From contig CALPRQ020000004.1 in NCBI GenBank assembly GCA_943326015.2, forward strand, positions 1-64,000: a DNA stretch of 64,000 nucleotides, given 5' to 3'. This stretch comes from Chitinophaga pinensis (lineage in GTDB: Bacteria > Pseudomonadota > Gammaproteobacteria > Burkholderiales > Burkholderiaceae_C). Position numbers and translations under genes: made by a program. The notes beneath the pieces are model-generated. The model saw only the letters and a program-made list of their open reading frames with translations, had not been told where the DNA came from and did no database searches. Of the stretch, positions 1 to 64,000 are shown piece by piece (positions within the stretch are counted from its first letter, which is position 1; every line of letters starts with the position of its first letter).

Positions 1-97
1 AGCGGCACGCGCCGGCAAAGCGGCGCATCTGGCGCGCTTGCTGGCCGTTGGGACGCAGTTCGTATCGGAAGGCTTGAAGGCGTTGCACGGGATTCAT
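1..97 (-). CDS. tnpB: TnpB-like RNA-guided nuclease, N-terminal fragment (runs off window)
   Basis: Only the first 32 codons are present, beginning MNPVQRLQAFRYELRPNG and reaching RRFAGACR. They align by eye with the N terminus of the full TnpB at 45799 (MSIKAFRFQLRVKPG ... RRFAGSCR), including the FR-x-LR-PxG and RRFAG-C-R positions, which are typical of the TnpB N-terminal domain. The two are clearly different members of the family rather than copies of one element. The catalytic RuvC domain and zinc ribbon would lie beyond position 1, so it is unknown whether the gene is intact. Confidence 0.65.
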   Translation of the reverse strand, partial: MNPVQRLQAFRYELRPNGQQARQMRRFAGACR

Positions 98-179
98 TCT
101 ACGTTCCTGAGCGACAATCCAGGCTCACAGGACGGCTACGCCGTCCGCGTTGTCCATTCCCGCCGTGAACGGCAGGGCT
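1..179 (-). mobile_element. IS200/IS605-type element, left end, partial
   Basis: The minus strand at the window edge begins a TnpB reading frame, and upstream of it lies a hairpin with arms at 159-165 and 170-176 and loop TGAA (TTCA on the minus strand). This is the same design as the left-end hairpin of the complete element at 45705, whose loop is also TTCA. A second perfect hairpin (GGACGGC / GCCGTCC, 130-146, 3-nt loop) lies between it and the start codon. The boundary at about 179 is inferred from the hairpin base. The rest of the element lies outside the window. Confidence 0.6.
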
Positions 180-230
180 TTTCGCGCAAACTGGTAAGGC
201 GGCTGGCCCGCAGGGCCCAAGCCGACCCAT

Positions 231-270
231 CCGGCCTCAGGCCAACCCACCCCGGGTTGGGCGAGGCCGG
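231..270 (+). terminator. Strong stem-loop with T-rich tail upstream of ABC permease
   Basis: The outer arms 231-238 and 263-270 (CCGGCCTC / GAGGCCGG) and the inner arms 242-248 and 254-260 (CCAACCC / GGGTTGG) are perfectly complementary, and the right arm is followed by ATTTTCATTT. It sits 25 bases before the permease start. Such hairpins are common between a highly expressed substrate-binding protein gene and its permease gene. Here the IS at 1-179 occupies the place where that gene might have been. A role in IS transposition is less likely because the IS end hairpin is at 159-176. Confidence 0.5.
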
Positions 271-295
271 ATTTTCATTTCCAGGGCTGTTTCCG

Positions 296-946
296 ATGTC
301 CTATCTGCTCGATATTCTTTCGCCCCTGCTGCAGGGCACGCTGGTCACCTTGCAGGTGTTCCTGCTGACCATGCTGCTGGCGGTGCCGCTCGGTCTGGGG
401 CTGGCGCTGTTGCGGCTGTCGCGCCGCCCCTGGCTGGGCCGGCTGGTCAGCGGCTATGTCTGGCTGATGCGCGGCACGCCGCTGATGCTGCAGATGCTGT
501 TCATCTACTTCGCGCTGCCTTTCGTGCCGGTGATCGGCATCCGGCTGCCGGACTTTCCGGCCGCGATCCTGGCCTTCACGCTCAACTACGCGGCCTATTT
601 CGCCGAGATCTTCCGGGCCGGCATCCAGTCGGTGGACCGTGGCCAGTACGAGGCCTCCAAGGTACTGGGGCTGTCCCATGTCCAGACCATGCGCCGCATC
701 GTGCTGCCGCAGATGGTCAAGCGCATCCTGCCGCCCATGAGCAACGAGACCATCACCCTGATCAAGGACACCTCGCTGATCTACGTGCTGGCCATGAACG
801 ACCTGCTGCGCGCGGCGCGCGGCATCGTGCAGCGTGATTTCACCACTTCGCCTTTCGTGGTGGCCGCTGTCTTCTACCTGTTGATGACGCTGGTGCTGAC
901 CTGGGCCTTCCAGCGCATGGAAAAGAAAGTCGCCGTCTATGACTGA
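296..946 (+). CDS. Polar amino acid ABC transporter permease
   Basis: A 216-residue inner membrane protein of the HisM/GlnP family that forms the translocation pore of an amino acid importer. Hydrophobic segments cover roughly residues 12-40, 51-80, 87-108 and 185-210. The family signature RGTPLMLQ is at about 59-66, and the EAA cytoplasmic loop that contacts the ATPase (GQYEAS to RRIVLPQ) is at about 116-139. The reading frame is open upstream to position 38, but that stretch overlaps the IS end and shows no family similarity, so ATG 296 is chosen; its ribosome site is weak. The last 8 bases overlap the ATPase gene, so the two are translationally coupled. No substrate-binding protein gene is in the window, and the substrate cannot be named. 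Confidence 0.88.
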
Positions 947-1706
947 GCATCCGATGATCCGTGCCATCGACCTGCACAAGAGCTTCGGCCCGCTGGCCGT
1001 GCTGCGCGGGGTGTCGTTCGAGGTTGCCCGTGGCGAGGTGGTGGCCGTGATCGGTCCTTCGGGCTCGGGCAAGAGCACCCTGCTGCGCTGCCTGATCCAT
1101 CTCGAAACCATCGAGCGCGGCGCGATCGAGATTGAGGGCCGTCCGCTGGTCTCGACCGATGCGCATGGCCATTGCCATTACCTGCCCGAGGCCGAGATCC
1201 GCAGCCTCTGTGGTCGCATGGGCATGGTGTTCCAGCATTTCAACCTGTTCCCGCACCTGACCGTGCTGCAGAACCTGATCGAGGCACCGGTCACGGTCAA
1301 GGGCCTGAGCCGCGAGGCCGTGCTGCCGCTGGCCGAGGAGCTGCTGCGCAAGGTCGGCCTGTTCGACAAGCGCGACAGCTACCCGTCGCGCCTGTCGGGC
1401 GGGCAGAAGCAGCGGGTCGCGATCGCGCGTGCGCTGGCCATGCAGCCCGACATCCTGCTGTTCGATGAGCCGACCTCGGCGCTCGACCCCGAGCTGACCG
1501 GCGAGGTCCTGCGCACCATGCGCGCGCTGGCGGACGAGCACATGACCATGGTGGTGGTGACGCACGAGATGGGCTTTGCCCGCGAGGTGGCCAGCCGCGT
1601 GGTCTTCATGGATGGCGGCCAGGTGGTCGAGGCGGGCACGCCGCAGCAGCTGTTCGGGGCTCCGCAGCAGCCGCGCACCCGCGCCTTCCTGGCCAACCTG
1701 CTCTGA
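939..1706 (+). CDS. Polar amino acid ABC transporter ATP-binding protein
   Basis: A 255-residue ATPase of the GlnQ/HisP family, the cytoplasmic motor for the permease encoded just upstream. Walker [10 protein letters not shown] is at 39-47, the Q-loop is in [10 protein letters not shown] (97-106), the signature LSGGQ is at 152-156, Walker B ILLFDEP is at 172-178 and the H-loop is in VVVTHEMGF. Length and all motifs are normal. The start ATG overlaps the permease stop by 8 bases. The stop codon is one base from the end of the convergent 628-residue gene, leaving no room for a separate terminator. Confidence 0.93.
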
Positions 1707-1707
1707 G

Positions 1708-3594
1708 TCAGCCCTTGCAGAAGGCGATGTGATCCCAGGTCGTGGCGCTGGCAATCCGGCCCCAGCCCGAGGTGAGGTTGAGCGTCGCTTCCAGCCACAG
1801 CACATAGGCGCAGGGCGGCAGGCCCGAGATGTCGATCAGCAGGCCGCCTGCCGCAGAGACGGCCTCACCCCCCGCCAGCACGAGCGGCTGGTCGGCCGGC
1901 AGCGGCGGGTTGCCCTCGAAATAGACCCGCCCGCTGGCGACGAAGGGGTGGTAGACCGTGTAGCGCGCGTGCAGTTCGTTGGTCAGCTTGCCGCAACCAG
2001 CGCCGGGGCCGGAGAGCTCGCCGATGTCGAGCGAGACCACCGCCGTCGTGTTGACGATGCTGCCGGCCCAGGACGGGTGGCGCTGATAGCGGTACTCGGT
2101 GTTGCTGAACACGATCTTGTCGAGCGCGTTGCTGCCGGGCAGTGCGGCGTGGCTGCCGTGGTCGCGCGCTTCGAAGAAGACCTTGAAGTAGTGCGCACGC
2201 GACTTGCTGCCCACAGGCACGCCTTGTCCGGCAGCGGTTCCCGGTGCTGGCAGCGTGAGGTCCTGGCTCTCGGAGCTCAGCGCCGTGGTCCTGAGCTGCA
2301 GCAGGTTGCCCAGCGGCACGAAGCGGCCTCGGCCGCCGGGCACGAAATCATTGTCGCGCGGCACCGTGATCCAGCCGTCGGCGCCGATGGCCTGGTTGAC
2401 GGACACCGAGAGCGCCGGCCCGGCGGGCTGCGCAATGCTGACCGTCGCACCCGGCCGGTTGACCCAGTAGTCGGCCGCGCGGATCATCCAGGCGCTGTGC
2501 AGGCTGCTCCAGGCCCAGTATTCGAGCTTGCCAATGATGGTCGGTTCAGCCATGGCCTGCGTCACATCGACCGCGGCGCCCAGCACCATGCCGGTCGGGT
2601 CGTATTCGGCGATGCGGAAGCGGTAGTCGGCGGCCAGGCTGGACGTGGCCTCGGGCAGGATGCCGATCAGCGGGATATTGCCCGTGAAGGCGTAGCTGCC
2701 GCCCGTGGTCAGGCCGTCGGCGGTGAAGTCGCCGTAGACCGGATCGACATGGTACTGGCCGACGTTGGTGAACAGGGGCTGGGTCGGCGGCGTCTCCGAT
2801 GGCGGCGCTTTCTTGATGCACAGCTTGACGCAGTAACAATGTCCGATGTTCTCGCGCGCCGGCGTGCGTGCCTGAGTCCTGGGCTCGATCAGCAGCGGCG
2901 TGCCGTCGGCGGCCTCGATGCGGAAGTAGAGATCGGGGCCGCCGCTCCACTCCAGGTTGATCGCGGGCGAGAAGGGCGTGCGCCGGAAGCTGCTGCCGGT
3001 GTAGTCGATGCGGAACTCGCCCGACGCATCGGTCATGCCGCTGCCGAGCGGGTCGTCCTGGATCCAGTCGGCGTCGAAGGCCAGCACGCGCACGCCCATG
3101 ACCGGGCCCGTGCTGTCGCAGACGGTGACGCGCCCGCAGATCGTCCAGGCATCGAAGCGCGCCCGCACCGCGCACCAGTGGCGGTGCGGGATGCCGTATT
3201 CCCAGGCCGCGATCCAGCCGGTTTCGGTCTGGCGCCATTGCGGCTGCAGCGTCGTGAGCGTGCACTGCAGCGGCTTCGCGTCGGGCCCGGCCCCGCGCAC
3301 GGTGTCGCAGCGCAGGTCGATCTCGAAGGGCTCGCCCGAATATTTCTGCCGCTCGTCGAGCTCGAAGCTGAAGTCGCCCTTCTCGTCGGTCCGGGCCTCG
3401 GCGATCAGGCGTCCGGCCTTGGCCGCGGCTTCCTGTTCGGACAGGATCGCGAACGTATCCTTGGGGCTGGCGACCGCCAGTGCCGTGACCTCGGCCCGCT
3501 CCACGCGGTAGAGGCGCACCTGCACGCCGGACAGCAGTTCGGGGCATTCCGGGCAGATATAGCCGCTCAGGTGGCCCTTGAAGTGGTAGCTCAT
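1708..3594 (-). CDS. Hypothetical beta-rich protein with carboxypeptidase-regulatory-like (transthyretin-like) segments
   Basis: 628 residues, not assigned to a named family. The N terminus (residues 1-110) carries CPEC at 14-17 and then a GVQVRLYRVE ... ARTDEKGDFSFELDE stretch. A second segment at about 150-200 has VCDSTGPVMGVRVLAFDADW then GMTDASGEFRIDY. Both look like the beta-sandwich regulatory domain of carboxypeptidases (CarboxypepD_reg / transthyretin-like). The middle holds a cysteine cluster HCYCVKLC (about 255). The rest is rich in Gly, Thr and Val without membrane segments, and no signal peptide is visible. It is the last gene of the minus-strand unit starting at 5325, 89 bases after its neighbour. 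A structural or substrate-like role in the MNIO pathway is inference only. Confidence 0.72.
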   Translation of the reverse strand: MSYHFKGHLSGYICPECPELLSGVQVRLYRVERAEVTALAVASPKDTFAILSEQEAAAKAGRLIAEARTDEKGDFSFELDERQKYSGEPFEIDLRCDTVRGAGPDAKPLQCTLTTLQPQWRQTETGWIAAWEYGIPHRHWCAVRARFDAWTICGRVTVCDSTGPVMGVRVLAFDADWIQDDPLGSGMTDASGEFRIDYTGSSFRRTPFSPAINLEWSGGPDLYFRIEAADGTPLLIEPRTQARTPARENIGHCYCVKLCIKKAPPSETPPTQPLFTNVGQYHVDPVYGDFTADGLTTGGSYAFTGNIPLIGILPEATSSLAADYRFRIAEYDPTGMVLGAAVDVTQAMAEPTIIGKLEYWAWSSLHSAWMIRAADYWVNRPGATVSIAQPAGPALSVSVNQAIGADGWITVPRDNDFVPGGRGRFVPLGNLLQLRTTALSSESQDLTLPAPGTAAGQGVPVGSKSRAHYFKVFFEARDHGSHAALPGSNALDKIVFSNTEYRYQRHPSWAGSIVNTTAVVSLDIGELSGPGAGCGKLTNELHARYTVYHPFVASGRVYFEGNPPLPADQPLVLAGGEAVSAAGGLLIDISGLPPCAYVLWLEATLNLTSGWGRIASATTWDHIAFCKG

Positions 3595-3683
3595 GTGTGT
3601 TCTCCCTGTCGTCGATCGCCTTGCGGCGGGTTGTGGTGGCCTGGTCCCCGGCCGGGGACAGGCTGCTGCTGGTGACTCGTTGT

Positions 3684-4217
3684 TCAGCCGGAGTCGGTTG
3701 GCCGTGGCTCGCAGGCGTAGCCGCCTGACAGCGCGCGGCTAACCGTCACCCGGTGCGGGATCGGCTCGCCCGTCATCTCGATGTGGCCGCTGCCGATGAT
3801 CGCGGCCAGCACTGGCCCTGGGTCGCAGGGCCAGTCCACTGTCCGGCTCTCGGCGGGGTCGTAGCGGGTCTCGTGCAGTGCGATCTCGAAGCGGGCCAGT
3901 GCCTGCACTACCGGGTCGGGGTCGCCGCTCAGGTGGCGCAGGAACTGCTGGCCGGCCTCTGCGACGTCGGGCGAGAACTCACCGCCGGCGATGAAGCGCT
4001 GGATGGCGGCATCGAAGCGCCCCTGGCGCTTGAGCCAGCCCGAGCTCAGCACGCAATAGCGTTCCAGCGCGTGCGCGCGCCAGAAGCCGATCACCTCGCG
4101 CACGACGGCCAGCCCGGTCGACCCCGTCAGGCTCTGCGCGTAGGCGGGGTCGTCGGGTTCGGCGGCTGCGCCAATGACGAGTCGGCGCAGGCTGCGTTGG
4201 TAGGTCTGGAGGTCCAT
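3684..4217 (-). CDS. Small helical protein, putative partner of the MNIO enzyme
   Basis: 177 residues, predicted mostly helical and soluble. I do not recognise the family with certainty. Its position directly after a DUF692 enzyme (5-base gap) is where BufC/TglI/MbnC partner proteins are found in known MNIO clusters, and those proteins bind the precursor peptide and the enzyme. Visible features are LQTYQRSLRRLVIG (3-16), an aromatic/His helix FWRAHALERYCVLSSGW (about 46-62), and ARFEIALHETRYDP (about 107-120), which resembles the ARxEWA-type helix in DUF2063/BufC proteins. The assignment rests more on position than on sequence. A generic hypothetical protein is the alternative. Confidence 0.7.
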   Translation of the reverse strand: MDLQTYQRSLRRLVIGAAAEPDDPAYAQSLTGSTGLAVVREVIGFWRAHALERYCVLSSGWLKRQGRFDAAIQRFIAGGEFSPDVAEAGQQFLRHLSGDPDPVVQALARFEIALHETRYDPAESRTVDWPCDPGPVLAAIIGSGHIEMTGEPIPHRVTVSRALSGGYACEPRPTDSG

Positions 4218-4222
4218 GGCGT

Positions 4223-5065
4223 TCAGGCGAGCAGCGTTTCGAGCTGTTCGATTTCGTCGGCCCAGGCCGGGTGCCCGAGCACCGGCAGCGTCTCGGGCAT
4301 GACCTCATAGATGACGGCCTCGACCGCAGGCGCACGGGTCAGTACCTCGGGCAGCAGCTGGCGCGTGCTGTCGCGCGTCCGGCGCGAATGGATGTCGAGC
4401 ATCAGGCCTGAATGCTCGGTGCCACCGGCCAGATGGAGCTCGCGCACGCGGCTCAGGTCGAGTTCGGCCAGGAAGTCGGCCGCTGCGTAGCCCTGGTTGT
4501 GCGCGTTGCATTCCAGGTTGTAGAGGTCGAGCAGCAGGCCGCAGCCGCTCTCTTGAGCCAGCCGATTCAGGAAGGCGGCCTCGCTCATTTCGGCTGGCGG
4601 GTCGGGCAGCAGGTTGACGGTGTTTTCGAGCAGGAAGGGCAGGGGGTAGCGCGCCAGGATGCGGCGCGCCCGCTCTGCTACCAGCTCCAGTGCCTCCTGC
4701 GTGCGCGGCAAGGCCAGCATGGTGCCGGTGAAATGGCCATCCACATGGGTGAAGGCCAGATGCTCGCTGTGCCAGGCGACTGGAACCGTATCGAGGATCT
4801 GGTCCAGCAGCCGGAAATAATCCTCGTTCCAGTCATCCGCCGAGCCGATCGAAAGCCCGACGCCGTGGACGATGAGCGTGGCCTGCTCGGCCATGCTTTC
4901 GAGCTGGCGCAGCGTCTGCGGCGGGATCCGCGTGCGCCGTCCCTCCCTGACTGCCAGCGTCTCGGGTATCAGTTCGACATAGTCGACCAGCGGCAGGATG
5001 CGCTCGACGAAGGCCGGATCGGCGGCTTCGTAGCTGGTGCCGATGCGGGCCTTCACGCGCTTCAC
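4223..5065 (-). CDS. DUF692 / MNIO-family multinuclear non-heme iron oxidative enzyme
   Basis: 280 residues, the usual length for the MbnB/BufB/TglH family, TIM-barrel enzymes that use two or three iron ions and O2 to modify cysteine (or other) residues of ribosomal peptides. The expected metal and active-site positions are present in order: HGVGLSIGS (H67), WHSEHL (H99, E101, H102), LLENTVN (E147, N148), LLLDLYNLECNAHN (D180, N183, H189), RELHLAGG (E209, H211), LDIHS (D224, H226) and YEVMPE (E254). The N terminus RIGTSYE replaces the more usual GLGLR start. It overlaps the 87-residue peptide gene by 4 bases (ATGA), so enzyme and peptide are coupled. Family membership is firm; the reaction is not known from sequence. 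Confidence 0.87.
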   Translation of the reverse strand: MKRVKARIGTSYEAADPAFVERILPLVDYVELIPETLAVREGRRTRIPPQTLRQLESMAEQATLIVHGVGLSIGSADDWNEDYFRLLDQILDTVPVAWHSEHLAFTHVDGHFTGTMLALPRTQEALELVAERARRILARYPLPFLLENTVNLLPDPPAEMSEAAFLNRLAQESGCGLLLDLYNLECNAHNQGYAAADFLAELDLSRVRELHLAGGTEHSGLMLDIHSRRTRDSTRQLLPEVLTRAPAVEAVIYEVMPETLPVLGHPAWADEIEQLETLLA

Positions 5066-5325
5066 TGGTGCAGCGTGACGTCTGCGACCGCGGGGATCTT
5101 CTTGAACGCCTCGCTCAGCAGCGGGTCCTGCTGGCGGATCAGGATGTCGAGGCCACCGAGGCCGCAGGGCGCGCAGCCATGCAGATGCACGATGGTGTCG
5201 ACGATCTCGTGCAGCGAGGCGCGCGTGATCTCCTGGCCCACGGTGACTTGCAGCGTGCCGGGGCGCAGCTTGCCGGTGCCGAACTGCGAGGCGTTGAGGT
5301 TGGCGGTTTTTTCCTGCTCTGTCAT
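5062..5325 (-). CDS. Short Cys-containing peptide, candidate MNIO substrate
   Basis: 87 residues with no signal peptide. The centre has HLHGCAPCGLGGLDIL at 47-62, with the only two cysteines at C51 and C54. The leader-like N-terminal half is polar, and the tail is short (FKKIPAVADVTLHQ). Known MNIO enzymes act on Cys residues of small peptides encoded next to them, and this is the first gene of the operon with a good ribosome site (AGGGAG, 6 bases before ATG). These facts make it the likely precursor. It could instead be a small metal-binding or redox accessory protein, as CxxC with nearby histidines also fits that. Confidence 0.75.
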   Translation of the reverse strand: MTEQEKTANLNASQFGTGKLRPGTLQVTVGQEITRASLHEIVDTIVHLHGCAPCGLGGLDILIRQQDPLLSEAFKKIPAVADVTLHQ

Positions 5326-5383
5326 GCTGACTCCCTGTTGGATTTCGATGAATTCATCACTCCCGTATGGGACTGATGGTTGT

Positions 5384-5413
5384 AGTCTATGGGGTCAAAC
5401 AGGAAAATGTCAA
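5384..5413 (-). promoter_or_regulatory. Candidate sigma-70 promoter of the MNIO operon
   Basis: On the minus strand there is a perfect -35 box TTGACA (5413-5408), an 18-base spacer and a -10-like TAGACT (5389-5384, four of six consensus bases), about 60 bases upstream of the peptide ATG. No other good promoter is visible in the 131 bases between this operon and the diguanylate cyclase gene, whose stop lies at 5457. Confidence 0.5.
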
Positions 5414-5456
5414 ACCTGACAGCGCCGATCAGGCTATCGGGCTGTCGGACCGGGGC

Positions 5457-7235
5457 TCAGGCCGGCTTGGCTGCGACCAGGCGGTTGCGGCCAGCCCGCT
5501 TGGCGGCGTAGAGGCAGGCGTCGGCCTCGCGCAGCGGCGTGTCCTCGTCAGGCGTGCTCGCAGTCGCCAGTGCCAGGCCCAGGCTGATCGTGATGAGGCC
5601 GGCGTCGGTGTCGGGGCAGGACTCGATCGCGCGCCTGAGCTTCTCGGCCACCCGCGTTGCGGCGTCGAGGCCGGTGTCGGGCAGCAGCACGAGGAACTCC
5701 TCGCCACCCCAGCGGGCGACGAAGTCGCTTTCGCGCAGCGATTGCGCCAGCGCCCGTCCCACCCGCTGCAGCACGCGGTCGCCTACGGCATGGCCAAAGC
5801 CGTCGTTGACGCGCTTGAAATGGTCGATGTCGATCAGCAGCACGGCGTAGGGCTGGCCCCTGCGCTGCAGCGCGACGAATTCCAGGTGACGGCGCTCGTT
5901 GGCCGCCAGGCGGTTGGGCAGGCCGGTCAACGCGTCGTGGCGGGCCAATTGGCGCAGTTCCTCGTTGGCTGCGAGCAGCTCGGTCGTGCGCGCCTCGACC
6001 TTGGCCTCGAGTTCGGCGTTGAGTTCCAGGATCTGCAGTTCCGCCTGCTTGTGCGCGGTCACGTCGATGCAGACACCCGCCAGCTCGGTCGCGCGGCCCT
6101 GTGCATCGCGCGTGACCTGGCCATGGCAATCGATCCAGATCACCTCGCCGTCTGGCCGCAGCAGGCGGTAGGCTTCAATGAAGCTGTCACTGTATTTGAC
6201 GATATATCCCAGGCGCTCACGCATCATTTCCCGATCTGCCGGATGCAGGTGGCCCAGCCAGGCCTCGAGGTTCGCGCAATGCCGGGCCGGGTCCAGGCCG
6301 AGCAGCCGGAACATCTCGGGTGACCATTCCGCCTGGTCATGGATGCAGTCCCAGCGCCAGGCTCCTGCGCCTGCCGCGCGCTCGGCAACCGTCAGGATCT
6401 CGGAGGTCTGGCGCCAGGCCTTCTCCTGCTGTTTGCGCTCGGTGATGTCGAGTGCCAGCATCATGTGGCTGTCGACCTTGCCATCGGCATCGCGGTGCAC
6501 CGTGACAGCGAGCTGCAGCCAGTAGGGCTCGCCGTCGACACGCAGCACGCGGTGTTCGACGACGAAGTGGCGCTTTTCCTGCAGGACGCGGCTTTGCAGT
6601 TGTTCGGCGATCTTGCGATTTTCCTTGCGCGTGACTTCCGTGGTCAGTCGCCCCAGCAGACTGTCGCGCATGCGGCCCAGGATGGCGCAGAAGCGGTCGT
6701 TGACCAGGATGTAGCGGCCTTGCGTATCGGTCTGCGCCACGCCGACGATGTCCTGCTCCAGCAGCGCGGACAGGCGCTGCTGCTGTTCAAGCCGGATCGC
6801 CGTCTCGCGCGCCGCCGCCAGTTCGCGCTCGGTCCTTTTCTGTGCCGAGATGTCGCGCCACAGGACGTAGAGCAGGTTCTGTTCGCGGTGCTGGATCGGT
6901 GTCAGCAGAATGCTGGCCGTGAAGGGCTCGCCGTCGGCGCGCAGGTGTTCCCACTCGAATTCATGGCTGCCTTGCTCGCGCGCCAGGCGGATCATCTTGG
7001 CGGCTTTTTCGGTCGATGGCTGGCCGTCGGGCTGGCAGGGTGGCGAGAGGTCGGCCGGAGTGAGTTGCAGGAACTCCTCCAGCCGCTGTACGCGCATCAT
7101 TTCGAGCGAGGCGCGGTTGGCCGCGATAAAGCGTTCATCCTCCATCAGCAGCGCGGGGTAGCGGGCCTGCTCGAACAGCGCGCGAAAACATCCCTCGCTT
7201 GCCTCAAGGCAGTGGGCGGATTCAGTCTGGGGCAT
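5457..7235 (-). CDS. PAS-domain diguanylate cyclase (GGDEF)
   Basis: 592 residues, soluble. Three PAS-type sensor modules lie in a row: about 12-135 (ending WRDISAQKR), about 150-275 (ending LDITERKQQ) and about 285-410 (ending CIDVTAHKQ). A short coiled coil (about 410-440) then leads into a GGDEF domain. The catalytic motif is GGEEF at 510-514, and an inhibitory RxxD site (RESD) lies five residues before it, so the cyclase is probably active and feedback-inhibited by c-di-GMP. DALTGLPNR marks the domain start. There are no EAL residues. What the PAS domains sense is unknown. It is transcribed alone, downstream of the rpmB-rpmG terminator. Confidence 0.92.
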   Translation of the reverse strand: MPQTESAHCLEASEGCFRALFEQARYPALLMEDERFIAANRASLEMMRVQRLEEFLQLTPADLSPPCQPDGQPSTEKAAKMIRLAREQGSHEFEWEHLRADGEPFTASILLTPIQHREQNLLYVLWRDISAQKRTERELAAARETAIRLEQQQRLSALLEQDIVGVAQTDTQGRYILVNDRFCAILGRMRDSLLGRLTTEVTRKENRKIAEQLQSRVLQEKRHFVVEHRVLRVDGEPYWLQLAVTVHRDADGKVDSHMMLALDITERKQQEKAWRQTSEILTVAERAAGAGAWRWDCIHDQAEWSPEMFRLLGLDPARHCANLEAWLGHLHPADREMMRERLGYIVKYSDSFIEAYRLLRPDGEVIWIDCHGQVTRDAQGRATELAGVCIDVTAHKQAELQILELNAELEAKVEARTTELLAANEELRQLARHDALTGLPNRLAANERRHLEFVALQRRGQPYAVLLIDIDHFKRVNDGFGHAVGDRVLQRVGRALAQSLRESDFVARWGGEEFLVLLPDTGLDAATRVAEKLRRAIESCPDTDAGLITISLGLALATASTPDEDTPLREADACLYAAKRAGRNRLVAAKPA

Positions 7236-7318
7236 CGGGTGTGGCTGGGCAGGGTAGGTAAAAACCCTGATTTTTTCACGCCTGACGCCTGCCTGTCTGC
7301 TGCAAGTCCTGATTTTTA

Positions 7319-7334
7319 CTAGGGATATCCCTAG
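7319..7334. repeat. 16-bp perfect palindrome upstream of the diguanylate cyclase
   Basis: CTAGGGATATCCCTAG is an exact inverted repeat with no spacer, 85 bases upstream of the cyclase ATG and 15 bases from the rpmG terminator hairpin. Its shape would suit a dimeric regulator site. No regulator can be named. Confidence 0.4.
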
Positions 7335-7348
7335 GAGGCGTCTGGACG

Positions 7349-7380
7349 AAAAAAAACCGCCGGGATGGCCGGCGGTTTTT
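7349..7380 (-). terminator. Rho-independent terminator after rpmG
   Basis: The arms CCGCCGG (7357-7363) and CCGGCGG (7369-7375) enclose a 5-base loop. On the minus strand the hairpin is followed by a run of eight T. The A and T runs on both sides make it potentially bidirectional. It begins 17 bases after the rpmG stop. Confidence 0.9.
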
Positions 7381-7396
7381 CAGACAAGGCGCTGAA

Positions 7397-7567
7397 TCAC
7401 TTCAGCTTGATTTCCTTGTAGTCGACATGCTTGCGAGCTTTCGGATCGAACTTCTTGATCAGCAGCTTTTCAGGAGTGGTCTTCTTGTTCTTGTCCGTGG
7501 TGTAGAAGTGACCGGTGCCGGCTGTGGATTCCAGCTTGATCTTTTCGCGTCCGCCTTTGGTTGCCAT
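7397..7567 (-). CDS. rpmG: 50S ribosomal protein L33
   Basis: 56 residues, [15 protein letters not shown] to KEIKLK, the standard length and sequence type of bacterial L33 in the Cys-less form (no zinc-binding cysteines). It follows rpmB by 19 bases on the same strand, the usual rpmBG arrangement, and is followed by a strong terminator. Confidence 0.96.
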
Positions 7568-7586
7568 GGTTCAGCTCCTTCAGTGA

Positions 7587-7820
7587 TTAGGCTTGGCCAC
7601 GTGCGCGCAGGTCGGCGAGCACAGCATCGATACCGTTCTTGTCGATCAGGCGCAGGGCAGCGCCGGAGACGCGCAGGCGAACCCAACGGTTCTCGCTCTC
7701 GACCCAGAAACGACGGGATTGCAGGTTCGGCAGGAACCGGCGCTTGGTTTTGTTGTTGGCGTGGGAAACGTTGTTCCCGACCATGGGCTTCTTGCCCGTG
7801 ATTTCGCAGACGCGTGCCAT
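7587..7820 (-). CDS. rpmB: 50S ribosomal protein L28
   Basis: 77 residues, beginning [20 protein letters not shown], which is the canonical L28 N terminus, followed by [13 protein letters not shown]. An in-frame ATG three codons upstream exists, but the MARVC start is conserved in the family and is chosen. First gene of the rpmB-rpmG operon; its promoter must lie in the 269 bases shared with the divergent bestrophin gene. Confidence 0.96.
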
Positions 7821-8089
7821 GATGGACACTCCAGTGAAAAAATTGACGGCTGACGCCGCACCTCGCCCGTGTCCTGTGTTGTGCCGCCTGCCACTTCATC
7901 TGGTGTTGTATGGACGGCTCCGGCTCGCGGGCGGTGAAGTTTTGCTGCATCTGACTCCTGGCGAACCAGGAAGAGATCCAGCAAACCGCGAATTATACCC
8001 GCCGCGCCTGTCGGATGGAATGGCTGGCTGGCGGCGACCGGTTCCACTCCGCTAACATCACGGTTTTCCGGCTTCGCTTGCCTATTTCC

Positions 8090-9013
8090 ATGATCGTTCG
8101 TCCCAGGCAGCACTGGCTGCGCCTCATCTTCGTCTGGCATGGCTCGGTGCTGCACAAGATCCTGTTCCGGTTGCTGCTCAACTTCCTCATGGCCGTGGTG
8201 GCGGTGCTGGGCATGTCGCAGTTCGCGGCCTGGAGTCTGCATCTGTCGACGGCACCGTTCAGCCTGATCGGCATCGCGCTGGCGATCTTCCTGGGCTTTC
8301 GCAACAGTGCCAGCTACGACCGTTTCTGGGAGGCACGCAAGCTCTGGGGCATGCTGCTGGTGACGGCGCGCTCGCTGCTGCGCCAGGCCCAGACCCTGAC
8401 CGGGCGCCGGCCGGACGACCCGGCCGTGCGCGAATTCGCGGCCCTGCTGATCGCCTTTGCCTATCAGCTCAAGCACCAGTTGCGCCAGACCTCGCCCCAG
8501 GCCGACCTGGAGCGCCTGCTGCCGCCGGCCCTGGTCCAGCGCCTGACGAAGGCCAGCTACCCCTGCGTGCTGCTGCTGCGCGAGATGGGGCAGTGGGTGC
8601 AGGCGCAGCATGCGGCAGGCCGGCTGTCGGATATTCGCGTACAGGCCATGGACAGCAATCTGAATGAGCTGACCGCCTATCACGGCGGTTGCGAGCGGCT
8701 GGCCAGCACGCCGATCCCCTATGCCTACAGCGTGCTGCTGCACCGCACGGTCTATGTCTACTGCACGCTGCTGCCGTTCAGCCTGCTCGATTCAGCCGGA
8801 GTGCTGACGCCGCTGATCTCGGTCTTCATTGCCTACGCCTTCATGGCGCTGGACGCGATTGCCAGCGAATTGGAGGAGCCTTTCGGCACCGAGCCCAACG
8901 ATCTGGCGCTCGATGCGATGTGCGTCACGATCGAGCGCAGCCTGCTTGAGCTCGACGATGCCGAGCAGCTGCCCCAGCCGCACCGGCCCAACCAGGATCA
9001 TGTGCTGACCTGA
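8090..9013 (+). CDS. Bestrophin-family (YneE/UPF0187) membrane anion channel
   Basis: 307 residues. The start is ATG 8090 (MIVRPRQHW), because the preceding open frame is unlike the family. The hallmark FLGFRNSASYDRFWEARKLWG-type segment follows the second membrane helix (split here as FLGFRNSASYDRF and WEARKLWG, about residues 63-83). Hydrophobic helices lie at about 23-40, 48-68, 215-235 and 240-260, and the late motif ELEEPFGTEPNDL is typical. Bacterial homologues form pentameric ion channels. It is a single gene, divergent from rpmB and convergent with trxB. Confidence 0.9.
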   Translation: MIVRPRQHWLRLIFVWHGSVLHKILFRLLLNFLMAVVAVLGMSQFAAWSLHLSTAPFSLIGIALAIFLGFRNSASYDRFWEARKLWGMLLVTARSLLRQAQTLTGRRPDDPAVREFAALLIAFAYQLKHQLRQTSPQADLERLLPPALVQRLTKASYPCVLLLREMGQWVQAQHAAGRLSDIRVQAMDSNLNELTAYHGGCERLASTPIPYAYSVLLHRTVYVYCTLLPFSLLDSAGVLTPLISVFIAYAFMALDAIASELEEPFGTEPNDLALDAMCVTIERSLLELDDAEQLPQPHRPNQDHVLT

Positions 9014-9024
9014 GGCAGACGGGT

Positions 9025-9996
<972 letters not shown>

Positions 9997-10068
9997 CTAT
10001 TGTAGAAAAGCCCCTGTCTCCTTGCCCAGCTCCGGTGAACCCTGGGTTAAGCTAGGGGACTTGCAGAT

Positions 10069-12597
10069 ATGACATATTCACTCAACACCCTCAACGCCGA
10101 CAGTGATGGGCGCGCGCCCGGCGGCGTGGTTCGTTTCATCCAGGATTCCACCCTGCTGCTGGCAGCGATCGGGCTGCTGTTCTGGCTGCTCGCCATGGTC
10201 AGCCACGATCTGGCCGATCCGGCCTGGTCGACTTCGGGCACGGCCAGCGTCGCCCGCAACTGGGGTGGCCGCTTCGGCGCCCTGCTGGCCGATCTCAACT
10301 ATTCCCTGTTCGGCCTGTCGGCCTGGTGGCTGGTGCTGGCCGCGCTGCGGGCCTGGCTGAAGGCCTTGTTCGTCTCGCTCCGCCGCCCGGTGCCTGCGCC
10401 CGTCGTCGGCTGGCCCCAGCGCCTCTGGCGCCAGCTGGGCCTGTGGTCCGGCTTCCTGCTGCTGATGGCGACCAGCTGCGCGCTTGAGTGGGCCTGGCTC
10501 TACCGCTTCGACGCCGCGCTGCCGGCGGGGGCTGGCGGTGCCTTCGGCAACCTCTGCGGTGCCTGGGGCTTGCGCTGGCTGGGCGCGACCGGGACCGTGC
10601 TGCTGGGTCTGCCGCTGTGGCTGGCGGCTTCGTCCCAGGTGTTCGGCTTTTCCTGGGCCACGCTGGCCGAGCGGGTCGGCGAGCGGCTCGAGCGCGGCTT
10701 CGAGTCAGTGCGCCAGCGGCTTTCGGCCGGTCATGACCAGCGCCTGGGCCTGCAGGCAGCGCGTCAGCGCGAGCGCGAGGAGTGCGATTTTCAGCTGCAA
10801 GAGCCGCCTCTGCAGCGTGCCAGCACCAAGCCGGTGCCCAAAACCGATCCTGCGCCCCGGGCTGATCAGGCCGAGCCCGCGCCTGCCGTCAAACCCGGCA
10901 AGCTCGCGCGCCTGGCGCAGCTGGTGCCCGGGATTCAGGCCAGGGTCAGGACGGAGTTGCCGCCGGAGCCGAAATTGCCGGCCGACGTCGCGCCCAGCGA
11001 GCCGAGGCCCGCAGCCAGGGCGGTGCAGGAGCGCCAGCTGCCTCAGGCAGCGCAGGTCGCCCAGGCAACTCAGCATCTGCAGGCCATTCCGTCGCACCGG
11101 CCGACTGGGTCCAGCCTGCCCCAGGTCGACCTGCTCGACCCGGCGCAGCGCCAGACCTCGACGGTCGATCCCGAGACGCTGGAGATGACCAGCCGCCTGA
11201 TCGAGAAGAAGCTGAGCGACTTCGGGGTCGAGGTCAACGTGGTCGCGGCGCAGCCGGGCCCGGTGATCACGCGCTACGAGATCGAGCCGGCTACCGGCGT
11301 CAAGGGCTCGCAGGTGGTCAACCTGGCCAAGGACCTGGCCCGCTCGCTGTCGCTGGTGTCGATCCGCGTGATCGAGACCATTCCGGGCAAGAACCTGATG
11401 GCGCTGGAGCTGCCCAATGCCAAGCGCCAGACCATCAAGCTCAGCGAGATCCTGGGCTCCCAGGTCTACCAGGACGCCAGGAGCCTGCTGACGATGGGCC
11501 TGGGCAAGGACATCGCGGGCCAGTCGGTGGTGGCTGACCTGGCCAAGATGCCGCATTGCCTGGTCGCCGGCACCACCGGTTCGGGCAAGTCGGTCGGCAT
11601 CAACGCCATGATCCTGTCGCTGCTCTACAAGGCCGATGCCAAGGATGTGCGGCTGATGCTGATCGACCCCAAGATGCTTGAACTCAGCGTCTACGAGGGC
11701 ATCCCGCATCTGCTGTGCCCGGTCGTGACCGACATGAAGCAGGCCGCCAACGGCCTGAACTGGTGCGTCGCCGAGATGGAAAAGCGCTATCGTCTGCTGA
11801 GCAAGGTCGGCGTGCGCAACCTGGCCGGCTACAACGCCAAGATCGACGAGGCGAGAGCGCGCCACGAGTCGATTCCCAATCCCTTCAGCCTGACGCCCGA
11901 GGCGCCCGAACCGCTTGAACGGCTGCCGCATATCGTGGTGGTGATCGACGAGCTGGCCGACCTGATGATGGTGGTGGGCAAGAAGATCGAGGAGCTGATC
12001 GCGCGGCTGGCGCAGAAGGCGCGTGCCGCCGGCATCCACCTGATCCTGGCCACCCAGCGCCCGAGCGTGGACGTGATCACCGGCCTGATCAAGGCCAACA
12101 TCCCGACCCGGATCTCGTTCCAGGTCAGCAGCAAGATCGACAGCCGCACCATCCTGGACCAGATGGGTGCCGAGGCGCTGCTGGGCATGGGCGACATGCT
12201 CTACATGCCCAGCGGCACCGGCTATCCGACGCGCGTGCATGGCGCCTTCGTCAGCGATGACGAGGTGCATCGGGTCGTCAGCTACCTCAAGGAGCAGGGC
12301 GGCGAGCCCGACTACATCGACGGCATCCTCGACGGTGGCGCCGTGGAAGGCGAGGGCGGCGATCTGGCCGCCGACGGCGAGGGGGGCGACGGCGAGAAGG
12401 ACCCGCTCTACAACCAGGCGGTCGCGGTGGTGCTGCAGGACCGCAAGGCCAGCATCAGCTATGTGCAGCGCAAGCTCAAGATCGGCTATAACCGTTCGGC
12501 ACGCCTGCTGGAGGACATGGAGAAGGCCGGCCTGGTCAGTGCCCTGACCACCAGCGGCCAGCGCGACATCCTGGTCGCGGCGCGCGGCGGTGATTGA
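10069..12597 (+). CDS. ftsK: DNA translocase FtsK
   Basis: 842 residues. The N terminus has four membrane helices (residues about 27-50, 80-105, 125-145, 165-195) that anchor it at the division septum. A Pro/Ala-rich linker (about 215-360) follows, then the RecA-like motor with Walker [12 protein letters not shown] (about 504-514) and Walker [13 protein letters not shown] (about 622-633). The C-terminal gamma winged helix (about 780-842, [21 protein letters not shown] split by eye) reads KOPS and activates XerCD at dif. The linker is short compared with E. coli FtsK. lolA follows immediately, as in most gammaproteobacteria and betaproteobacteria. Confidence 0.97.
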
Positions 12598-12610
12598 TCC
12601 TGTTTCGCTC

Positions 12611-13285
12611 ATGAACCCTATGCCTTTGCTCAAACCCTTGCTGCGCCTGGCGGCTCCGATGGCCTTGCTGGCCGCTGCCCTGAGCTGGACCCTGCCGGCC
12701 CGCGCCGACGGTCTGTCCGACCTGGAGTCATTTCTGCGCCAGACCCGCCAGGGCCGCGCCAGTTTCACCCAGGTCGTGACCCCACCCCGGCGCGACGGCG
12801 ATGCCGCCTCGCGCAGCAAGACCAGCAGCGGCAGCTTCGAGTTCCTGCGGCCCAGCCGCTTCCGCTTCCACTACGTCAAGCCCTTCGAGCAGCTGATCGT
12901 GGCCGACGGCCAGACCCTGTGGCTGTACGACGCCGATCTGAACCAGGCGACCGCGCGGCGCCAGCAGGAGGTGCTTGGCAACACGCCGGCGGCGCTGATC
13001 GCGACCGCATCCGACCTCAAGGGGCTGTCCGGCCTGTTCACGCTGGCCAACGCGCCCGATGCCGACGGCCAGCAGTGGGTGCTGGCGACGCCCAAGGCCC
13101 GCGACGGCCAGTTGCAGTCGATCCGGCTGGGCTTTCGCCAGGGTCAGCTCGCGACGCTGGAGATGCTCGACAGCTTTGGCCAGCGCTCGGTCATGCAGTT
13201 CGGTGCGCTCGACACCCAGGCCGGCTTCAAGCCCGGGCATTTCGCCTTCCAGCCGCCGGCCGGCGCCGATGTGCTGCGCCAGTGA
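12611..13285 (+). CDS. lolA: Outer membrane lipoprotein carrier protein LolA
   Basis: 224 residues from ATG 12611. A GTG start at 12590 that overlaps ftsK is possible but gives a longer, less typical signal peptide. The signal peptide runs to ARA (about residue 33), and the mature part starts DGLSDLESFLRQTRQGRASF. Motifs shared with LolA include GSFEFLRPSRFRF, LWLYDADLNQAT and the late VMQFGALD. It shuttles lipoproteins from LolCDE across the periplasm to LolB. It lies directly downstream of ftsK and is probably co-transcribed. Confidence 0.94.
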   Translation: MNPMPLLKPLLRLAAPMALLAAALSWTLPARADGLSDLESFLRQTRQGRASFTQVVTPPRRDGDAASRSKTSSGSFEFLRPSRFRFHYVKPFEQLIVADGQTLWLYDADLNQATARRQQEVLGNTPAALIATASDLKGLSGLFTLANAPDADGQQWVLATPKARDGQLQSIRLGFRQGQLATLEMLDSFGQRSVMQFGALDTQAGFKPGHFAFQPPAGADVLRQ

Positions 13286-13360
13286 GTCCGGGCCGTCGGC
13301 CGTGACGGCCTCATGACTCGGGCCTCGATGGGATCAACCGCCTTGCGCTAAGCTGGTCGC

Positions 13361-15892
13361 ATGATCAGCAAGTTTTCTCCTTCTGTCTGGGCGCTCGGAT
13401 TGCGCTCGCTCTGGCGCGACTGGCGCGCCGGCGAGCTGACCCTGCTGCTGCTGGCCGTGACGCTCGCGGTCGCGGCACTGACCGCGGTCGGCTTCTTCGC
13501 CGACCGGCTGCAGGGCGGGCTGCGGCGCGACGCACGCCAGCTGCTCGGCGGTGATCTGGTCGTGCGCAGCGACCAGCCGCTGCCTCCCTCCTTTCTGCAG
13601 CAGGTGCAGACCCTGGGTCTGCAGAGCACGGCTCACCTGGGCTTCCCGACCATGGCGCGTGCGCCCGATGCGCTGGGCGGCGCGACCCGGCTGGTCGCGC
13701 TCAAGGCGGTCGCGGCGGGCTATCCGCTGCGCGGCCAGCTGCGCGTGGCCGAGCGGGCTGGTGAGCCGGGCCAGTTGATCCAGGCCCAGCCCGAGCCGGG
13801 CACGGTCTGGGTCGAGCCCGGCCTGCTTGACATGCTGGGCCTGCAGCCAGGTCAGGATCTGCTGCTGGGCGACGCCAGCCTGCGCATCGCGGGCCTGCTG
13901 CTGCAGGAGCCTGATCGCGGCACCGGTTTCCTGAGTTTTGCGCCGCGCGTGCTGATGCACCAGTCCGACCTGACCGCGACCGGCCTGGTTCAGCCCGCCA
14001 GCCGGATCGACTACCGACTCGCGCTGGCGGGTGACGACAAAGCCATACAGCGTTTTCGTCGCTGGGTCGATGACAGGTTGAAACAGGATGGCCTGCGCGG
14101 TATCAGCCTGGAGTCGCTCGAGAGCGGTCGGCCCGAGATGCAGCAGACGCTGGAGCGGGCCGAGAAGTTTCTCAATCTGGTTGCCCTGCTGGCGGCGCTG
14201 TTGAGCGCGGTGGCGGTCGCGATGTCGGCCCGGCTCTATGCCTTGCGCCACCTCGACGACTGCGCCATGCTGCGCGTGCTGGGGCTGTCGCAGGCGGCGA
14301 TGGCGCGCGCCTACAGCCTGTCTTTTGGCATGGCCGGGCTGATCGCGGGCGGACTCGGGGTGCTGATCGGTTACGCAGTGCACTACGCTTTTGTCTGGCT
14401 GCTGGCCGATCTGATCAAGACCCCCATGCCGGCACCCAGCCTCTGGCCGGTCCTGTTCGGCCTCGGCGTCGGCCTGACGTTGATGCTGGCCTTCGGTCTG
14501 CCACCGGTGCTGCAGCTGTCGCGCGTGCCGCCGCTGCGCGTGATTCGGCGCGAGCTCGGCAGCCCGAAGCCGCTCTCGCTCGCGGTGCTGGGTCTGGGCG
14601 CGCTGGGCTTTGCTGGCCTGCTGCTGGCTGCCAGCCGCGACCTCAAGCTGGGCGCGATCGCGGTTGGCGGCTTCGCGCTGGCGCTGGGGCTGTTCGCGCT
14701 GCTGGCCTGGCTCGTCGTGCGGCTGCTGCGCCGGCTGCTGGGGCAGGGCGAGGCACCGTCCTGGCTGAGCTTGGCGGTGCGCCAATGGACTGCGCGCCCG
14801 GGCTATGCGGTGGTGCAGGTCAGTTCGCTCGCGGTGGGTCTGCTCGCGCTGGTGCTGCTGGTGCTGCTGCGCACCGATCTGATCGCGAGCTGGCGTGCCG
14901 CCACGCCGGTCGATGCGCCCAACCGTTTCGTCATCAACATCCAGCCCGATCAGGCGCAGGCTTTCCGCGCCGCGCTGGAGCAGCAGGGCGTGAGCCGCTA
15001 CGACTGGTACCCGATGATCCGGGGTCGCCTGGTCACGATCAACGGCCGGCCCGTCAATCCGCAGGATTATCAGGACGAACGCGCCCGCCGCCTGGCCGAG
15101 CGCGAGTTCAACCTTTCGCACAGCGTTGAGGCGCCTGGGCACAACCAGGTGGTGGCGGGACGCTGGCAAGCCAACGAGGCCGACGGCATCAGCATCGAGA
15201 GCGGCCTGGCCGAGACCCTGGGCCTCAAGCTGGGCGACCGGCTGGGTTTCGACATCGCGGGCATGCCGCGCGAATCCGTCATCACCAGCTTGCGCCAGGT
15301 CGACTGGAGTTCGATGCGGGTCAACTTCTTCGCGCTCTATCCGGTCGATTCGATCGTTGGCGTGCCGCTGAGCTACATCACCGCCTTTCGCGCTCCGGAC
15401 CGGCCTGGTTTCGATGCGACGCTGCTGCGTGCCTTTCCCAACCTGACCCTGGTCGATCTGACCCAGACCCTGGCCCAGGTGCAGCAGGTGCTGGGTCAGG
15501 TGATCCGGGCGGTCGAGGCGCTGTTCGGCTTCACGCTGCTGGCGGGCCTGGTGGTGCTGTTTGCCGCGATCGCGGCCACGCGCGGCGAGCGCGAGCGCGA
15601 GTTCGCGATCCTGCGCGCGCTCGGGGCGCGCTCCAGCCTGCTGCGCCGGGTCCAGCGGGCTGAACTGCTGGGCGCCGGCCTGCTCGCGGGCCTGCTGGCG
15701 TCCGGGGTGGCGGTCCTGGTTGGCTGGGTGCTGGCGCGCCAGGTGTTCGGCCTGGCCTGGCACCCGAGCCCCTGGGTGCCGCTGGCCGGCGCGCTGTCGG
15801 GTGCGCTGCTGGCGCTGGCGGCCGGCTGGTGGGGGCTGCGCGGTGTGCTGCGCGCGCCGGTGGCACAGACACTGCGCCGCGCTGCCGACTAA
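13361..15892 (+). CDS. FtsX-like ABC transporter permease (YbbP type)
   Basis: 843 residues. An N-terminal membrane helix (about 23-48) is followed by a periplasmic domain. A group of three FtsX helices lies at about 268-385, a pair of helices at about 400-450, and the duplicated FtsX unit at about 720-830. GLRSLWRDWRAGELTLLLLAVT at the N terminus (given here over two short runs, GLRSLWRDWRAG and ELTLLLLAVT) and the FALLRALGA-like FAILRALGARSSLL near 750 are typical of the YbbP/DUF214 family. These permeases work with a LolD-like ATPase (YbbA), which is not encoded next to this gene. The substrate is unknown. Confidence 0.85.
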   Translation: MISKFSPSVWALGLRSLWRDWRAGELTLLLLAVTLAVAALTAVGFFADRLQGGLRRDARQLLGGDLVVRSDQPLPPSFLQQVQTLGLQSTAHLGFPTMARAPDALGGATRLVALKAVAAGYPLRGQLRVAERAGEPGQLIQAQPEPGTVWVEPGLLDMLGLQPGQDLLLGDASLRIAGLLLQEPDRGTGFLSFAPRVLMHQSDLTATGLVQPASRIDYRLALAGDDKAIQRFRRWVDDRLKQDGLRGISLESLESGRPEMQQTLERAEKFLNLVALLAALLSAVAVAMSARLYALRHLDDCAMLRVLGLSQAAMARAYSLSFGMAGLIAGGLGVLIGYAVHYAFVWLLADLIKTPMPAPSLWPVLFGLGVGLTLMLAFGLPPVLQLSRVPPLRVIRRELGSPKPLSLAVLGLGALGFAGLLLAASRDLKLGAIAVGGFALALGLFALLAWLVVRLLRRLLGQGEAPSWLSLAVRQWTARPGYAVVQVSSLAVGLLALVLLVLLRTDLIASWRAATPVDAPNRFVINIQPDQAQAFRAALEQQGVSRYDWYPMIRGRLVTINGRPVNPQDYQDERARRLAEREFNLSHSVEAPGHNQVVAGRWQANEADGISIESGLAETLGLKLGDRLGFDIAGMPRESVITSLRQVDWSSMRVNFFALYPVDSIVGVPLSYITAFRAPDRPGFDATLLRAFPNLTLVDLTQTLAQVQQVLGQVIRAVEALFGFTLLAGLVVLFAAIAATRGEREREFAILRALGARSSLLRRVQRAELLGAGLLAGLLASGVAVLVGWVLARQVFGLAWHPSPWVPLAGALSGALLALAAGWWGLRGVLRAPVAQTLRRAAD

Positions 15893-15949
15893 GCCTGGCC
15901 TGATCCTTGCGGGCGGCAGGCGTTTGACGGTCGCGGTATAAACGCCGCC

Positions 15950-16378
15950 ATGCAACAAGACGACAAGACGGCCGGCCAGCAGCCGGTGCGGCAGTACGAG
16001 AGCGCTTTCGAATGGATCGGTGGCGAGCCCGCGATCCAGGCGCTAGTCGACCGCTTCTACGACCTGATGGACCTCGAGCCCGGCTACCGTGAGCTCCGCG
16101 CCAGTCACGGCCCGGCGCTGGACGATGCGCGCCAGAAGCTGTTCTGGTTCCTGTGCGGCTGGCTCGGTGGGCCGGATCACTACATCAGCCGCTTCGGCCA
16201 TCCACGCCTGAAGATGCGCCACATGCCGTTCAGCATCGGCATCCTGGAGCGCGACCAGTGGCTGGCCTGCATGGACCAGGCGATGGCCGAGACCGGCGTG
16301 CCCGAAGCGCTGCGGGTCCAGCTGCAGAAAAGCTTCTTCAATACTGCCGACTGGATGAGGAACCAGGCCGGGGCCTGA
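15950..16378 (+). CDS. Group II truncated haemoglobin
   Basis: 142 residues, the usual size of a 2-on-2 globin. IGGEPAIQALVDRFYDLM covers helices A-B with the B10 Tyr in FYDLM, and FLCGWLGGPDHYI covers helix E and the EF turn. RHMPFSIG supplies the proximal His (F8), and NTADWMRN is helix H. Trp in DWMR fits the group II TrpG8/H pattern. Likely a heme protein in O2 or NO chemistry. Single gene. Confidence 0.93.
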   Translation: MQQDDKTAGQQPVRQYESAFEWIGGEPAIQALVDRFYDLMDLEPGYRELRASHGPALDDARQKLFWFLCGWLGGPDHYISRFGHPRLKMRHMPFSIGILERDQWLACMDQAMAETGVPEALRVQLQKSFFNTADWMRNQAGA

Positions 16379-16390
16379 GTGTTCCAGGCC
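16372..16390. terminator. Weak stem-loop between convergent genes
   Basis: GGCCTG (16372-16377) and CAGGCC (16385-16390) can pair with a 7-base loop, and on the plus strand GTTACTTT follows. It covers the end of the globin gene and the 13 bases before the lipoprotein gene stop. The tail is poor, so this is a suggestion only. Confidence 0.3.
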
Positions 16391-16391
16391 G

Positions 16392-16964
16392 TTACTTTGC
16401 CGCCTGATCTACCAGTGGCTGTCCCCAGGTCGCTGATGGAGCACATTTGTTTTCCCAACTTACGGGAATGGCACTGGGCAGAATCCCGCTGAGCATGGCC
16501 TTGAGCAGCCAGGGGTCGGGCTTGGCCTCGAACCAATGCAGCTTGTTTGCATGCCACTTGGTCGTGTCGGCGTCGAACTGGATCAGGACCTCGACCGGCA
16601 GCAGGCATTCAGGCGAGGCAGAGCCGTTCACCTTGAAATCCCGTTTGGCCAGTGTGACAAGACGACCAGGCTCCAATCGTAACGGCTCGGCCTTGTTGGG
16701 ACTGGGCCATTGCCACTCGGCTCCATGGCCATCGTCTCTGCGATTGATGATCACCTTCTCCACGCCCAGTTCGTGCTGTCCCGAGTTGAGCAGCGCTATG
16801 TAAAGTTGCGGATCATCCGGCTTTTCCACTGATTCCGATCCTGCCGTCGCACCATTGTCACGACTTGGAGGCAGCAGGTACCAGGACGCATGCACAATAG
16901 TGGGAGACTGTGTGCTGCAGGCACCGAGTGCCAGACAGGCCATGGCCAGACAGAGTTGCTTCAT
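16392..16964 (-). CDS. Putative lipoprotein of unknown function
   Basis: 190 residues with a clear lipoprotein signal: MKQLCLAMACLALGACS, lipobox LGAC with the lipidated Cys at residue 16. Asp is not at +2, so outer membrane sorting is expected. The mature part has no recognised domain; it is polar with a beta-type pattern (VEKVIINRRDDGHGAEWQW, VEVLIQFDAD). Its ATG overlaps the stop of the patatin-like gene by 4 bases, so the two are made together. The pair stands out from its neighbours in base composition. Confidence 0.78.
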   Translation of the reverse strand: MKQLCLAMACLALGACSTQSPTIVHASWYLLPPSRDNGATAGSESVEKPDDPQLYIALLNSGQHELGVEKVIINRRDDGHGAEWQWPSPNKAEPLRLEPGRLVTLAKRDFKVNGSASPECLLPVEVLIQFDADTTKWHANKLHWFEAKPDPWLLKAMLSGILPSAIPVSWENKCAPSATWGQPLVDQAAK

Positions 16965-19900
16965 GGCTTGACTCCTTCAATGCCGTGCACGTTGTGCCGG
17001 GGGTGGGCGTCATTGATCAGGGAGTTGAGCGTTTTCAGTTCATCTTCCATTTTTTGCAGTTCTCCCCATAAATTGTCTATTTGCTGGTTGGTTGACTGTC
17101 TTTTTCTGGGGTTGCCAATCTTGATTAGAATTAAATTCAGTCTATTTTGAAGGACTTGAATTTCTTCCTGGATGTCTTTGGGTCCATTTTTGGGAATTTT
17201 GTTTATTGCTTCAGCTATTGATGCTTGTGAATTTTTAACTGACTCAAGTTTAATCCTGACTTCTTCAATCTTCTTTTCCAGAGGTTCCAGAGAGAGCGGG
17301 TCACCAGAAGGTGGCGGGGGTTCATGTTGATGGAGCATTGATTCTCTAAGATTCGCAAGACTTTCCTTGCTGATGGAGATTTCTGCGCCAGGTTTTACTT
17401 CGATGCTGGTCTCCTTCAGCGCCACCGTGCCACTTACACCCAGAATGCCTCCCGCAGCCAGCGCTGATGCCAGTGTTGCATTTCTCGTGAGGTTTTGCAC
17501 GCTGTTGGAAATTCCGGAAGATAGGTGGATTTCTTCTTCCTGAGAATTGGTCGTCGATGACTTTTCGTCTTGTCTTGATGCTTTCGTCGGTGCCGAGGCG
17601 ATCGGCCAGTTGGCTGTTGAGTCTGGATCGTTAGGGAATACTTGCCTGATCATGTGATAGCCGAGCATGCGGTAGCTCTCGAACTGCTCCTCGTCGAAAA
17701 ACTGGTCGCTGGTAGATTGGTGGGGGAAAGCGTTCTTGCCGTCGCGTTTTTGGCTCATCTTGGCGTAGCGTTGTACGTCCAGCGGTTCGTTTCCGAATAT
17801 TGCTGGTTTGACATAGCATAAAGTTCCCTTGAGCGGATTGCCGCGAGAGGCGGGGTAATAAATGGTTCCGATGATCCAGGGTTTTCGGCTGTCGAAGCTG
17901 GCATCTGGGAATTCTATTGAGACTCCGAAATCTATTCGGATCTTGCGGATCGCATCCTGGAGATCTTGGTGGCAATACTCAGGGTCAGAACTGGCATCGA
18001 GCACCAAAATTTTCCGGCAGCGTCGCCTGACCATTTCGTAAAGTCCGAGGTTCTCAAAGTGACCGCCGTCAGAAAGGTTCACGAATGGGTCATTTTGCTT
18101 GCTTATGCCAAATGTTTCGGAGATGTGTAGCCATAATGAATTCCGGTCAGGTTCTTTGTTTTTCCAATACGATTTTCCCGCCTGCCCTGGGTTGGGTAAC
18201 CACCATCCCAGTCGCACGTTGAATAGAGTCATGACGAATCGAACTGCTGGTGATGAGTGATAACCCATATTGGGCGAAGCCGCTGCGCCCGAGATGGTCA
18301 TCGCGCGGGCAAGCGATATTTCTCCAGCGTATTCTTTAGAGGGTCGATAGTTAGTTTCTTTGCTACCGGAGTGCAGCGGTGTCACGGTAAAGGAAGCGGC
18401 TTTACGCTGCTGCCATTCGAGGTGTTCGTTCGATTGGATGGGCATGTTCAGCGTGAGGTTGAGCACATGCAGGGGACCCCAGCCCGGTCTGATATCGTTT
18501 TTCAACTTGGCCATGTCGACATTGTCACCTTCGTCAAATCCGGTGAACCAGTGCGGGTGACGTTTTTCTCGGTTGCGTGCAGCCCCCAGATAGGCGCGCG
18601 CCAGTCGATTGCCATACATGCTGTGGAGCGAGAAGGTGTTGGTGCCGACGAAATAGGAGGATATGATTGAGATCAGGAATAGCAATGCCGTGATACCAAT
18701 AGACCAGAGTAATGCCGCATGATTTGGCATTCTCGGCCCTTCGTTGGTTGTTAGAACCAGTGATGGCAGCCAGCTTTCAAATACCCGGTTCCACCAAAAG
18801 CTGATACCGAGCAGCATCAGCGTGATGAAGGCAATGGCGATCATCTCAAGCAGGCGGATTCCAATCAGGTTTGAAAGTTTTCGTGCGCGACCTGTGATGA
18901 TGCTGCCATTCCTGCTCCAATACCCTGCAAGGCTTATGATTAATCCAAGCAGGCCGCCTCCTGCCGCACCGCTGCTCAAACCACTGTAGTTATCCAGGAA
19001 TTTTTTCATGTAATCAAGACTCAGAATCCACTGAGGCATGATTATGATCATGACGAAAACAAGAAGCCAGATCAGGCTGATGCTGATCCACCAGCCTCCT
19101 GATCTGGCCAGCCATTCTCTTCTGGATTCCGATGAGCATTTTCTTGTGAGTGCCATATGAATGGTCGTGGCAAGCCAGATGGATATCAGTAATGCAGGAA
19201 CTGCCATTGTGGGATAGTTTAATCTATCGATATACATCTGTAGATGGATGGCATATGGAAGATCATTGTTGAATAGTAGTCTGTCGATGAAAATCGGGCG
19301 AATTCTGTCTAATAAGTGTATCCATTGTGCCAGCTGGCAGAACCACAAACCACCAAGAGATCCGGTGATCATGGGGTAGACAAGCTCCGTCAGGATCGAG
19401 TCGATGTTTGTTTTTTGTTCGGGTGCTTTTCGACGGTATTGTCCGATAAGTCGGCTCATCGTGAAAATTGAGGCGCCGCTGCCAGCGAAAAATCTCCAAT
19501 CAATTGATGTCCATTCGGTGGTGGGGTATTTTGCTGAAATCCAGGATAGCCACAGGCTCAGTAATATGCAGGCCAATACTATGGGGGTGGCGCAATATAG
19601 GCCAAAAGAGCCTTTCGTCTGTTGCTGTTTTTCGTCTTGTGAATTTTGTTTCGCAGGCATGTCCTCGAACATGTAGCTGTTGCCGTATGTGAGCAGCGCT
19701 GCCGAGATTGCAAGTGCAAGTATTGTGATTGATTCCTCGTTGCCATCTATGCTAAGCCCGAGGAATCCGATATAGATATAGGGGAGCAGCACGAAGGCTA
19801 CGATCAGCGGTAGCAGCACGAGCCAGTTGAGCAGCAGGTTGCGCAAGACGATCGAGACCAGGCAGAACAGGTCGCCGGAGAGCCCCCAATGGGGGCTTAG

Positions 19901-20287
19901 GTAATTGCTGTATGCCCGCAGTCGCTTGACCTGTGGCGGTTCGGATGAGCCTGAGCCATTTCTTGCTAGCGCGTCCTGAACATTTTTAATTCCTCCTGCC
20001 TCATGCATCCAACGCGACAGCCAGCTGCCTATGTAACCGCCACCTGAAACCGTCGAGAGGTAGGTGAACTTGTCCAGCAAGCCAGCTTTGGCCAGACCCT
20101 GGATGGCGCCGAGACAGAAAGTGGCGCTGCGTATGCCTCCGCCCGACAGGCAGAGCGCCCAAGGCTTTTTATCCTGCTCGTCGAAGGACGTTAGTTGGAG
20201 GTATTCCGTTTCCTCTTTCAACATTTCCTCAGCCGAAAGCGGGTCTGCGGGTGGCTGGTCATCAGTAGCAGATTGTGTGGCGCACAT
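16961..20287 (-). CDS. Large membrane-bound patatin-like phospholipase family protein
   Basis: 1108 residues from ATG 20287, chosen because GGGAGGAA precedes it by 4 bases; the frame stays open 42 codons further without a better site. The patatin oxyanion loop LSGGGIRSA is at about 48-56, and the nucleophile segment STVSGGGY at about 78-85 has Ser in VSGGG rather than a strict GxSxG. The dyad Asp is in SDGGHFENLGLYE in the second half. Between these halves lie about nine hydrophobic helices. After the catalytic half come a Gly/Ala-rich hydrophobic stretch and a ~150-residue C-terminal coiled coil (EKKIEEVRIKLESVKN). It would hydrolyse lipid acyl esters at the membrane. AT-richer than its neighbours. 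Role unknown; defence, competition and lipid turnover are all possible. Confidence 0.83.
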   Translation of the reverse strand: MCATQSATDDQPPADPLSAEEMLKEETEYLQLTSFDEQDKKPWALCLSGGGIRSATFCLGAIQGLAKAGLLDKFTYLSTVSGGGYIGSWLSRWMHEAGGIKNVQDALARNGSGSSEPPQVKRLRAYSNYLSPHWGLSGDLFCLVSIVLRNLLLNWLVLLPLIVAFVLLPYIYIGFLGLSIDGNEESITILALAISAALLTYGNSYMFEDMPAKQNSQDEKQQQTKGSFGLYCATPIVLACILLSLWLSWISAKYPTTEWTSIDWRFFAGSGASIFTMSRLIGQYRRKAPEQKTNIDSILTELVYPMITGSLGGLWFCQLAQWIHLLDRIRPIFIDRLLFNNDLPYAIHLQMYIDRLNYPTMAVPALLISIWLATTIHMALTRKCSSESRREWLARSGGWWISISLIWLLVFVMIIIMPQWILSLDYMKKFLDNYSGLSSGAAGGGLLGLIISLAGYWSRNGSIITGRARKLSNLIGIRLLEMIAIAFITLMLLGISFWWNRVFESWLPSLVLTTNEGPRMPNHAALLWSIGITALLFLISIISSYFVGTNTFSLHSMYGNRLARAYLGAARNREKRHPHWFTGFDEGDNVDMAKLKNDIRPGWGPLHVLNLTLNMPIQSNEHLEWQQRKAASFTVTPLHSGSKETNYRPSKEYAGEISLARAMTISGAAASPNMGYHSSPAVRFVMTLFNVRLGWWLPNPGQAGKSYWKNKEPDRNSLWLHISETFGISKQNDPFVNLSDGGHFENLGLYEMVRRRCRKILVLDASSDPEYCHQDLQDAIRKIRIDFGVSIEFPDASFDSRKPWIIGTIYYPASRGNPLKGTLCYVKPAIFGNEPLDVQRYAKMSQKRDGKNAFPHQSTSDQFFDEEQFESYRMLGYHMIRQVFPNDPDSTANWPIASAPTKASRQDEKSSTTNSQEEEIHLSSGISNSVQNLTRNATLASALAAGGILGVSGTVALKETSIEVKPGAEISISKESLANLRESMLHQHEPPPPSGDPLSLEPLEKKIEEVRIKLESVKNSQASIAEAINKIPKNGPKDIQEEIQVLQNRLNLILIKIGNPRKRQSTNQQIDNLWGELQKMEDELKTLNSLINDAHPRHNVHGIEGVKP

Positions 20288-20566
20288 TGTTTCCTCCCTG
20301 TGCCAGGTCGGCATCTCGTTGTGGTGATAGAAAACCCTTCTCCCATGCTTATCAAATTTTTGAGATTTCCTGTCAAGAGGAGACCCATGAGCGAGATCGC
20401 CGTGCCAGACCACGGCGCGTACCGACTGTCATGTCCTTGCCTCCGGTCGGATGCGGCTTCTGCTTAGTTGTTTTTGTAATTTGTAACTGAATTTTTATTC
20501 GTTCCTGTTTGCAGGGCTTCCACGGATCATGGCGTTCAACGCAACCCGATTCGAAGGAAGACCCCC

Positions 20567-21580
20567 ATGCAAGCAAGCCGCCGCTGGCTGTTCCAGGCCA
20601 TTTCCGCCACCGTACTTACCGTCGCGCTGGGCCCGGCCCTGGCCCAGAACAAGGTCGAGTTGCTCAACGTCTCCTACGACCCGACGCGCGAGCTCTACGT
20701 CGAGTTCAACGCCGCCTTCGCCAAGCACTGGAAGGCCAAGACCGGCCAGGAGGTCACGATCAAGCAGTCGCATGGCGGCTCGGGCAAGCAGGCGCGCGGC
20801 ATCATCGACGGGCTTGAAGCCGATGTCGCCACGCTCGCGCTGGCTGGCGACACCGATGCGCTGCACAACAACGGCAAGCTGATCCCGCAGGACTGGCAAA
20901 AGCGCCTCAAGCACAACAGCTCGCCCTACACCTCGACCATCATCCTGGTCGTGCGCGAGGGCAACCCCAAGGGCATCAAGGACTGGGATGACTTGGCCAA
21001 GCCCGGCGTCAAGGTCATCACGCCCAATCCCAAGACCTCGGGCGGCGCGCGCTGGAACTACCTGGCGGCCTGGGAGTTCGCCAAGCGCAAGTACGGTGGC
21101 GACGAAAAGGCCAGGGACTTCGTCAGGAAGCTGTACGAGAACGTGCCCGTGCTCGATACCGGCGCGCGCGGCTCGTCGATCACCTTCGCCCAGCGCAACC
21201 AGGGCGATGTCTTCATCTCGTGGGAGAACGAGGCCTATCTGCTCGAAAAGGAGTTCGGCACCAAGTTCGATGTGGTCTACCCCTCGATCAGCATCCTGGC
21301 CGAGCCGGCCGTGACCGTGGTCGACAAGAACGTCGACCGCAAGGGCACGCGCCAGGTGGCCGAAGCCTATCTGGACTACCTCTACAGCGACGAAGGTCAG
21401 GAGATCGCGGCGAAGAACTTCTACCGGCCGATTTCGCCCAAGGCACAGGCCAAGTACGCCAGGCAGTTCCCGAAGCTGAACCTGTTCAGCATCGATCAGG
21501 CCTTCGGTGGCTGGAGCAAGGCGACCAAGGACCATTTCGCCGACGGCGCGAGTTTCGATCAGATCTACACGAAGAAGTAA
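20567..21580 (+). CDS. sbp: Periplasmic sulfate-binding protein
   Basis: 337 residues with a signal peptide cleaved after ALA (about residue 26). The mature protein matches the Sbp/CysP family: [13 protein letters not shown], the anion loop QSHGGSGKQ (about 68-76), [27 protein letters not shown] (about 158-173) and SWENEA. It binds sulfate (or thiosulfate) for a CysUWA-type ABC transporter, whose membrane and ATPase genes are not in the window. GAAGGAAG gives a good ribosome site. The next genes, a TOBE protein and a CysB-type regulator, suggest sulfate-responsive control. Confidence 0.95.
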
Positions 21581-21664
21581 ACCCGGTTTTTTGCACCGGC
21601 CTATCGGGACCGATCGACGTGCAAAAGCCATTTCCATTTCATTTCCATATTTCAGGAGAAAACC

Positions 21665-21880
21665 ATGTCCATTCAAGCCATCAACGTGCGCAACCAGTTC
21701 AAGGGCAAGGTCAAGGAGATCATCCGCGGCGATGTCGTGTCGGAAATCGACGTCGAGACGCCCTGGGGCATCGTGACCTCGGTCATCACGACCCGCTCGG
21801 TTGATTCACTCGATCTGCAGATCGGCTCCGAGGTGGTCGCGCTGGTCAAGTCGACCGAAGTCTCGCTGGCCAAGCTGTAA
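21665..21880 (+). CDS. TOBE-domain (Mop-like) oxyanion-binding protein
   Basis: 71 residues, a single TOBE/Mop domain: SIQAINVRNQFKGKVKEI near the N terminus and LQIGSEVVALVKSTEVSLAK at the C terminus. Such proteins form hexamers that bind molybdate, tungstate or related oxyanions in the cytoplasm. Here it lies between the sulfate-binding protein and the CysB-type regulator and shares one base with the latter (TAATG). An intracellular oxyanion buffer or sensor for this locus is therefore plausible. AGGAGA precedes the ATG. Confidence 0.88.
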   Translation: MSIQAINVRNQFKGKVKEIIRGDVVSEIDVETPWGIVTSVITTRSVDSLDLQIGSEVVALVKSTEVSLAKL

Positions 21881-22806
21881 TGAACTTCCAGCAACTGCGC
21901 TCGGTGCGCGAGGCGGTGCGCTGCGGCTTCAACCTGACCGAGGTCGCTGCCACGCTGCACACCTCCCAGCCTGGCGTGAGCCGCCAGGTGCGCGAGCTGG
22001 AGGAGGAGCTGGGAGTCGAGCTGTTCGAGCGCGCGGGCAAGCGCCTGCTCGGTCTGACCACGGCCGGCAAGGCCTTGCTGCCGATCGTCGAGCGCGTGCT
22101 GCTCGACGCCGACAGCCTCAGACGTGCCGGCCAGGAACTGCAGGGCCGCGAGGAGGGCAAGCTGTCGATCGCGGCCACCCACTCGCAGGCCCGCTACGCG
22201 CTGCCGCATGTGGTGAAGGATTTCCGCCAGCGCTGGCCGCGCGTGAGCCTGCACCTGCATCAGGGCTCGCCCAAGCAGGTGGCCGAGATGCTGCTGTCCG
22301 GCGAGGCCGACATCGGCATCGCGACCGAGGCGCTGGCGGGCTACGAGCAGCTGGTGACGCTGCCCTGCTACTGCTGGAGCCACAGCATCGTGCTGCCGCC
22401 GGGCCATCCGCTATTGCAACTCGATCGCGCCGTCACGCTGCAGGACCTGGCGCGTTACCCGATCATCACCTACGAGCTTGGCTACACCGGCCGCTCGCAC
22501 ATCGACCAGGCCTTCGCCGCCGCCGGGCTGCAGCCCGACGTGGTGCTGACGGCGATGGATGCCGACGTCATCAAGACCTATGTCGAGCTCGAAATGGGGG
22601 TGGGCATCGTCGCCTCGATCGCGATCGACGAGGAGCGCGACCGCCATCTGCATGCGATCGACGCCGGTCACCTGTTCCAGGTCAATGTCACGCGGCTCGG
22701 GATGCGGCGCAACCTATGGCTGCCCGGCTTTGCCTTCGGCTTCATCGAGACCTTCGTGCCGACGCTGACCCGCGACGAGGTGCTGAAGGCGTTCGGGAAT
22801 CCTTGA
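21880..22806 (+). CDS. CysB-type LysR transcriptional regulator
   Basis: 308 residues. The N-terminal winged helix (MNFQQLRSVREAVRCGFNLT at 1-20, TSQPGVSRQVRELEEELG at about 29-46) has the CysB/Cbl wording rather than that of generic LysR proteins. The C-terminal effector domain contains ATHSQARYALP (about 100-110) and GYTGRSHIDQAF, the sulfate/acetylserine/APS-binding region in CysB-like proteins. It probably activates sulfur-starvation genes, with acetylserine or APS as ligand. The start codon overlaps the TOBE gene stop. A 36-base imperfect copy of its 3' end reappears at 25229, after chrA. Confidence 0.9.
   Translation: MNFQQLRSVREAVRCGFNLTEVAATLHTSQPGVSRQVRELEEELGVELFERAGKRLLGLTTAGKALLPIVERVLLDADSLRRAGQELQGREEGKLSIAATHSQARYALPHVVKDFRQRWPRVSLHLHQGSPKQVAEMLLSGEADIGIATEALAGYEQLVTLPCYCWSHSIVLPPGHPLLQLDRAVTLQDLARYPIITYELGYTGRSHIDQAFAAAGLQPDVVLTAMDADVIKTYVELEMGVGIVASIAIDEERDRHLHAIDAGHLFQVNVTRLGMRRNLWLPGFAFGFIETFVPTLTRDEVLKAFGNP
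22765..22800 (+). repeat. Direct repeat, copy 1 (3' end of CysB-type gene)
   Basis: These 36 bases (reading LTRDEVLKAFGN) match 25229-25264 at 32 of 36 positions in the same frame and orientation. The two copies bracket the chromate cassette exactly: the second copy starts two bases after the chrA stop codon. Confidence 0.75.
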
Positions 22807-22900
22807 TTGCGGCCAGCCAAGGGGATGTCAAATGGCTCGACCTGCACCACCTTCCTTTGGCTGCTGTCCTGGGCCATGCCATTAAATATTTTGTAGTAAT

Positions 22901-22918
22901 CTCTACTATAAAGTAGAG
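22901..22918. promoter_or_regulatory. Dyad in the chrB promoter, candidate ChrB operator
   Basis: CTCTAC and GTAGAG are perfect inverted arms around TATAAA, ending 6 bases before the chrB ATG. The -10-like TATAAA inside the dyad would let a bound repressor block RNA polymerase. ChrB proteins are known chromate-responsive repressors of their own operon. That ChrB binds this particular site is inferred. Confidence 0.4.
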
Positions 22919-22924
22919 GTTGCT

Positions 22925-23863
22925 ATGGAAAAATGGATCGCACTGATCACCAGCTTGCCGACCGAGAACGCCACCGCCAGGATGCGGGCCTGGCGTGGAC
23001 TCAAGGCCTCGGGAGCCGCCGTCATCCGTGACGGCGTTTACCTGATGCCCGGGCGCGAGGACTGCCGTGCCACGCTCGAAGCCGTGGCGCAGGATATCCG
23101 CGCGGCAAACGGAACGGCGCTGCTGCTGTGGGTCGAGCCTGCGTCCGATCACGACTTCAGCGCCGCGTTCGATCGCAGCGCCGAGTACGCGGACCTGCTG
23201 GCCGATATCGCACAGGCGCGTTCAGGCTTGAGCGTTGCCAGTGCCGCTGACGCGCTCAAGCAGGCGCGCAGGCTGCGCAAGGCTTATGCCAGCCTGGAGG
23301 CGATCGATTTCTTTCCCGGCGAGGCGCGCCGGCAGGCCGAATCATCGTTGCGCGATTTGGAACAGCAGTCCGCGCTGCTGTCCGCGCCGGGCGAGCCTGT
23401 TGCCGTCACGGGGGCCATCCCTCGGCTTGACCTGCAGCACTACCAGGGTCGTAGCTGGGCCACGCGCCGGCATCCCTGGATCGATCGGCTTGCCTGCGCC
23501 TGGTTGATCCGGCGCTTCATCGATCCGCAGGCCAGCCTGCTCTGGCTCGAGTCAGCCGCAGACTGTCCACCGGGCGCGCTCGGTTTCGACTACGACGGCG
23601 CGGCATTCACGCATGTGGGCGCGCGCGTGAGCTTCGAGGTGCTGCTCGCGAGCTTCGGCCTCGAAAGCGAACCGCTGCTGCGGATCGGTGCGATCGTGCA
23701 TTTCCTCGACGTCGGCGGCATCCAGCCGCCCGAGGCAGCAGGCATTGAGCGGACCCTGGCCGGCCTGCGCGACAGCATCGATGACGACGACCGGCTGCTC
23801 GCCATCGCGAGCCAGCTATTCGACGGACTGCTCGCAGCGTTCGAGAAAGCCCTCCAATCATGA
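22925..23863 (+). CDS. chrB: Chromate resistance regulatory protein ChrB
   Basis: 312 residues, the usual ChrB size. The N-terminal half (KWIALITSLPTENATARMRAWRGLKASGA) is the ChrB N domain, here quoted as WIALITSLP and RMRAWRGLKASGA. The C-terminal half contains WATRRHPWIDRLACAWLIRR-type sequence (about 177-196) and DYDGAAFTHVG, which is typical of the ChrB domain also found alone. Known homologues sense chromate and control chrBA transcription. The gene overlaps chrA by 4 bases (ATGA). Confidence 0.95.
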   Translation: MEKWIALITSLPTENATARMRAWRGLKASGAAVIRDGVYLMPGREDCRATLEAVAQDIRAANGTALLLWVEPASDHDFSAAFDRSAEYADLLADIAQARSGLSVASAADALKQARRLRKAYASLEAIDFFPGEARRQAESSLRDLEQQSALLSAPGEPVAVTGAIPRLDLQHYQGRSWATRRHPWIDRLACAWLIRRFIDPQASLLWLESAADCPPGALGFDYDGAAFTHVGARVSFEVLLASFGLESEPLLRIGAIVHFLDVGGIQPPEAAGIERTLAGLRDSIDDDDRLLAIASQLFDGLLAAFEKALQS

Positions 23864-25227
23864 ACCAGCATTTCACCACCCCTTCCATGGCAGCGGCCAG
23901 TGATTCCGCCCCGGTCGCCGTCAGCTTCTGGCAGGCCTTGCGGTTCTGGCTCAAGCTCGGCTTCATCAGCTTTGGCGGCCCGGCCGGGCAGATCGCGCTG
24001 ATGTACCAGGAGCTGGTCGAGCGCCGGCGCTGGATCTCGGATCGGCGCTTCCTGCATGCGCTCAACTACTGCATGCTGCTGCCCGGCCCCGAGGCGCAGC
24101 AGCTTGCGACCTACATCGGCTGGCTGATGCACCGCAGCTGGGGTGGCATCGTGGCCGGTGCGCTGTTCGTGCTGCCGTCGCTGCTGCTGCTGATCGGGCT
24201 GTCCTGGGTCTATGTCGCGTTCGGCGAGCTGCCGCTGGTCGCCGGCCTGTTCCATGGCATCAAGCCGGCCGTCACCGCGATCGTGTTCCAGGCCGCGCAC
24301 CGCATCGGATCGCGCGCGCTGAAGAACCGTGCCTTGCTCGCGATCGCCGCCGCGGCCTTCTGCGCCATCTTCGCTTTCGGGCTGCCATTTCCGCTCATCG
24401 TCGCCGCGGCTGCGCTCATCGGCTATTTTGGCGGACGCTGCGCGCCGGATTCGTTCCAGGCTGGAGGCGGCCACGGCAAGGCGGGCAAGTCCTTCGGTCC
24501 TGCGCTGATCGACGACGACACGCCCACGCCCGAGCATGCTCGCTTCCACTGGAGCTGGCTGGCCAAGGTGCTGGGCGCGGGCGGCCTGCTGTGGCTGCTG
24601 CCGATGGGATGGCTGAGCGCCCGCTACGGCTGGGACCATGCGCTGACGCAGATGGGCTGGTTCTTCACCAAGGCCGCGCTGCTGACCTTCGGTGGCGCCT
24701 ACGCGGTGCTGCCCTATGTGTTCCAGGGCGCCGTCGAGCAGCATGGCTGGCTGACGCCGACCCAGATGATGGACGGGCTGGCGCTGGGCGAGACCACCCC
24801 GGGGCCGCTGATCATGGTGGTGGCCTTCGTCGGCTTCGTCGGTGGCTATGTCAAGGCCGTGTTCGGACCCGACAGCCTGTTCCTGGCCGGTGCGGTCGCT
24901 GCCACGCTGGTGACCTGGTTCACCTTCCTGCCCTCGTTCGTCTTCATCCTGGCCGGCGGGCCGTTCATCGAGTCCACGCACGACGACCTCAAGTTCACCG
25001 CGCCGCTGACGGCGATCACCGCCGCCGTCGTCGGTGTGATCCTCAACCTGGCGCTGTTCTTCGGCTACCACGTGCTGTGGCCGCAGGGCTTCGACGGCCG
25101 CTTCGATTGGGGGTCGGCGCTGATCGCGCTCGGCGCGGCGGTCGCGCTGCTGCGCTTCAAGTGCAACGTGATCCACGTGATCGCTGCCTGTGCCGTGGTC
25201 GGTTTTGCTGTCAGGGCGTTGCCGTGA
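23860..25227 (+). CDS. chrA: Chromate efflux transporter ChrA
   Basis: 455 residues, a long-chain CHR-family protein of two homologous halves. The first half has FWLKLGFISFGGPAGQIALM (about 24-43) and the second has FFTKAALLTFGGAYAVLPY (about 267-285). The conserved GEttPGP-type motif appears as LGETTPGPLIM, with about ten membrane helices. It exports chromate, a toxic sulfate analogue that enters through sulfate uptake, which explains its place in a sulfate locus. The stop codon is followed at once by the repeat at 25229. Confidence 0.96.
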   Translation: MNQHFTTPSMAAASDSAPVAVSFWQALRFWLKLGFISFGGPAGQIALMYQELVERRRWISDRRFLHALNYCMLLPGPEAQQLATYIGWLMHRSWGGIVAGALFVLPSLLLLIGLSWVYVAFGELPLVAGLFHGIKPAVTAIVFQAAHRIGSRALKNRALLAIAAAAFCAIFAFGLPFPLIVAAAALIGYFGGRCAPDSFQAGGGHGKAGKSFGPALIDDDTPTPEHARFHWSWLAKVLGAGGLLWLLPMGWLSARYGWDHALTQMGWFFTKAALLTFGGAYAVLPYVFQGAVEQHGWLTPTQMMDGLALGETTPGPLIMVVAFVGFVGGYVKAVFGPDSLFLAGAVAATLVTWFTFLPSFVFILAGGPFIESTHDDLKFTAPLTAITAAVVGVILNLALFFGYHVLWPQGFDGRFDWGSALIALGAAVALLRFKCNVIHVIAACAVVGFAVRALP

Positions 25228-25228
25228 G

Positions 25229-25291
25229 CTGACGCGCGACGAGGTGCTGAAGGCAGTCAGGAATGCCTCAGTCCCTCGGTCTTGGATATGA
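25229..25291 (+). pseudogene. Remnant of a CysB-type LysR gene 3' end
   Basis: The frame reads LTRDEVLKAVRNASVPRSWI then stop. The first 12 codons correspond to the last codons of the regulator at 21880-22806 (32 of 36 bases identical), with the frame kept. Nothing upstream continues the homology, because chrA ends two bases earlier. This is most simply a scar showing that the chrBA cassette split, or was recombined next to, a regulator gene that once preceded the rhodanese operon. Confidence 0.65.
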
Positions 25292-25352
25292 AATTTTCTG
25301 ATATGAAAGCTTGAAAACATTTCTTTGAGTTTGGTTGTCGGCTCTCTAAAGT
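25285..25352 (+). promoter_or_regulatory. Repeats and candidate promoter of the desulfurase-encapsulin operon
   Basis: GATATGAAA occurs twice as a direct repeat (25285-25293 and 25300-25308, 15 bases start to start). Downstream, TTGAGT (25325-25330), a 16-base spacer and TAAAGT (25347-25352) form a modest sigma-70 promoter about 33 bases before the rhodanese start. The position of the AT-rich repeats just upstream suits an activator such as the CysB-type regulator. Confidence 0.4.
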
Positions 25353-25384
25353 GAAGTCCTGAGTCACAACCAAGGAGTTCAAAG

Positions 25385-25852
25385 ATGAGTGCCGATACCC
25401 CCACCCAGGAGTCGCCGGCCGCGCTGGTATCAGCACGCCATCAGTCCAGTGCGGCAGGCCTGGCTTATGCCGGTGGCGTGACACCGCAGCAGGCCTGGGA
25501 GCTGTTCTCCAGCGGCCAGGCGCACCTGGTCGATGTCCGCAGCGGCGAGGAACGCAAGTTCGTCGGCCATGTGCCGGGCAGCGTTCACGTGGCCTGGGCG
25601 ACTGGCACCAGCCTGACGCGCAACCCGCGCTTCGTGCGCGAGCTGGAAGCCAAGTTCCCGAAGGATGCCGTGCTGCTGCTGCTGTGCCGCAGCGGCAAGC
25701 GCTCCGAGCTGGCGGCCGAGGCGGCAGCCAAGGCCGGCTTCAGGAACGCGTTCAATGTCCTTGAAGGCTTCGAGGGCGACCGCGATGCCGATCAGCGGCG
25801 CGGCACGCAGGACGGCTGGCGTTTCCACGGTTTGCCCTGGCTGCAGGACTGA
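25385..25852 (+). CDS. Rhodanese-domain sulfurtransferase
   Basis: 155 residues with a single rhodanese domain (about 32-152). The HLVDVRSGEERKFVGHVPGS stretch (quoted within the 20-residue limit) and the active loop LLCRSGKRSELAA with catalytic Cys101 are intact; the loop length is that of sulfur-handling rhodaneses. It would carry sulfane sulfur as a persulfide, a natural acceptor or donor for the cysteine desulfurase encoded downstream. First gene of the encapsulin operon, with a good ribosome site (AAGGAG), and 7 bases from the acetyltransferase gene. Confidence 0.92.
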   Translation: MSADTPTQESPAALVSARHQSSAAGLAYAGGVTPQQAWELFSSGQAHLVDVRSGEERKFVGHVPGSVHVAWATGTSLTRNPRFVRELEAKFPKDAVLLLLCRSGKRSELAAEAAAKAGFRNAFNVLEGFEGDRDADQRRGTQDGWRFHGLPWLQD

Positions 25853-25859
25853 GGGCGCC

Positions 25860-26792
25860 ATGAGTCACAACGATTTGCAACCGGCCTTCAAGCTCGCGGA
25901 GGTCGTCGCTGGCCTGCGCCTGGCGCGCGAGGATTGGCGCCGCTCGCAACACCGCACTCGCGAGCCCGGTGGCCGCGAACTGCCGTCGAGCGAGGTGCTC
26001 GCCGAGATCCTGCAGCAGCTGCGCGGCATCCTGTTCCCGATGCGGCTGGGCCCGCCCGATCTGCGTCAGCGGTCGGAGGATTTCTACATCGGCTACACGC
26101 TCGATCAGGTGCTCAATGCCTTGCTGCCGCAGGTCAAGCTCGAACTGGGCCATACCCTGCGCTACGCGCACCTGTCCCCGCCTGAGATCGAGCTGCGCGC
26201 GCACCAGATCGTGCAGGCGTTTGCCGTCGAGCTGCCCGCCATCCGGCGCCTGCTCGACAGCGATGTGCTGGCGGCCTATCGGGGCGACCCGGCCGCCCAC
26301 AGCGTCGACGAGGTGCTGCTGTGCTATCCCGGCGTGCTGGCCGTGACCTACCACCGGATCGCGCATGTGCTCTACCTGCTGGGCGCGTCGCTGCTGGCCC
26401 GCATGATCGCCGAGCTCGCGCATGGCCAGACCGGCATCGACATCCACCCGGGCGCGGCCATCGGTCCCGGCTTCTTCATCGATCACGGCACCGGCGTGGT
26501 GATCGGCGAGACCGCCGTGATCGGCCGCAACGTGCGCCTGTACCAGGCGGTGACGCTGGGCGCCAAGAGCTTCCCGACCGACGGCGACGGCCAGCTCAAG
26601 AAGGGCCTGCCGCGCCACCCGCGGGTGGAGGATGACGTGGTCATCTATGCGGGAGCGACCATCCTGGGCCAGGTCACGGTCGGCCAGGGATCGACCATCG
26701 GCGGCAATGTCTGGCTCACGCACAGCGTGGCACCGGGTAGCCACATCAGCCAGGCGCACACGCGCGAGAACGGCGAACTGCTCGATGCCTGA
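25860..26792 (+). CDS. epsC: Serine O-acetyltransferase (EpsC/SrpH type)
   Basis: 310 residues. The N-terminal helical domain (about 1-180, ending YPGVLAVTYHRIAHVLYLLG) is followed by a left-handed beta-helix: GIDIHPGAAIGPGFFIDHGT, GVVIGETAVIGRNV, LYQAVTLGAKS. It transfers acetyl from acetyl-CoA to serine to make O-acetylserine, the carbon acceptor for sulfide and the inducer of CysB-type regulators. The 310-residue form with an extended N terminus is the version repeatedly found beside family 2A encapsulins (SrpH in Synechococcus). Second gene of the operon; the encapsulin gene follows after 85 bases. Confidence 0.93.
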   Translation: MSHNDLQPAFKLAEVVAGLRLAREDWRRSQHRTREPGGRELPSSEVLAEILQQLRGILFPMRLGPPDLRQRSEDFYIGYTLDQVLNALLPQVKLELGHTLRYAHLSPPEIELRAHQIVQAFAVELPAIRRLLDSDVLAAYRGDPAAHSVDEVLLCYPGVLAVTYHRIAHVLYLLGASLLARMIAELAHGQTGIDIHPGAAIGPGFFIDHGTGVVIGETAVIGRNVRLYQAVTLGAKSFPTDGDGQLKKGLPRHPRVEDDVVIYAGATILGQVTVGQGSTIGGNVWLTHSVAPGSHISQAHTRENGELLDA

Positions 26793-26877
26793 GGGGACCT
26801 GACCTGCCTCGGTCCGCCATTGCCCACCTACCTTTTTTCCACCCGTCCCTTTCTCATCAACCCTGTCTGGAGTCTCC

Positions 26878-27781
26878 ATGTCGGAAACCTCGAAGTCCCA
26901 GCTCGCGCTGGGCGACAACGCCGCAAGGCAACTGGCCAATGCCACCAAGACCGTCCCGGTCCTGTCAACCATCACGCCGCGCTGGCTGACCCACCTGCTG
27001 CAGTGGCAGCCGGTCGAAGCCGGCATCTACCGCCTGAACCGGGTCAAGAACCCGGAAGACGTGCTGGTGGCCTGCGCCAAGCGCGACGAGTCCGAGCTGC
27101 CGCAGACCTTCGTCGACTACGAGGACCAGCCGCGCGAGTATTTCCTCAATGCGGTCTCGACCGTGCTGGACGTGCATACCCGGGTCTCGGACCTCTACAG
27201 CAGCCCGCATGACCAGATCAAGGAGCAGCTGCGCCTGACGATCGAGACGATCAAGGAACGCCAGGAATCCGAGCTGATCAACAACCCCGACTACGGCCTG
27301 CTGGCCAGCGTCGATGAGAGCCAGATCATCTACCCGCTGACCGGCGCGCCGACGCCCGACGACCTCGACGAGCTGCTGACCAAGGTCTGGAAGGAACCCG
27401 CCTTCTTCCTGACCCATCCGCTGGCGATCGCCGCCTTCGGCCGCGAATGTACCCGTCGCGGCGTGCCGCCGCCGACGGTGAGCCTGTTCGGTTCGCAGTT
27501 CCTGACCTGGCGCGGCATCCCGCTGATTCCGTCCGACAAGGTGCCGGTGGCCGATGGCAAGACCAAGATCCTGCTGCTGCGCGTGGGCGAGAAGCGCCAG
27601 GGCGTGGTCGGCCTCTATCAGCCGGGTCTGGCGGGTGAACAGAGCCCGGGCCTGTCGGTGCGCTTCATGGGCATCAACCGCCAGGCGATTGCCTCCTACC
27701 TGGTCAGCCTGTACTGCTCGCTGGCGGTGCAGAGCCCCGATGCACTGGCCGTGCTGGATGATGTTGAAATTGGCAAGTTCC

Positions 27782-27807
<26 letters not shown>
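26878..27807 (+). CDS. srpI: Family 2A encapsulin shell protein (SrpI type)
   Basis: 309 residues, soluble, HK97 fold by family. The sequence is characteristic of the SrpI/family 2A encapsulins: LALGDNAARQLANATKTVP at the N-terminal arm, ITPRWLTHLLQWQPVEAGIY (about 32-51), then RVKN at about 54, FTLHP-like FLTHPLAIAAFGRECTRRG (about 180-198), and LFGSQFLTWRGIPLIPSDK (about 205-223). There is no cyclic-nucleotide-binding insertion, which rules out family 2B. Known members assemble into T=1 shells of 60 subunits enclosing a cysteine desulfurase. The next gene encodes exactly that cargo and overlaps this one by 26 bases. Confidence 0.95.
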
Positions 27808-29608
<1,801 letters not shown>

Positions 29609-29615
29609 AGGCCAT

Positions 29616-29648
29616 GGCCCGATGCCGCACCAGCGGCGGCATCGGGCC
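29616..29648. terminator. Long GC stem-loop between convergent genes
   Basis: A perfect 13-bp stem (GGCCCGATGCCGC 29616-29628, GCGGCATCGGGCC 29636-29648) with a 7-base loop, 7 bases after the desulfurase stop. There is no T run on either side, so it may need Rho or may serve mainly as an mRNA 3' end for the encapsulin operon and the convergent chemoreceptor gene. Confidence 0.6.
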
Positions 29649-29668
29649 TGCAGCCCACGGTATCGATC

Positions 29669-31285
29669 TCAGGAATGCGCAGCTGCCAGCAAGGCCGGAC
29701 GGTTCGCCGCAGGCGCTGGTCCGACCTTGAAAATGGCCACCACCTCGGCCAGATGATGCGCCTGGTCACGCAAGGCGTCGGCGGCAGCGGCAGATTCCTC
29801 CACCAGCGCCGAGTTTTGCTGCGTCATCCGATCGAGTTGGCTCATGGCCTGATTGGTCTGGCTGATGCTTTCGTGCTGCTCACGGCTGCCCGCCGAGATT
29901 TCAGCGATCAACTCGGTCACGCGCTTGACGCCGCTGACGATGTCGCTCATGGCGGCGCCGGCCGTGCCGACTTGCCTGGAGCCCGACTCGACGCTGTCCA
30001 CCGAGGAGGTGATCAGGCTCTTGATTTCCTTGGCCGCTTCGGCACTGCGCTGCGCCAGGCTGCGCACTTCGGTCGCCACCACCGCAAAGCCGCGGCCCTG
30101 TGCGCCAGCGCGCGCGGCTTCGACTGCCGCGTTGAGCGCCAGGATGTTGGTCTGGAACGCGATACCGTCGATCACGCCGATGATGTCGGCGATCCGACGC
30201 GAGCTGTCGGTGATGTGCTGCATGCTCGATACCACCTGTGCGACCACGTCGCCGCCGCGCGTGGCGGCCTGCTCCACAATCAGTGCCAGCTGATTGGCCT
30301 CGTGGGCGGTAGCTGCCGATTGCGCCACGGTGCTGGTCAGTTGCTCGATGCTGGCGGCCGTCTGTTGCAAATTGCTCGCCATCTGTTCGGTGCGAACCGA
30401 CAGGTCATGGTTGCTGGTCGCGATCTGGCTCGACGCGGTCGAGACGGTATCGACGCCGCCACGCACTTCGGCCACCACGCCGCGGAGCCGTGCCGACATG
30501 CTCGACATCGAAAGCAACAATTGGCCAAATTCGTCTCGTCGGTCGTCATGCTCGTCCTGTGCCAGGTCGCCCTCGGCCATCGCCTCCGACAACGCCACGG
30601 CCCGCTGCAGCGGACGGGTGATCGAGCGAATCAAGCCCCTGGCCAACACCACAGCGGCAGCGAACACCCCCAGCGCCGAGACGAGTCCGCTCCAGAGTGC
30701 CTGACTCCGACTGGCTTCGGCCTCCTGGGCTGCCTCCTTGCGGCGCTGACGCAAGGATTGCAGGAAATCGTCGACCGCCTGGGTATAGGCCTTGATGGCT
30801 GGCAAGAACTGCTCATCCATCAAGGTCTGCACCTTGGCCGCGCCTCCGATCAGCTGAAAGGCCTGCCCCTCGGTCTGGCGCAGCACTTCGGCCTGCAACT
30901 CCAGCACCTTGGCACGGCGTAGCGCCACCTGGTCGAGCTGGGCCTGCTCGGTCGAACCGGCGACCGAGTCGGCCACTTGCTGGTGCAGCCTGGCAATTTG
31001 CGCGTTACCCGCCTTAAGGCGGCCAGTCAGAAACGTGCTGACGCCAGCGTCCTGGGCGCTGGTCGCCACCACCACGCGCTCCACATTCAACAGGATGAGT
31101 CCCTGCCATTGCAAGGCCAGTTCGATGCGCTGGTCGTAGACCTTCAAGGTCCGCTCCAACTCCGTCTCCAGCGCCATGAAACGCGACAGCATCAATGCTG
31201 CCAACAGCAGTACCACGGTCAGCAGACCCAGCATCGCGATCGGAAGTCGATGCACCACCTTGATGTTGTTGATATTCAATTTCAC
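29669..31285 (-). CDS. Methyl-accepting chemotaxis protein
   Basis: 538 residues if started at GTG 31285 ([14 protein letters not shown]), which matches the usual N terminus of betaproteobacterial receptors; the frame is open 34 codons further, with an ATG at 31387. A membrane helix (about 18-40) is followed by a four-helix periplasmic sensor (about 41-200), a second membrane helix (about 205-225), HAMP ([20 protein letters not shown]) and the kinase-control tip [20 protein letters not shown]. The signalling domain is of the 36-heptad Tsr type. The C terminus ends AAAHS, without the NWETF-like tether for CheR. The ligand is unknown. Confidence 0.92.
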
Positions 31286-31450
31286 CCTCTGGCTCCATGC
31301 CACTGATTGATAACCAGTGAAATTTACCGAGCCAGTCTTGTGATGAAAACGAATAAAAACAGATAAATAACAAACCTCACGTTGCAAATATCCAGCAATT
31401 CAAATTGAGCGCCATGCGCCAGAACATCTGGCCGGTGCTGCCGCTCCGGG

Positions 31451-32230
31451 TCAGGGGATGCTGGGTGTGGGCCGGCCATGGCCCAACAGCTTGTCCAGGA
31501 ACTGCCGGGCTCTTTCGCTTTCAGGGTGCGAGAAGAAGGCCTCGGGCGTAGCCTGTTCCACGATCTGGCCCTGGTCCATGAACAGCACGCGGTCGGCCAC
31601 CGAGCGGGCAAAGTCCATCTCGTGCGTGACGCAGACCATGGTGATGCCCTGGCCGGCCAGCTCGGTCATGACGTCGAGCACCTCGTGCACCATCTCGGGA
31701 TCGAGTGCCGAGGTCGGCTCGTCGAACAGCAGGATCTGCGGCTCCAGGCAGAGCGCGCGCGCGATCGCCACCCGCTGCTGCTGCCCGCCCGAGAGCTGCA
31801 GCGGGAACTTGTGCGCCTGCTCGGCGATATGGACCCGTTCGAGCTGCGCCAGCGCCAGCGCCTCGGCCTCGCGCCGGGGCACACGTCCGACATGGCGCGG
31901 CGCCAGCGTCAGGTTGTCGAGCACGCTCAGGTGCGGGAACAGGTTGAACTGCTGGAACACCATGCCGACGCTGCGGCGCACCTGCTGCACCGCGCGCTCG
32001 TCCTCGCGGCCCTCGACTGCCAGCGCCACGCCGCCGACCGACAGACGGCCCTGCTGGAACGGTTCGAGCGCGTTGATGCAGCGGATCAGCGTCGACTTGC
32101 CCGAACCCGAGGGACCGCAGACCACCAGCCGTTCAGCGCGCGCGATCTCGAGCGTGATGTCGCGCAGCACATGGAAGTCCGGGCCGAACCATTTGTTGAG
32201 TCGCTCGAAGCGGATGATGGGGTCGGGCAT
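31451..32230 (-). CDS. aapP: General L-amino acid ABC transporter, ATP-binding protein
   Basis: 259 residues. Walker [10 protein letters not shown] is near 39, the Q-loop is in [13 protein letters not shown], the signature is LSGGQQQRV, Walker B is ILLFDEP and the switch His is in VCVTHEMDF. Last gene of the aap set; 17 bases separate it from aapM. It hydrolyses ATP to drive uptake of a broad range of L-amino acids. The start [11 protein letters not shown] is preferred over the in-frame extension that runs into aapM. Confidence 0.93.
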
Positions 32231-32247
32231 GGGGCGGTCGTGAACGG

Positions 32248-33348
32248 TTAACGGGCGCGGCTGCGGGCCTGCTGCTGCTCGACCCAGAGGCTGTAGCGCG
32301 ACATGGCGGCGCAGACCACGAAGTAGATCGCGGTGATGAACAGATAGCCTTCGATCATGTAGGGTCGCCAGACCGGGTCGCCGCTGAGCGCCAGACCCAG
32401 CGAGCCGGTCAGCTCGTACAGGCTCACGATCGTGATCAGCGAGCTGTCCTTGAAGATGGAGATGAAGCTGTTCATCAGGCCCGGCACCACGGCGCCCAGC
32501 GCCTGCGGCAGCACCACCAGGCGCTGGGTCTGCCACCAGCCCAGGCCGATGCTGGAGGCGGCCTCAAGCTGTCCGCGCGGTACCGACTGCAGGCCGGCGC
32601 GCACGGTCTCGGCCAGGTAGGCGGCGGCAAACAGCGCGATGCCCAGCAGCACGCGCAGCAGCACGTCCGGCGTCGCACCGGGCGGCAGGAACAGCGGGAA
32701 CAGGAAGCTGGCCATGAACAGCACCGAGATCAGCGGCACGCCCCGCACCAGCTCGATGTACGAGGCGCACAGCACGCGCAGCGCCGGCATGCGGGAGCGT
32801 CGGCCCAGGGCCAGCAGCACCGCCAGCGGACAGGCCAGCAAGATGGACAGGGTGGTCAGCAGCAGCGTCAGCGGCAAGCCGCCCCAGCGTTCGGTCGGCA
32901 CCTCGGCCAAACCGGCCATGCCGCCGCCCATCAGCGCAAAGAAGGCCAGCCAGACCGCGACCCAGGCCAGCAGCAGCCAGCGGTTCCAGCAACGCCGCAG
33001 GCCGCTGGCGACCAGCAGGCCCAGCAGCAAGGCGCTGGCCAGCAGCGGGCGCCATTGCGCGTCGAGGGGATAGCGCCCGAACAGGATCAGGCGGTGCTTT
33101 TCGGTGATGACGCCCCAGCAGGCGCCCGCGCCGCGCGCCGCCTGGCAAGCCTCGGCGTCGGCGGGCCAGACTGCCTGCCACAGCACCCAGTCGGCCATTG
33201 GCGGCAGCAACCAGAATAGGGCGGCCAGCAGCACCAGCGTGGTCAGGCCGCCGCTCCAGCTGCCGAACAGCTCGCGTCGCAGCCAGTCCCGGGCACCACC
33301 GGGGCGCAAGGGCGCCGGACGGGCGGGAATCACTTCGTAGGGCGCCAT
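32248..33348 (-). CDS. aapM: General L-amino acid ABC transporter permease AapM
   Basis: 366 residues. Long for an amino acid permease because of the extra N-terminal helices and periplasmic segment that define AapM/BztC. Features are [20 protein letters not shown] (about 61-80), [26 protein letters not shown] in the pore helix, and the EAA loop [16 protein letters not shown]. It pairs with AapQ in the inner membrane. ATG 33348 was chosen because it begins the recognisable [11 protein letters not shown]; the frame remains open far upstream inside aapQ. Confidence 0.93.
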
Positions 33349-33359
33349 CCGATGCGGCC

Positions 33360-34394
33360 TCAGCGCTCGACCAGGGCCGCGCGGCGGTTGAACCCGCCCA
33401 TCAGGCCGGCGGTCAGCAGCGACAAGCTCAGGTAGACCGCCATGATGATGACGATGCACTCCAGCGCGCGGCCGGTCTGGTTCAGCGTGGTGTTGGCGAT
33501 CGAGACCAGGTCCGGATAGCCGACCGCGACCGCCAGCGAGGAGTTCTTGGTCAGGTTCAGGTACTGGTTGGTCAACGGTGGCAGCATCACGCGCAAGGCC
33601 TGCGGGCCGCTCACCAGCCGCAGCGTCTGGCGTCGGCTCAGGCCTATGCTCTGCGCCGCCTCCAGCTGCCCTCGGGGCACGGCCGCAATGCCGGCCCGAA
33701 CCACCTCGGCCACGAAGGCGGCGGTGTAGCAGGTCAGGCCGACCAGCATGGCCAGGAACTCGGACGACAGCGTGGCACCGCCCTCGACGCCGAAGCCTTG
33801 CAGCACCGGCATGCTCCAGTGCCAGCCGCTGGCGTCCGGCACGGGAAAGGGCAGGGCCAGACCGGCCTTGCTCAGGAACAAGGTCCCGTGCCATTGCCAG
33901 GCCTGGGAGGGATCGGGCAGGTATTCCACCAGCAGCAGGTACCAGAACAGCAACTGCACCAGCAGCGGAATGTTGCGAAACAGCTCCACATAGCCGCGGC
34001 ACAGCGCCCGCAGCGGCAGGTTGCCCGAGCCACGCCCGATGCCGATCAGGCCGCCCAGCAGCGTGCACAGCAGTACCGCCAGCACGGACACGCGCAGCGT
34101 GTTGAGCAGGCCGACCAGGAAAGCGCGCCAGTACGGTGCGGTCGATTCGTAGCCGATGGCCTGCTCGCCGATGTCGAAGCCCGCGGGCTGGCCCAGGAAG
34201 TCCCAGCCGCTCTGGATGCCGCGTGCCGCCATGTTGGCTTGCGTGTTGTGCACCAGCCAGGCCAGACCCGCGAGCAGCGCGGCCAAGGCCAGGGCCTGCC
34301 ACAGCAGCGCGCGCGTGGCCGGATGGCGCCAGGACCCGAGCGGTCTTGGCCTGGGGGGTGCCTGGCGGGCAGGAATGAAGTCCGGCTCGCTCAC
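33360..34394 (-). CDS. aapQ: General L-amino acid ABC transporter permease AapQ
   Basis: 344 residues with GTG start 34394, overlapping the aapJ stop by 4 bases (GTGA). Diagnostic features are NTQANMAARGIQSGWDFL (periplasmic loop, about 47-64) and FLVGLLNTLRVSVLAVL, followed by FRNIPLLVQLLFWY and the EAA loop GQLEAAQSIGLSRRQTLRL. Together with AapM it forms the heterodimeric pore of the Aap/Bzt importer. Order J-Q-M-P is the standard one. Confidence 0.92.
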   Translation of the reverse strand: MSEPDFIPARQAPPRPRPLGSWRHPATRALLWQALALAALLAGLAWLVHNTQANMAARGIQSGWDFLGQPAGFDIGEQAIGYESTAPYWRAFLVGLLNTLRVSVLAVLLCTLLGGLIGIGRGSGNLPLRALCRGYVELFRNIPLLVQLLFWYLLLVEYLPDPSQAWQWHGTLFLSKAGLALPFPVPDASGWHWSMPVLQGFGVEGGATLSSEFLAMLVGLTCYTAAFVAEVVRAGIAAVPRGQLEAAQSIGLSRRQTLRLVSGPQALRVMLPPLTNQYLNLTKNSSLAVAVGYPDLVSIANTTLNQTGRALECIVIIMAVYLSLSLLTAGLMGGFNRRAALVER

Positions 34395-35410
34395 CGCACC
34401 GGCAAGGCGTACATCAGCCCACCCTGGGTCCAGAGCTGGTTCTTGCCGCGCGGCAGGCCGACGGGGGTCTTCTCGCCGACGTTGCGCTCGTAGATCTCGC
34501 CGTAGTTGCCGACCGCCTTGATCGCGCGCGCCAGCCAGTCGCGCTCCAGACCCAGCAGCTTGCCGGTGTCCTCGGTCTTGCCGAGCAGGCGGCCCACCAC
34601 CGGATCGCTGCTGTCGGCCTTGAGCTGATCGACATTGGCCCGGGTGATGCCGTTTTCCTCGGCCTCGATCAGGCCGTAGACCACCCAGCGCACGATGGCC
34701 AGCCACTCGTCGTCACCCCGGCGCACCAGCGGCCCCAGCGGCTCCTTCGAGATGATCTCGGGCAGGATCAGGTGTTCCTTCGGGTCCTTGGCTTCCTTGG
34801 CGCGCACCGAGGCCAGGCCCGAGGTGTCGGTCGTGTAGGCCTGGCAGCGGCCGGCGAAATAGGCGGCATTGGCGGCGTCGAACTTGTCGAACACCACCGG
34901 CTTGAGGTTGAGCTTGTAGCTGCGCGAGAAATCGCTCAGGTTCTTCTCGGAGGTGGTGCCGGACTGCACGCAGACGGTGGCACCCTTGAGCTGCTTGGCG
35001 CTCTTGACCTTGGTCTTGGCCGGCACCATGAAGCCCTGGCCGTCGTAGAAGGCCACCGCGGTGAAGGCCAGGCCCATCGAGGCGTCGCGCGTCAGCGTCA
35101 CGGTGGTGTTGCGCGAGAGTACATCGACCTCGCCCGACTGCAGCGCGGTGAAGCGCTGTTGCGAGGCCAGCGGTACCCACTTGACCTTTTCCGCATCGCC
35201 CAGCACGGCAGCCGCGACCGCCTTGCCGATGTCCACGTCCAGCCCGGCCCATTTGCCCTGGCTGTCGGCCGCCGAGAAGCCCGGCACGCCGGTGCTGACG
35301 CCGATCGCGATCTGGTCGCGCTGCTTGATCGTCTCCAGCGTCTTGCCCGCGTGGGCCGTCTGCAGGCCCAGCAGGGACAGGGCCAGCAGGCCAGTAGCCA
35401 AGTGCTTCAT
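34391..35410 (-). CDS. aapJ: General L-amino acid ABC transporter, periplasmic binding protein
   Basis: 339 residues with a signal peptide cleaved after AHA (about 22). The mature protein has KTLETIKQRDQIAIGVSTG, FSAADSQGKWAGLDVDIGKA, LSRNTTVTLTRD and the substrate loop CVQSGTTSEKNLSDF, all typical of AapJ/BztA. It is the last specificity component before the permease genes and starts 37 bases after a molybdopterin oxidoreductase gene, so the transporter appears to be transcribed with the upstream sulfonate-type genes. Confidence 0.94.
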   Translation of the reverse strand: MKHLATGLLALSLLGLQTAHAGKTLETIKQRDQIAIGVSTGVPGFSAADSQGKWAGLDVDIGKAVAAAVLGDAEKVKWVPLASQQRFTALQSGEVDVLSRNTTVTLTRDASMGLAFTAVAFYDGQGFMVPAKTKVKSAKQLKGATVCVQSGTTSEKNLSDFSRSYKLNLKPVVFDKFDAANAAYFAGRCQAYTTDTSGLASVRAKEAKDPKEHLILPEIISKEPLGPLVRRGDDEWLAIVRWVVYGLIEAEENGITRANVDQLKADSSDPVVGRLLGKTEDTGKLLGLERDWLARAIKAVGNYGEIYERNVGEKTPVGLPRGKNQLWTQGGLMYALPVR

Positions 35411-35447
35411 GGTGTGCAATCCAATGGTTGATTTTTGGTTGGGCAAA

Positions 35448-37532
35448 CTATAGCGGACAGAAGAGCAAGGCGACCTGGACCAGGCAATCGTAGAACGCAG
35501 GCGCACGGCCCAGGTCGGTCAGCCGCTGGTGCGTCAGCTCGTTGACATTGGTTCCGTTGTGGCCCAGCTTGCGCCACCAGATGCCAAGGCCGTTGACGAC
35601 GCCGGGCCGGGCCCGGGTGCTGACGCGCGCCTGGCAGTGGTAGCGGCCGCGGTCGTTGAAGACGCACACCATGGACCCGTTCTCGATCCCGCGCGTGGCC
35701 GCGTCGTCGGGATGGATTTCGAGCAGCGGCTCGCCTTCGATGGCGCGCAGGCTCTGCAGGTTGACGAAGGTCGAATTGAGGAAGTTGCGTGCCGGTGGCG
35801 AAATCATCGCCAGCGGATAGGCGGCGCTGCTGCCGCTGGGCTCGTGATTGGGCAGCACCCGAGGCAGTCCGTCCAGGCCTTGAGCGGCGAGCGCCGCGCT
35901 GAAGAATTCGCATTGGCCCGAAGGCGTCGGAAAGCCGCCGTCGGCGAAAGGCGCGTCCGGCAGCGACAGGCTGAAGTAGCCCTGCTTGAGCAGCAGCTCC
36001 CAGTCCACCACGTCGTCGAAGGCCTGGCGGCACAGGGACTCGTCGTCCTGCCCGAAGCAGGGATCGTCAAAGCACAGGCGGGCCGCCAGTTCACGGAAGA
36101 TCTGGGTGTTGGGTTTCGCCTCGCCCAGCGGGGCGATGGCCGGGCGGTTGAGCAGCACATCGGTATGGCCGTAGCTGGTGTGGATGTCCCAGTGCTCCAG
36201 CTGCGTGGTGGCCGGCAGCAGATAGTCGGCGTAGTCGGCCGTGTCGGTCTGGAACTGTTCGAGCACGACCGTGAACAGGTCCTCGCGCGCGAAACCCGCC
36301 ACGACCTGGCCCGACTGCGGCGCCACGGCGACCGGGTTGCTGTTGTAGACCACCAGCGCCTCGATGGCCGGCCCGAACTCCGGCGCGGCCGTGCGCAGCA
36401 GGTCGGCGCCTATCGTGCTCATGTTGAGCAGGCGCGGCTGCTTTACGCCCGACGCCGCCAGCAGGTCGGGCCGTTGCAGGCGATCGCGCCGGACCGGGAA
36501 GTTGCCCGAGCTGCTCAGCAGCAGCCCGCCGGCCCGCTGGCGCCAGGCGCCGATCAGCGCGGGCAGGCAGGCAACAGCGCGCACCGCATTGCCGCCGCCA
36601 CGGGTGCGCTGCATGCCGTAGTTGAGCCGGATCGCCACCGGTTCGCGCTGTTCGAAGCAGCGTCCGATGTCCTGCGCGAGCGCACGGATCTGCTCGGCGG
36701 GCAGGCCGCAATGCTGAGCCGCCCGCTCCGGCGTCCATTCCTGCGCCCGTTCGCGCAGTGGCGGCCAGCCCAGCGTGTGCCGATCCAGGTAGTCGTGGTC
36801 CAGCCAGTCATGCACGATGAGTTCGTGCATCAGCGCATAGGCCAGCGCCGCATCGGTGCCGGGCAGCAGGGCCAGGTGCTCGTGGCATTTCTCGGCGGTC
36901 TCGGAGCGGCGCGGGTCGATGCAGACCAGTCTGGCACCGCGGCGCTTGGCCTCCTGCGCGTGGCGCCAGAAATGCAGGTTGCTGCCGACCGAGTTGGTGC
37001 CCCAGAGCAGGATCAGGCGCGACTCGGCGAAATGCTCGACCTTCATGCCCAGCTTGCCGCCCAGCGTGGCTTCGAGCGCAGCGGCGCCCGCCGAGGCGCA
37101 GATGGTGCGGTCGAGCCGGGAAGCGCCGAGGCGGTGGAAGAAGCGCCGGTCCATCGACTCGCCCTGCACCAGGCCCATGGTGCCGGCATAGCTGTAGGGC
37201 AGGATGGCCTGCGGGTCGCGCGCAGCGATCCTGCCCAGGCGATCGGCAATGTCGGACAGGGCCTCATCCCAGCTCACGCGCTCGAACTGGCCAGAACCCT
37301 TGGGACCGACGCGCCTGAGCGGGTGCAGCAGGCGCTCCGGGTGGTGGGTGCGTTCGGGGTAGCGCGCGACCTTGGCACACAGCACGCCAGCGGTATGCCG
37401 GTGCTCGGGATTGCCCCGCACCTGCACGGCCCGGCCTGCGTGAACGGTGGTGATCAGCGAACAACTGTCCGGGCAGTCGTGCGGGCAGGCACCGAGCACC
37501 TCGAAATGGGTCTGAGTCTGAGGGATAGGCAT
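35448..37532 (-). CDS. Molybdopterin-dependent oxidoreductase with [4Fe-4S] site
   Basis: 694 residues of the DMSO reductase family. The N-terminal iron-sulfur motif is CPHDCPDSC with Cys 16, 20, 24 and 52. Molybdopterin domain features are LILLWGTNSVGSNLHFW, VVYNSNPVA and the C-terminal cofactor-binding part (NGLGIWWRKLGHNGTNVNEL, within the limit). The probable molybdenum ligand lies in RTICASAG. There is no Tat signal, so it should be cytoplasmic, and no partner subunits are encoded nearby. The physiological substrate is unknown; placement between sulfonate-type and amino acid importers suggests an oxidised organosulfur or N compound. GTG 37553 is an alternative start. Confidence 0.87.
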   Translation of the reverse strand: MPIPQTQTHFEVLGACPHDCPDSCSLITTVHAGRAVQVRGNPEHRHTAGVLCAKVARYPERTHHPERLLHPLRRVGPKGSGQFERVSWDEALSDIADRLGRIAARDPQAILPYSYAGTMGLVQGESMDRRFFHRLGASRLDRTICASAGAAALEATLGGKLGMKVEHFAESRLILLWGTNSVGSNLHFWRHAQEAKRRGARLVCIDPRRSETAEKCHEHLALLPGTDAALAYALMHELIVHDWLDHDYLDRHTLGWPPLRERAQEWTPERAAQHCGLPAEQIRALAQDIGRCFEQREPVAIRLNYGMQRTRGGGNAVRAVACLPALIGAWRQRAGGLLLSSSGNFPVRRDRLQRPDLLAASGVKQPRLLNMSTIGADLLRTAAPEFGPAIEALVVYNSNPVAVAPQSGQVVAGFAREDLFTVVLEQFQTDTADYADYLLPATTQLEHWDIHTSYGHTDVLLNRPAIAPLGEAKPNTQIFRELAARLCFDDPCFGQDDESLCRQAFDDVVDWELLLKQGYFSLSLPDAPFADGGFPTPSGQCEFFSAALAAQGLDGLPRVLPNHEPSGSSAAYPLAMISPPARNFLNSTFVNLQSLRAIEGEPLLEIHPDDAATRGIENGSMVCVFNDRGRYHCQARVSTRARPGVVNGLGIWWRKLGHNGTNVNELTHQRLTDLGRAPAFYDCLVQVALLFCPL

Positions 37533-37564
37533 GATGGGCCGATTGTCGATCACCGCGCCGGGCT

Positions 37565-38371
37565 TCAGACGGCGAAGGCCAGGCGGGAAAACTCCAGCGG
37601 AATCTCGTTCGCCGCCAGCTGTGCCGGATCGAGGATGGGGGTCTCGCCGTCGTCGAGCAGCGTGAGGATTTCCGCCTCGTAGCGGGCCAGCGCGGGATCG
37701 CGCCGGTCACGCGGCCTGGGCAGCGCGACTTCGACCTCGCCGCTGATGCGCCCGGGCCGGCTGGCCATGACGATCACGCGATCGCTGAGATAGGCTGCCT
37801 CGTTGACATCGTGCGTCACGAGCAGCAGGGTGGTCTGATGGCGCGCTGCCACCGACAACAGCAGATCCTGCAGCCGCATGCGCGTGAAGGCGTCGACCGC
37901 GCTGAACGGTTCATCGAGCAGCAGCAAGGCGGGCTGGGTGAACAGGCCGCGCGCGATCGCCGCCCGCTGGGCCATGCCGCCCGACAGCTGCTTGGGGTAG
38001 GCTTGTGCAAAGTCGGACAGCCCCACCTCGGCCAGCAACTCCAGCACGCGCGGGTCGCGCGCCCCGGCCTTGCCGCGGTCGAAGCCCACGTTCTCGGCCA
38101 CGGTCAGCCAGGGCAGCAGGCGGGGCTCCTGGAAGATGAATCCGACCTCGCGCGAGTGCAGTCGCGGTGGCTGGCCCTCGATGCGCACATCGCCCTGGTA
38201 AGCGGTGTCCAGCCCCGCGACGATGCGAAGCAGGGTGCTCTTGCCGCAGCCGCTGGGGCCCACCAGGCTCGCGATCTGCCCGCGCCCGAGCCGGAAACCC
38301 AGCTGGTCGATGACGCGATGGCGGTTGAAATGCTTGGCCTCGATGGCCAGTTCGAGCAGATGGCGGGTCAT
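37565..38371 (-). CDS. Nitrate/sulfonate/taurine-type ABC transporter ATP-binding protein
   Basis: 268 residues, SsuB/TauB class. Walker A GPSGCGKST with the Cys typical of this class, FIFQEPRLLPWLTV, signature LSGGMAQRAAIAR, Walker B LLLLDEPFSAVDAFTR, and VTHDVNEAAYLSDR. The C-terminal 40 residues extend beyond the ATPase core. It lies 5 bases after the permease gene and 32 bases before the molybdopterin oxidoreductase gene on the same strand. Confidence 0.92.
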   Translation of the reverse strand: MTRHLLELAIEAKHFNRHRVIDQLGFRLGRGQIASLVGPSGCGKSTLLRIVAGLDTAYQGDVRIEGQPPRLHSREVGFIFQEPRLLPWLTVAENVGFDRGKAGARDPRVLELLAEVGLSDFAQAYPKQLSGGMAQRAAIARGLFTQPALLLLDEPFSAVDAFTRMRLQDLLLSVAARHQTTLLLVTHDVNEAAYLSDRVIVMASRPGRISGEVEVALPRPRDRRDPALARYEAEILTLLDDGETPILDPAQLAANEIPLEFSRLAFAV

Positions 38372-38376
38372 GGATT

Positions 38377-39207
38377 TCAGCCCTGGCGGCTGTCAAATAC
38401 GTCGCGCCAGTGCAGCAGCCGCTGCTCCAGTGCGCGCAACAGGCTGTCCGATACCTTGCCCAGCAAGGCCAGCACGATGATGGCGACGATCACGAGGTCG
38501 GCGCGCCCGGTCTCGCGCCCGTCGGTCAGCAGATAGCCCAGCCCCCGGGTGGCTGCGATCAGCTCCGCCGCGACCAGGAACATCCAGGCCAGCGACAGGC
38601 CCGTGCGCAGGCCGGTGAACAGATTCGGCAGCGAGGCCGGCAGGAAGATGCGGGCGATCAGTCGCCCCCCCGTCAGGCCGTAGATGTCGCCGACCTCGAC
38701 CAGCTTGCGATCCACGTTGTGCACGCCCGCGACGAAGTTCAGGTAGACGGGAAAGAAGACGCCGATGGCGATCAGCGTGATCTTGGGCGATTCGTCTATG
38801 CCCAGCCACAGCAGCAGCAGCGGCACCCAGGCCAGCGAAGGAATGGCGCGCAGGGCCTGGAAGGTCGGGTCCAGCAGCGCCTCGGTGCGGCGCGACAGGC
38901 CGACGGCCGCTCCCACCAGCAAGGCCAGGGCCGCGCCGATGGCAAAGCCGGCTGCCACCCGCAAGCTGCTCACGCCGACATGCTCCAGCAGTGCGCCGCT
39001 GGCGCCCAGGTCGGACAGGGTCGCTGCCAGCTCGCTGGGCGGCGGCAGCAGATGCGCGCTCACCCAGCCCTGCCGCACCACGGTTTCCCACAAGGCCAGG
39101 GCCAGGGCGGGGACGATCAGGCCCTGGGCCTTGCGGGTCCATGCTACCCGGCGCTGCTGGGTCGGTATCTCGCCCAGCTCCAGCGAAGCAGAAGATGACG
39201 GTGTCAT
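38377..39207 (-). CDS. Nitrate/sulfonate/taurine-type ABC transporter permease
   Basis: 276 residues from ATG 39207. Six hydrophobic segments. The SsuC/TauC signature is clear: FQALRAIPSLAWVPLLLLWLG (quoted as RAIPSLAWVPLLLLWLG), a cytoplasmic loop DIYGLTGGRLIARIFLPASL and [20 protein letters not shown]. It forms the inner membrane channel for the binding protein encoded 14 bases upstream. Confidence 0.92.
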   Translation of the reverse strand: MTPSSSASLELGEIPTQQRRVAWTRKAQGLIVPALALALWETVVRQGWVSAHLLPPPSELAATLSDLGASGALLEHVGVSSLRVAAGFAIGAALALLVGAAVGLSRRTEALLDPTFQALRAIPSLAWVPLLLLWLGIDESPKITLIAIGVFFPVYLNFVAGVHNVDRKLVEVGDIYGLTGGRLIARIFLPASLPNLFTGLRTGLSLAWMFLVAAELIAATRGLGYLLTDGRETGRADLVIVAIIVLALLGKVSDSLLRALEQRLLHWRDVFDSRQG

Positions 39208-39221
39208 GCCGGTCACCCGTC

Positions 39222-40181
39222 TCAGCGCACCACGGCCCTGGCGAAACCGGGTTCGATCAGATCGTCGACGACCTTGTTGACATCGGTGCCCTTGCGCACC
39301 AGCTCCTCCTCCAGCAGGATCGGCGCCGCAGCCTTCAGGGCCTTGGCATGTTCCTCGCCGGGGATGGGGTTGCGGAAATCGTTGCGCGTGAGTTGCAGTC
39401 GCGCCACCGGCAGCGCGAGCTTGGCCTCCTCGGCCACCAGCTTGGCGGTTTCCTCGGGGTTGGCGATGATCCACTTGCGCGCCTTCTCGTACGCAGCGAT
39501 GACCTTCCTGACGTAGTCGGGATTTTCCCTGGCGAACTTCTCGCTCGTGTTCAGGAAACCGTAGGTGTTGAACGCCACGTTGCGGTGGATCAGGCGCGAG
39601 CCGGCCTCGATTTCGCTTGCTGCCATCAACGGGTCCAGTCCGGCCCACGCGTCGACGCGGCCCTGCTCAAGCGCGGCGCGCCCGTCGGCATGCTGGAGCG
39701 CGACATGCTCGATATCGGACTTCTGCAGACCTTCGGCATGCAGGCTGCGCAGCAGGAACAGGAACGGATCGGTGCCCTTGGTGGCGGCGACCTTCTTGCC
39801 CTTGAGATCCTTGATCGACTTGATCGGCGAGTCCTTGGGCACGAGCAGCGCCGTCCATTCGGGGCGCGAGAAGATGTAGACGCCCTTGATCGGGTTGCCG
39901 TTGGCCTTGCTCAGCACGGCGGCCAGGCCGGCGGTCGAGCCGAAGTCGATGCTGCCGCTGTTGAGGAACTCGAGTGCGCGGTTGCTGCCCTGGCTCAGCA
40001 CCCATTTGACCGGCACGTTGTCTGACTTGAGGTCCTGCTCCAGCCAGCCGAACTTCTTGAGCACCAGACTCGGCGGCGAGTAGTAGGCGAAGTCCAGCCG
40101 GACTTCCTTGGCAGTCTGGGCGTGAGCAAGGCCAGTGGCGAGCAGCGCCGCGACGAACAGGGTCTTGAAGGGGAATTTCAT
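39222..40181 (-). CDS. Aliphatic sulfonate-type ABC substrate-binding protein
   Basis: 319 residues with a signal peptide ending AHA (about 21). The mature part carries LDFAYYSPPSLVLKKFGWLE, LNSGSIDFGSTAGLAAVLS, GTDPFLFLLRSLHAEGL and PDYVRKVIAAYEKARKW, typical of the SsuA/TauA/NrtA superfamily and closest in style to SsuA. It is the first gene of the long minus-strand run to aapP. Its promoter lies in the 263 bases shared with the divergent monooxygenase gene. The exact ligand cannot be told from sequence. Confidence 0.91.
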   Translation of the reverse strand: MKFPFKTLFVAALLATGLAHAQTAKEVRLDFAYYSPPSLVLKKFGWLEQDLKSDNVPVKWVLSQGSNRALEFLNSGSIDFGSTAGLAAVLSKANGNPIKGVYIFSRPEWTALLVPKDSPIKSIKDLKGKKVAATKGTDPFLFLLRSLHAEGLQKSDIEHVALQHADGRAALEQGRVDAWAGLDPLMAASEIEAGSRLIHRNVAFNTYGFLNTSEKFARENPDYVRKVIAAYEKARKWIIANPEETAKLVAEEAKLALPVARLQLTRNDFRNPIPGEEHAKALKAAAPILLEEELVRKGTDVNKVVDDLIEPGFARAVVR

Positions 40182-40249
40182 GCGCTTGTCTCAAGGGATG
40201 GGAATGCGAGCACTCTATGGGTTGGCATCTCCTTCAGCAACGAAAGATT

Positions 40250-40267
40250 CCGAATTTCCTTATTCGG
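40250..40267. promoter_or_regulatory. Dyad in the divergent sulfonate-transporter / monooxygenase promoter region
   Basis: CCGAAT and ATTCGG are perfect inverted arms around a 6-base spacer, near the middle of the 263-base divergent intergenic region (40182-40444). The region is much more AT-rich than its surroundings and has further TATTCAT words at 40298-40304 and 40344-40350. A site for a CysB/SsuR-like regulator is plausible, but its identity is not shown by the sequence. Confidence 0.4.
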
Positions 40268-40444
40268 TTTTTCAATGGGCGAACTTGAATTTCCGGGTAT
40301 TCATTTTTCGAGCAGCAAATGCGTCAAACAGTCCACTAAATTTTATTCATATCCTTGAAAGATCATGTTCCTTGTAATCCGCCGAGGCCATGCAAAGAAT
40401 TGGAGCATTGAAGTCCGTTTCACCGTTCATTGCAAGGAGTCCAC

Positions 40445-41686
40445 ATGACGCACAGAGACAATCTGCCGGTTCTTTCGACCGGTACCGACTACGAGTTGCT
40501 GGCCAGCCGGTTCCGTCCGATATTCGGCCGCATCGCCGAAGGTGCGCTCGAACGCGAGCGGACCCGGACCTTGCCGCGCGAGCCGATCCGCTGGCTCAAG
40601 GAGGCCGGGTTCGGCGCCCTGCGGGTGCCGGCTACGCATGGCGGCGCGGGCGCCTCGCTGCCGCAGCTGTTCCAGCTGCTGATCGAGCTCGCCGAGGCGG
40701 ATTCCAACCTCCCGCAGGCGCTGCGCGGGCATTTCGCCTTCGTCGAGGACAAGCTCAACGCGCCGCCCAGTCCGCAGCGTGACCGCTGGTTCGAGCGCTT
40801 CGTCGCTGGCGAGACCGTCGGCAACGCCTGGACCGAGGTCGGCGAGGTGGTGATCGGCAACATCGCCACCCAGGTCACGCCGCGCGACGGCGACCAGTGG
40901 CTCGTCAATGGGCGCAAGTTCTACAGCACCGGCAGCATCTTCGCCGACTGGATCGACCTGCTCGCACGCCGCAGCGACAACGGCGTCGACGTGATCGCGG
41001 CCGTCAGGACCCAGCAGCCGGGCGTGACCCTGCTCGACGACTGGGATGGCTTCGGGCAGCGCACCACGGGTAGCGGAACCTCGGTCTTCGAGAACGCCGA
41101 GGTCGAGGCCGATGAGGTGATCGACTTCTCGCAGCGCTTCAAGTACCAGACGGCGTTCTACCAGCTGTTCCACCTCGCGACCCTGGCGGGAATCGCTCGT
41201 GCGGCCGAGCGCGATGTCGCGCGTGCCGTGGCCGAGCGCAAGCGCATCTTCAGCACCGGCAACGCACCCCTGGCGCGCCACGATGCCCAGATCCAGCAGG
41301 TGGTGGGCCAGATCTCGGCCCAGGCCTATGCCGCTGCTGCGATTGCCGTGCGCGCGGCCGAGCCGGCACAGCTCGCCTACCTGGCCCGCTTCGGCGGCGA
41401 CGAGGCGGCGGAGAAGGCCGCCAACATCGCCGCCGAGATCGAGTCGGCGCAGGGCCAGATCGTGCTGGCCGATCTGGTGCTGCGCGCCACGACCGATCTG
41501 TTCAACGCCCTGGGCGCCTCGGCCGCCAGCCAGAAGCTCGAACTCGACCGTCACTGGCGCAACGCCCGGACCGTCAGCTCGCACAACCCGCTGGTCTACA
41601 AGGCTCGCATCGTCGGCGACTGGCGCATCAACGGCACCGAGCCGCCCTACGTCTGGCTGATCGGTGGCAGTCCTGCCGCCCAGTGA
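40445..41686 (+). CDS. DszC/SfnB-type flavin-dependent monooxygenase (acyl-CoA dehydrogenase fold)
   Basis: 413 residues from ATG 40445, with AAGGAG 8 bases ahead. Acyl-CoA dehydrogenase fold: FGALRVPATHGGAGASL at about 51-67, the flavin region VNGRKFYSTGSIFADW (about 155-170), GFGQRTTGSGT and the C-terminal LDRHWRNARTVSSHNP. The latter is typical of the DszC/SfnB branch, which uses reduced FMN from a separate reductase to oxygenate organosulfur compounds and not acyl-CoA. No flavin reductase gene is in the window. First of three co-directional genes (gap 37 bases). Confidence 0.87.
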   Translation: MTHRDNLPVLSTGTDYELLASRFRPIFGRIAEGALERERTRTLPREPIRWLKEAGFGALRVPATHGGAGASLPQLFQLLIELAEADSNLPQALRGHFAFVEDKLNAPPSPQRDRWFERFVAGETVGNAWTEVGEVVIGNIATQVTPRDGDQWLVNGRKFYSTGSIFADWIDLLARRSDNGVDVIAAVRTQQPGVTLLDDWDGFGQRTTGSGTSVFENAEVEADEVIDFSQRFKYQTAFYQLFHLATLAGIARAAERDVARAVAERKRIFSTGNAPLARHDAQIQQVVGQISAQAYAAAAIAVRAAEPAQLAYLARFGGDEAAEKAANIAAEIESAQGQIVLADLVLRATTDLFNALGASAASQKLELDRHWRNARTVSSHNPLVYKARIVGDWRINGTEPPYVWLIGGSPAAQ

Positions 41687-41723
41687 GCCTGCCTTCACAC
41701 CCCCATCCAACCGGAACACTTCA

Positions 41724-42980
41724 ATGACCAGCACCCAAGCAGACACGGCCCGCCAGCGCGTCAACACCGCCCAGCCCTTCCCGGCCTTGCCCCGCCCGAG
41801 CCAGCCCGCGCATGTCATCCGCAGCGACGCCGAGGCGATCGAAATCGCGCATCGACTGGCCGCCGAGTTCGCCGCCGAAGCCTCGCTGCGCGACAGCGAG
41901 GGTTACCTGCCGATCGCCGAGATCGACGTCTACTCGCAGAGCGGCCTCTGGGGCATCACCGTGCCCAAGGCCTACGGCGGCGCGGGCGTGTCGTACGCGA
42001 CGGTGGCAGAGGTGATCCGGATCATCGCCGCGGCGGATTCCAGCATCGCGCAGATCACCCAGAACCACCTGGCCCTGGTCGCGCACATCGAGCTCGATGC
42101 GTCGCCCGAGCAGCAGCGGGAGCTGTTCGGGCAAGTGCTGCAGGGCATCAGGCTGGGCAACGCGTTCTCTGAAAAAGGCAGCAAGAACGTGGCGGCATTC
42201 GAGACCAGGCTGCGGCTGGAAAACGGTGTGGCCGTGGTCAACGGCCAGAAGTTCTACACCACGGGCGCGCTGCTCGCCCATATCGTGCCGATCGTCGCGG
42301 TGGATGAGGACGGCAAAGGCTGGCTGGCTTTTGCCAAGCGTGACGCACCCGGTCTGACCGTGATCAACGACTGGTCCAGCTTCGGCCAGCGCACCACCGC
42401 CTCGGGTTCGATCCGGATCGACCACGTGCGGGTGCCGGCCAGCCGCCTGGTGCCGGTCGCGGCGTTCGACCGGCCGACCGCGGCCGGCCCGATCTCGCAG
42501 ATCATCCAGTCGGCGATCGACGCGGGCATCGCCGCGGCGGCGATCAACGAGACGATCGCCTTTGTCCGCACCCGCAGCCGGCCCTGGATCGACAGCGGCA
42601 AGGAGTCGGCCAGCGAGGACCCGTTCACGGTCAGCGCCGTCGGTGAACTCGTGATTCGCCTGCATGCCGCCGAGGCCTTGCTGGAGCGCGCCGGCCGCGC
42701 GATCGACGACGCGCTGGCCCATCCGAGTGACGAGACGGTGGATCGCGCCACCTTGGCAACGAGCGAATCCAAGGTGTTGACCACCGAGGTGGCGATTGCC
42801 GCCACCAACAAGCTGTTCGAGCTGGCCGGCACGCGCTCGACCCTGCAGGAGCACAACCTGGACCGCCACTGGCGCAATGCGCGCACGCATACGCTGCACG
42901 ATCCGGTGCGCTGGAAGTATTTCCATGTCGGCAATTACCACCTGAATGATGTCGCGCCGCCGCGACACCCCTGGAACTGA
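41724..42980 (+). CDS. SfnB-family sulfur acquisition oxidoreductase
   Basis: 418 residues. IIRSDAEAIEIAHRLAAEF-like start (HVIRSDAEAIEIAHRLAAEF at about 31-50), GLWGITVPKAYGGAGVSYAT, NAFSEKGSKN, FYTTGALLAHIVPI, the flavin contact FGQRTTASGS, and the C-terminal NLDRHWRNARTHTLHDPVRW. The last motif is the SfnB hallmark. SfnB proteins act in the sulfone/sulfonate scavenging route induced by sulfate limitation. It is distinct from the DszC-like gene upstream (about one third identical by eye). 25 bases separate it from the next gene. Confidence 0.9.
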   Translation: MTSTQADTARQRVNTAQPFPALPRPSQPAHVIRSDAEAIEIAHRLAAEFAAEASLRDSEGYLPIAEIDVYSQSGLWGITVPKAYGGAGVSYATVAEVIRIIAAADSSIAQITQNHLALVAHIELDASPEQQRELFGQVLQGIRLGNAFSEKGSKNVAAFETRLRLENGVAVVNGQKFYTTGALLAHIVPIVAVDEDGKGWLAFAKRDAPGLTVINDWSSFGQRTTASGSIRIDHVRVPASRLVPVAAFDRPTAAGPISQIIQSAIDAGIAAAAINETIAFVRTRSRPWIDSGKESASEDPFTVSAVGELVIRLHAAEALLERAGRAIDDALAHPSDETVDRATLATSESKVLTTEVAIAATNKLFELAGTRSTLQEHNLDRHWRNARTHTLHDPVRWKYFHVGNYHLNDVAPPRHPWN

Positions 42981-43005
42981 TCCCGCTATTCATCAGGAAT
43001 TGAAG

Positions 43006-44442
43006 ATGACCCGTCAAATACGCTTCAACGCTTTCGAGATGAATTGCGTCGGACACCAGTCGCCTGGCTTGTGGAAGCATCCGCGCGATCGATCCTGGCA
43101 GTACAAGGACCTCGAATACTGGACCGATCTGGCCAAGATTCTGGAACAAGGCATCTTCGACGGCATCTTCATCGCCGACGTGATCGGCTACTACGACGTC
43201 TACCAGGGCAGCAACTACCACGCGCTGCAGCAGGCGGCGCAGATCCCGGTCAACGATCCGCTGCAGCTCGCCGCGCCGATCGCGATGGTGACCGAGCATC
43301 TGGGCATCGGCATCACCGCCTCGACCTCGTTCGAGCATCCATACACCTTCGCACGCCGGCTCTCGACCGCCGACCACCACAGCAAGGGGCGGGTGGGCTG
43401 GAACATCGTCACCTCCTACCTGGAGAGCGGCGCCAGGAACATTGGCGAAGGTGGCCTGCGCCGGCATGACAACCGTTACGACGTGGCCCACGAATACGTC
43501 GAGGTCCTTTACAAGCTGCTCGAAGGCAGCTGGGAGGAGGGTGCCGTGGTGCGCGATCGCGAGCGCGGCATCTTCACGCATCCGGAGAAGGTCCACGAGA
43601 TCGGCCACCAGGGCCAGTACTTCGACGTGCCGGGCTACCACCTGTGCGAGCCGTCGCCGCAACGCACGCCCGTGCTTTATCAGGCGGGGGCATCGGGTGC
43701 CGGCAAGGCTTTTGCCGCCGGTCATGCGGAATGTGTCTTTGTGGCGTCTCCGATCAAGTCGGTGCTGAAGGACTATGTGGCCGACGTGCGCCGCCAGGCC
43801 GCTGCTGCCGGCCGTGACCCGCGCAAGCTGAAGGTCTACAACCTCGTGACGATCATCGTCGACGAGACCGACGCCAAGGCCCAGGCCAAGTTCGAGGAGT
43901 ACCAGAAATACTCGTCCTACGACGGCGCGCTGGTGTTCCTGTCGGGCTGGAGCGGCATCGACTTCGGCCAATACGCGCCGACCGATCTGGTGAAGAAAGT
44001 CGAAACCAATGCCATCGTCTCGGTGGTGGATCACCTGACCAACGGTGGCAAGGCCTGGACCATCGATGAACTGGCGCGCTGGGGCGGCATCGGCGGCCTG
44101 GGTCCGGTCTTCGTGGGCTCACCCAGCACCGTGGCCGACATCCTGCAGCAGTGGCAGGAGGAAACCGACGTGGATGGCTTCAACCTGGCCTACGGCGTGG
44201 CACACGAGACCTTCGAGGACGTGGTCGGCCATCTGGTTCCCGAACTGCAGCGCCGTGGCGTCTATCCGACCGCCTACCAGCCCGGCACCTTGCGCGAAAA
44301 GCTGTTCGGCGACGGCCCCCATTTGCCCGACAACCACCCGGCAGCGCGCTATCGCGACATCGAGGCGGTCAAGCGCGAAGAAGCCCTGCTGCGCACGCAG
44401 GCCGCGACCGGAAACCAGAGCCTCGATCCGGTCCTGGCCTGA
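43006..44442 (+). CDS. NtaA/DmoA-family FMNH2-dependent monooxygenase
   Basis: 478 residues, bacterial luciferase-like TIM barrel of the NtaA/SnaA/DszA/DmoA class. FNAFEMNCVGHQSPGLWKHP near the N terminus, LEYWTDLAKILEQGIFDGIF, GRVGWNIVTSYLESGARN (about 123-140), and YHLCEPSPQRTPVLYQAGAS (about 209-228). It uses FMNH2 and O2 to cleave C-S or C-N bonds; DmoA members oxidise dimethyl sulfide. A paralogue is at 51210. It is longer at the C terminus than that copy. Confidence 0.92.
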   Translation: MTRQIRFNAFEMNCVGHQSPGLWKHPRDRSWQYKDLEYWTDLAKILEQGIFDGIFIADVIGYYDVYQGSNYHALQQAAQIPVNDPLQLAAPIAMVTEHLGIGITASTSFEHPYTFARRLSTADHHSKGRVGWNIVTSYLESGARNIGEGGLRRHDNRYDVAHEYVEVLYKLLEGSWEEGAVVRDRERGIFTHPEKVHEIGHQGQYFDVPGYHLCEPSPQRTPVLYQAGASGAGKAFAAGHAECVFVASPIKSVLKDYVADVRRQAAAAGRDPRKLKVYNLVTIIVDETDAKAQAKFEEYQKYSSYDGALVFLSGWSGIDFGQYAPTDLVKKVETNAIVSVVDHLTNGGKAWTIDELARWGGIGGLGPVFVGSPSTVADILQQWQEETDVDGFNLAYGVAHETFEDVVGHLVPELQRRGVYPTAYQPGTLREKLFGDGPHLPDNHPAARYRDIEAVKREEALLRTQAATGNQSLDPVLA

Positions 44443-44462
44443 GCGCTTTCCCTGCCAAAGCT

Positions 44463-45248
44463 TCAGTCGCTGCGGCCGCCATGGGTCCAGCGGCGGTGCA
44501 GCGTGCGGGCGGCACCATCCAGGGCGAAGCCGAGCGCACCGATCAGGAGTATCACCGCCATCAGCTCGGAGTAGGCCACGCGGTCGCGCGTGTCGAGGAT
44601 GAAGTAGCCCAGGCCGGCGCTGACACCCAGCATCTCGCAGGGCACCAGCACGATCCAGACGATGCCGATCGCCAGCCGCAGGCCGGTCAGGATATGGCCG
44701 AGCACGCCCGGCAGCACGATGCGGCGCAGGGTTTCCCAGCGCGTCGCGCTCAGGCTTTTGCCCAGCATCATCCAGCGCGGGTCGAGCTGGTGGACGCCTG
44801 CGACGGTGTTGAGCAGGATGGGCCAGACCGCGGCAAAGGCGAGCAGGAAGTAGATCGGCGCATCGCCCACGCCGAGCACCATGACGGCGATCGGCATCCA
44901 GGACAGCGGCGAGATCATGCGCAGGAACTGGAACGCCATGCCGGTCGACGCTGCGACGGGTCGCGAAGCGCCGACCGCCAGTCCCAGCGGCACCCCGATC
45001 GCCAGCGCGATCAGCAGGCCGACCAGGACGCGACGCAGGCTCACCAGGATATGCAGGGTCAACTCGTTGCCGAGCAGCAACTGGTAGAGGCTGGCAAAGG
45101 TCCGGTCGGGTGCCAGCGAGGCCGCCAGCGGGACCCGGGTTTGCAGCCAGAAGGTGCCGGCCCACCAGGCGGCCAACAATACCGCAAGGCCTACCAGGCC
45201 GAGGGCAAGGCGGCCGGCCGCCCCCGGGGATTTTGCTGAAAGACTCAT
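44463..45248 (-). CDS. Sulfonate-type ABC transporter permease (orphaned)
   Basis: 261 residues, six hydrophobic helices. SsuC-type motifs: LRMISPLSWMPIAVMVLGVG, FAAVWPILLNTVAGVHQLDP and VLGVSAGLGYFIL-like EMLGVSAGLGYFIL. It is closest to the NrtB/SsuC class. No ATPase gene accompanies it, and its binding-protein gene directly upstream is truncated by the IS at 45705, so the transporter it belonged to is probably no longer functional. It converges with the monooxygenase gene at 44442. Confidence 0.87.
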   Translation of the reverse strand: MSLSAKSPGAAGRLALGLVGLAVLLAAWWAGTFWLQTRVPLAASLAPDRTFASLYQLLLGNELTLHILVSLRRVLVGLLIALAIGVPLGLAVGASRPVAASTGMAFQFLRMISPLSWMPIAVMVLGVGDAPIYFLLAFAAVWPILLNTVAGVHQLDPRWMMLGKSLSATRWETLRRIVLPGVLGHILTGLRLAIGIVWIVLVPCEMLGVSAGLGYFILDTRDRVAYSELMAVILLIGALGFALDGAARTLHRRWTHGGRSD

Positions 45249-45257
45249 CGGGAGAAC

Positions 45258-45704
45258 TTATGCGCCAAAGATTTCAGTGCGCCCGAACGACTCGGGGAAA
45301 CCGAAGGTTTTCAAGCCGCCGACCTGCTTGAGCGCCTGCTTGACGAAACGGTCGTCCATCAGGTCCCTGGCGGTCTTCTTGGGATCGAGGGATGCGATGA
45401 AGGCGCCGTCGCCTTCCACCTTCGTGAGCTTGAGCAGCTCGACCATCTTCTCGGTGTAGCTGGGGAAAGGGTAGGGCTGGAAGTCGATGCGCTCCTCCTT
45501 CCACTCCGGATGGCGGATCGCACCGCTGGCCTGGTATTGCCTGGCCTGGTCGGCGCTGGGCTCCAGCACCCGCAGCAGGGTTTCCACGCTGTGCGGGGTG
45601 TAGCGGTTCGGACCGTCCTTGGCCAGCAGGCGTGCCGTCGCGGCGCGGTTGTCCTGGGTCCAGGTCTGGGCCTGGACGATGCTGTTGACCAATAGCGCGG
45701 CAAG
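45258..45704 (-). pseudogene. C-terminal fragment of a sulfonate/nitrate-type ABC substrate-binding protein
   Basis: About 148 residues remain, from LAALLVNSIVQAQTWTQDNR to SFGRTEIFGA. The content (LLAKDGPNRYTPHSVETLL, PYPFPSYTEKMVELLKL, FVKQALKQVGGL) matches the C-terminal half of NrtA/SsuA-like binding proteins. The frame stays open and family-like to about 45704, exactly where the IS hairpin begins, so the N-terminal half with its signal peptide is lost. A TTG-started short protein is formally possible but would lack an export signal. Confidence 0.8.
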
Positions 45705-47100
45705 CCTCCCCCTTCAGGGGGAGGTCAAGAGCGCCGGCCCGCGCAGCGGGCCACATGACTCACTGCACAGACCACTTGGCTGCCACGATAATCCGCCCAT
45801 GTCGATCAAGGCTTTTCGTTTCCAGCTTCGGGTCAAGCCCGGCACCGAGCGCGCCCTGCGCCGGTTTGCCGGCTCGTGCCGCTGGACATGGAATGCCGCG
45901 ATCGCCGAGCAGCAGCGCCAGCGCGAGGCGGGCGAGCCGTTTGCCGGGCACGCGGCCATGTGTCAGTGGCTCACCGCATGGCGGCACGCGCCCGACACCG
46001 CTTGGCTCGCTGAAACCCCGGTCCATCCGCTGCAGCAGACGCTGCGCCGGCTCGAAGCCGCCTACCAGCGCTTCTTCGCGGGCCAGGGCGGCTACCCGAA
46101 GTTCAAGCGTCGCGGCCAGGAGCCGGGCTTGCGCTTCCCCGATCCGAAACAGTTCGCGCTGGACCCCGTCAACGCCCGCGTGAAGCTGCCCAAGCTGGGC
46201 TGGCAGCGCGTTCGCCTGTCGCGGCCCGTGGTCGGCGAACTGCGCAACGCCACCGTCACGCGCGAGCGCGGCCATTGGTTGGTGTCGCTGCAGGTGGAGT
46301 TACCCGACGTGCTGGCGGCCGCCGATCTGACGCCAACGCTGGGCATCGATCTGGGCGTGGCGCTGTTCGCGGCGACCAGCGACGATCAGAGGATTCAGCC
46401 GCTCAAGGCGCTGGAGTGCCAGCAGCGCCGCCTCAAGCGCTACCAGCGCGCCGTCTCGCGCAAGGTCAAGGGCTCGCGCAACCGTCGCAAGGCGGTGGAG
46501 CGGCTCGGCCGCCTCCACGCGCGCATCGCCGCGCAGCGCAGCGACTGGCTGCACAAGCTCAGCACGGAGCTGGCCGATCGCCACCCGGTGATCGCGATGG
46601 AAGATTTGAAGGTCGCGGCGATGTCGGCCAGCGCCGCTGGCACGGCTGATGTGCCAGGTAGGCGGGTGCGCCAGAAGGCAGGCCTGAACCGCGCGATCCT
46701 CGATCAGGGTTGGGCCGAGTTCCGCCGCCAGCTCGAATACAAATGCGCGGCCCGAGGCGGCACGGTGGTTCCGGTGAACCCGGCCTACACCAGCCAGCGA
46801 TGCAGCCAGTGCGGCCATGTCTCGGCCGACAACCGGACGACGCAGGCAAGCTTTGAGTGCGTGGCCTGCGGCCATGCCGACAACGCGGACACGAACGCCG
46901 CGAAGAACATCCTGGCCGCCGGACTGGCGGTCTGGTCCTGTGGGACCACAGCCTGTGGAGCGGAAGTCAGCCGCGCCAAGCCCGCGAGGGCGAAGCGTGC
47001 AGCCGCGAGGAAGCAGGAACCCACCGAGGGGTGTGTACATGCCTAGCGCGCGCACCCACCCGGTAGGAATCCCCTGCCTTTAGGCAGGGGAGGAAGTCAA
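45705..47100 (+). mobile_element. IS200/IS605-superfamily element with tnpB only (IS1341-like)
   Basis: It is bounded by subterminal hairpins rather than inverted repeats: left CCTCCCCC-TTCA-GGGGGAGG (45705-45724), right CCCCTGCC-TTTA-GGCAGGGG (47071-47090), followed by AGGAAGTCAA. It contains one gene, tnpB, and no tnpA Y1 transposase, so it would need TnpA in trans. There is no target duplication, as expected for this family. The left flank ends GGCAAG and is the likely target motif. The right boundary is set where the AhpD frame resumes (47101). Confidence 0.85.
45799..47046 (+). CDS. tnpB: TnpB, IS605-type RNA-guided endonuclease
   Basis: 415 residues. The N-terminal RNA-binding domain starts MSIKAFRFQLRVKPG, with RRFAGSCRWTWN. 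The RuvC catalytic triad is intact: D184 in LGIDLGVA, E268 in VIAMEDLK and D364 in NADTNAAKN. The zinc ribbon uses Cys 335, 338, 354 and 357 (CSQCG, CVACG). The basic C-terminal tail (about 385-415) overlaps the region where the guide RNA (omega RNA) is normally encoded. TnpB proteins cut DNA at sites matching the sequence beyond the IS right end and so favour retention of the element. The ATG has no strong ribosome site. Confidence 0.93.
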   Translation: MSIKAFRFQLRVKPGTERALRRFAGSCRWTWNAAIAEQQRQREAGEPFAGHAAMCQWLTAWRHAPDTAWLAETPVHPLQQTLRRLEAAYQRFFAGQGGYPKFKRRGQEPGLRFPDPKQFALDPVNARVKLPKLGWQRVRLSRPVVGELRNATVTRERGHWLVSLQVELPDVLAAADLTPTLGIDLGVALFAATSDDQRIQPLKALECQQRRLKRYQRAVSRKVKGSRNRRKAVERLGRLHARIAAQRSDWLHKLSTELADRHPVIAMEDLKVAAMSASAAGTADVPGRRVRQKAGLNRAILDQGWAEFRRQLEYKCAARGGTVVPVNPAYTSQRCSQCGHVSADNRTTQASFECVACGHADNADTNAAKNILAAGLAVWSCGTTACGAEVSRAKPARAKRAAARKQEPTEGCVHA

Positions 47101-47241
47101 GTACATCTCGACGGCGGTCGGTGCATTGGCCAGCACCCCCATCAGGTTGGGGATGAAGCCGTTCCTGGCCTGGGAGGCTTCGAGGTAGGGCTTGCTGGCC
47201 TCGGGGGCGGTTTCGGGGATCTGGATGGTCAGGCGGGACAT
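47101..47241 (-). pseudogene. N-terminal fragment of an AhpD/carboxymuconolactone decarboxylase-family gene
   Basis: 47 codons remain, starting MSRLTIQIPETAPEASKPYL and continuing to GVLANAPTAVEMY, then the frame enters the IS. This is the typical N terminus of small peroxidase-like proteins of the AhpD family; the CxxC-containing catalytic part is absent from the window. It lies 47 bases downstream of, and in line with, an AraC regulator gene, the usual AraC-AhpD pair. Confidence 0.75.
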
Positions 47242-47288
47242 GAAAACTCCGATTCAAAGATACCTGTGGATTCTGGCTGGCCCTCCAT

Positions 47289-48242
47289 TCACGATCCAGG
47301 TGTGAAAGTCCCGTTCTCTTGCTCGAACGTACCGTGGCCGGCGGCGCGCCGGAGCGCCCCAGGTAGGGTGCCGGTGATCTTCTTGAAGGCGCGGGAAAAC
47401 GCCGCATCCGACTGGTAGCCGACCTTCTCCGCCGCGCGCGCAAGCGGCATGCCTTCGCCTATCCACTGGGACGCCAGCTGCATGCGGATCTGGGCCAGGA
47501 AATGGCTGGGCGAGGTGCCGGCGGCCTGCGCGAACAGCTTGAAGAACTTGGTGCGCGACATGTGGGTCAGCTCGGCCATGCTCTCCACGCTCCAGTCGCG
47601 GCCGGGCTCCTGAACGATGGCCTCCAGCAAGGGGGCAAATTCGGGCCGCGCCAGCACCGCCCACAGGCCCTCCTGCACCTCCTGGCGCTGGCAGAGATGC
47701 CGCACCACGTAGAAGAACATCAGATCCACCAGTCGCGTGATCAAGGGCGAAGGCTGGTCGGCACCCTGGCGCACCTCGGTCAGGATCAGGTCGAACAGGG
47801 GGCGGATTTCCTGCAGTTCCTGACGCTGACGCGAGACGATCACGTAAGCGGGCAGTGACGCCAGGAAGACCTGGTTGAGCGGAGCGCGGAACTCGAAGAA
47901 GCCACAGGCCAGCGCCGTGTTGCAGCTGGCCGACAGGTCGATCGCTGCCATCGGTTTGCGGGGGGCCTGGGCGGCGGCCTCCGGGTCCTCGTGCGGGCTG
48001 AGCAGATGCGGCACGTCGCGCAGAAAGAAGACCGCATCCCCGGCCTGCAGGGCTTGCTGGTGCCCGGTCTCGGTCAGATGCAGCCAGCAGTCTCCATGCA
48101 GGATGACGTGAAAGCCCGCCTGAGCCAGGCCGGCGGTCGATGCCTTCCACGAACCGCAGTACTGCCCCAGGTGGAACAAGGTGGTTTGCAGGTCCAGGCT
48201 GCCGAGCAGCCATTGAATCAGGCGATCCTGGCGGGTAGACAT
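47289..48242 (-). CDS. AraC-family transcriptional regulator with cupin sensor
   Basis: 317 residues. The N-terminal half is a cupin_6-type sensor domain (FHVILHGDCWLHLTETG, QAGDAVFFLRDVPHLL). The C-terminal half has two AraC helix-turn-helix units: MAELTHMSRTKFFKLFAQAA and ARAAEKVGYQSDAAFSRAFK. This architecture commonly controls a neighbouring AhpD-family peroxidase gene, which is here truncated, so the regulator may have lost its main target. It is divergent from the monooxygenase gene at 48579. Confidence 0.92.
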   Translation of the reverse strand: MSTRQDRLIQWLLGSLDLQTTLFHLGQYCGSWKASTAGLAQAGFHVILHGDCWLHLTETGHQQALQAGDAVFFLRDVPHLLSPHEDPEAAAQAPRKPMAAIDLSASCNTALACGFFEFRAPLNQVFLASLPAYVIVSRQRQELQEIRPLFDLILTEVRQGADQPSPLITRLVDLMFFYVVRHLCQRQEVQEGLWAVLARPEFAPLLEAIVQEPGRDWSVESMAELTHMSRTKFFKLFAQAAGTSPSHFLAQIRMQLASQWIGEGMPLARAAEKVGYQSDAAFSRAFKKITGTLPGALRRAAGHGTFEQENGTFTPGS

Positions 48243-48578
48243 GGTGGGCGTTGCGGCATCAGCCTGAGGTAAAGGTCGCGATCATAGGGAAGATCGTTAT
48301 AAGAAGGAAGAATTCTTTTGTACTTTGCATATTTCAAAAATGAATATGCCGGCTTCAAAGCCCAGGGATTGCACCGGGCGGGGCGAGGCTGAGAGAAGTT
48401 TTCCGCATGAGCAAATCTGGAAATCTTTTGCGGATGTCGTCATGCGAATTCATTGCTTGTTGGTTGCGCGCTGCCTTCATACGATCGTCAAAACGGCTTC
48501 AAGTCCAGCGGCTTGTGCCCCCTTCCAGTCGGCGCTTCAGCGCACGACTTTGACGCTATCCAGGAAAGAAGCTCCACG
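48243..48578. promoter_or_regulatory. 336-base divergent intergenic region with a 7-bp dyad
   Basis: AT-richer than its surroundings. It contains a perfect inverted repeat, GCATATT (48327-48333) and AATATGC (48343-48349), separated by 9 bases, about 230 bases before the monooxygenase start. No gene, tRNA or clear -24/-12 sigma-54 element was found. The ribosome site of the downstream gene (AGGAAAGAAG) is weak. Confidence 0.5.
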
Positions 48579-49805
48579 ATGACTGACCTCACGATTGAAA
48601 AATCGCTGCCCCCGGCTGATACGGAGAGCCGCCTGAGCGTGGCCGAACTCCAGCGCCGCGCGGCTGCGCTGCTGCCCCAGTTGCGCCTCGGCGCCGAGGA
48701 ACGGGAGCGCCACCGCATCCTGCCGCACGAGCCGATTCGTCGCATCGGCGCCGAAAAGCTGCTGACCTGGCGCATTCCGCAGGCCCAGGGCGGCAGCGGG
48801 GCGTCGGTGCGCGACGTGATCCAGTTCGTCATCGATGTCGCCGCGGTGGACTCGAACGTGGCGCAGGCGCTGCGGCCCGGCTTCCTGTTCCTCGAAGGCC
48901 TGCTCGCCGGCGACGACGAGGCCGCCCGGCAACGCTGGCTGCCGCATTACCTGAATGGCGAGCTGTTCGGCAACGCGGGCTGGGAAGTGGGCGGCGCCAA
49001 CGGTGCCATCAGCGCCAGTCTGGTGCGCGAAGGGGACCATTACCGGGCCAACGGCAGCAAGTACTACAGCACCGGGGCCTTGTACTCGGACTGGATCAGC
49101 GCAGTGGCGATCGATGAGGCCGGGCGCGAGGTGCGCTTCATGCTGCCGCGTGACCGCGAGGGTCTGGAGCTGATCGACGATTTCGACGCCATGGGCCAGC
49201 GCCTGACGGCGAGCGGCACCACGAACCTCAACCACGTGCGGGTCGACGAAGAGGACATCGTGCCGCAGAACCTGTATGCCGGCGGGCACGGCCAGCGCAG
49301 CATCGTGACCCCTTACGCGCAGTTGTTCCTGGGCGCGGTCGAGGCCGGGATCGCGCGCAACGCGCTCGACGATGCGGTGGCATTCGCCCGCGACCATGCC
49401 CGTCCGATCAAGCACAGCACGGCCAGCCGCTCGGTCGACGATCCCTACGTGGAGTTCTCGGTCGGCGAGATCTCGGCGCGCGCCTTCGCGGCCGAGGCCG
49501 TGGTCCTGCAGGCCGCCGACAGCATCGATGCCGCCTGGGCGTCCGGCCTCGACGATGCCTCCATCACCCAGGCGGCGATCGACGTGGCACAGGCCCAGTA
49601 TGTGGCCGCCGAAGCGGCGCTCAAGGCCGCGGAACTGCTGTTCGACGTCGGCGGAGCTTCCACCACCGCACGCAAGCACAACCTGGACCGCCACTGGCGC
49701 AACGCCCGCACCGTGGCCAACCACAACCCGCGGCACTGGAAGGCGGCGGTGGTCGGTGCCTACCGGCTCAAGGGCACCGAGCCGCCGCATTCCGGCCTGT
49801 TCTGA
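48579..49805 (+). CDS. DszC/SfnB-type flavin-dependent monooxygenase
   Basis: 408 residues. Close in design to the gene at 40445: LPHEPIRRIGAEKLLTWRIP, VDSNVAQALRPGFLFLEGLL, YRANGSKYYSTGALYSDW, FDAMGQRLTASGTTN and KHNLDRHWRNARTVANHNPR. It belongs to the acyl-CoA dehydrogenase fold, with a predicted FMNH2-dependent oxygenase role on organosulfur compounds. First gene of a run of six reaching metI; the next gene is 45 bases away. An in-frame ATG at 48453 is not used because the family start is at MTDLTIEK. Confidence 0.87.
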   Translation: MTDLTIEKSLPPADTESRLSVAELQRRAAALLPQLRLGAEERERHRILPHEPIRRIGAEKLLTWRIPQAQGGSGASVRDVIQFVIDVAAVDSNVAQALRPGFLFLEGLLAGDDEAARQRWLPHYLNGELFGNAGWEVGGANGAISASLVREGDHYRANGSKYYSTGALYSDWISAVAIDEAGREVRFMLPRDREGLELIDDFDAMGQRLTASGTTNLNHVRVDEEDIVPQNLYAGGHGQRSIVTPYAQLFLGAVEAGIARNALDDAVAFARDHARPIKHSTASRSVDDPYVEFSVGEISARAFAAEAVVLQAADSIDAAWASGLDDASITQAAIDVAQAQYVAAEAALKAAELLFDVGGASTTARKHNLDRHWRNARTVANHNPRHWKAAVVGAYRLKGTEPPHSGLF

Positions 49806-49850
49806 CTTGCGCCCAGCCACGCCTCCCACCCAAGACCCAGGAGAACAGTC

Positions 49851-51167
49851 ATGACAACCGTCGATGTGACCCTTCGCGATGCCAGCGACACCGCCCTTGC
49901 GGCCTATGCCGACGAACTGGCGGCCGAGATCGCCAGCACGGCGCGCCAATACGACGAGTCGGGCGAATTCCCGCACGCGCATTTCGAACTGCTGCGCCAA
50001 CGCGGCGCGCTCAAGCTGACGCTGCCCAAGGCGCTCGGAGGCGATGGTCTCTCGCTCTACCAGCTGTTGCTGTTCCAGGAGCGCCTGGCCAGGGGCAGCG
50101 GCTCCACCGCGCTGGCGCTGGGCTGGCACCTGATGGTCTTCGGCTACCTGAGCTTCGACCTCAAGTGGCAGCGCCCGGCCTTCGAGCGACTGTGCCGGGA
50201 CGTGGTGCAGCGCGGCGATCTGGTCAACGTGCTGGTCACCGAACGCGAAGCGGGCAACCTGCTGCGCGGCTCCCAACCGACCACCGTGGCGCGCCGGACC
50301 GGACAGGGCTATCTGATCCAGGGCCGCAAGGCCTTCTGCTCGGCGGCGCCCGGGCTCGGGCAGATGATCGTCTACGCCCTGGTCGAGGACGAGGGGCGGG
50401 TGGCGGAGTTCCTGGTGCCCAGGTCGGAACGCGTGCGCATTATCGAGAACTGGAACACGATCGGCATGCGCAGCACCGGCAGCCACGACATCGAGTTCGA
50501 CCAGGTGCTGGTGCCCCACGACGCGCTGCTGAGCTACATCGACAAGGACCAGCCCAGCAGCTTCACCACCGGCAGCCGGGCCTTCGGCCTGCAAATCTCC
50601 GCGGTCTATCTGGGCATCGCGACGGCGGCGCGCGACTTCGCGCTTGACTTCGCCGACCGCTACCAGTCGCACAGCCTGGGCGGGCCGATCCTCGACGCGC
50701 CCCAGGTGCAGCAAAAGCTCGGCGAGATCGAGCTGCTGATCGGCGCGTCCAGGACCCTGCTCTATGGCCTGGCCGAGCGCTGGGAGCGCCACGACGCGAT
50801 CAAGCACCGGCTCGACCACGAGGTCGCGATCACCAAGCACCAGGTGACGAACCAGGCGATCCGCATCGTCGAGCTGGCGATGGGCATCGTCGGCGGACAT
50901 GCGCTGTCCAAGGAGCTGCCGCTGGAACGCTATTTCCGCGATGTGCAGTGCAGCCGCTACAACCCGCCCCAGGACGACATGGTGATTGCCAACCTGGCCC
51001 GGTCCGCGACCGAAGGCCTGCGCGCATCGCGTCAACCCGAGCCGGCTCCCTCAAGCAGCCACCCAGCCAGCGTGAGCCACCCCGATGCGGCTGGGGCTGA
51101 AACGGTGATCGATGTCACCGCGACGGCCGAGGCCCGGGAAATCCCGCTCGCTGCGCTGGTGGATTGA
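49851..51167 (+). CDS. Acyl-CoA dehydrogenase-family oxidoreductase
   Basis: 438 residues, with AGGAGA before the ATG. Acyl-CoA dehydrogenase fold with GALKLTLPKALGGDGLSLYQ, NVLVTEREAGNLLRGSQPTT, YLIQGRKAFCSAAPGLGQM, TIGMRSTGSHDIEFDQVLVP and VGGHALSKELPLERYFRDVQ. The last motif is closer to true acyl-CoA dehydrogenases than to DszC, so it could be either a dehydrogenase or a monooxygenase. About 45 C-terminal residues (from EPAPSSSHPA) are an unusual Ser/Ala-rich extension. Co-directional with the luciferase-like gene 42 bases downstream. Confidence 0.85.
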   Translation: MTTVDVTLRDASDTALAAYADELAAEIASTARQYDESGEFPHAHFELLRQRGALKLTLPKALGGDGLSLYQLLLFQERLARGSGSTALALGWHLMVFGYLSFDLKWQRPAFERLCRDVVQRGDLVNVLVTEREAGNLLRGSQPTTVARRTGQGYLIQGRKAFCSAAPGLGQMIVYALVEDEGRVAEFLVPRSERVRIIENWNTIGMRSTGSHDIEFDQVLVPHDALLSYIDKDQPSSFTTGSRAFGLQISAVYLGIATAARDFALDFADRYQSHSLGGPILDAPQVQQKLGEIELLIGASRTLLYGLAERWERHDAIKHRLDHEVAITKHQVTNQAIRIVELAMGIVGGHALSKELPLERYFRDVQCSRYNPPQDDMVIANLARSATEGLRASRQPEPAPSSSHPASVSHPDAAGAETVIDVTATAEAREIPLAALVD

Positions 51168-51209
51168 GCCCTCATTCACCGTAACGCACCGCCTTCCATC
51201 GCGAACGTC

Positions 51210-52571
51210 ATGACCCAGAAAAAACAACTCATCCTCAACGCGTTCAACGAGAACTGCGTCGGCCACATCAACCACGGCCTGTGGACCCACCCGCGCGACC
51301 GGACCACCGAATACAACACGCTGGAGTACTGGACCGGCATGGCCCGCACGCTCGAACGCGGCCTGTTCGACGGCCTCTTCATCGCCGACATCCTGGGCGT
51401 CTACGACGTCTACCAGGGCAACATCGACCTGACGCTCAGGGAGTCGGTGCAATTGCCGGTCAACGATCCGATGCTGCTGGTCTCGGCGATGGCGGCCGCG
51501 ACCCGGCACCTCGGTTTCGGCGTCACGGTCAACCCGCTGTCCGAACATCCCTATCTGCTGGCCAGGCGCTTCTCGACGCTGGACCAGCTCACGCGCGGGC
51601 GCTTCGGCTGGAACATCGTGACCGGCTACCTCGACAGCGCCGCGCGCGCCATCGGCCAGCAGCAGCAACTGCTGCACGACGAGCGCTACGAGCGCGCCGA
51701 CGAATGCCTCGACGTGCTCTACCAGCTGCTTGAGGGCAGCTGGGAAGACGATGCCGTCAAGCGCGACAAGGCGGCCCGGATCTTTGCCGATCCGGCCAAG
51801 GTGCATCAGGTGCGCCACCACGGCCGCTATTACGACGTCGAGGGCTACCACCTCTGCGAGCCGTCGCCGCAGCGCACGCCGGTGCTGTTCCAGGCCGGCA
51901 CCTCGGGCCGGGGCCAGGTCTTTGCCGCGCGCCATGCCGAAGCGGTTTTCATCGGCGGCAACGACAAGGCCGTGGTGCGCAAGACCGTGCAGGAGCTGCG
52001 CGAGCAGGTGGTCAAGGCGGGCCGCCGCGCCGATGACCTCAAGATCGTGCTGGGCCTGACGCTGGTGCCGGCGGCCACCGAACGGGAGGCCCGCGACAAG
52101 CACGACGAGTATCTGCGCCATGCGAGTCCCGAAGCCGGGCTGGCGCATTTCTCGTCGAGCGTGGGCATCGACCTGGCGCGCTACGGGCTCGACGAGCCGA
52201 TCGAGTCGGGCCAGACCAATGCGATCCAGTCCTCGGTGCGTGCGCTCCAGCAGCTGGGCGGCACCCGACGCAAGCTGCTGGAACATTTCAAGCTGGGCGG
52301 GCGTTACCCGGCCATCGTCGGCGACGGGAATCAGGTCGCGGATGAACTGCAGTCCTGGGCCGACGAGACCGGCATCGACGGTTTCAACATCACGCGCACC
52401 GTGGTGCCCGAGAGCTTCGAGGATGTCGTCGATTTCGTCGTGCCCGAGTTGCAGAACCGCGGCCTCTACAAGACCGCCTATGCCGAAGGCAGCTTGCGCC
52501 ACAAGCTGTTCGGCCAGGGCGACCGCCTGCCCGAGCGCCATGCCGCCGCGCAGTTCCGCCAGCTCGCCTGA
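51210..52571 (+). CDS. NtaA/DmoA-family FMNH2-dependent monooxygenase (second copy)
   Basis: 453 residues, a paralogue of the product of 43006-44442. Matching landmarks are LNAFNENCVGHINHGLWTHP, LEYWTGMARTLERGLFDGLF, GRFGWNIVTGYLDSAARAI, GYHLCEPSPQRTPVLFQAGT and the C-terminal GLYKTAYAEGSLRHKLFGQG. It should split C-S (or C-N) bonds with FMNH2 from a reductase encoded elsewhere. It is clearly diverged from the first copy, so the two probably have different substrates. Confidence 0.92.
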   Translation: MTQKKQLILNAFNENCVGHINHGLWTHPRDRTTEYNTLEYWTGMARTLERGLFDGLFIADILGVYDVYQGNIDLTLRESVQLPVNDPMLLVSAMAAATRHLGFGVTVNPLSEHPYLLARRFSTLDQLTRGRFGWNIVTGYLDSAARAIGQQQQLLHDERYERADECLDVLYQLLEGSWEDDAVKRDKAARIFADPAKVHQVRHHGRYYDVEGYHLCEPSPQRTPVLFQAGTSGRGQVFAARHAEAVFIGGNDKAVVRKTVQELREQVVKAGRRADDLKIVLGLTLVPAATEREARDKHDEYLRHASPEAGLAHFSSSVGIDLARYGLDEPIESGQTNAIQSSVRALQQLGGTRRKLLEHFKLGGRYPAIVGDGNQVADELQSWADETGIDGFNITRTVVPESFEDVVDFVVPELQNRGLYKTAYAEGSLRHKLFGQGDRLPERHAAAQFRQLA

Positions 52572-52609
52572 GCTTCCCCCCCCCTCTGAACCCACAACAG
52601 GACCTCATC

Positions 52610-53419
52610 ATGAAACTGACCCGTTTGCTGCTGACCGCCATTTCTTCCCTGCTGCTGGTCTGCACGGCGCAGGCCCAGACCCTCAAGATCGGCGCCTCGG
52701 CCGGTGTGCACGCCGATGCCCTGGCGGCGGCCGTGGCGGATGCCAGGAAGGCCGGCCTGGACGTGAAGATTGTCGAGTTCACCGACTGGACCACGCCCAA
52801 CGAGGCGGTGGCTTCGGGCGATCTGGACCTGAACTACTTCCAGCACCAGGCTTTCCTGGACAACGCCATCCAGCAGCGCGGCTACAAGTTCGCCGTGGCC
52901 GGCATCGGCGTGCTGCCCAACATCGGTCTGTTCTCGTACAAGATCAAGCGCTTCGATGAACTGAAGGACGGCGCGAAAGTGGCCGTGGCCAGCGACCCGG
53001 TCAACCAGGGGCGCGGCCTGCTGCTGCTGGAAAAGGCCGGCCTGATCAAGTTGCGCGACGGCGCCGGCGCCAAGGTCAGCGTCAACGACATCGTCAGCAA
53101 CCCGAAGAAGCTCAAGTTCGTCGAAGTCGAGGGTCCGCAGCTCGTGCGCGCCATCGACGACGTGGAGCTGGCACAGGGCATTCCGGCGCATTTCGTGAGC
53201 GCGGGCAAGCCGCAGTTCGCCAGTGCCGGCCTGATCTACTCCGGGGCGTCTGACAGCTACTACGCGATCCGCTTTGTCTCCCGCCAGGACAACGCCAACG
53301 ACCCGCGCATCAAGCAGTTCGTGAAGATCTTCCAGGAATCCAAGGCCGTGCGCGACCAGGTGCAGAAATCCTTCGGGGGAGACCCGAAGCTCTACACGCT
53401 GGCCTGGCTGAACAAGTAA
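52610..53419 (+). CDS. metQ: Methionine-type (NLPA/MetQ) ABC substrate-binding protein
   Basis: 269 residues, lipoprotein-9 (NLPA) family: [71 protein letters not shown] and [20 protein letters not shown]. The signal peptide ends AQAQ (about residue 23). The only Cys before it follows Val and does not form a lipobox, so unlike most MetQ proteins it should be soluble in the periplasm. The ligand could be methionine, its oxides or another organosulfur molecule, given the monooxygenase genes in the same run. Confidence 0.9.
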
Positions 53420-53487
53420 GCCATCCATGTCGCCTTCAAGGGCAACCACCACTGCCACGGCCTGCCCTGGCTGAAGGGAAAAGTGCA

Positions 53488-54651
53488 ATGAGCGCCATCG
53501 ATCTGACTCTCGGTTCCAAGTCCTTCTTTGTCTCGGCTCCCGAGGCCGGCCCGCACGCGCAACCCGCCGTGCGGGCCGGCACGGATGAGTCGCTGCGCCC
53601 GGCGGCCGGCTCGGTGCGCTTCGAGCACATCGGCAAGACCTATCACTCGTCGGCCGGGCCGGTGACGGCACTGGCCGACATCGACCTCGAGATTCCGGCC
53701 GGCCGCATCTTCGGCATCATCGGCCGCAGCGGGGCGGGCAAGTCCAGCCTGTTGCGCACCATCAACCGGCTCGAACAGCCCACCGCCGGTCGCGTGCTGG
53801 TGGACGGCGAGGACATCAGCCGCCTCGACGAGAGCGGACTGGTCGCGCTGCGCCGCCGCATCGGCATGATCTTCCAGCATTTCAACCTGCTGTCGGCCAA
53901 GACCGTGTTCGACAACGTGGCGCTGCCGCTGCGCGTGGCGGGCGTGCGCGAGGCGCAGGTGCGCCAGCGCGTCAACGAACTGCTGGAGCTGGTCGGACTC
54001 AAGGGCAAGGAAAACACCTACCCCGGTCGTCTGTCGGGCGGGCAGAAGCAGCGCGTGGGCATCGCGCGCGCGCTGGTGCACCACCCCGAGATCCTGCTGT
54101 GCGACGAGGCCACTTCGGCGCTCGACCCCGAAACCACGCAGTCGATCCTGGCGCTGCTGCGCGACATCAACCGCCAGCTCGGGCTGACGGTGGTGCTGAT
54201 CACGCACGAGATGGGCGTGATCCGCGAGATCTGCGACCAGGTGCTGGTGCTGGAGCAGGGCCGGATCGCCGAAGCCGGTCCGGTCTGGGCGGTGTTCGGC
54301 AATCCCTGGCACGACGCCACGCGCGCGCTGCTGCGTCCGCTGGAGCACGACCTGCCGCAGGACCTGCTGCAGCGGCTCACGCTGCAGGCGCCCGCGAGCG
54401 GGTCGTACCAGCGGGTACTGGAACTCGTTTTTACCGGCCAGGGCCGGATCGAGCCCGACCTTGACCGCATCGCCGGCACGCTCGGCAGCCGGGTGCGGCT
54501 GCTGCACGGCGGCGTCGATCGCATCCAGGGTCATACGCACGGCCGGCTGCTGATCGCCACCGCCGCCCAGGGGCCTGCCGCCGCCGAACTGGTCCAACAA
54601 CAACTCTGCCACCACGCCAAGGAGCTCGGATATGTCGCCGATCATGTATGA
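53488..54651 (+). CDS. metN: Methionine-type ABC transporter ATP-binding protein
   Basis: 387 residues, longer than E. coli MetN (343) because of about 40 extra N-terminal residues. Walker [10 protein letters not shown] (about 76-84), Q-loop [16 protein letters not shown], signature [13 protein letters not shown], Walker [26 protein letters not shown]-terminal NIL (ferredoxin-like) domain covers about 300-385, where methionine binds to inhibit transport in known MetN proteins. It overlaps metI by 20 bases. Confidence 0.94.
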
Positions 54652-55285
54652 ACGCCTCTGGGAGGCCCTGCTCGACACGCTGCTCATGGTCGGCGCCTCG
54701 GGGCTGATCGCGCTGGTCGCGGGCATTCCGCTGGCCGTGTTGCTGGTGCTGACCTCGCCCGGCGGCGTGCTGGAAGCGCCGCGCTTCAACCGCATCGCGG
54801 GCAGCATCGTCAATGCCTTCCGCGCCACGCCCTTCATCGTGCTGCTGGTGGCGCTGATCCCGCTGACGCGCCTGATCACGGGCACGACGATCGGCATCTG
54901 GGCCGCCGTGGTGCCGCTGTCGATCAGCGCGACGCCGTTCTTCGCGCGCATCGCCGAGGTCAGCCTGCGCGAGGTCGAGCACGGACTGATCGAGGCCGCA
55001 CAGGCCATGGGCTGCCGGCGCTGGCATATCGTGCGCCATGTGCTGCTGCCCGAGGCGCTGCCCGGCATCATCGGCGGTTTCACGATCACGCTGGTGTCGA
55101 TGATCGGAGCCTCGGCCATGGCCGGTGCCGTGGGCGCTGGCGGGCTCGGCGACCTGGCGATCCGCTACGGCTACCAGCGCTTCGACACGACGGTGATGGT
55201 CGCCGTGATCGTGGTGCTGGTCGCGCTGGTCAGCCTGGTGCAGTTCGCGGGGGACTGGTGGGTCAGGCGGCTGCGGGGGCGTTGA
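54632..55285 (+). CDS. metI: Methionine-type ABC transporter permease
   Basis: 217 residues, five hydrophobic helices. Typical MetI sequence: [60 protein letters not shown] and the C-terminal [20 protein letters not shown]. It overlaps metN by 20 bases. The last 268 bases (55018-55285) have a second copy at 63282-63549 that is 96% identical. Confidence 0.95.
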
Positions 55286-55302
55286 ACGGTTTTGCCGCTG
55301 GA

Positions 55303-56874
55303 TCAGCCCGGTGACGTGGAACCCCAGCGGGGATAACGTGCCATCGCCTCGAGATCGTCGAGCTTGAGGTGGTTGCGCATGTAGCGCGCGCTGGCATCCT
55401 GGTGCGGCTGGAAGTCCCAGCTCGTGGTGCGGCCCTGGCGTCCTGCCGCATGAATCAGTTGCCTGCGTTGCTGGCTGTGCAGCACCTGCTGTTCCAGCGC
55501 TTCGAAAGACCAGCGCCGCGCTACCTCGGATCGTAGCGACTGCAGTCGCTCGTGTTGCGCTGGATCGTTCGCCAGGTTGATGAGCTCGTCCGGATCGTTC
55601 GCCAGGTCGAAAAGCTGATCCGGATCGACTGGCGAATGAATGAACTTGTATTGGCCGCGCCTGATCATCACGATAGGCGCCAGTGCCCCTTCGCCCAGGT
55701 ACTCGCCCAGCGCCAGGTCATGCCCGTCCTTGCCCTGCAACTGGCCCAGCAGGCTGCTGCCCGACAGGGACGGGTCCTCGGCAGGTTGCGCGCCAGCGAG
55801 GTCGAGCAGCGTGGGCAGCAGGTCCACATGCGAGACCGATTGTGCGACCCGCCGGGCTGGGAAGTCGGCCGGGGAGTGGACGATCAGCGGCACCCGGCAA
55901 GCGCCCTCGAAGAAGTTCATTTTGTACCAGAGGCCGCGCTCTCCTAGCATCTCGCCGTGGTCGGACAGCACGATCACGACCGTGTCGTCGGCCTGGCCGG
56001 TCTGTTCAAGCGTCTCGAGCAGGATGCCGAACTGCTCATCGACATAGGCGATGGCGCCATGGTAGGCGCGCCGGGCCGCCTGCACCTGTTCGGCGCTGGG
56101 CTCGTTCCCGATCATGTCGCACATGGCGCGAATGCGTGTGCTGTGCGGATCATCCTGGATCGCGGACGGCTCCACGCGCACAGCCGGAATCTCGACGCCT
56201 TCGAACAGGTCCCAGTATTGCCGTGGAATGGCAAACGGGTCGTGCGGGTGAGTGAGCGACACCAGCAGGCAGAACGGCCGTTCGTCGCGCTCGCGCACGA
56301 GGTCAAACAGCTTCTGCCGCGACAGCGCCACCACTTCATCATCGAAGTCGAGCTGGTTGGTGCGCACGCAGGGCCCGGCCTGGGTGACCGAGCTCATGTT
56401 GTGATACCAGTCTAGCCGCTCATGCGGACGGCGCCAATCGGGTGTCCAGCCGAAGTCCGCTGGATAGATGTCGGTCGTCAGTCGCTCCTCGAAGCCGTGC
56501 AGCTGGTCGGGGCCGCAGAAGTGCATCTTGCCCGACAGGATGGTGCGGTAGCCCGCCGCACGCAGGTAGTGCGCGAAAGTGGGGGTGTCGGCTGACAGCT
56601 CGCAGGCATTGTCGAACGCGCCGATGCCCGATGGCAAGCGTCCGGACATCAGGGAGTAGCGCGAGGGGGCGCACAGCGGGCTGTTGCAGTAGGCCGAATC
56701 GAACACCACGCCTTCGCGCGCGAGCCGGTCCAGGTTCGGTGTCAGGCCGACAGGCGAACCGTAGGCCGGCAGATAACGCGGGTTGAGCTGGTCCGCCATC
56801 AGGATCAGCAGGTTCTTGCGCGTCATCGGCTGCGGATCGGCCAAATCCGGGTGGTGATTGAGGTCTTTGATCAT
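55303..56874 (-). CDS. betC: Choline-sulfatase-type sulfatase
   Basis: 523 residues, cytoplasmic (no signal peptide). Type I sulfatase signature CAPSRYSLMSGR at 68-79, where Cys68 would be converted to formylglycine. NLLILMADQLNPRYLPAYG (21-39) supplies the metal-binding Asp, with HPHDPF, VIVLSDHGEMLGERGLWYK and LVHSP-type segments following. The WYHN and C-terminal TTSWDFQPHQDASARYMRNH tail are typical of BetC, which hydrolyses choline-O-sulfate to choline and sulfate. ATG 56874 lacks a good ribosome site; an in-frame ATG is at 56826. It converges with metI and diverges from tauA. Confidence 0.92.
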   Translation of the reverse strand: MIKDLNHHPDLADPQPMTRKNLLILMADQLNPRYLPAYGSPVGLTPNLDRLAREGVVFDSAYCNSPLCAPSRYSLMSGRLPSGIGAFDNACELSADTPTFAHYLRAAGYRTILSGKMHFCGPDQLHGFEERLTTDIYPADFGWTPDWRRPHERLDWYHNMSSVTQAGPCVRTNQLDFDDEVVALSRQKLFDLVRERDERPFCLLVSLTHPHDPFAIPRQYWDLFEGVEIPAVRVEPSAIQDDPHSTRIRAMCDMIGNEPSAEQVQAARRAYHGAIAYVDEQFGILLETLEQTGQADDTVVIVLSDHGEMLGERGLWYKMNFFEGACRVPLIVHSPADFPARRVAQSVSHVDLLPTLLDLAGAQPAEDPSLSGSSLLGQLQGKDGHDLALGEYLGEGALAPIVMIRRGQYKFIHSPVDPDQLFDLANDPDELINLANDPAQHERLQSLRSEVARRWSFEALEQQVLHSQQRRQLIHAAGRQGRTTSWDFQPHQDASARYMRNHLKLDDLEAMARYPRWGSTSPG

Positions 56875-57024
56875 GGGGGACCGAGCATAGATTGCCAGCC
56901 CTGATGCTGGAAATTTATTTTTCGAATATGAAAAATCAGATTTCTTCGTTTTCCAATGAAGATGGCTGCACTAGCATTGGACTCAAGACATGCTCCATAT
57001 TGTTCTTGAAATCAAGGAATCATC

Positions 57025-58035
57025 ATGAAATCGGTAAAGAAGCTTCTGGCAGCCACCATTGGCGCGATAGCAATCGTCTGCAGCGGCACGGGATTTGCGG
57101 CTGACAAGAAGGTGGTCGTGGCCTATCAGACCGATGCACTGCCGTTTCAGGTCGGTATTGCAAATGGTGATTACGCCAAATCGACCGGTTACGAAATTGA
57201 TTTCCGAAAGTTCAATTCAGGCGCAGAAATCTTTGCGGCGATCGCCTCGGGTGACGTGCAGGTCGGCTACGTGGGTTCCAGTCCCTATGCGGCGGCGACT
57301 TCTCGCGGGCTGGATGTCAAGGCGTTTTACGTGACATCGATCTCGGGCACCGACGAGGCGCTGGTCGTGCGCAACGGGTCCGGCATCAATTCGCTGTCCG
57401 ACCTGAAAGGCAAGAAGCTGGCCGCCGCTCCGGTCTCGACCGATCATTACCAGTTGCTGGCGCTGGTCAAGAGCCAGGGGCTGACCGAGAAGGACGTCCA
57501 AGTGCTGGCCATCCCGCAACCCGAAATCGTGGCGGCGTACAACCGTGGCGATATCGATGGCGGTTTCGTCTGGGATCCGGCGCTGACCGAGCTCAAGAAG
57601 AATGGCAAGGTTCTCGTGACTTCCAAGGACGTGGCTGACAAGGGAGCGCCGACTTTCAGCGCCTGGGTCGCAACGGGCGGCTTTGCGAAGGAACACCCCA
57701 ATTTCCTCAAGTCCTTCGCGGCCGTTACCGAGAAATACTCGCAATCCTTTGTCAACCACAAGGCAGACTGGGGGCCTGGTAGCGAAAACGCCAAGACCCT
57801 GGCCAAGTTCCTGGGCGGCACCCCGGACGCCCAGGCGGCTGCGCTGCTGAACCTGTCCCTGCTGCCCGTGAAAGTGCAGGCATCCGAGGCATGGCTCGGG
57901 GGTGGCGAGAAGTCCGGCATCGCCAGGATCCTCAAGAACACCGCGATCTTTCTGAAGGAGCAGAAGAAGATCTCGGATGTGCTGCCGAGCTATGCAAACT
58001 TCGTGACGCCGGCCTATCTGCCGGCGCAGAAATGA
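57025..58035 (+). CDS. tauA: Taurine-type ABC transporter substrate-binding protein
   Basis: 336 residues with a signal peptide cleaved after GFA (about 25). [74 protein letters not shown]-like [20 protein letters not shown] and [20 protein letters not shown] are close to TauA. The upstream 150 bases are AT-rich and contain GAATATGAAAAAT (56924-56936). Taurine, other sulfonates or, given betC next door, choline-O-sulfate are possible ligands. Confidence 0.92.
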
Positions 58036-58099
58036 TCCAGTACCGCGCGACAGGATGCGCTCCGTGTACGGTGAATTGAACTCTCGGACCGATAGCGCC

Positions 58100-58888
58100 A
58101 TGCTCAGCGTCGATCAGGCCAGCGTATTCTTTCCCGGCCGTGGTGGCCGGATCGTCCAGGCGCTGGACCGGGTGTCACTGGACATTCCAGCGGGCGCCTT
58201 CGTCGTCGCGCTGGGAACCTCGGGCTGCGGCAAATCCACTCTGCTCAATGCCCTGGCCGGTTTCCTGCCCTTGTCCGAGGGCCGCATCACGCTGGATGGC
58301 CGGGCGATAGCCGGGCCTGGCGCTGACCGCGGCGTGGTGTTCCAGAAGGACACGCTGCTGCCCTGGCAGTCCGTGCGGGACAACGTGGCCCTGGGACTCA
58401 AGTTCGCTGGCATCGGGCGCTCCCAGCGCAGGGAGCGTGCCCTGGAGTTGCTCCAGCTGGTGGGGCTGGAGGATTTTGCCGACGCGATGCCTTACGAGCT
58501 GTCGGGTGGCATGCGTCAGCGCGTGGGCATTGCGCGCGCGCTGGCGACCGATCCCCAGATCTTGCTGATGGACGAACCTTTTGGCGCACTGGACAGCATG
58601 ACCCGCGAGCAGATGCAGGAGTTGCTGATTTCGGTCTGGTCACGCACCGGCAAGCGGATCTTCTTCATCACGCACTCGATCGACGAGGCCCTGATGCTGG
58701 GCACCCAGCTGATCGTGATGTCGCCGCGCCCCGGGCGCATCGTGGCGCGATTCGAACTCGACTTCGTGCATGCCATCGCGCGCGACCACAACCCCCGTGC
58801 CGTCAAGGCGACGCCCGAATTCGCTCGCTTGCGCGAGGAGATACGCGCCATCGTGCATCAGACCGAGCCACAGGAGGAAACCCCATGA
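58100..58888 (+). CDS. tauB: Taurine-type ABC transporter ATP-binding protein
   Basis: 262 residues from ATG 58100 ([11 protein letters not shown]); an in-frame ATG at 58055 would add 15 residues unlike the family. Walker [27 protein letters not shown], signature [13 protein letters not shown], Walker [21 protein letters not shown] and [15 protein letters not shown] are all as in TauB. It overlaps tauC by 4 bases. Confidence 0.93.
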
Positions 58889-59754
58889 CCGATCTTGCCA
58901 CCACGCTTCCCGACTTGGGTGTTTTGTCACGTCCGCATGCGGTGACGCCATCGCCGCAACTCGTCAGGATGAGGCCATTCGGAATCGGAGAGGGCTCGAC
59001 GGTCGTCATCAGCCTTGGCACCGGAGCGTTCCTGCTGTGGGTCTGGTGGCTGGTCGGTCGCAGCGGCGCGGTGCCGCATCTGTTCCTGCCGACCCCGGCC
59101 GAGGTGCTGGCAGCCGCCGTGACGATCTTCCAGGACGGCTATGCCAACGGGACGCTGTGGGAGCATCTGTCGGCCAGCCTGGCCCGGATTCTTTCCGCCT
59201 TGGCGATCGCCGCCTCGATTGGCATTCCTCTGGGACTGCTCATGGGCCTGAACCGCTGGGCCAAGGGAATCCTCGACGCCCCGATCGAGTTCTATTGGCC
59301 ACTGCCGCCATTGGCCTATCTGCCCTTGATGATCATCTGGCTCGGGATCGGCGAGGTATCCAAGATCGCGCTGCTGACGCTGGCCATGTTCGCGCCCATC
59401 CTGCTGTCGGCCCAGGCCGGTGTCCGGTCCTTGCCGATCGACAGGATCAATGCCGCGCTCTCGCTCGGGGCCAGGCGCCGGCATCTGTTCTTCGAGATCG
59501 TGCTGCCTTCGGCGCTGCCCGAGATCCTGACCGGGGTCCGGATTGCCTTGGGGGTCGGCTGGAGCACGCTGGTCGCAGCCGAACTGATCGCTTCGACCCG
59601 TGGCATCGGCTACATGACCATGTCGGCCTCGCATTTCCTGGCGACCGATGTCGTCTTTGTCGGCATCGCCATCATCGCCGCCTGTGCATTCTGCTTCTCG
59701 TTCGCGATGCGGCTGCTCGAACGCGTGCTGGTGCCCTGGAAAGGCAAGCTCTGA
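58885..59754 (+). CDS. tauC: Taurine-type ABC transporter permease
   Basis: 289 residues, six hydrophobic helices. [59 protein letters not shown] (EAA-type region following) and [20 protein letters not shown] match TauC. The start overlaps tauB (ATGA), and the SMR gene follows after 10 bases, so all four are one transcript. Confidence 0.94.
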
Positions 59755-59764
59755 GGGCGGCAGC

Positions 59765-60088
59765 GTGAACCATCTGTGGCTGGGTCTGGCCATCCTGTTC
59801 GAGGTGGCCGCCACGACCGCGTTGAAGGCCTCCGAAGGCATGCGGCACTGGCCGGCAAGCCTGCTGGCACTGACAGGCTACGGCTGTGCCTTCTATTGTC
59901 TGAGCCTGGCGCTGCGCACCATTCCCGTCGGCGTGGCTTACGCCATCTGGTCCGGTGTCGGCATCGTGCTGATATCCGCGATCGCTTATTTCAGATTCGG
60001 AGAATCTTTGTTGTCCTCTCAGTGGCTTGGCATGATGCTGATTTCGATTGGCGTTATTGTCTTGCAGCTGTCTGGTGCAAGAGATTAA
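59765..60088 (+). CDS. Small multidrug resistance (SMR/EmrE-family) transporter
   Basis: 107 residues with GTG start, four membrane helices. The essential acidic residue of the family is E13 in LFEVAATTALKASEG, and AYAIWSGVGIVLISAIAYF is the SMR signature in helix 3. Members exchange protons for lipophilic or quaternary ammonium cations; some export choline, betaine or guanidinium. Co-transcription with tauABC and opposite betC suggests a quaternary amine released from a sulfated or sulfonated nutrient. The end of the gene is AT-richer than its start. Confidence 0.9.
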   Translation: MNHLWLGLAILFEVAATTALKASEGMRHWPASLLALTGYGCAFYCLSLALRTIPVGVAYAIWSGVGIVLISAIAYFRFGESLLSSQWLGMMLISIGVIVLQLSGARD

Positions 60089-60130
60089 TTTTCCTTGATT
60101 TGATCTGAATTTACTTGGAAAGCAAGTTTT

Positions 60131-60146
60131 CATATTCATTAATATG
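60131..60146. promoter_or_regulatory. CATATT/AATATG dyad upstream of the amino acid importer operon
   Basis: CATATT and AATATG are perfect inverted arms around CATT, about 60 bases before the binding-protein ATG, in a 118-base AT-rich gap. The half-site matches the arms of the dyad at 48327 and the GATATGAAA repeats at 25285. Confidence 0.45.
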
Positions 60147-60206
60147 CTTTCGAGGCATGAATGAATTGTTGTAAATTCAAGATGTCTGATTTTATTAAGG
60201 TCAAAT

Positions 60207-61040
60207 ATGTCCGTTCCTTACAAGTTTCTGGTGGCCGCTGCCATCGCTTCCTCATTGCTCAGTCCGGCGGTCAAGGCCGATCAATTGACCGATATCAAGA
60301 AAAAGGGCGAGATCACGGTTGGCGTGCTCGGCATCGACGAGCCCAACAGCTTTGTCGATCCCAAGACGCGCGAGTTCATCGGCTACGAGATTGATCTCGC
60401 CAGGGAAGTGGCCAGGAAGATCGGCGTCAAGCCGGTGTTCAAGCAGGTCGCGGTCGCTGCCCGCATTCCCGAACTGCAGCAGGGTCATGTGGACCTGCTC
60501 GCGGCTTCACTCACGCACAACAAGGAGCGTGAGTCCCAGGTCGATTTCGGTCTGACCCATCTGGTGACCGGCTCCAAGGTGCTGGTGCGCAAGAGCAGCG
60601 GCATCCAGAACTTGTCCGAGCTGGCCGGCAAGAAGGCGCTGACGGTCAAGGGTGGCACCCAGGGGCCGAACCTGCTGCGTGCGGTGCCTAGCGCCGAGGT
60701 GGTGACTTTCGAGAGCACGCAGCAGGCCTTCCAGGCGCTGCAACAGGGCAAGGGCGTGGCCTATGTCAATGACGAGGTCAGCCTGCTGTCGGATGTCGCC
60801 AAGCTTGGCGCCTCCGCCAGGGACTACCAGATCCTGCCGCAGAACCTCAACGTCGAGCCGCTGGCCTTCGGCATCAGGAAGGGCGAGTCTGGGGTCAAGG
60901 CAGCGGTTGACGAGACCCTGCGCGAGCTAGAGAAGTCGGGCGAGGCCGACAAGCTATTCCTCAAGTGGTACGGCCCAGGCACCCGCGTCGGTTTCCCGAA
61001 GCGCTACTTCAAGATCGATTCCGACAAGGTCGAGAACTGA
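60207..61040 (+). CDS. Polar amino acid ABC transporter substrate-binding protein
   Basis: 277 residues with a signal peptide ending VKA (about 24). SBP_bac_3 family: LTDIKKKGEITVGVLGIDEP, FIGYEIDLAREVARKIGVKP, DLLAASLTHNKERESQVDF, KGGTQGPNLLRAVP and FLKWYGPGTRVGFPKRYFKI. This group includes glutamate/aspartate and cystine binders; the sequence does not decide between them. First gene of a four-gene importer operon. Confidence 0.9.
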   Translation: MSVPYKFLVAAAIASSLLSPAVKADQLTDIKKKGEITVGVLGIDEPNSFVDPKTREFIGYEIDLAREVARKIGVKPVFKQVAVAARIPELQQGHVDLLAASLTHNKERESQVDFGLTHLVTGSKVLVRKSSGIQNLSELAGKKALTVKGGTQGPNLLRAVPSAEVVTFESTQQAFQALQQGKGVAYVNDEVSLLSDVAKLGASARDYQILPQNLNVEPLAFGIRKGESGVKAAVDETLRELEKSGEADKLFLKWYGPGTRVGFPKRYFKIDSDKVEN

Positions 61041-61104
61041 TCACAGTTATCCAGCCCGGGGTCGCCGCTGACACGGCGGGCTCGGGCGCCTCATCCATGG
61101 CAAC

Positions 61105-61800
61105 ATGCCGCTGTTCGATTTCTCTCTGGTTCTGAGCGGGCGTTACCACGACATGCTGGTTTCGGGCCTGTGGCTCTCGCTGCAGTTGCTGGCGGCCAGT
61201 CTGTTCTTTGCACTGCCGCTGGCGGTCGTGGTCGCCTTGCTGCGGCTGTCGACTCATACCATCCTGCGTAGCTTGGGTGCCAGCTATGTCGAGGCTGTGC
61301 GCAACGTGCCCTTACTTGCGCATATGCTGCTGTGGTATTTCGGCATCCCCGAGCTGCTGCCAGCTTCAGTCAGGGAGTGGCTTTACGGTTGGGGTTACGA
61401 AGCCATCGCTGCCGTCATCGCACTGAGCCTGTATACGGCGGCCTACATGGCCGAGGATGTCCGCAGTGGCATCCGGGCTGTCCATGCCGGCCAGTTTGAA
61501 GCGGCACGTGCACTCGGGCTGGGGCATCTCGCCGCGATGCGCTTGGTCGTGTTGCCTCAGGCGATTCGTATCTCGCTGCCTCCGCTGATCTCCCAGACAC
61601 TGGATCTGTGGAAAAACACCAGCATCGCGACGGTGATCGGCTCGGCCGAGCTGATGTATCAGGCCGCGCAGGTCGAAACCGCGACCTTCCGCAGCGCCGA
61701 AGTCTTTCTTTTCACCACTGCGAGCTATCTGGCCGTCGCTTTGCTGATCACGGGGCTGGCGGCAGGCTGCCAGCGGCGGCTGCCGGTGCGCTCGCATTGA
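61105..61800 (+). CDS. Polar amino acid ABC transporter permease 1
   Basis: 231 residues (GltJ/HisQ type): SGLWLSLQLLAASLFFALPL, VRNVPLLAHMLLWYFGIPEL in the pore region, GQFEAARALGLGHLAAMRLV in the EAA loop, and LWKNTSIATVIGSAELMYQA. It partners with the next permease. The ATG at 61105 has no strong ribosome site. Confidence 0.92.
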   Translation: MPLFDFSLVLSGRYHDMLVSGLWLSLQLLAASLFFALPLAVVVALLRLSTHTILRSLGASYVEAVRNVPLLAHMLLWYFGIPELLPASVREWLYGWGYEAIAAVIALSLYTAAYMAEDVRSGIRAVHAGQFEAARALGLGHLAAMRLVVLPQAIRISLPPLISQTLDLWKNTSIATVIGSAELMYQAAQVETATFRSAEVFLFTTASYLAVALLITGLAAGCQRRLPVRSH

Positions 61801-61837
61801 CGGCGTGAGCCGCAGCATCCGTCAAGCAAAACAGCAC

Positions 61838-62551
61838 ATGAGCTTCATCGAACTGATCGACACCTACTGGCTGTATTTCCTGGTGGGCCGTTACCCGGAA
61901 GGACCGTTGGGCGGGCTTGCACTGACCCTGCTGCTCGCGACCTGTGGCCTCTTGCTGGCCCTGCCGATTGGCTTGCTGCTTGGCCTCGCACGGGTGAGTG
62001 CCTGGCGTGCGTTGAGCGTGCCAGTCGCGGTCGTGATCTATCTGGTGCGCTCGACGCCGCTGCTGATGGTCGTGTTCTGGGCCTATTTCTTCCTGCCCTC
62101 GGTCACGGGCGTCAGAACCGACCAGTTTACGACCATGCTGATGGTGCTCGTGCTGTTCAATGGCGTCTACATGGCCGAGATCGTGCGCGCCGGTATCCAG
62201 GGGCTGCCGAGAGGGCAGGTCGAGGCCGCACGCTCGATTGGGCTGAGTCATCTCGGGGCCATGCGGTTCGTCGTGCTGCCGCAGGCGTTGCGCCACATGC
62301 TGCCATCGCTCGTCAACCAGAGCGTCTCGACGATCAAGGAGACCTCGCTTGGCTACATCATCGGGTTGACCGAACTCTCCCAGATCTCGACGCAGATCAA
62401 CACGCTGGTCTTTGTCTTTCCGAGCCAGCTCTACGCGATCCTGGCCTTTACCTATTTTCTGCTTTGCTTCGGGCTGTCGTGTCTGGCCTACCGGCTCGAA
62501 CGCCGGATCGGGTGCAACTCTTCAGTCCGTGGCGAGAAGGCAACCAGATGA
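61838..62551 (+). CDS. Polar amino acid ABC transporter permease 2
   Basis: 237 residues from ATG 61838 ([11 protein letters not shown]); a GTG at 61805 would add 11 polar residues. [60 protein letters not shown] (EAA loop) and [20 protein letters not shown] place it with GltK/HisM. The stop overlaps the ATPase start by 4 bases. Confidence 0.92.
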
Positions 62552-63273
62552 TTGAATTCGATCAAGTCAACAAGTGGTTCGGCGGCTACCAGGCGCTGGC
62601 CGGGATATCCGAGAGGGTCGGTCGGGGCGAGGTTGTCGTCGTCTGCGGACCCTCGGGGTCGGGTAAGTCGACGCTGATCCGTACCGTCAACCGGCTCGAG
62701 CCCATCCACTCGGGGCGCATCCTGCTCGATGGCATCGATATCCACAGTCGCAGCGTGGACCTGGATCGACATCGTGCACGCATCGGCTTCGTGTTCCAGC
62801 AGTTCAATCTGTTCCCGCATCTGACCGCATTGCAGAATTGCACGCTCGCGCCGATGCGGCTGCGCGGTCTCAAGCGCGTGCAGGCCGAGGAGCGCGCCAT
62901 GGTGCTGCTCGAGCGCGTCGGCCTGGCACACAAGGCGCATGCCTATCCATCCGAGCTATCGGGCGGACAGCAGCAGCGGGTGGCGATTGCGCGTGCGCTC
63001 GCGATGGAGCCACCGCTGATGCTGTTTGACGAGCCGACCAGCGCGCTCGATCCCGAAATGGTCGGCGAGGTGTTACAGGTGATGCGCTCGCTGGCCCAGG
63101 ACGGCATGACCATGGTCTGCGTAACGCACGAGATGGGCTTTGCGCGCGAAGTCGCCGACCGTGTCTGGTTCATGGACGCGGGTAGCATTCTCGAACAGGC
63201 AAGGCCTGACGCATTTTTCAGCACGCCACAGCACCCGCGCGCACAGCAGTTCCTGGCGGACATCAAGCGTTGA
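62548..63273 (+). CDS. Polar amino acid ABC transporter ATP-binding protein
   Basis: 241 residues, GlnQ/GltL type. Walker [26 protein letters not shown], signature [17 protein letters not shown], Walker [36 protein letters not shown] overlap with the permease. The reading frame is open further upstream but only within the permease gene. Last intact gene of the importer. Confidence 0.94.
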
Positions 63274-63281
63274 GTCGGTCT

Positions 63282-63549
63282 GCGCTGGCATAGCGTGCGC
63301 CATGTGCTGCTGCCCGAGGCGCTGCCCGGCATCATCGGCGGCTTCACGATCACGCTGGTGTCGATGATCGGTGCCTCGGCCATGGCCGGCGCCGTGGGGG
63401 CCGGCGGGCTCGGCGACCTGGCGATCCGCTACGGCTACCAGCGCTTCGACACGACGGTGATGGTCGCCGTGATCGTGGTGCTGGTCGGGCTGGTCAGCCT
63501 GGTGCAGTTCGCGGGGGACTGGTGGGTCAGGAGGTTGCGGGGGCGGTGA
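63282..63549 (+). pseudogene. 3' fragment of metI (duplicate)
   Basis: These 268 bases match 55018-55285, the 3' end of metI, with about 10 mismatches and no gap. The homology begins 8 bases after the ATPase stop at 63273 and ends just past the shared TGA, with no metN or 5' metI. An 84-residue ORF ([12 protein letters not shown]...) can be read but has no promoter or full membrane core, so it is scored as a fragment. Confidence 0.85.
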
Positions 63550-63868
63550 ACGGTATGCTGTAGTGGAAAAAGTTACCGTATTGGTGTATAAAGAGCGGAC
63601 TGTAGATGACCCGTTTCAGTCATTTAGCCTTGACGTATGAGCGATGGGTATGCAGCGTCTTTTACCCTTCGATTACTGCACACGAACTCACGCTATAGGT
63701 TCCATACCCGCTATTGGAGTTCTCGGATCTCCGCGCGCATTCTGTTCGTCGCTGGTGTGCCGTTTTGTAAACCCGAAACCAGCACGTCGAACTATTGAAT
63801 CCAGCGTCCGCGTTGCCAATTACCTCTAATAACGGGCGCATCGACCTGTTTCAGACACAAGAAGAAGC
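63550..63868. other. 319 bases without a recognised gene; lower GC
   Basis: Base composition and codon-like patterning change right after the metI fragment. The only open frames are short (for example 61 codons at 63644) and resemble no family. No tRNA, hairpin terminator or insertion sequence end was recognised. It probably holds the promoter of the gene that begins at 63869. Confidence 0.6.
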
Positions 63869-64000
63869 ATGATTGCACCGCAGGAACACGAGTATTCCGT
63901 GATGGGGGGAGTCAACCGAGCCAGCGTGGGTCGGTATCTGTCGATTGCAGCGAGTGGAATCTCCGCTGGGCTGGTCTTCGTGATCCCCCAAGTCGTCGAC
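63869..64000 (+). CDS. Unrecognised gene, 5' part only (runs off window)
   Basis: 44 codons are visible, starting MIAPQEHEYSVMGGVNRASV and continuing into a Gly/Ala/Ile-rich hydrophobic stretch (YLSIAASGISAGLVFVIPQV), then the window ends. AGAAGAAG precedes the ATG by one or two bases, which is close for a ribosome site. The hydrophobic part could be a membrane helix. I do not recognise the family. Confidence 0.45.
   Translation, partial: MIAPQEHEYSVMGGVNRASVGRYLSIAASGISAGLVFVIPQVVD

Follow-up and report, generated by a model that had tools for sequence, protein, structure and literature searches.

A probable MNIO RiPP-type pathway in Malikia with a CxxC peptide lacking an apparent signal peptide and a large companion protein

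The largest groups of MNIO (DUF692) products are tied to copper (PMC12668002, PMC12452194), and a Sec signal peptide is found on the majority of MNIO precursors (PMC12452194). The latter source (Antoine et al. 2025) also delineates putative families whose precursors have no signal peptide: adjamnio-1 and adjamnio-2, in which such precursors occur with type 2 partners, and adjamnio-7, whose putative precursors contain a CxxC motif. Here, we describe a locus of this kind in a Malikia genome, within a window of 64,000 nucleotides (contig CALPRQ020000004.1). Its four genes probably constitute a small MNIO RiPP-type pathway, in which the partner protein would present the peptide cysteines to the enzyme and a large protein would be a dedicated client. 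The RiPP-type reading is well supported because the four genes co-occur, the structural model of the partner lies near TglI, and CxxC peptides also precede distant MNIOs.

A preliminary description of the window had reported an 87-residue CxxC peptide, an MNIO gene, a partner gene, and a gene for a 628-residue protein, and all four open reading frames were recovered at their coordinates on the minus strand (Table 1). The start of the MNIO gene overlaps the stop of the peptide gene by four bases (GTGA), and the partner gene begins five bases past the MNIO stop, giving the order precursor-MNIO-partner with genes that overlap or nearly do so. The nearest neighbours are an amino-acid-type ABC transporter and rpmG/rpmB (both read by eye) and a PAS-GGDEF gene (Pfam); none of them is a copper gene.

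Table 1. Positions of the cluster features in the window
Feature	Position	Strand	Remarks
Putative precursor peptide	5062..5325	-	87 aa, without apparent signal peptide
CxxC, Cys51-Ala-Pro-Cys54, putative modification site	5164..5175	-	Both Cys in 6/6 aligned peptides
MNIO (DUF692) enzyme	4223..5065	-	280 aa, GTG start, PF05114 E 1e-54
Putative type 2 (TglI-like) MNIO partner	3684..4217	-	177 aa; AlphaFold2 model, best PDB match TglI
Large companion protein	1708..3594	-	628 aa; PF01060 transthyretin-like match in first half; second half (~residues 270-628) unclassified
Sigma-70-type promoter-like site, TTGACA-18-TAGACT	5384..5413	-	Before peptide gene; 10/12 consensus positions

All four genes have relatives in each of the five cluster-bearing genomes found, namely four from Malikia and one Methylophilaceae metagenome-assembled genome (MAG; locus L012). 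One match list pooled four loci without names, and its matches were assigned to loci by their coordinates and identities. A separation of the peptide and MNIO genes, which the preliminary description had named as grounds for giving up the idea, was seen in none of these genomes; the two occur together in all five. Compared with the M. spinosa genes, the dN/dS values are 0.17 for the peptide, 0.22 for the MNIO, 0.34 for the partner, and 0.35 for the large protein, all well below 1. The promoter-like hexamers and their 18-base spacing were also seen by eye in L009, L010, and L011, and are thus kept in four Malikia loci; by eye, no such site was seen in L012. Because of the relatives in five genomes, the low dN/dS values, and the promoter-like site kept in Malikia, the cluster is more than a chance arrangement, and the sequence comparisons show that the four genes are inherited together. 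The MNIO gene was found in four of the five Malikia genomes. The fifth (G764) has an empty site, where about 100 bases separate rpmG from the ABC gene; a genome-wide search yielded no MNIO, and the peptide, partner, and large-protein genes are absent from this site, the region inspected for them.

The enzyme scores 186 bits against the Pfam family PF05114 (MbnB_TglH_ChrH domain; cut-off, 25), and the metal-site motifs noted at the outset are borne out: it has counterparts of all nine iron ligands listed for TglH in PMC10880893. Eight of these (H67, H102, E147, D180, N183, H211, D224, and H226) are invariant in 9/9 aligned MNIOs; the alignment with TglH spans E147 onward, and H67 and H102 were placed via 3BWW and by position. 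The ninth, E254, is kept in all five close MNIOs and pairs with the TglH glutamate in the TglH alignment, and the five bufferin-type enzymes in the nine-MNIO alignment have their Glu one column earlier. These alignments show that the ligands of the multi-iron site are retained in the enzyme.

The 177-residue partner has no Pfam match. A match to DUF2063 was found in none of the five close partners, and a sixth (G351) gave a weak one (E 0.008); an hhalign comparison of the window partner with four DUF2063-type proteins reached a probability of 15 %. With its gene directly downstream of that for the MNIO and no match to DUF2063, the protein can be placed among the putative type 2 (PME-type 2) partners. 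It had been called a small helical protein, and in the AlphaFold2 model (pLDDT 75.7) this holds for the N-terminal part, but the C-terminal part is predicted as beta-alpha-beta-beta, so that the protein would not be purely helical. When 260 PDB chains were aligned with the model, the best match was TglI, with Z 9.6, an rmsd of 5.5, and 13 % identity over 159 of 177 residues, a Z value to be read with the caution that helical models below about 13 can reflect a common arrangement. The following rows were far lower, at Z 4.2 (MbnC, the third row, within the noise) and then 4.0, and NGO1945 was absent among the fold matches listed. Foldseek gave TglHI a probability of 0.99 with an E-value of 0.012. 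In other words, the modelled fold of the partner resembles that of TglI, a known MNIO partner.

The two cysteines of the peptide lie within LHGCAPCGLGG and form its single CxxC. The peptide is 97, 76, 76, and 57 % identical to its relatives in the four further genomes, and it has no match in Pfam, NCBIfam, PHROGs, or PADLOC. Its N terminus is hydrophilic: the best 12-residue mean hydropathy within the first 41 residues is 0.37, and by this measure of hydropathy there is no apparent signal peptide. The unit of MNIO, partner, and Cys peptide proposed earlier, with a precursor that has neither an apparent signal peptide nor a match to a curated family, therefore stands. Searches for the peptide outside the family gave only noise, including one match in G490 (L005; E 0.007) antisense to an open reading frame resembling a solute-binding protein. 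No relative of the peptide was found on plasmids, and viral contigs held no relative of the peptide, the C part of the large protein, or the MNIO (24, 72, and 112 pattern-matching stretches, respectively).

In a search across the order, 118 of 250 genomes encode some MNIO at E <= 1e-10, and after the window's own enzyme only that of G351 stands out (178.9 bits; next, 129.8). In G351, a peptide with GCRPCLSGLD directly precedes the MNIO, which is 38 % identical; in G186, a peptide with GCTACHSGYD directly precedes an MNIO that carries a fused partner-like domain (hhalign probability 92 %, E 5e-7). Past the motif, the likeness of the precursors is weak (hhalign probability 25 % for G351 and 2 % for G186), and the G351 partner compares with that of the window at a probability of only 31 %. 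The residues that follow each Cys differ in these two peptides, and the Cys-Gly preference of FonB is therefore not general here. Five runners-up (L046, L047, L048, L033, and L035, the surroundings of the last in part) have a multi-Cys open reading frame before the MNIO and not such a CxxC peptide; a bufferin-like signal stretch is seen in L046, L048, and L033, and the frames of L047 and L035 are longer with no obvious one. At the other MNIO loci, upstream genes were screened by motif patterns only, by which L042 was found and then read. A GCxPC match in L033 was dropped, as it lies inside the locus's own MNIO frame, and so were pattern sites that fall within the family's MNIO genes but on the opposite strand.

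The large companion protein is apparently beta-rich, with its PF01060 match (E 8e-6) at residues 159-213. Residues 1-309, in its first half, are 34 % identical to a transthyretin-like module that opens a Streptomyces NHL/YD-repeat-like protein, and residues 148-270 are 29 % identical to such a module within an Allocoleopsis protein annotated as neuraminidase-like. This YD-repeat-like and Tc-like resemblance raised a link to toxins that nothing further supports; no NHL, YD, or toxin domain was matched in Pfam. A search of PDB sequences returned no useful match (best E 0.58), there was no phage match, and the AlphaFold2 model was unusable (pLDDT 45). Relatives occur in all five cluster-bearing genomes found, and of 349 genomes from the phylum, one, the window's own, yielded the C part. 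In L012 the relative lies nearby on the opposite strand, and in place of the first half it has four stretches in which every fourth residue is Cys, amounting to 22 Cys in four C-x3-C ladders. The copper storage protein Csp, a Cys-lined four-helix bundle, was considered for this region, which had no Pfam match; a plasmid search with the L012 protein gave no match. A papain-like peptidase adjoins the large protein in L012. The window's genome encodes a relative of it at 61 % identity, but among 39 other genomes it occurs only in G766 (Malikia) and G380, and it is therefore not a fixed partner.

The cysteines of the large protein also bear on another explanation, in which the peptide is a folded, unmodified small metal or redox protein whose CxxC serves as a ligand or dithiol, while the target of the MNIO lies elsewhere, for instance in Cys of the 628-residue protein. 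There are 13 Cys in this protein and 30 in its L012 relative, some MNIOs are argued to modify proteins (PMC12452194), and the peptide itself reads more like a small alpha/beta protein than a leader with a short core. Against this, CxxC peptides directly precede the MNIO in G351 and G186, the one G351 neighbour compared is unrelated to the large protein, and in six aligned peptides (G351 and G186 included) nothing is invariant apart from Met1 and the Gly-Cys, Cys, Gly, and Asp of the motif. Moreover, a Salinibacter relative of the large protein keeps Cys534, Cys595, and Cys626 with no MNIO annotated nearby, in a surrounding gene table that is incomplete. We regard this explanation as unlikely. 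The Salinibacter relative and the unrelated G351 neighbour also tell against the four-gene pathway proposed here.

Returning to the RiPP-type pathway, we speculate that the partner would bind the 87-residue peptide and present its GCxxC stretch to the MNIO, which would oxidise one or both cysteines with O2, yielding either a thiooxazole-type product like that of bufferins or the outcome of some other Cys chemistry. With no export signal apparent in the peptide, the product would probably stay in the cytosol or be exported only once processed. Two altered cysteines, two residues apart, could form a compact site for a soft metal, perhaps copper, and at a guess the 628-residue protein would bind or receive the product. 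In favour of a metal are the ties of the largest MNIO product groups to copper and the four C-x3-C ladders of the L012 large protein; the lack of copper genes among the nearest neighbours speaks against it. The four genes probably make a small, non-exported protein with altered cysteines, perhaps for metal handling (the modification and the metal are what we infer), and our best guess for the product is a cytosolic peptide that binds a soft metal, perhaps copper. In a further-reaching scheme, which we put forward as doubtful, the modified peptide would carry the metal inside the cell to a large protein that stores or uses it, and the metal-binding first half of that protein would be exchangeable between lineages, as a Cys-containing transthyretin-like part in Malikia and as the four Cys-ladder stretches in the Methylophilaceae MAG. 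If the pathway is as proposed, a conserved MNIO system whose CxxC substrate is not exported, and which includes a dedicated large companion protein, would offer a way into the little-studied intracellular chemistry of these enzymes, and the compact set of four genes, together with a related genome that has an empty site, makes a convenient test case.

Among the better known systems, those of bufferins, oxazolins, and captophorins (BufB, HvfB, FonB) share the MNIO superfamily and the gene order with the locus. Copper sequestration of the bufferin or captophorin kind, merely without the export signal, would agree with BufB being the enzyme's best NCBIfam score, but its 160 bits are about half of the cut-off of 310. 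According to PMC12452194 and PMC12668002, the precursors of these systems carry a Sec signal and contain several to many Cys, and their partners are of the DUF2063 type 1, whereas here a Sec signal is not apparent from hydropathy, one CxxC stands in place of many Cys, and the partner is without a DUF2063 match. Such a role is thus distinctly unlikely. As to precursor signatures, the peptide matches nothing in Pfam or NCBIfam and so has no DUF2282. In the pearlin pathway, the modified Cys is C-terminal in the scaffold, appended to TglA by a peptide-aminoacyl ligase. The carving of a small molecule from a scaffold, as by TglHI (PDB 8HI7, 8HCI), is very improbable here despite the shared iron-ligand counterparts and the closeness of the partner model to TglI, because TglHI removes the Cys beta carbon in TglA-Cys (PMC10880893), a scaffold chemistry that is its own feature, whereas Cys51 and Cys54 of the 87 residues are internal and no peptide-aminoacyl ligase was seen by eye among the neighbouring open reading frames. 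The RRE domain of TglI also comprises three strands and several helices, and the model of the partner here has only the short beta-alpha-beta-beta tail. The methanobactin system MbnABC likewise combines a small Cys peptide with an MNIO and a partner, but the enzyme scores 26.8 bits against the MbnB equivalog model, far under its cut-off of 325.

By description, rather than by sequence, the closest likenesses are with the families delineated by Antoine et al. (PMC12452194): the absence of a signal peptide, the CxxC, and an adjacent MNIO are common to adjamnio-7, and the absence of a signal peptide, the association with an MNIO, and the type 2 partner to adjamnio-1 and -2. The locus differs from all three by the large companion gene, which the accessible text mentions neither for them nor for other MNIO families, in agreement with the preliminary description, which knew of no counterpart in described clusters. 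Its suggestion of a new cluster accordingly holds for this fourth gene, a new element, but not for signal-peptide-less CxxC precursors and type 2 partners, which that source had already described in putative families. In other words, the kind of system is known, whereas the small protein and its large companion look new.

We read the four genes as a real and conserved MNIO RiPP-type cluster, a variant of a described kind that carries an unexplained fourth gene, itself conserved. All four ORFs claimed in the preliminary description are present as stated, as are the 4-base overlap (GTGA) of peptide and MNIO genes and the 5-base gap before the partner gene. They lie on contig C4 of a 3.26 Mb genome of the genus Malikia (Comamonadaceae), flanked on one side by rpmB/rpmG and on the other by an ABC transporter gene of the amino-acid type that is convergent with them (ribosomal and transporter genes were recognised by eye), and this MNIO is the only one detected in the genome. 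A promoter-like TTGACA-18-TAGACT ahead of the peptide gene is kept in the four Malikia loci despite differing surrounding bases. The PAS-GGDEF gene is shared with the Malikia sp. MAG locus L009 (81 % identity), and M. spinosa (L004) has no PAS-GGDEF ORF between rpmB and the peptide gene; hence, it does not belong to the cluster unit and was gained or lost separately from it.

Genes and peptides of the cluster and of related loci
Feature	Location	Strand	Description
Peptide	window 5325-5062	minus	87 aa
MNIO	window 5065-4223	minus	280 aa
Partner	window 4217-3684	minus	177 aa
Large protein	window 3594-1708	minus	628 aa
PAS-GGDEF gene	window 5457-7235		between rpmG and cluster
G351 peptide			67 aa, GCRPCLSGLD; same order as the window, another family
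G186 peptide			76 aa, GCTACHSGYD; directly 5' of the 464-aa MNIO protein
G186 MNIO + partner-like domain	L042 931-2559	minus	464 aa; partner-like domain after catalytic part
Streptomyces plasmid protein	L007 5701-12918		transthyretin-like module at start, then NHL/YD-like repeats (by eye)
L012 large-protein relative	L012 1058-3133	minus	second half kept, first half replaced
Protein near G351 cluster	L045 11165-14299		1044 aa
Allocoleopsis plasmid protein	L014 11698-19350		annotated neuraminidase-like
Papain-like peptidase, L012	L012 3473-4384		adjoins large-protein relative
Papain-like peptidase region, window's genome	L059 6979-13892		G000 contig C30

The MNIO domain is unambiguous (Pfam PF05114, E 1e-54). 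The iron ligands of TglH, as listed in PMC10880893, are His71, His107, Glu151, Asp184, His216, Glu258 and Asn187, Asp229, His231; their counterparts here are H67, H102, E147, D180, H211, E254 and N183, D224, H226, where the direct TglH alignment covers only a C-terminal part, starting before E147, and H67 and H102 were assigned via 3BWW and position. All but E254 are invariant in an alignment of nine MNIOs. E254 is invariant in the five close MNIOs and stands opposite TglH Glu258 in a profile alignment; in the nine-MNIO alignment, the five bufferin-type enzymes have theirs one column before it. By its sequence, the metal site is intact. Of the NCBIfam equivalogs, BufB gives the top score, 160 bits where the cut-off is 310, and the enzyme also falls under the NCBIfam cut-offs for HvfB, ApyH, ChrH and MbnB.

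Neither the partner nor the peptide has a Pfam or NCBIfam match at E <= 1, and searches of PHROGs and PADLOC gave no match to any of the four. The AlphaFold2 model of the partner (pLDDT 75.7, pTM 0.71, built from 5 sequences) finds its best match in TglI of the TglHI complex (Foldseek E 0.012, probability 0.99), and VIA-align superposes 156-159 residues of the two at Z 9.4-9.6 (rmsd 5.4-5.5, identity 13 %). Among the 260 chains aligned, the next row is MbnC at Z 4.2, followed by unrelated chains at 4.0 or below; middling Z values are common in such comparisons, above all in helical models, and the MbnC row taken alone is within noise. We trust the resemblance of the model to TglI, since all other rows fall well below it, most of the model is included in it, and the position of the gene would lead one to expect it.

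An MNIO-pair scan of genome contigs reduced 57 pattern matches to four loci, namely L009, L010 (a Burkholderiales MAG), L011 (M. spinosa) and L012 (a Methylophilaceae MAG), and every one of them carries relatives of all four proteins. The L009 MNIO is 95 % identical to that of the window. At L012 the MNIO (68 %), peptide (57 %) and partner (51 %) genes are adjacent, and the large protein, related in its C part only (53 %), is divergently oriented about 2.6 kb from this trio. Measured against L011, dN/dS is 0.17 for the peptide, 0.22 for the MNIO, 0.34 for the partner and 0.35 for the large protein. The MNIO is present in four of five Malikia genomes; in the fifth (G764, searched genome-wide for the MNIO only), L055 has about 100 bases from the rpmG stop to the ABC gene end, and the cluster is missing from that gap. 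These sequence comparisons show that the four-gene set is one co-inherited unit. It is also rare: of 150 family genomes, two have the peptide, and both belong to Malikia; of 398 phylum genomes, once a spurious match is set aside, only that of the window has it. As a single-protein query at E <= 1e-50, the MNIO finds only the window's own among 250 order genomes, and a profile search finds some MNIO at E <= 1e-10 in 118 of them.

Two distant genomes, G351 and G186, carry comparable sets. The G351 MNIO (304 aa; 38 % identity, 168 bits) begins 12 bases after its peptide and is followed, with a 4-base overlap, by a 192-aa partner, whose DUF2063 match is weak (E 0.008) but spans the whole profile and whose hhalign comparison with the window partner gives E 5e-4 at a probability of only 31 %. 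The partner-like part of the G186 protein matches the partner profile (hhalign probability 92 %, E 5e-7). The pattern G-C-x-x-C-x-x-G was found in 19 of 61 loci searched (15 of the cluster family, three overlapping G351 loci and one G186 locus), and most of the 15 have a second such site on the opposite strand. Met1, G50, C51, C54, G58 and D60 are common to six aligned peptides; by alignment, those of G351 and G186 have one residue fewer between the second Cys and Gly, and their full-length similarity to the cluster peptides is weak. The 1044-aa protein near the G351 cluster has no similarity to the large protein; its repeats are long and look helical, and it contains an HEMTH motif.

In the large protein, the sole Pfam match over cut-off is transthyretin-like (residues 159-213), and the AlphaFold2 model is mostly strands but unusable (pLDDT 45.3). 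Residues 1-309 are 34 % identical to the start of the long Streptomyces plasmid protein, whose later parts resemble, by eye, NHL and YD repeats of the sort found in bacterial teneurin-like proteins (PMC13018210); the gene table there, which is incomplete, lists no gene at its position. A Salinibacter ruber plasmid protein is similar to the large protein (27 % identity across 89 % of its length), and an incomplete gene table shows no MNIO among the genes annotated around it. Part of the Allocoleopsis protein resembles the transthyretin-like module, and an SpvB/TcaC-type gene lies nearby. The large protein has 13 Cys and its L012 relative 30, 22 of them in register where Cys recurs every fourth residue in four stretches (62-78, 135-151, 218-238 and 298-318) that take the place of the first half; this region has no Pfam match and is reminiscent of the helices lined with Cys in copper storage proteins (PMC9484137). 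Because both versions hold many Cys, a link to metal is suggested, though only suggested. The window's genome encodes a papain-like peptidase 61 % identical to that of L012, beside OmpA-like, PP2C, type-VI-type FHA and Ser/Thr-kinase genes; another occurs in G766, and none was found in the other three Malikia genomes.

By analogy with TglHI and MbnBC, the partner would dock on the MNIO and recruit the peptide, and family chemistry points to an O2-dependent oxidation of Cys51 and/or Cys54. The missing signal peptide suggests that the product acts in the cytosol; as a guess, it might bind a soft metal, with the large protein as its client. PMC12668002 links MNIO clusters of the PME1 type with copper and with 5-thiooxazole, and gives FonB a Cys-Gly preference, which is matched by Cys54-Gly55 (a dyad found in all five close peptides), whereas in G351 and G186 the residue after the second Cys is Leu and His, respectively. 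Literature searches, by the name "adjamnio" and by MNIO combined with CxxC, signal peptide and precursor, returned PMC12452194 only. In that paper, the putative precursor families adjamnio-1 and -2 lack signal peptides and have type-2 partners, adjamnio-7 is a CxxC-bearing family without a signal peptide, and missing signal peptides correlate with type-2 partners, a correlation that the window cluster fits.
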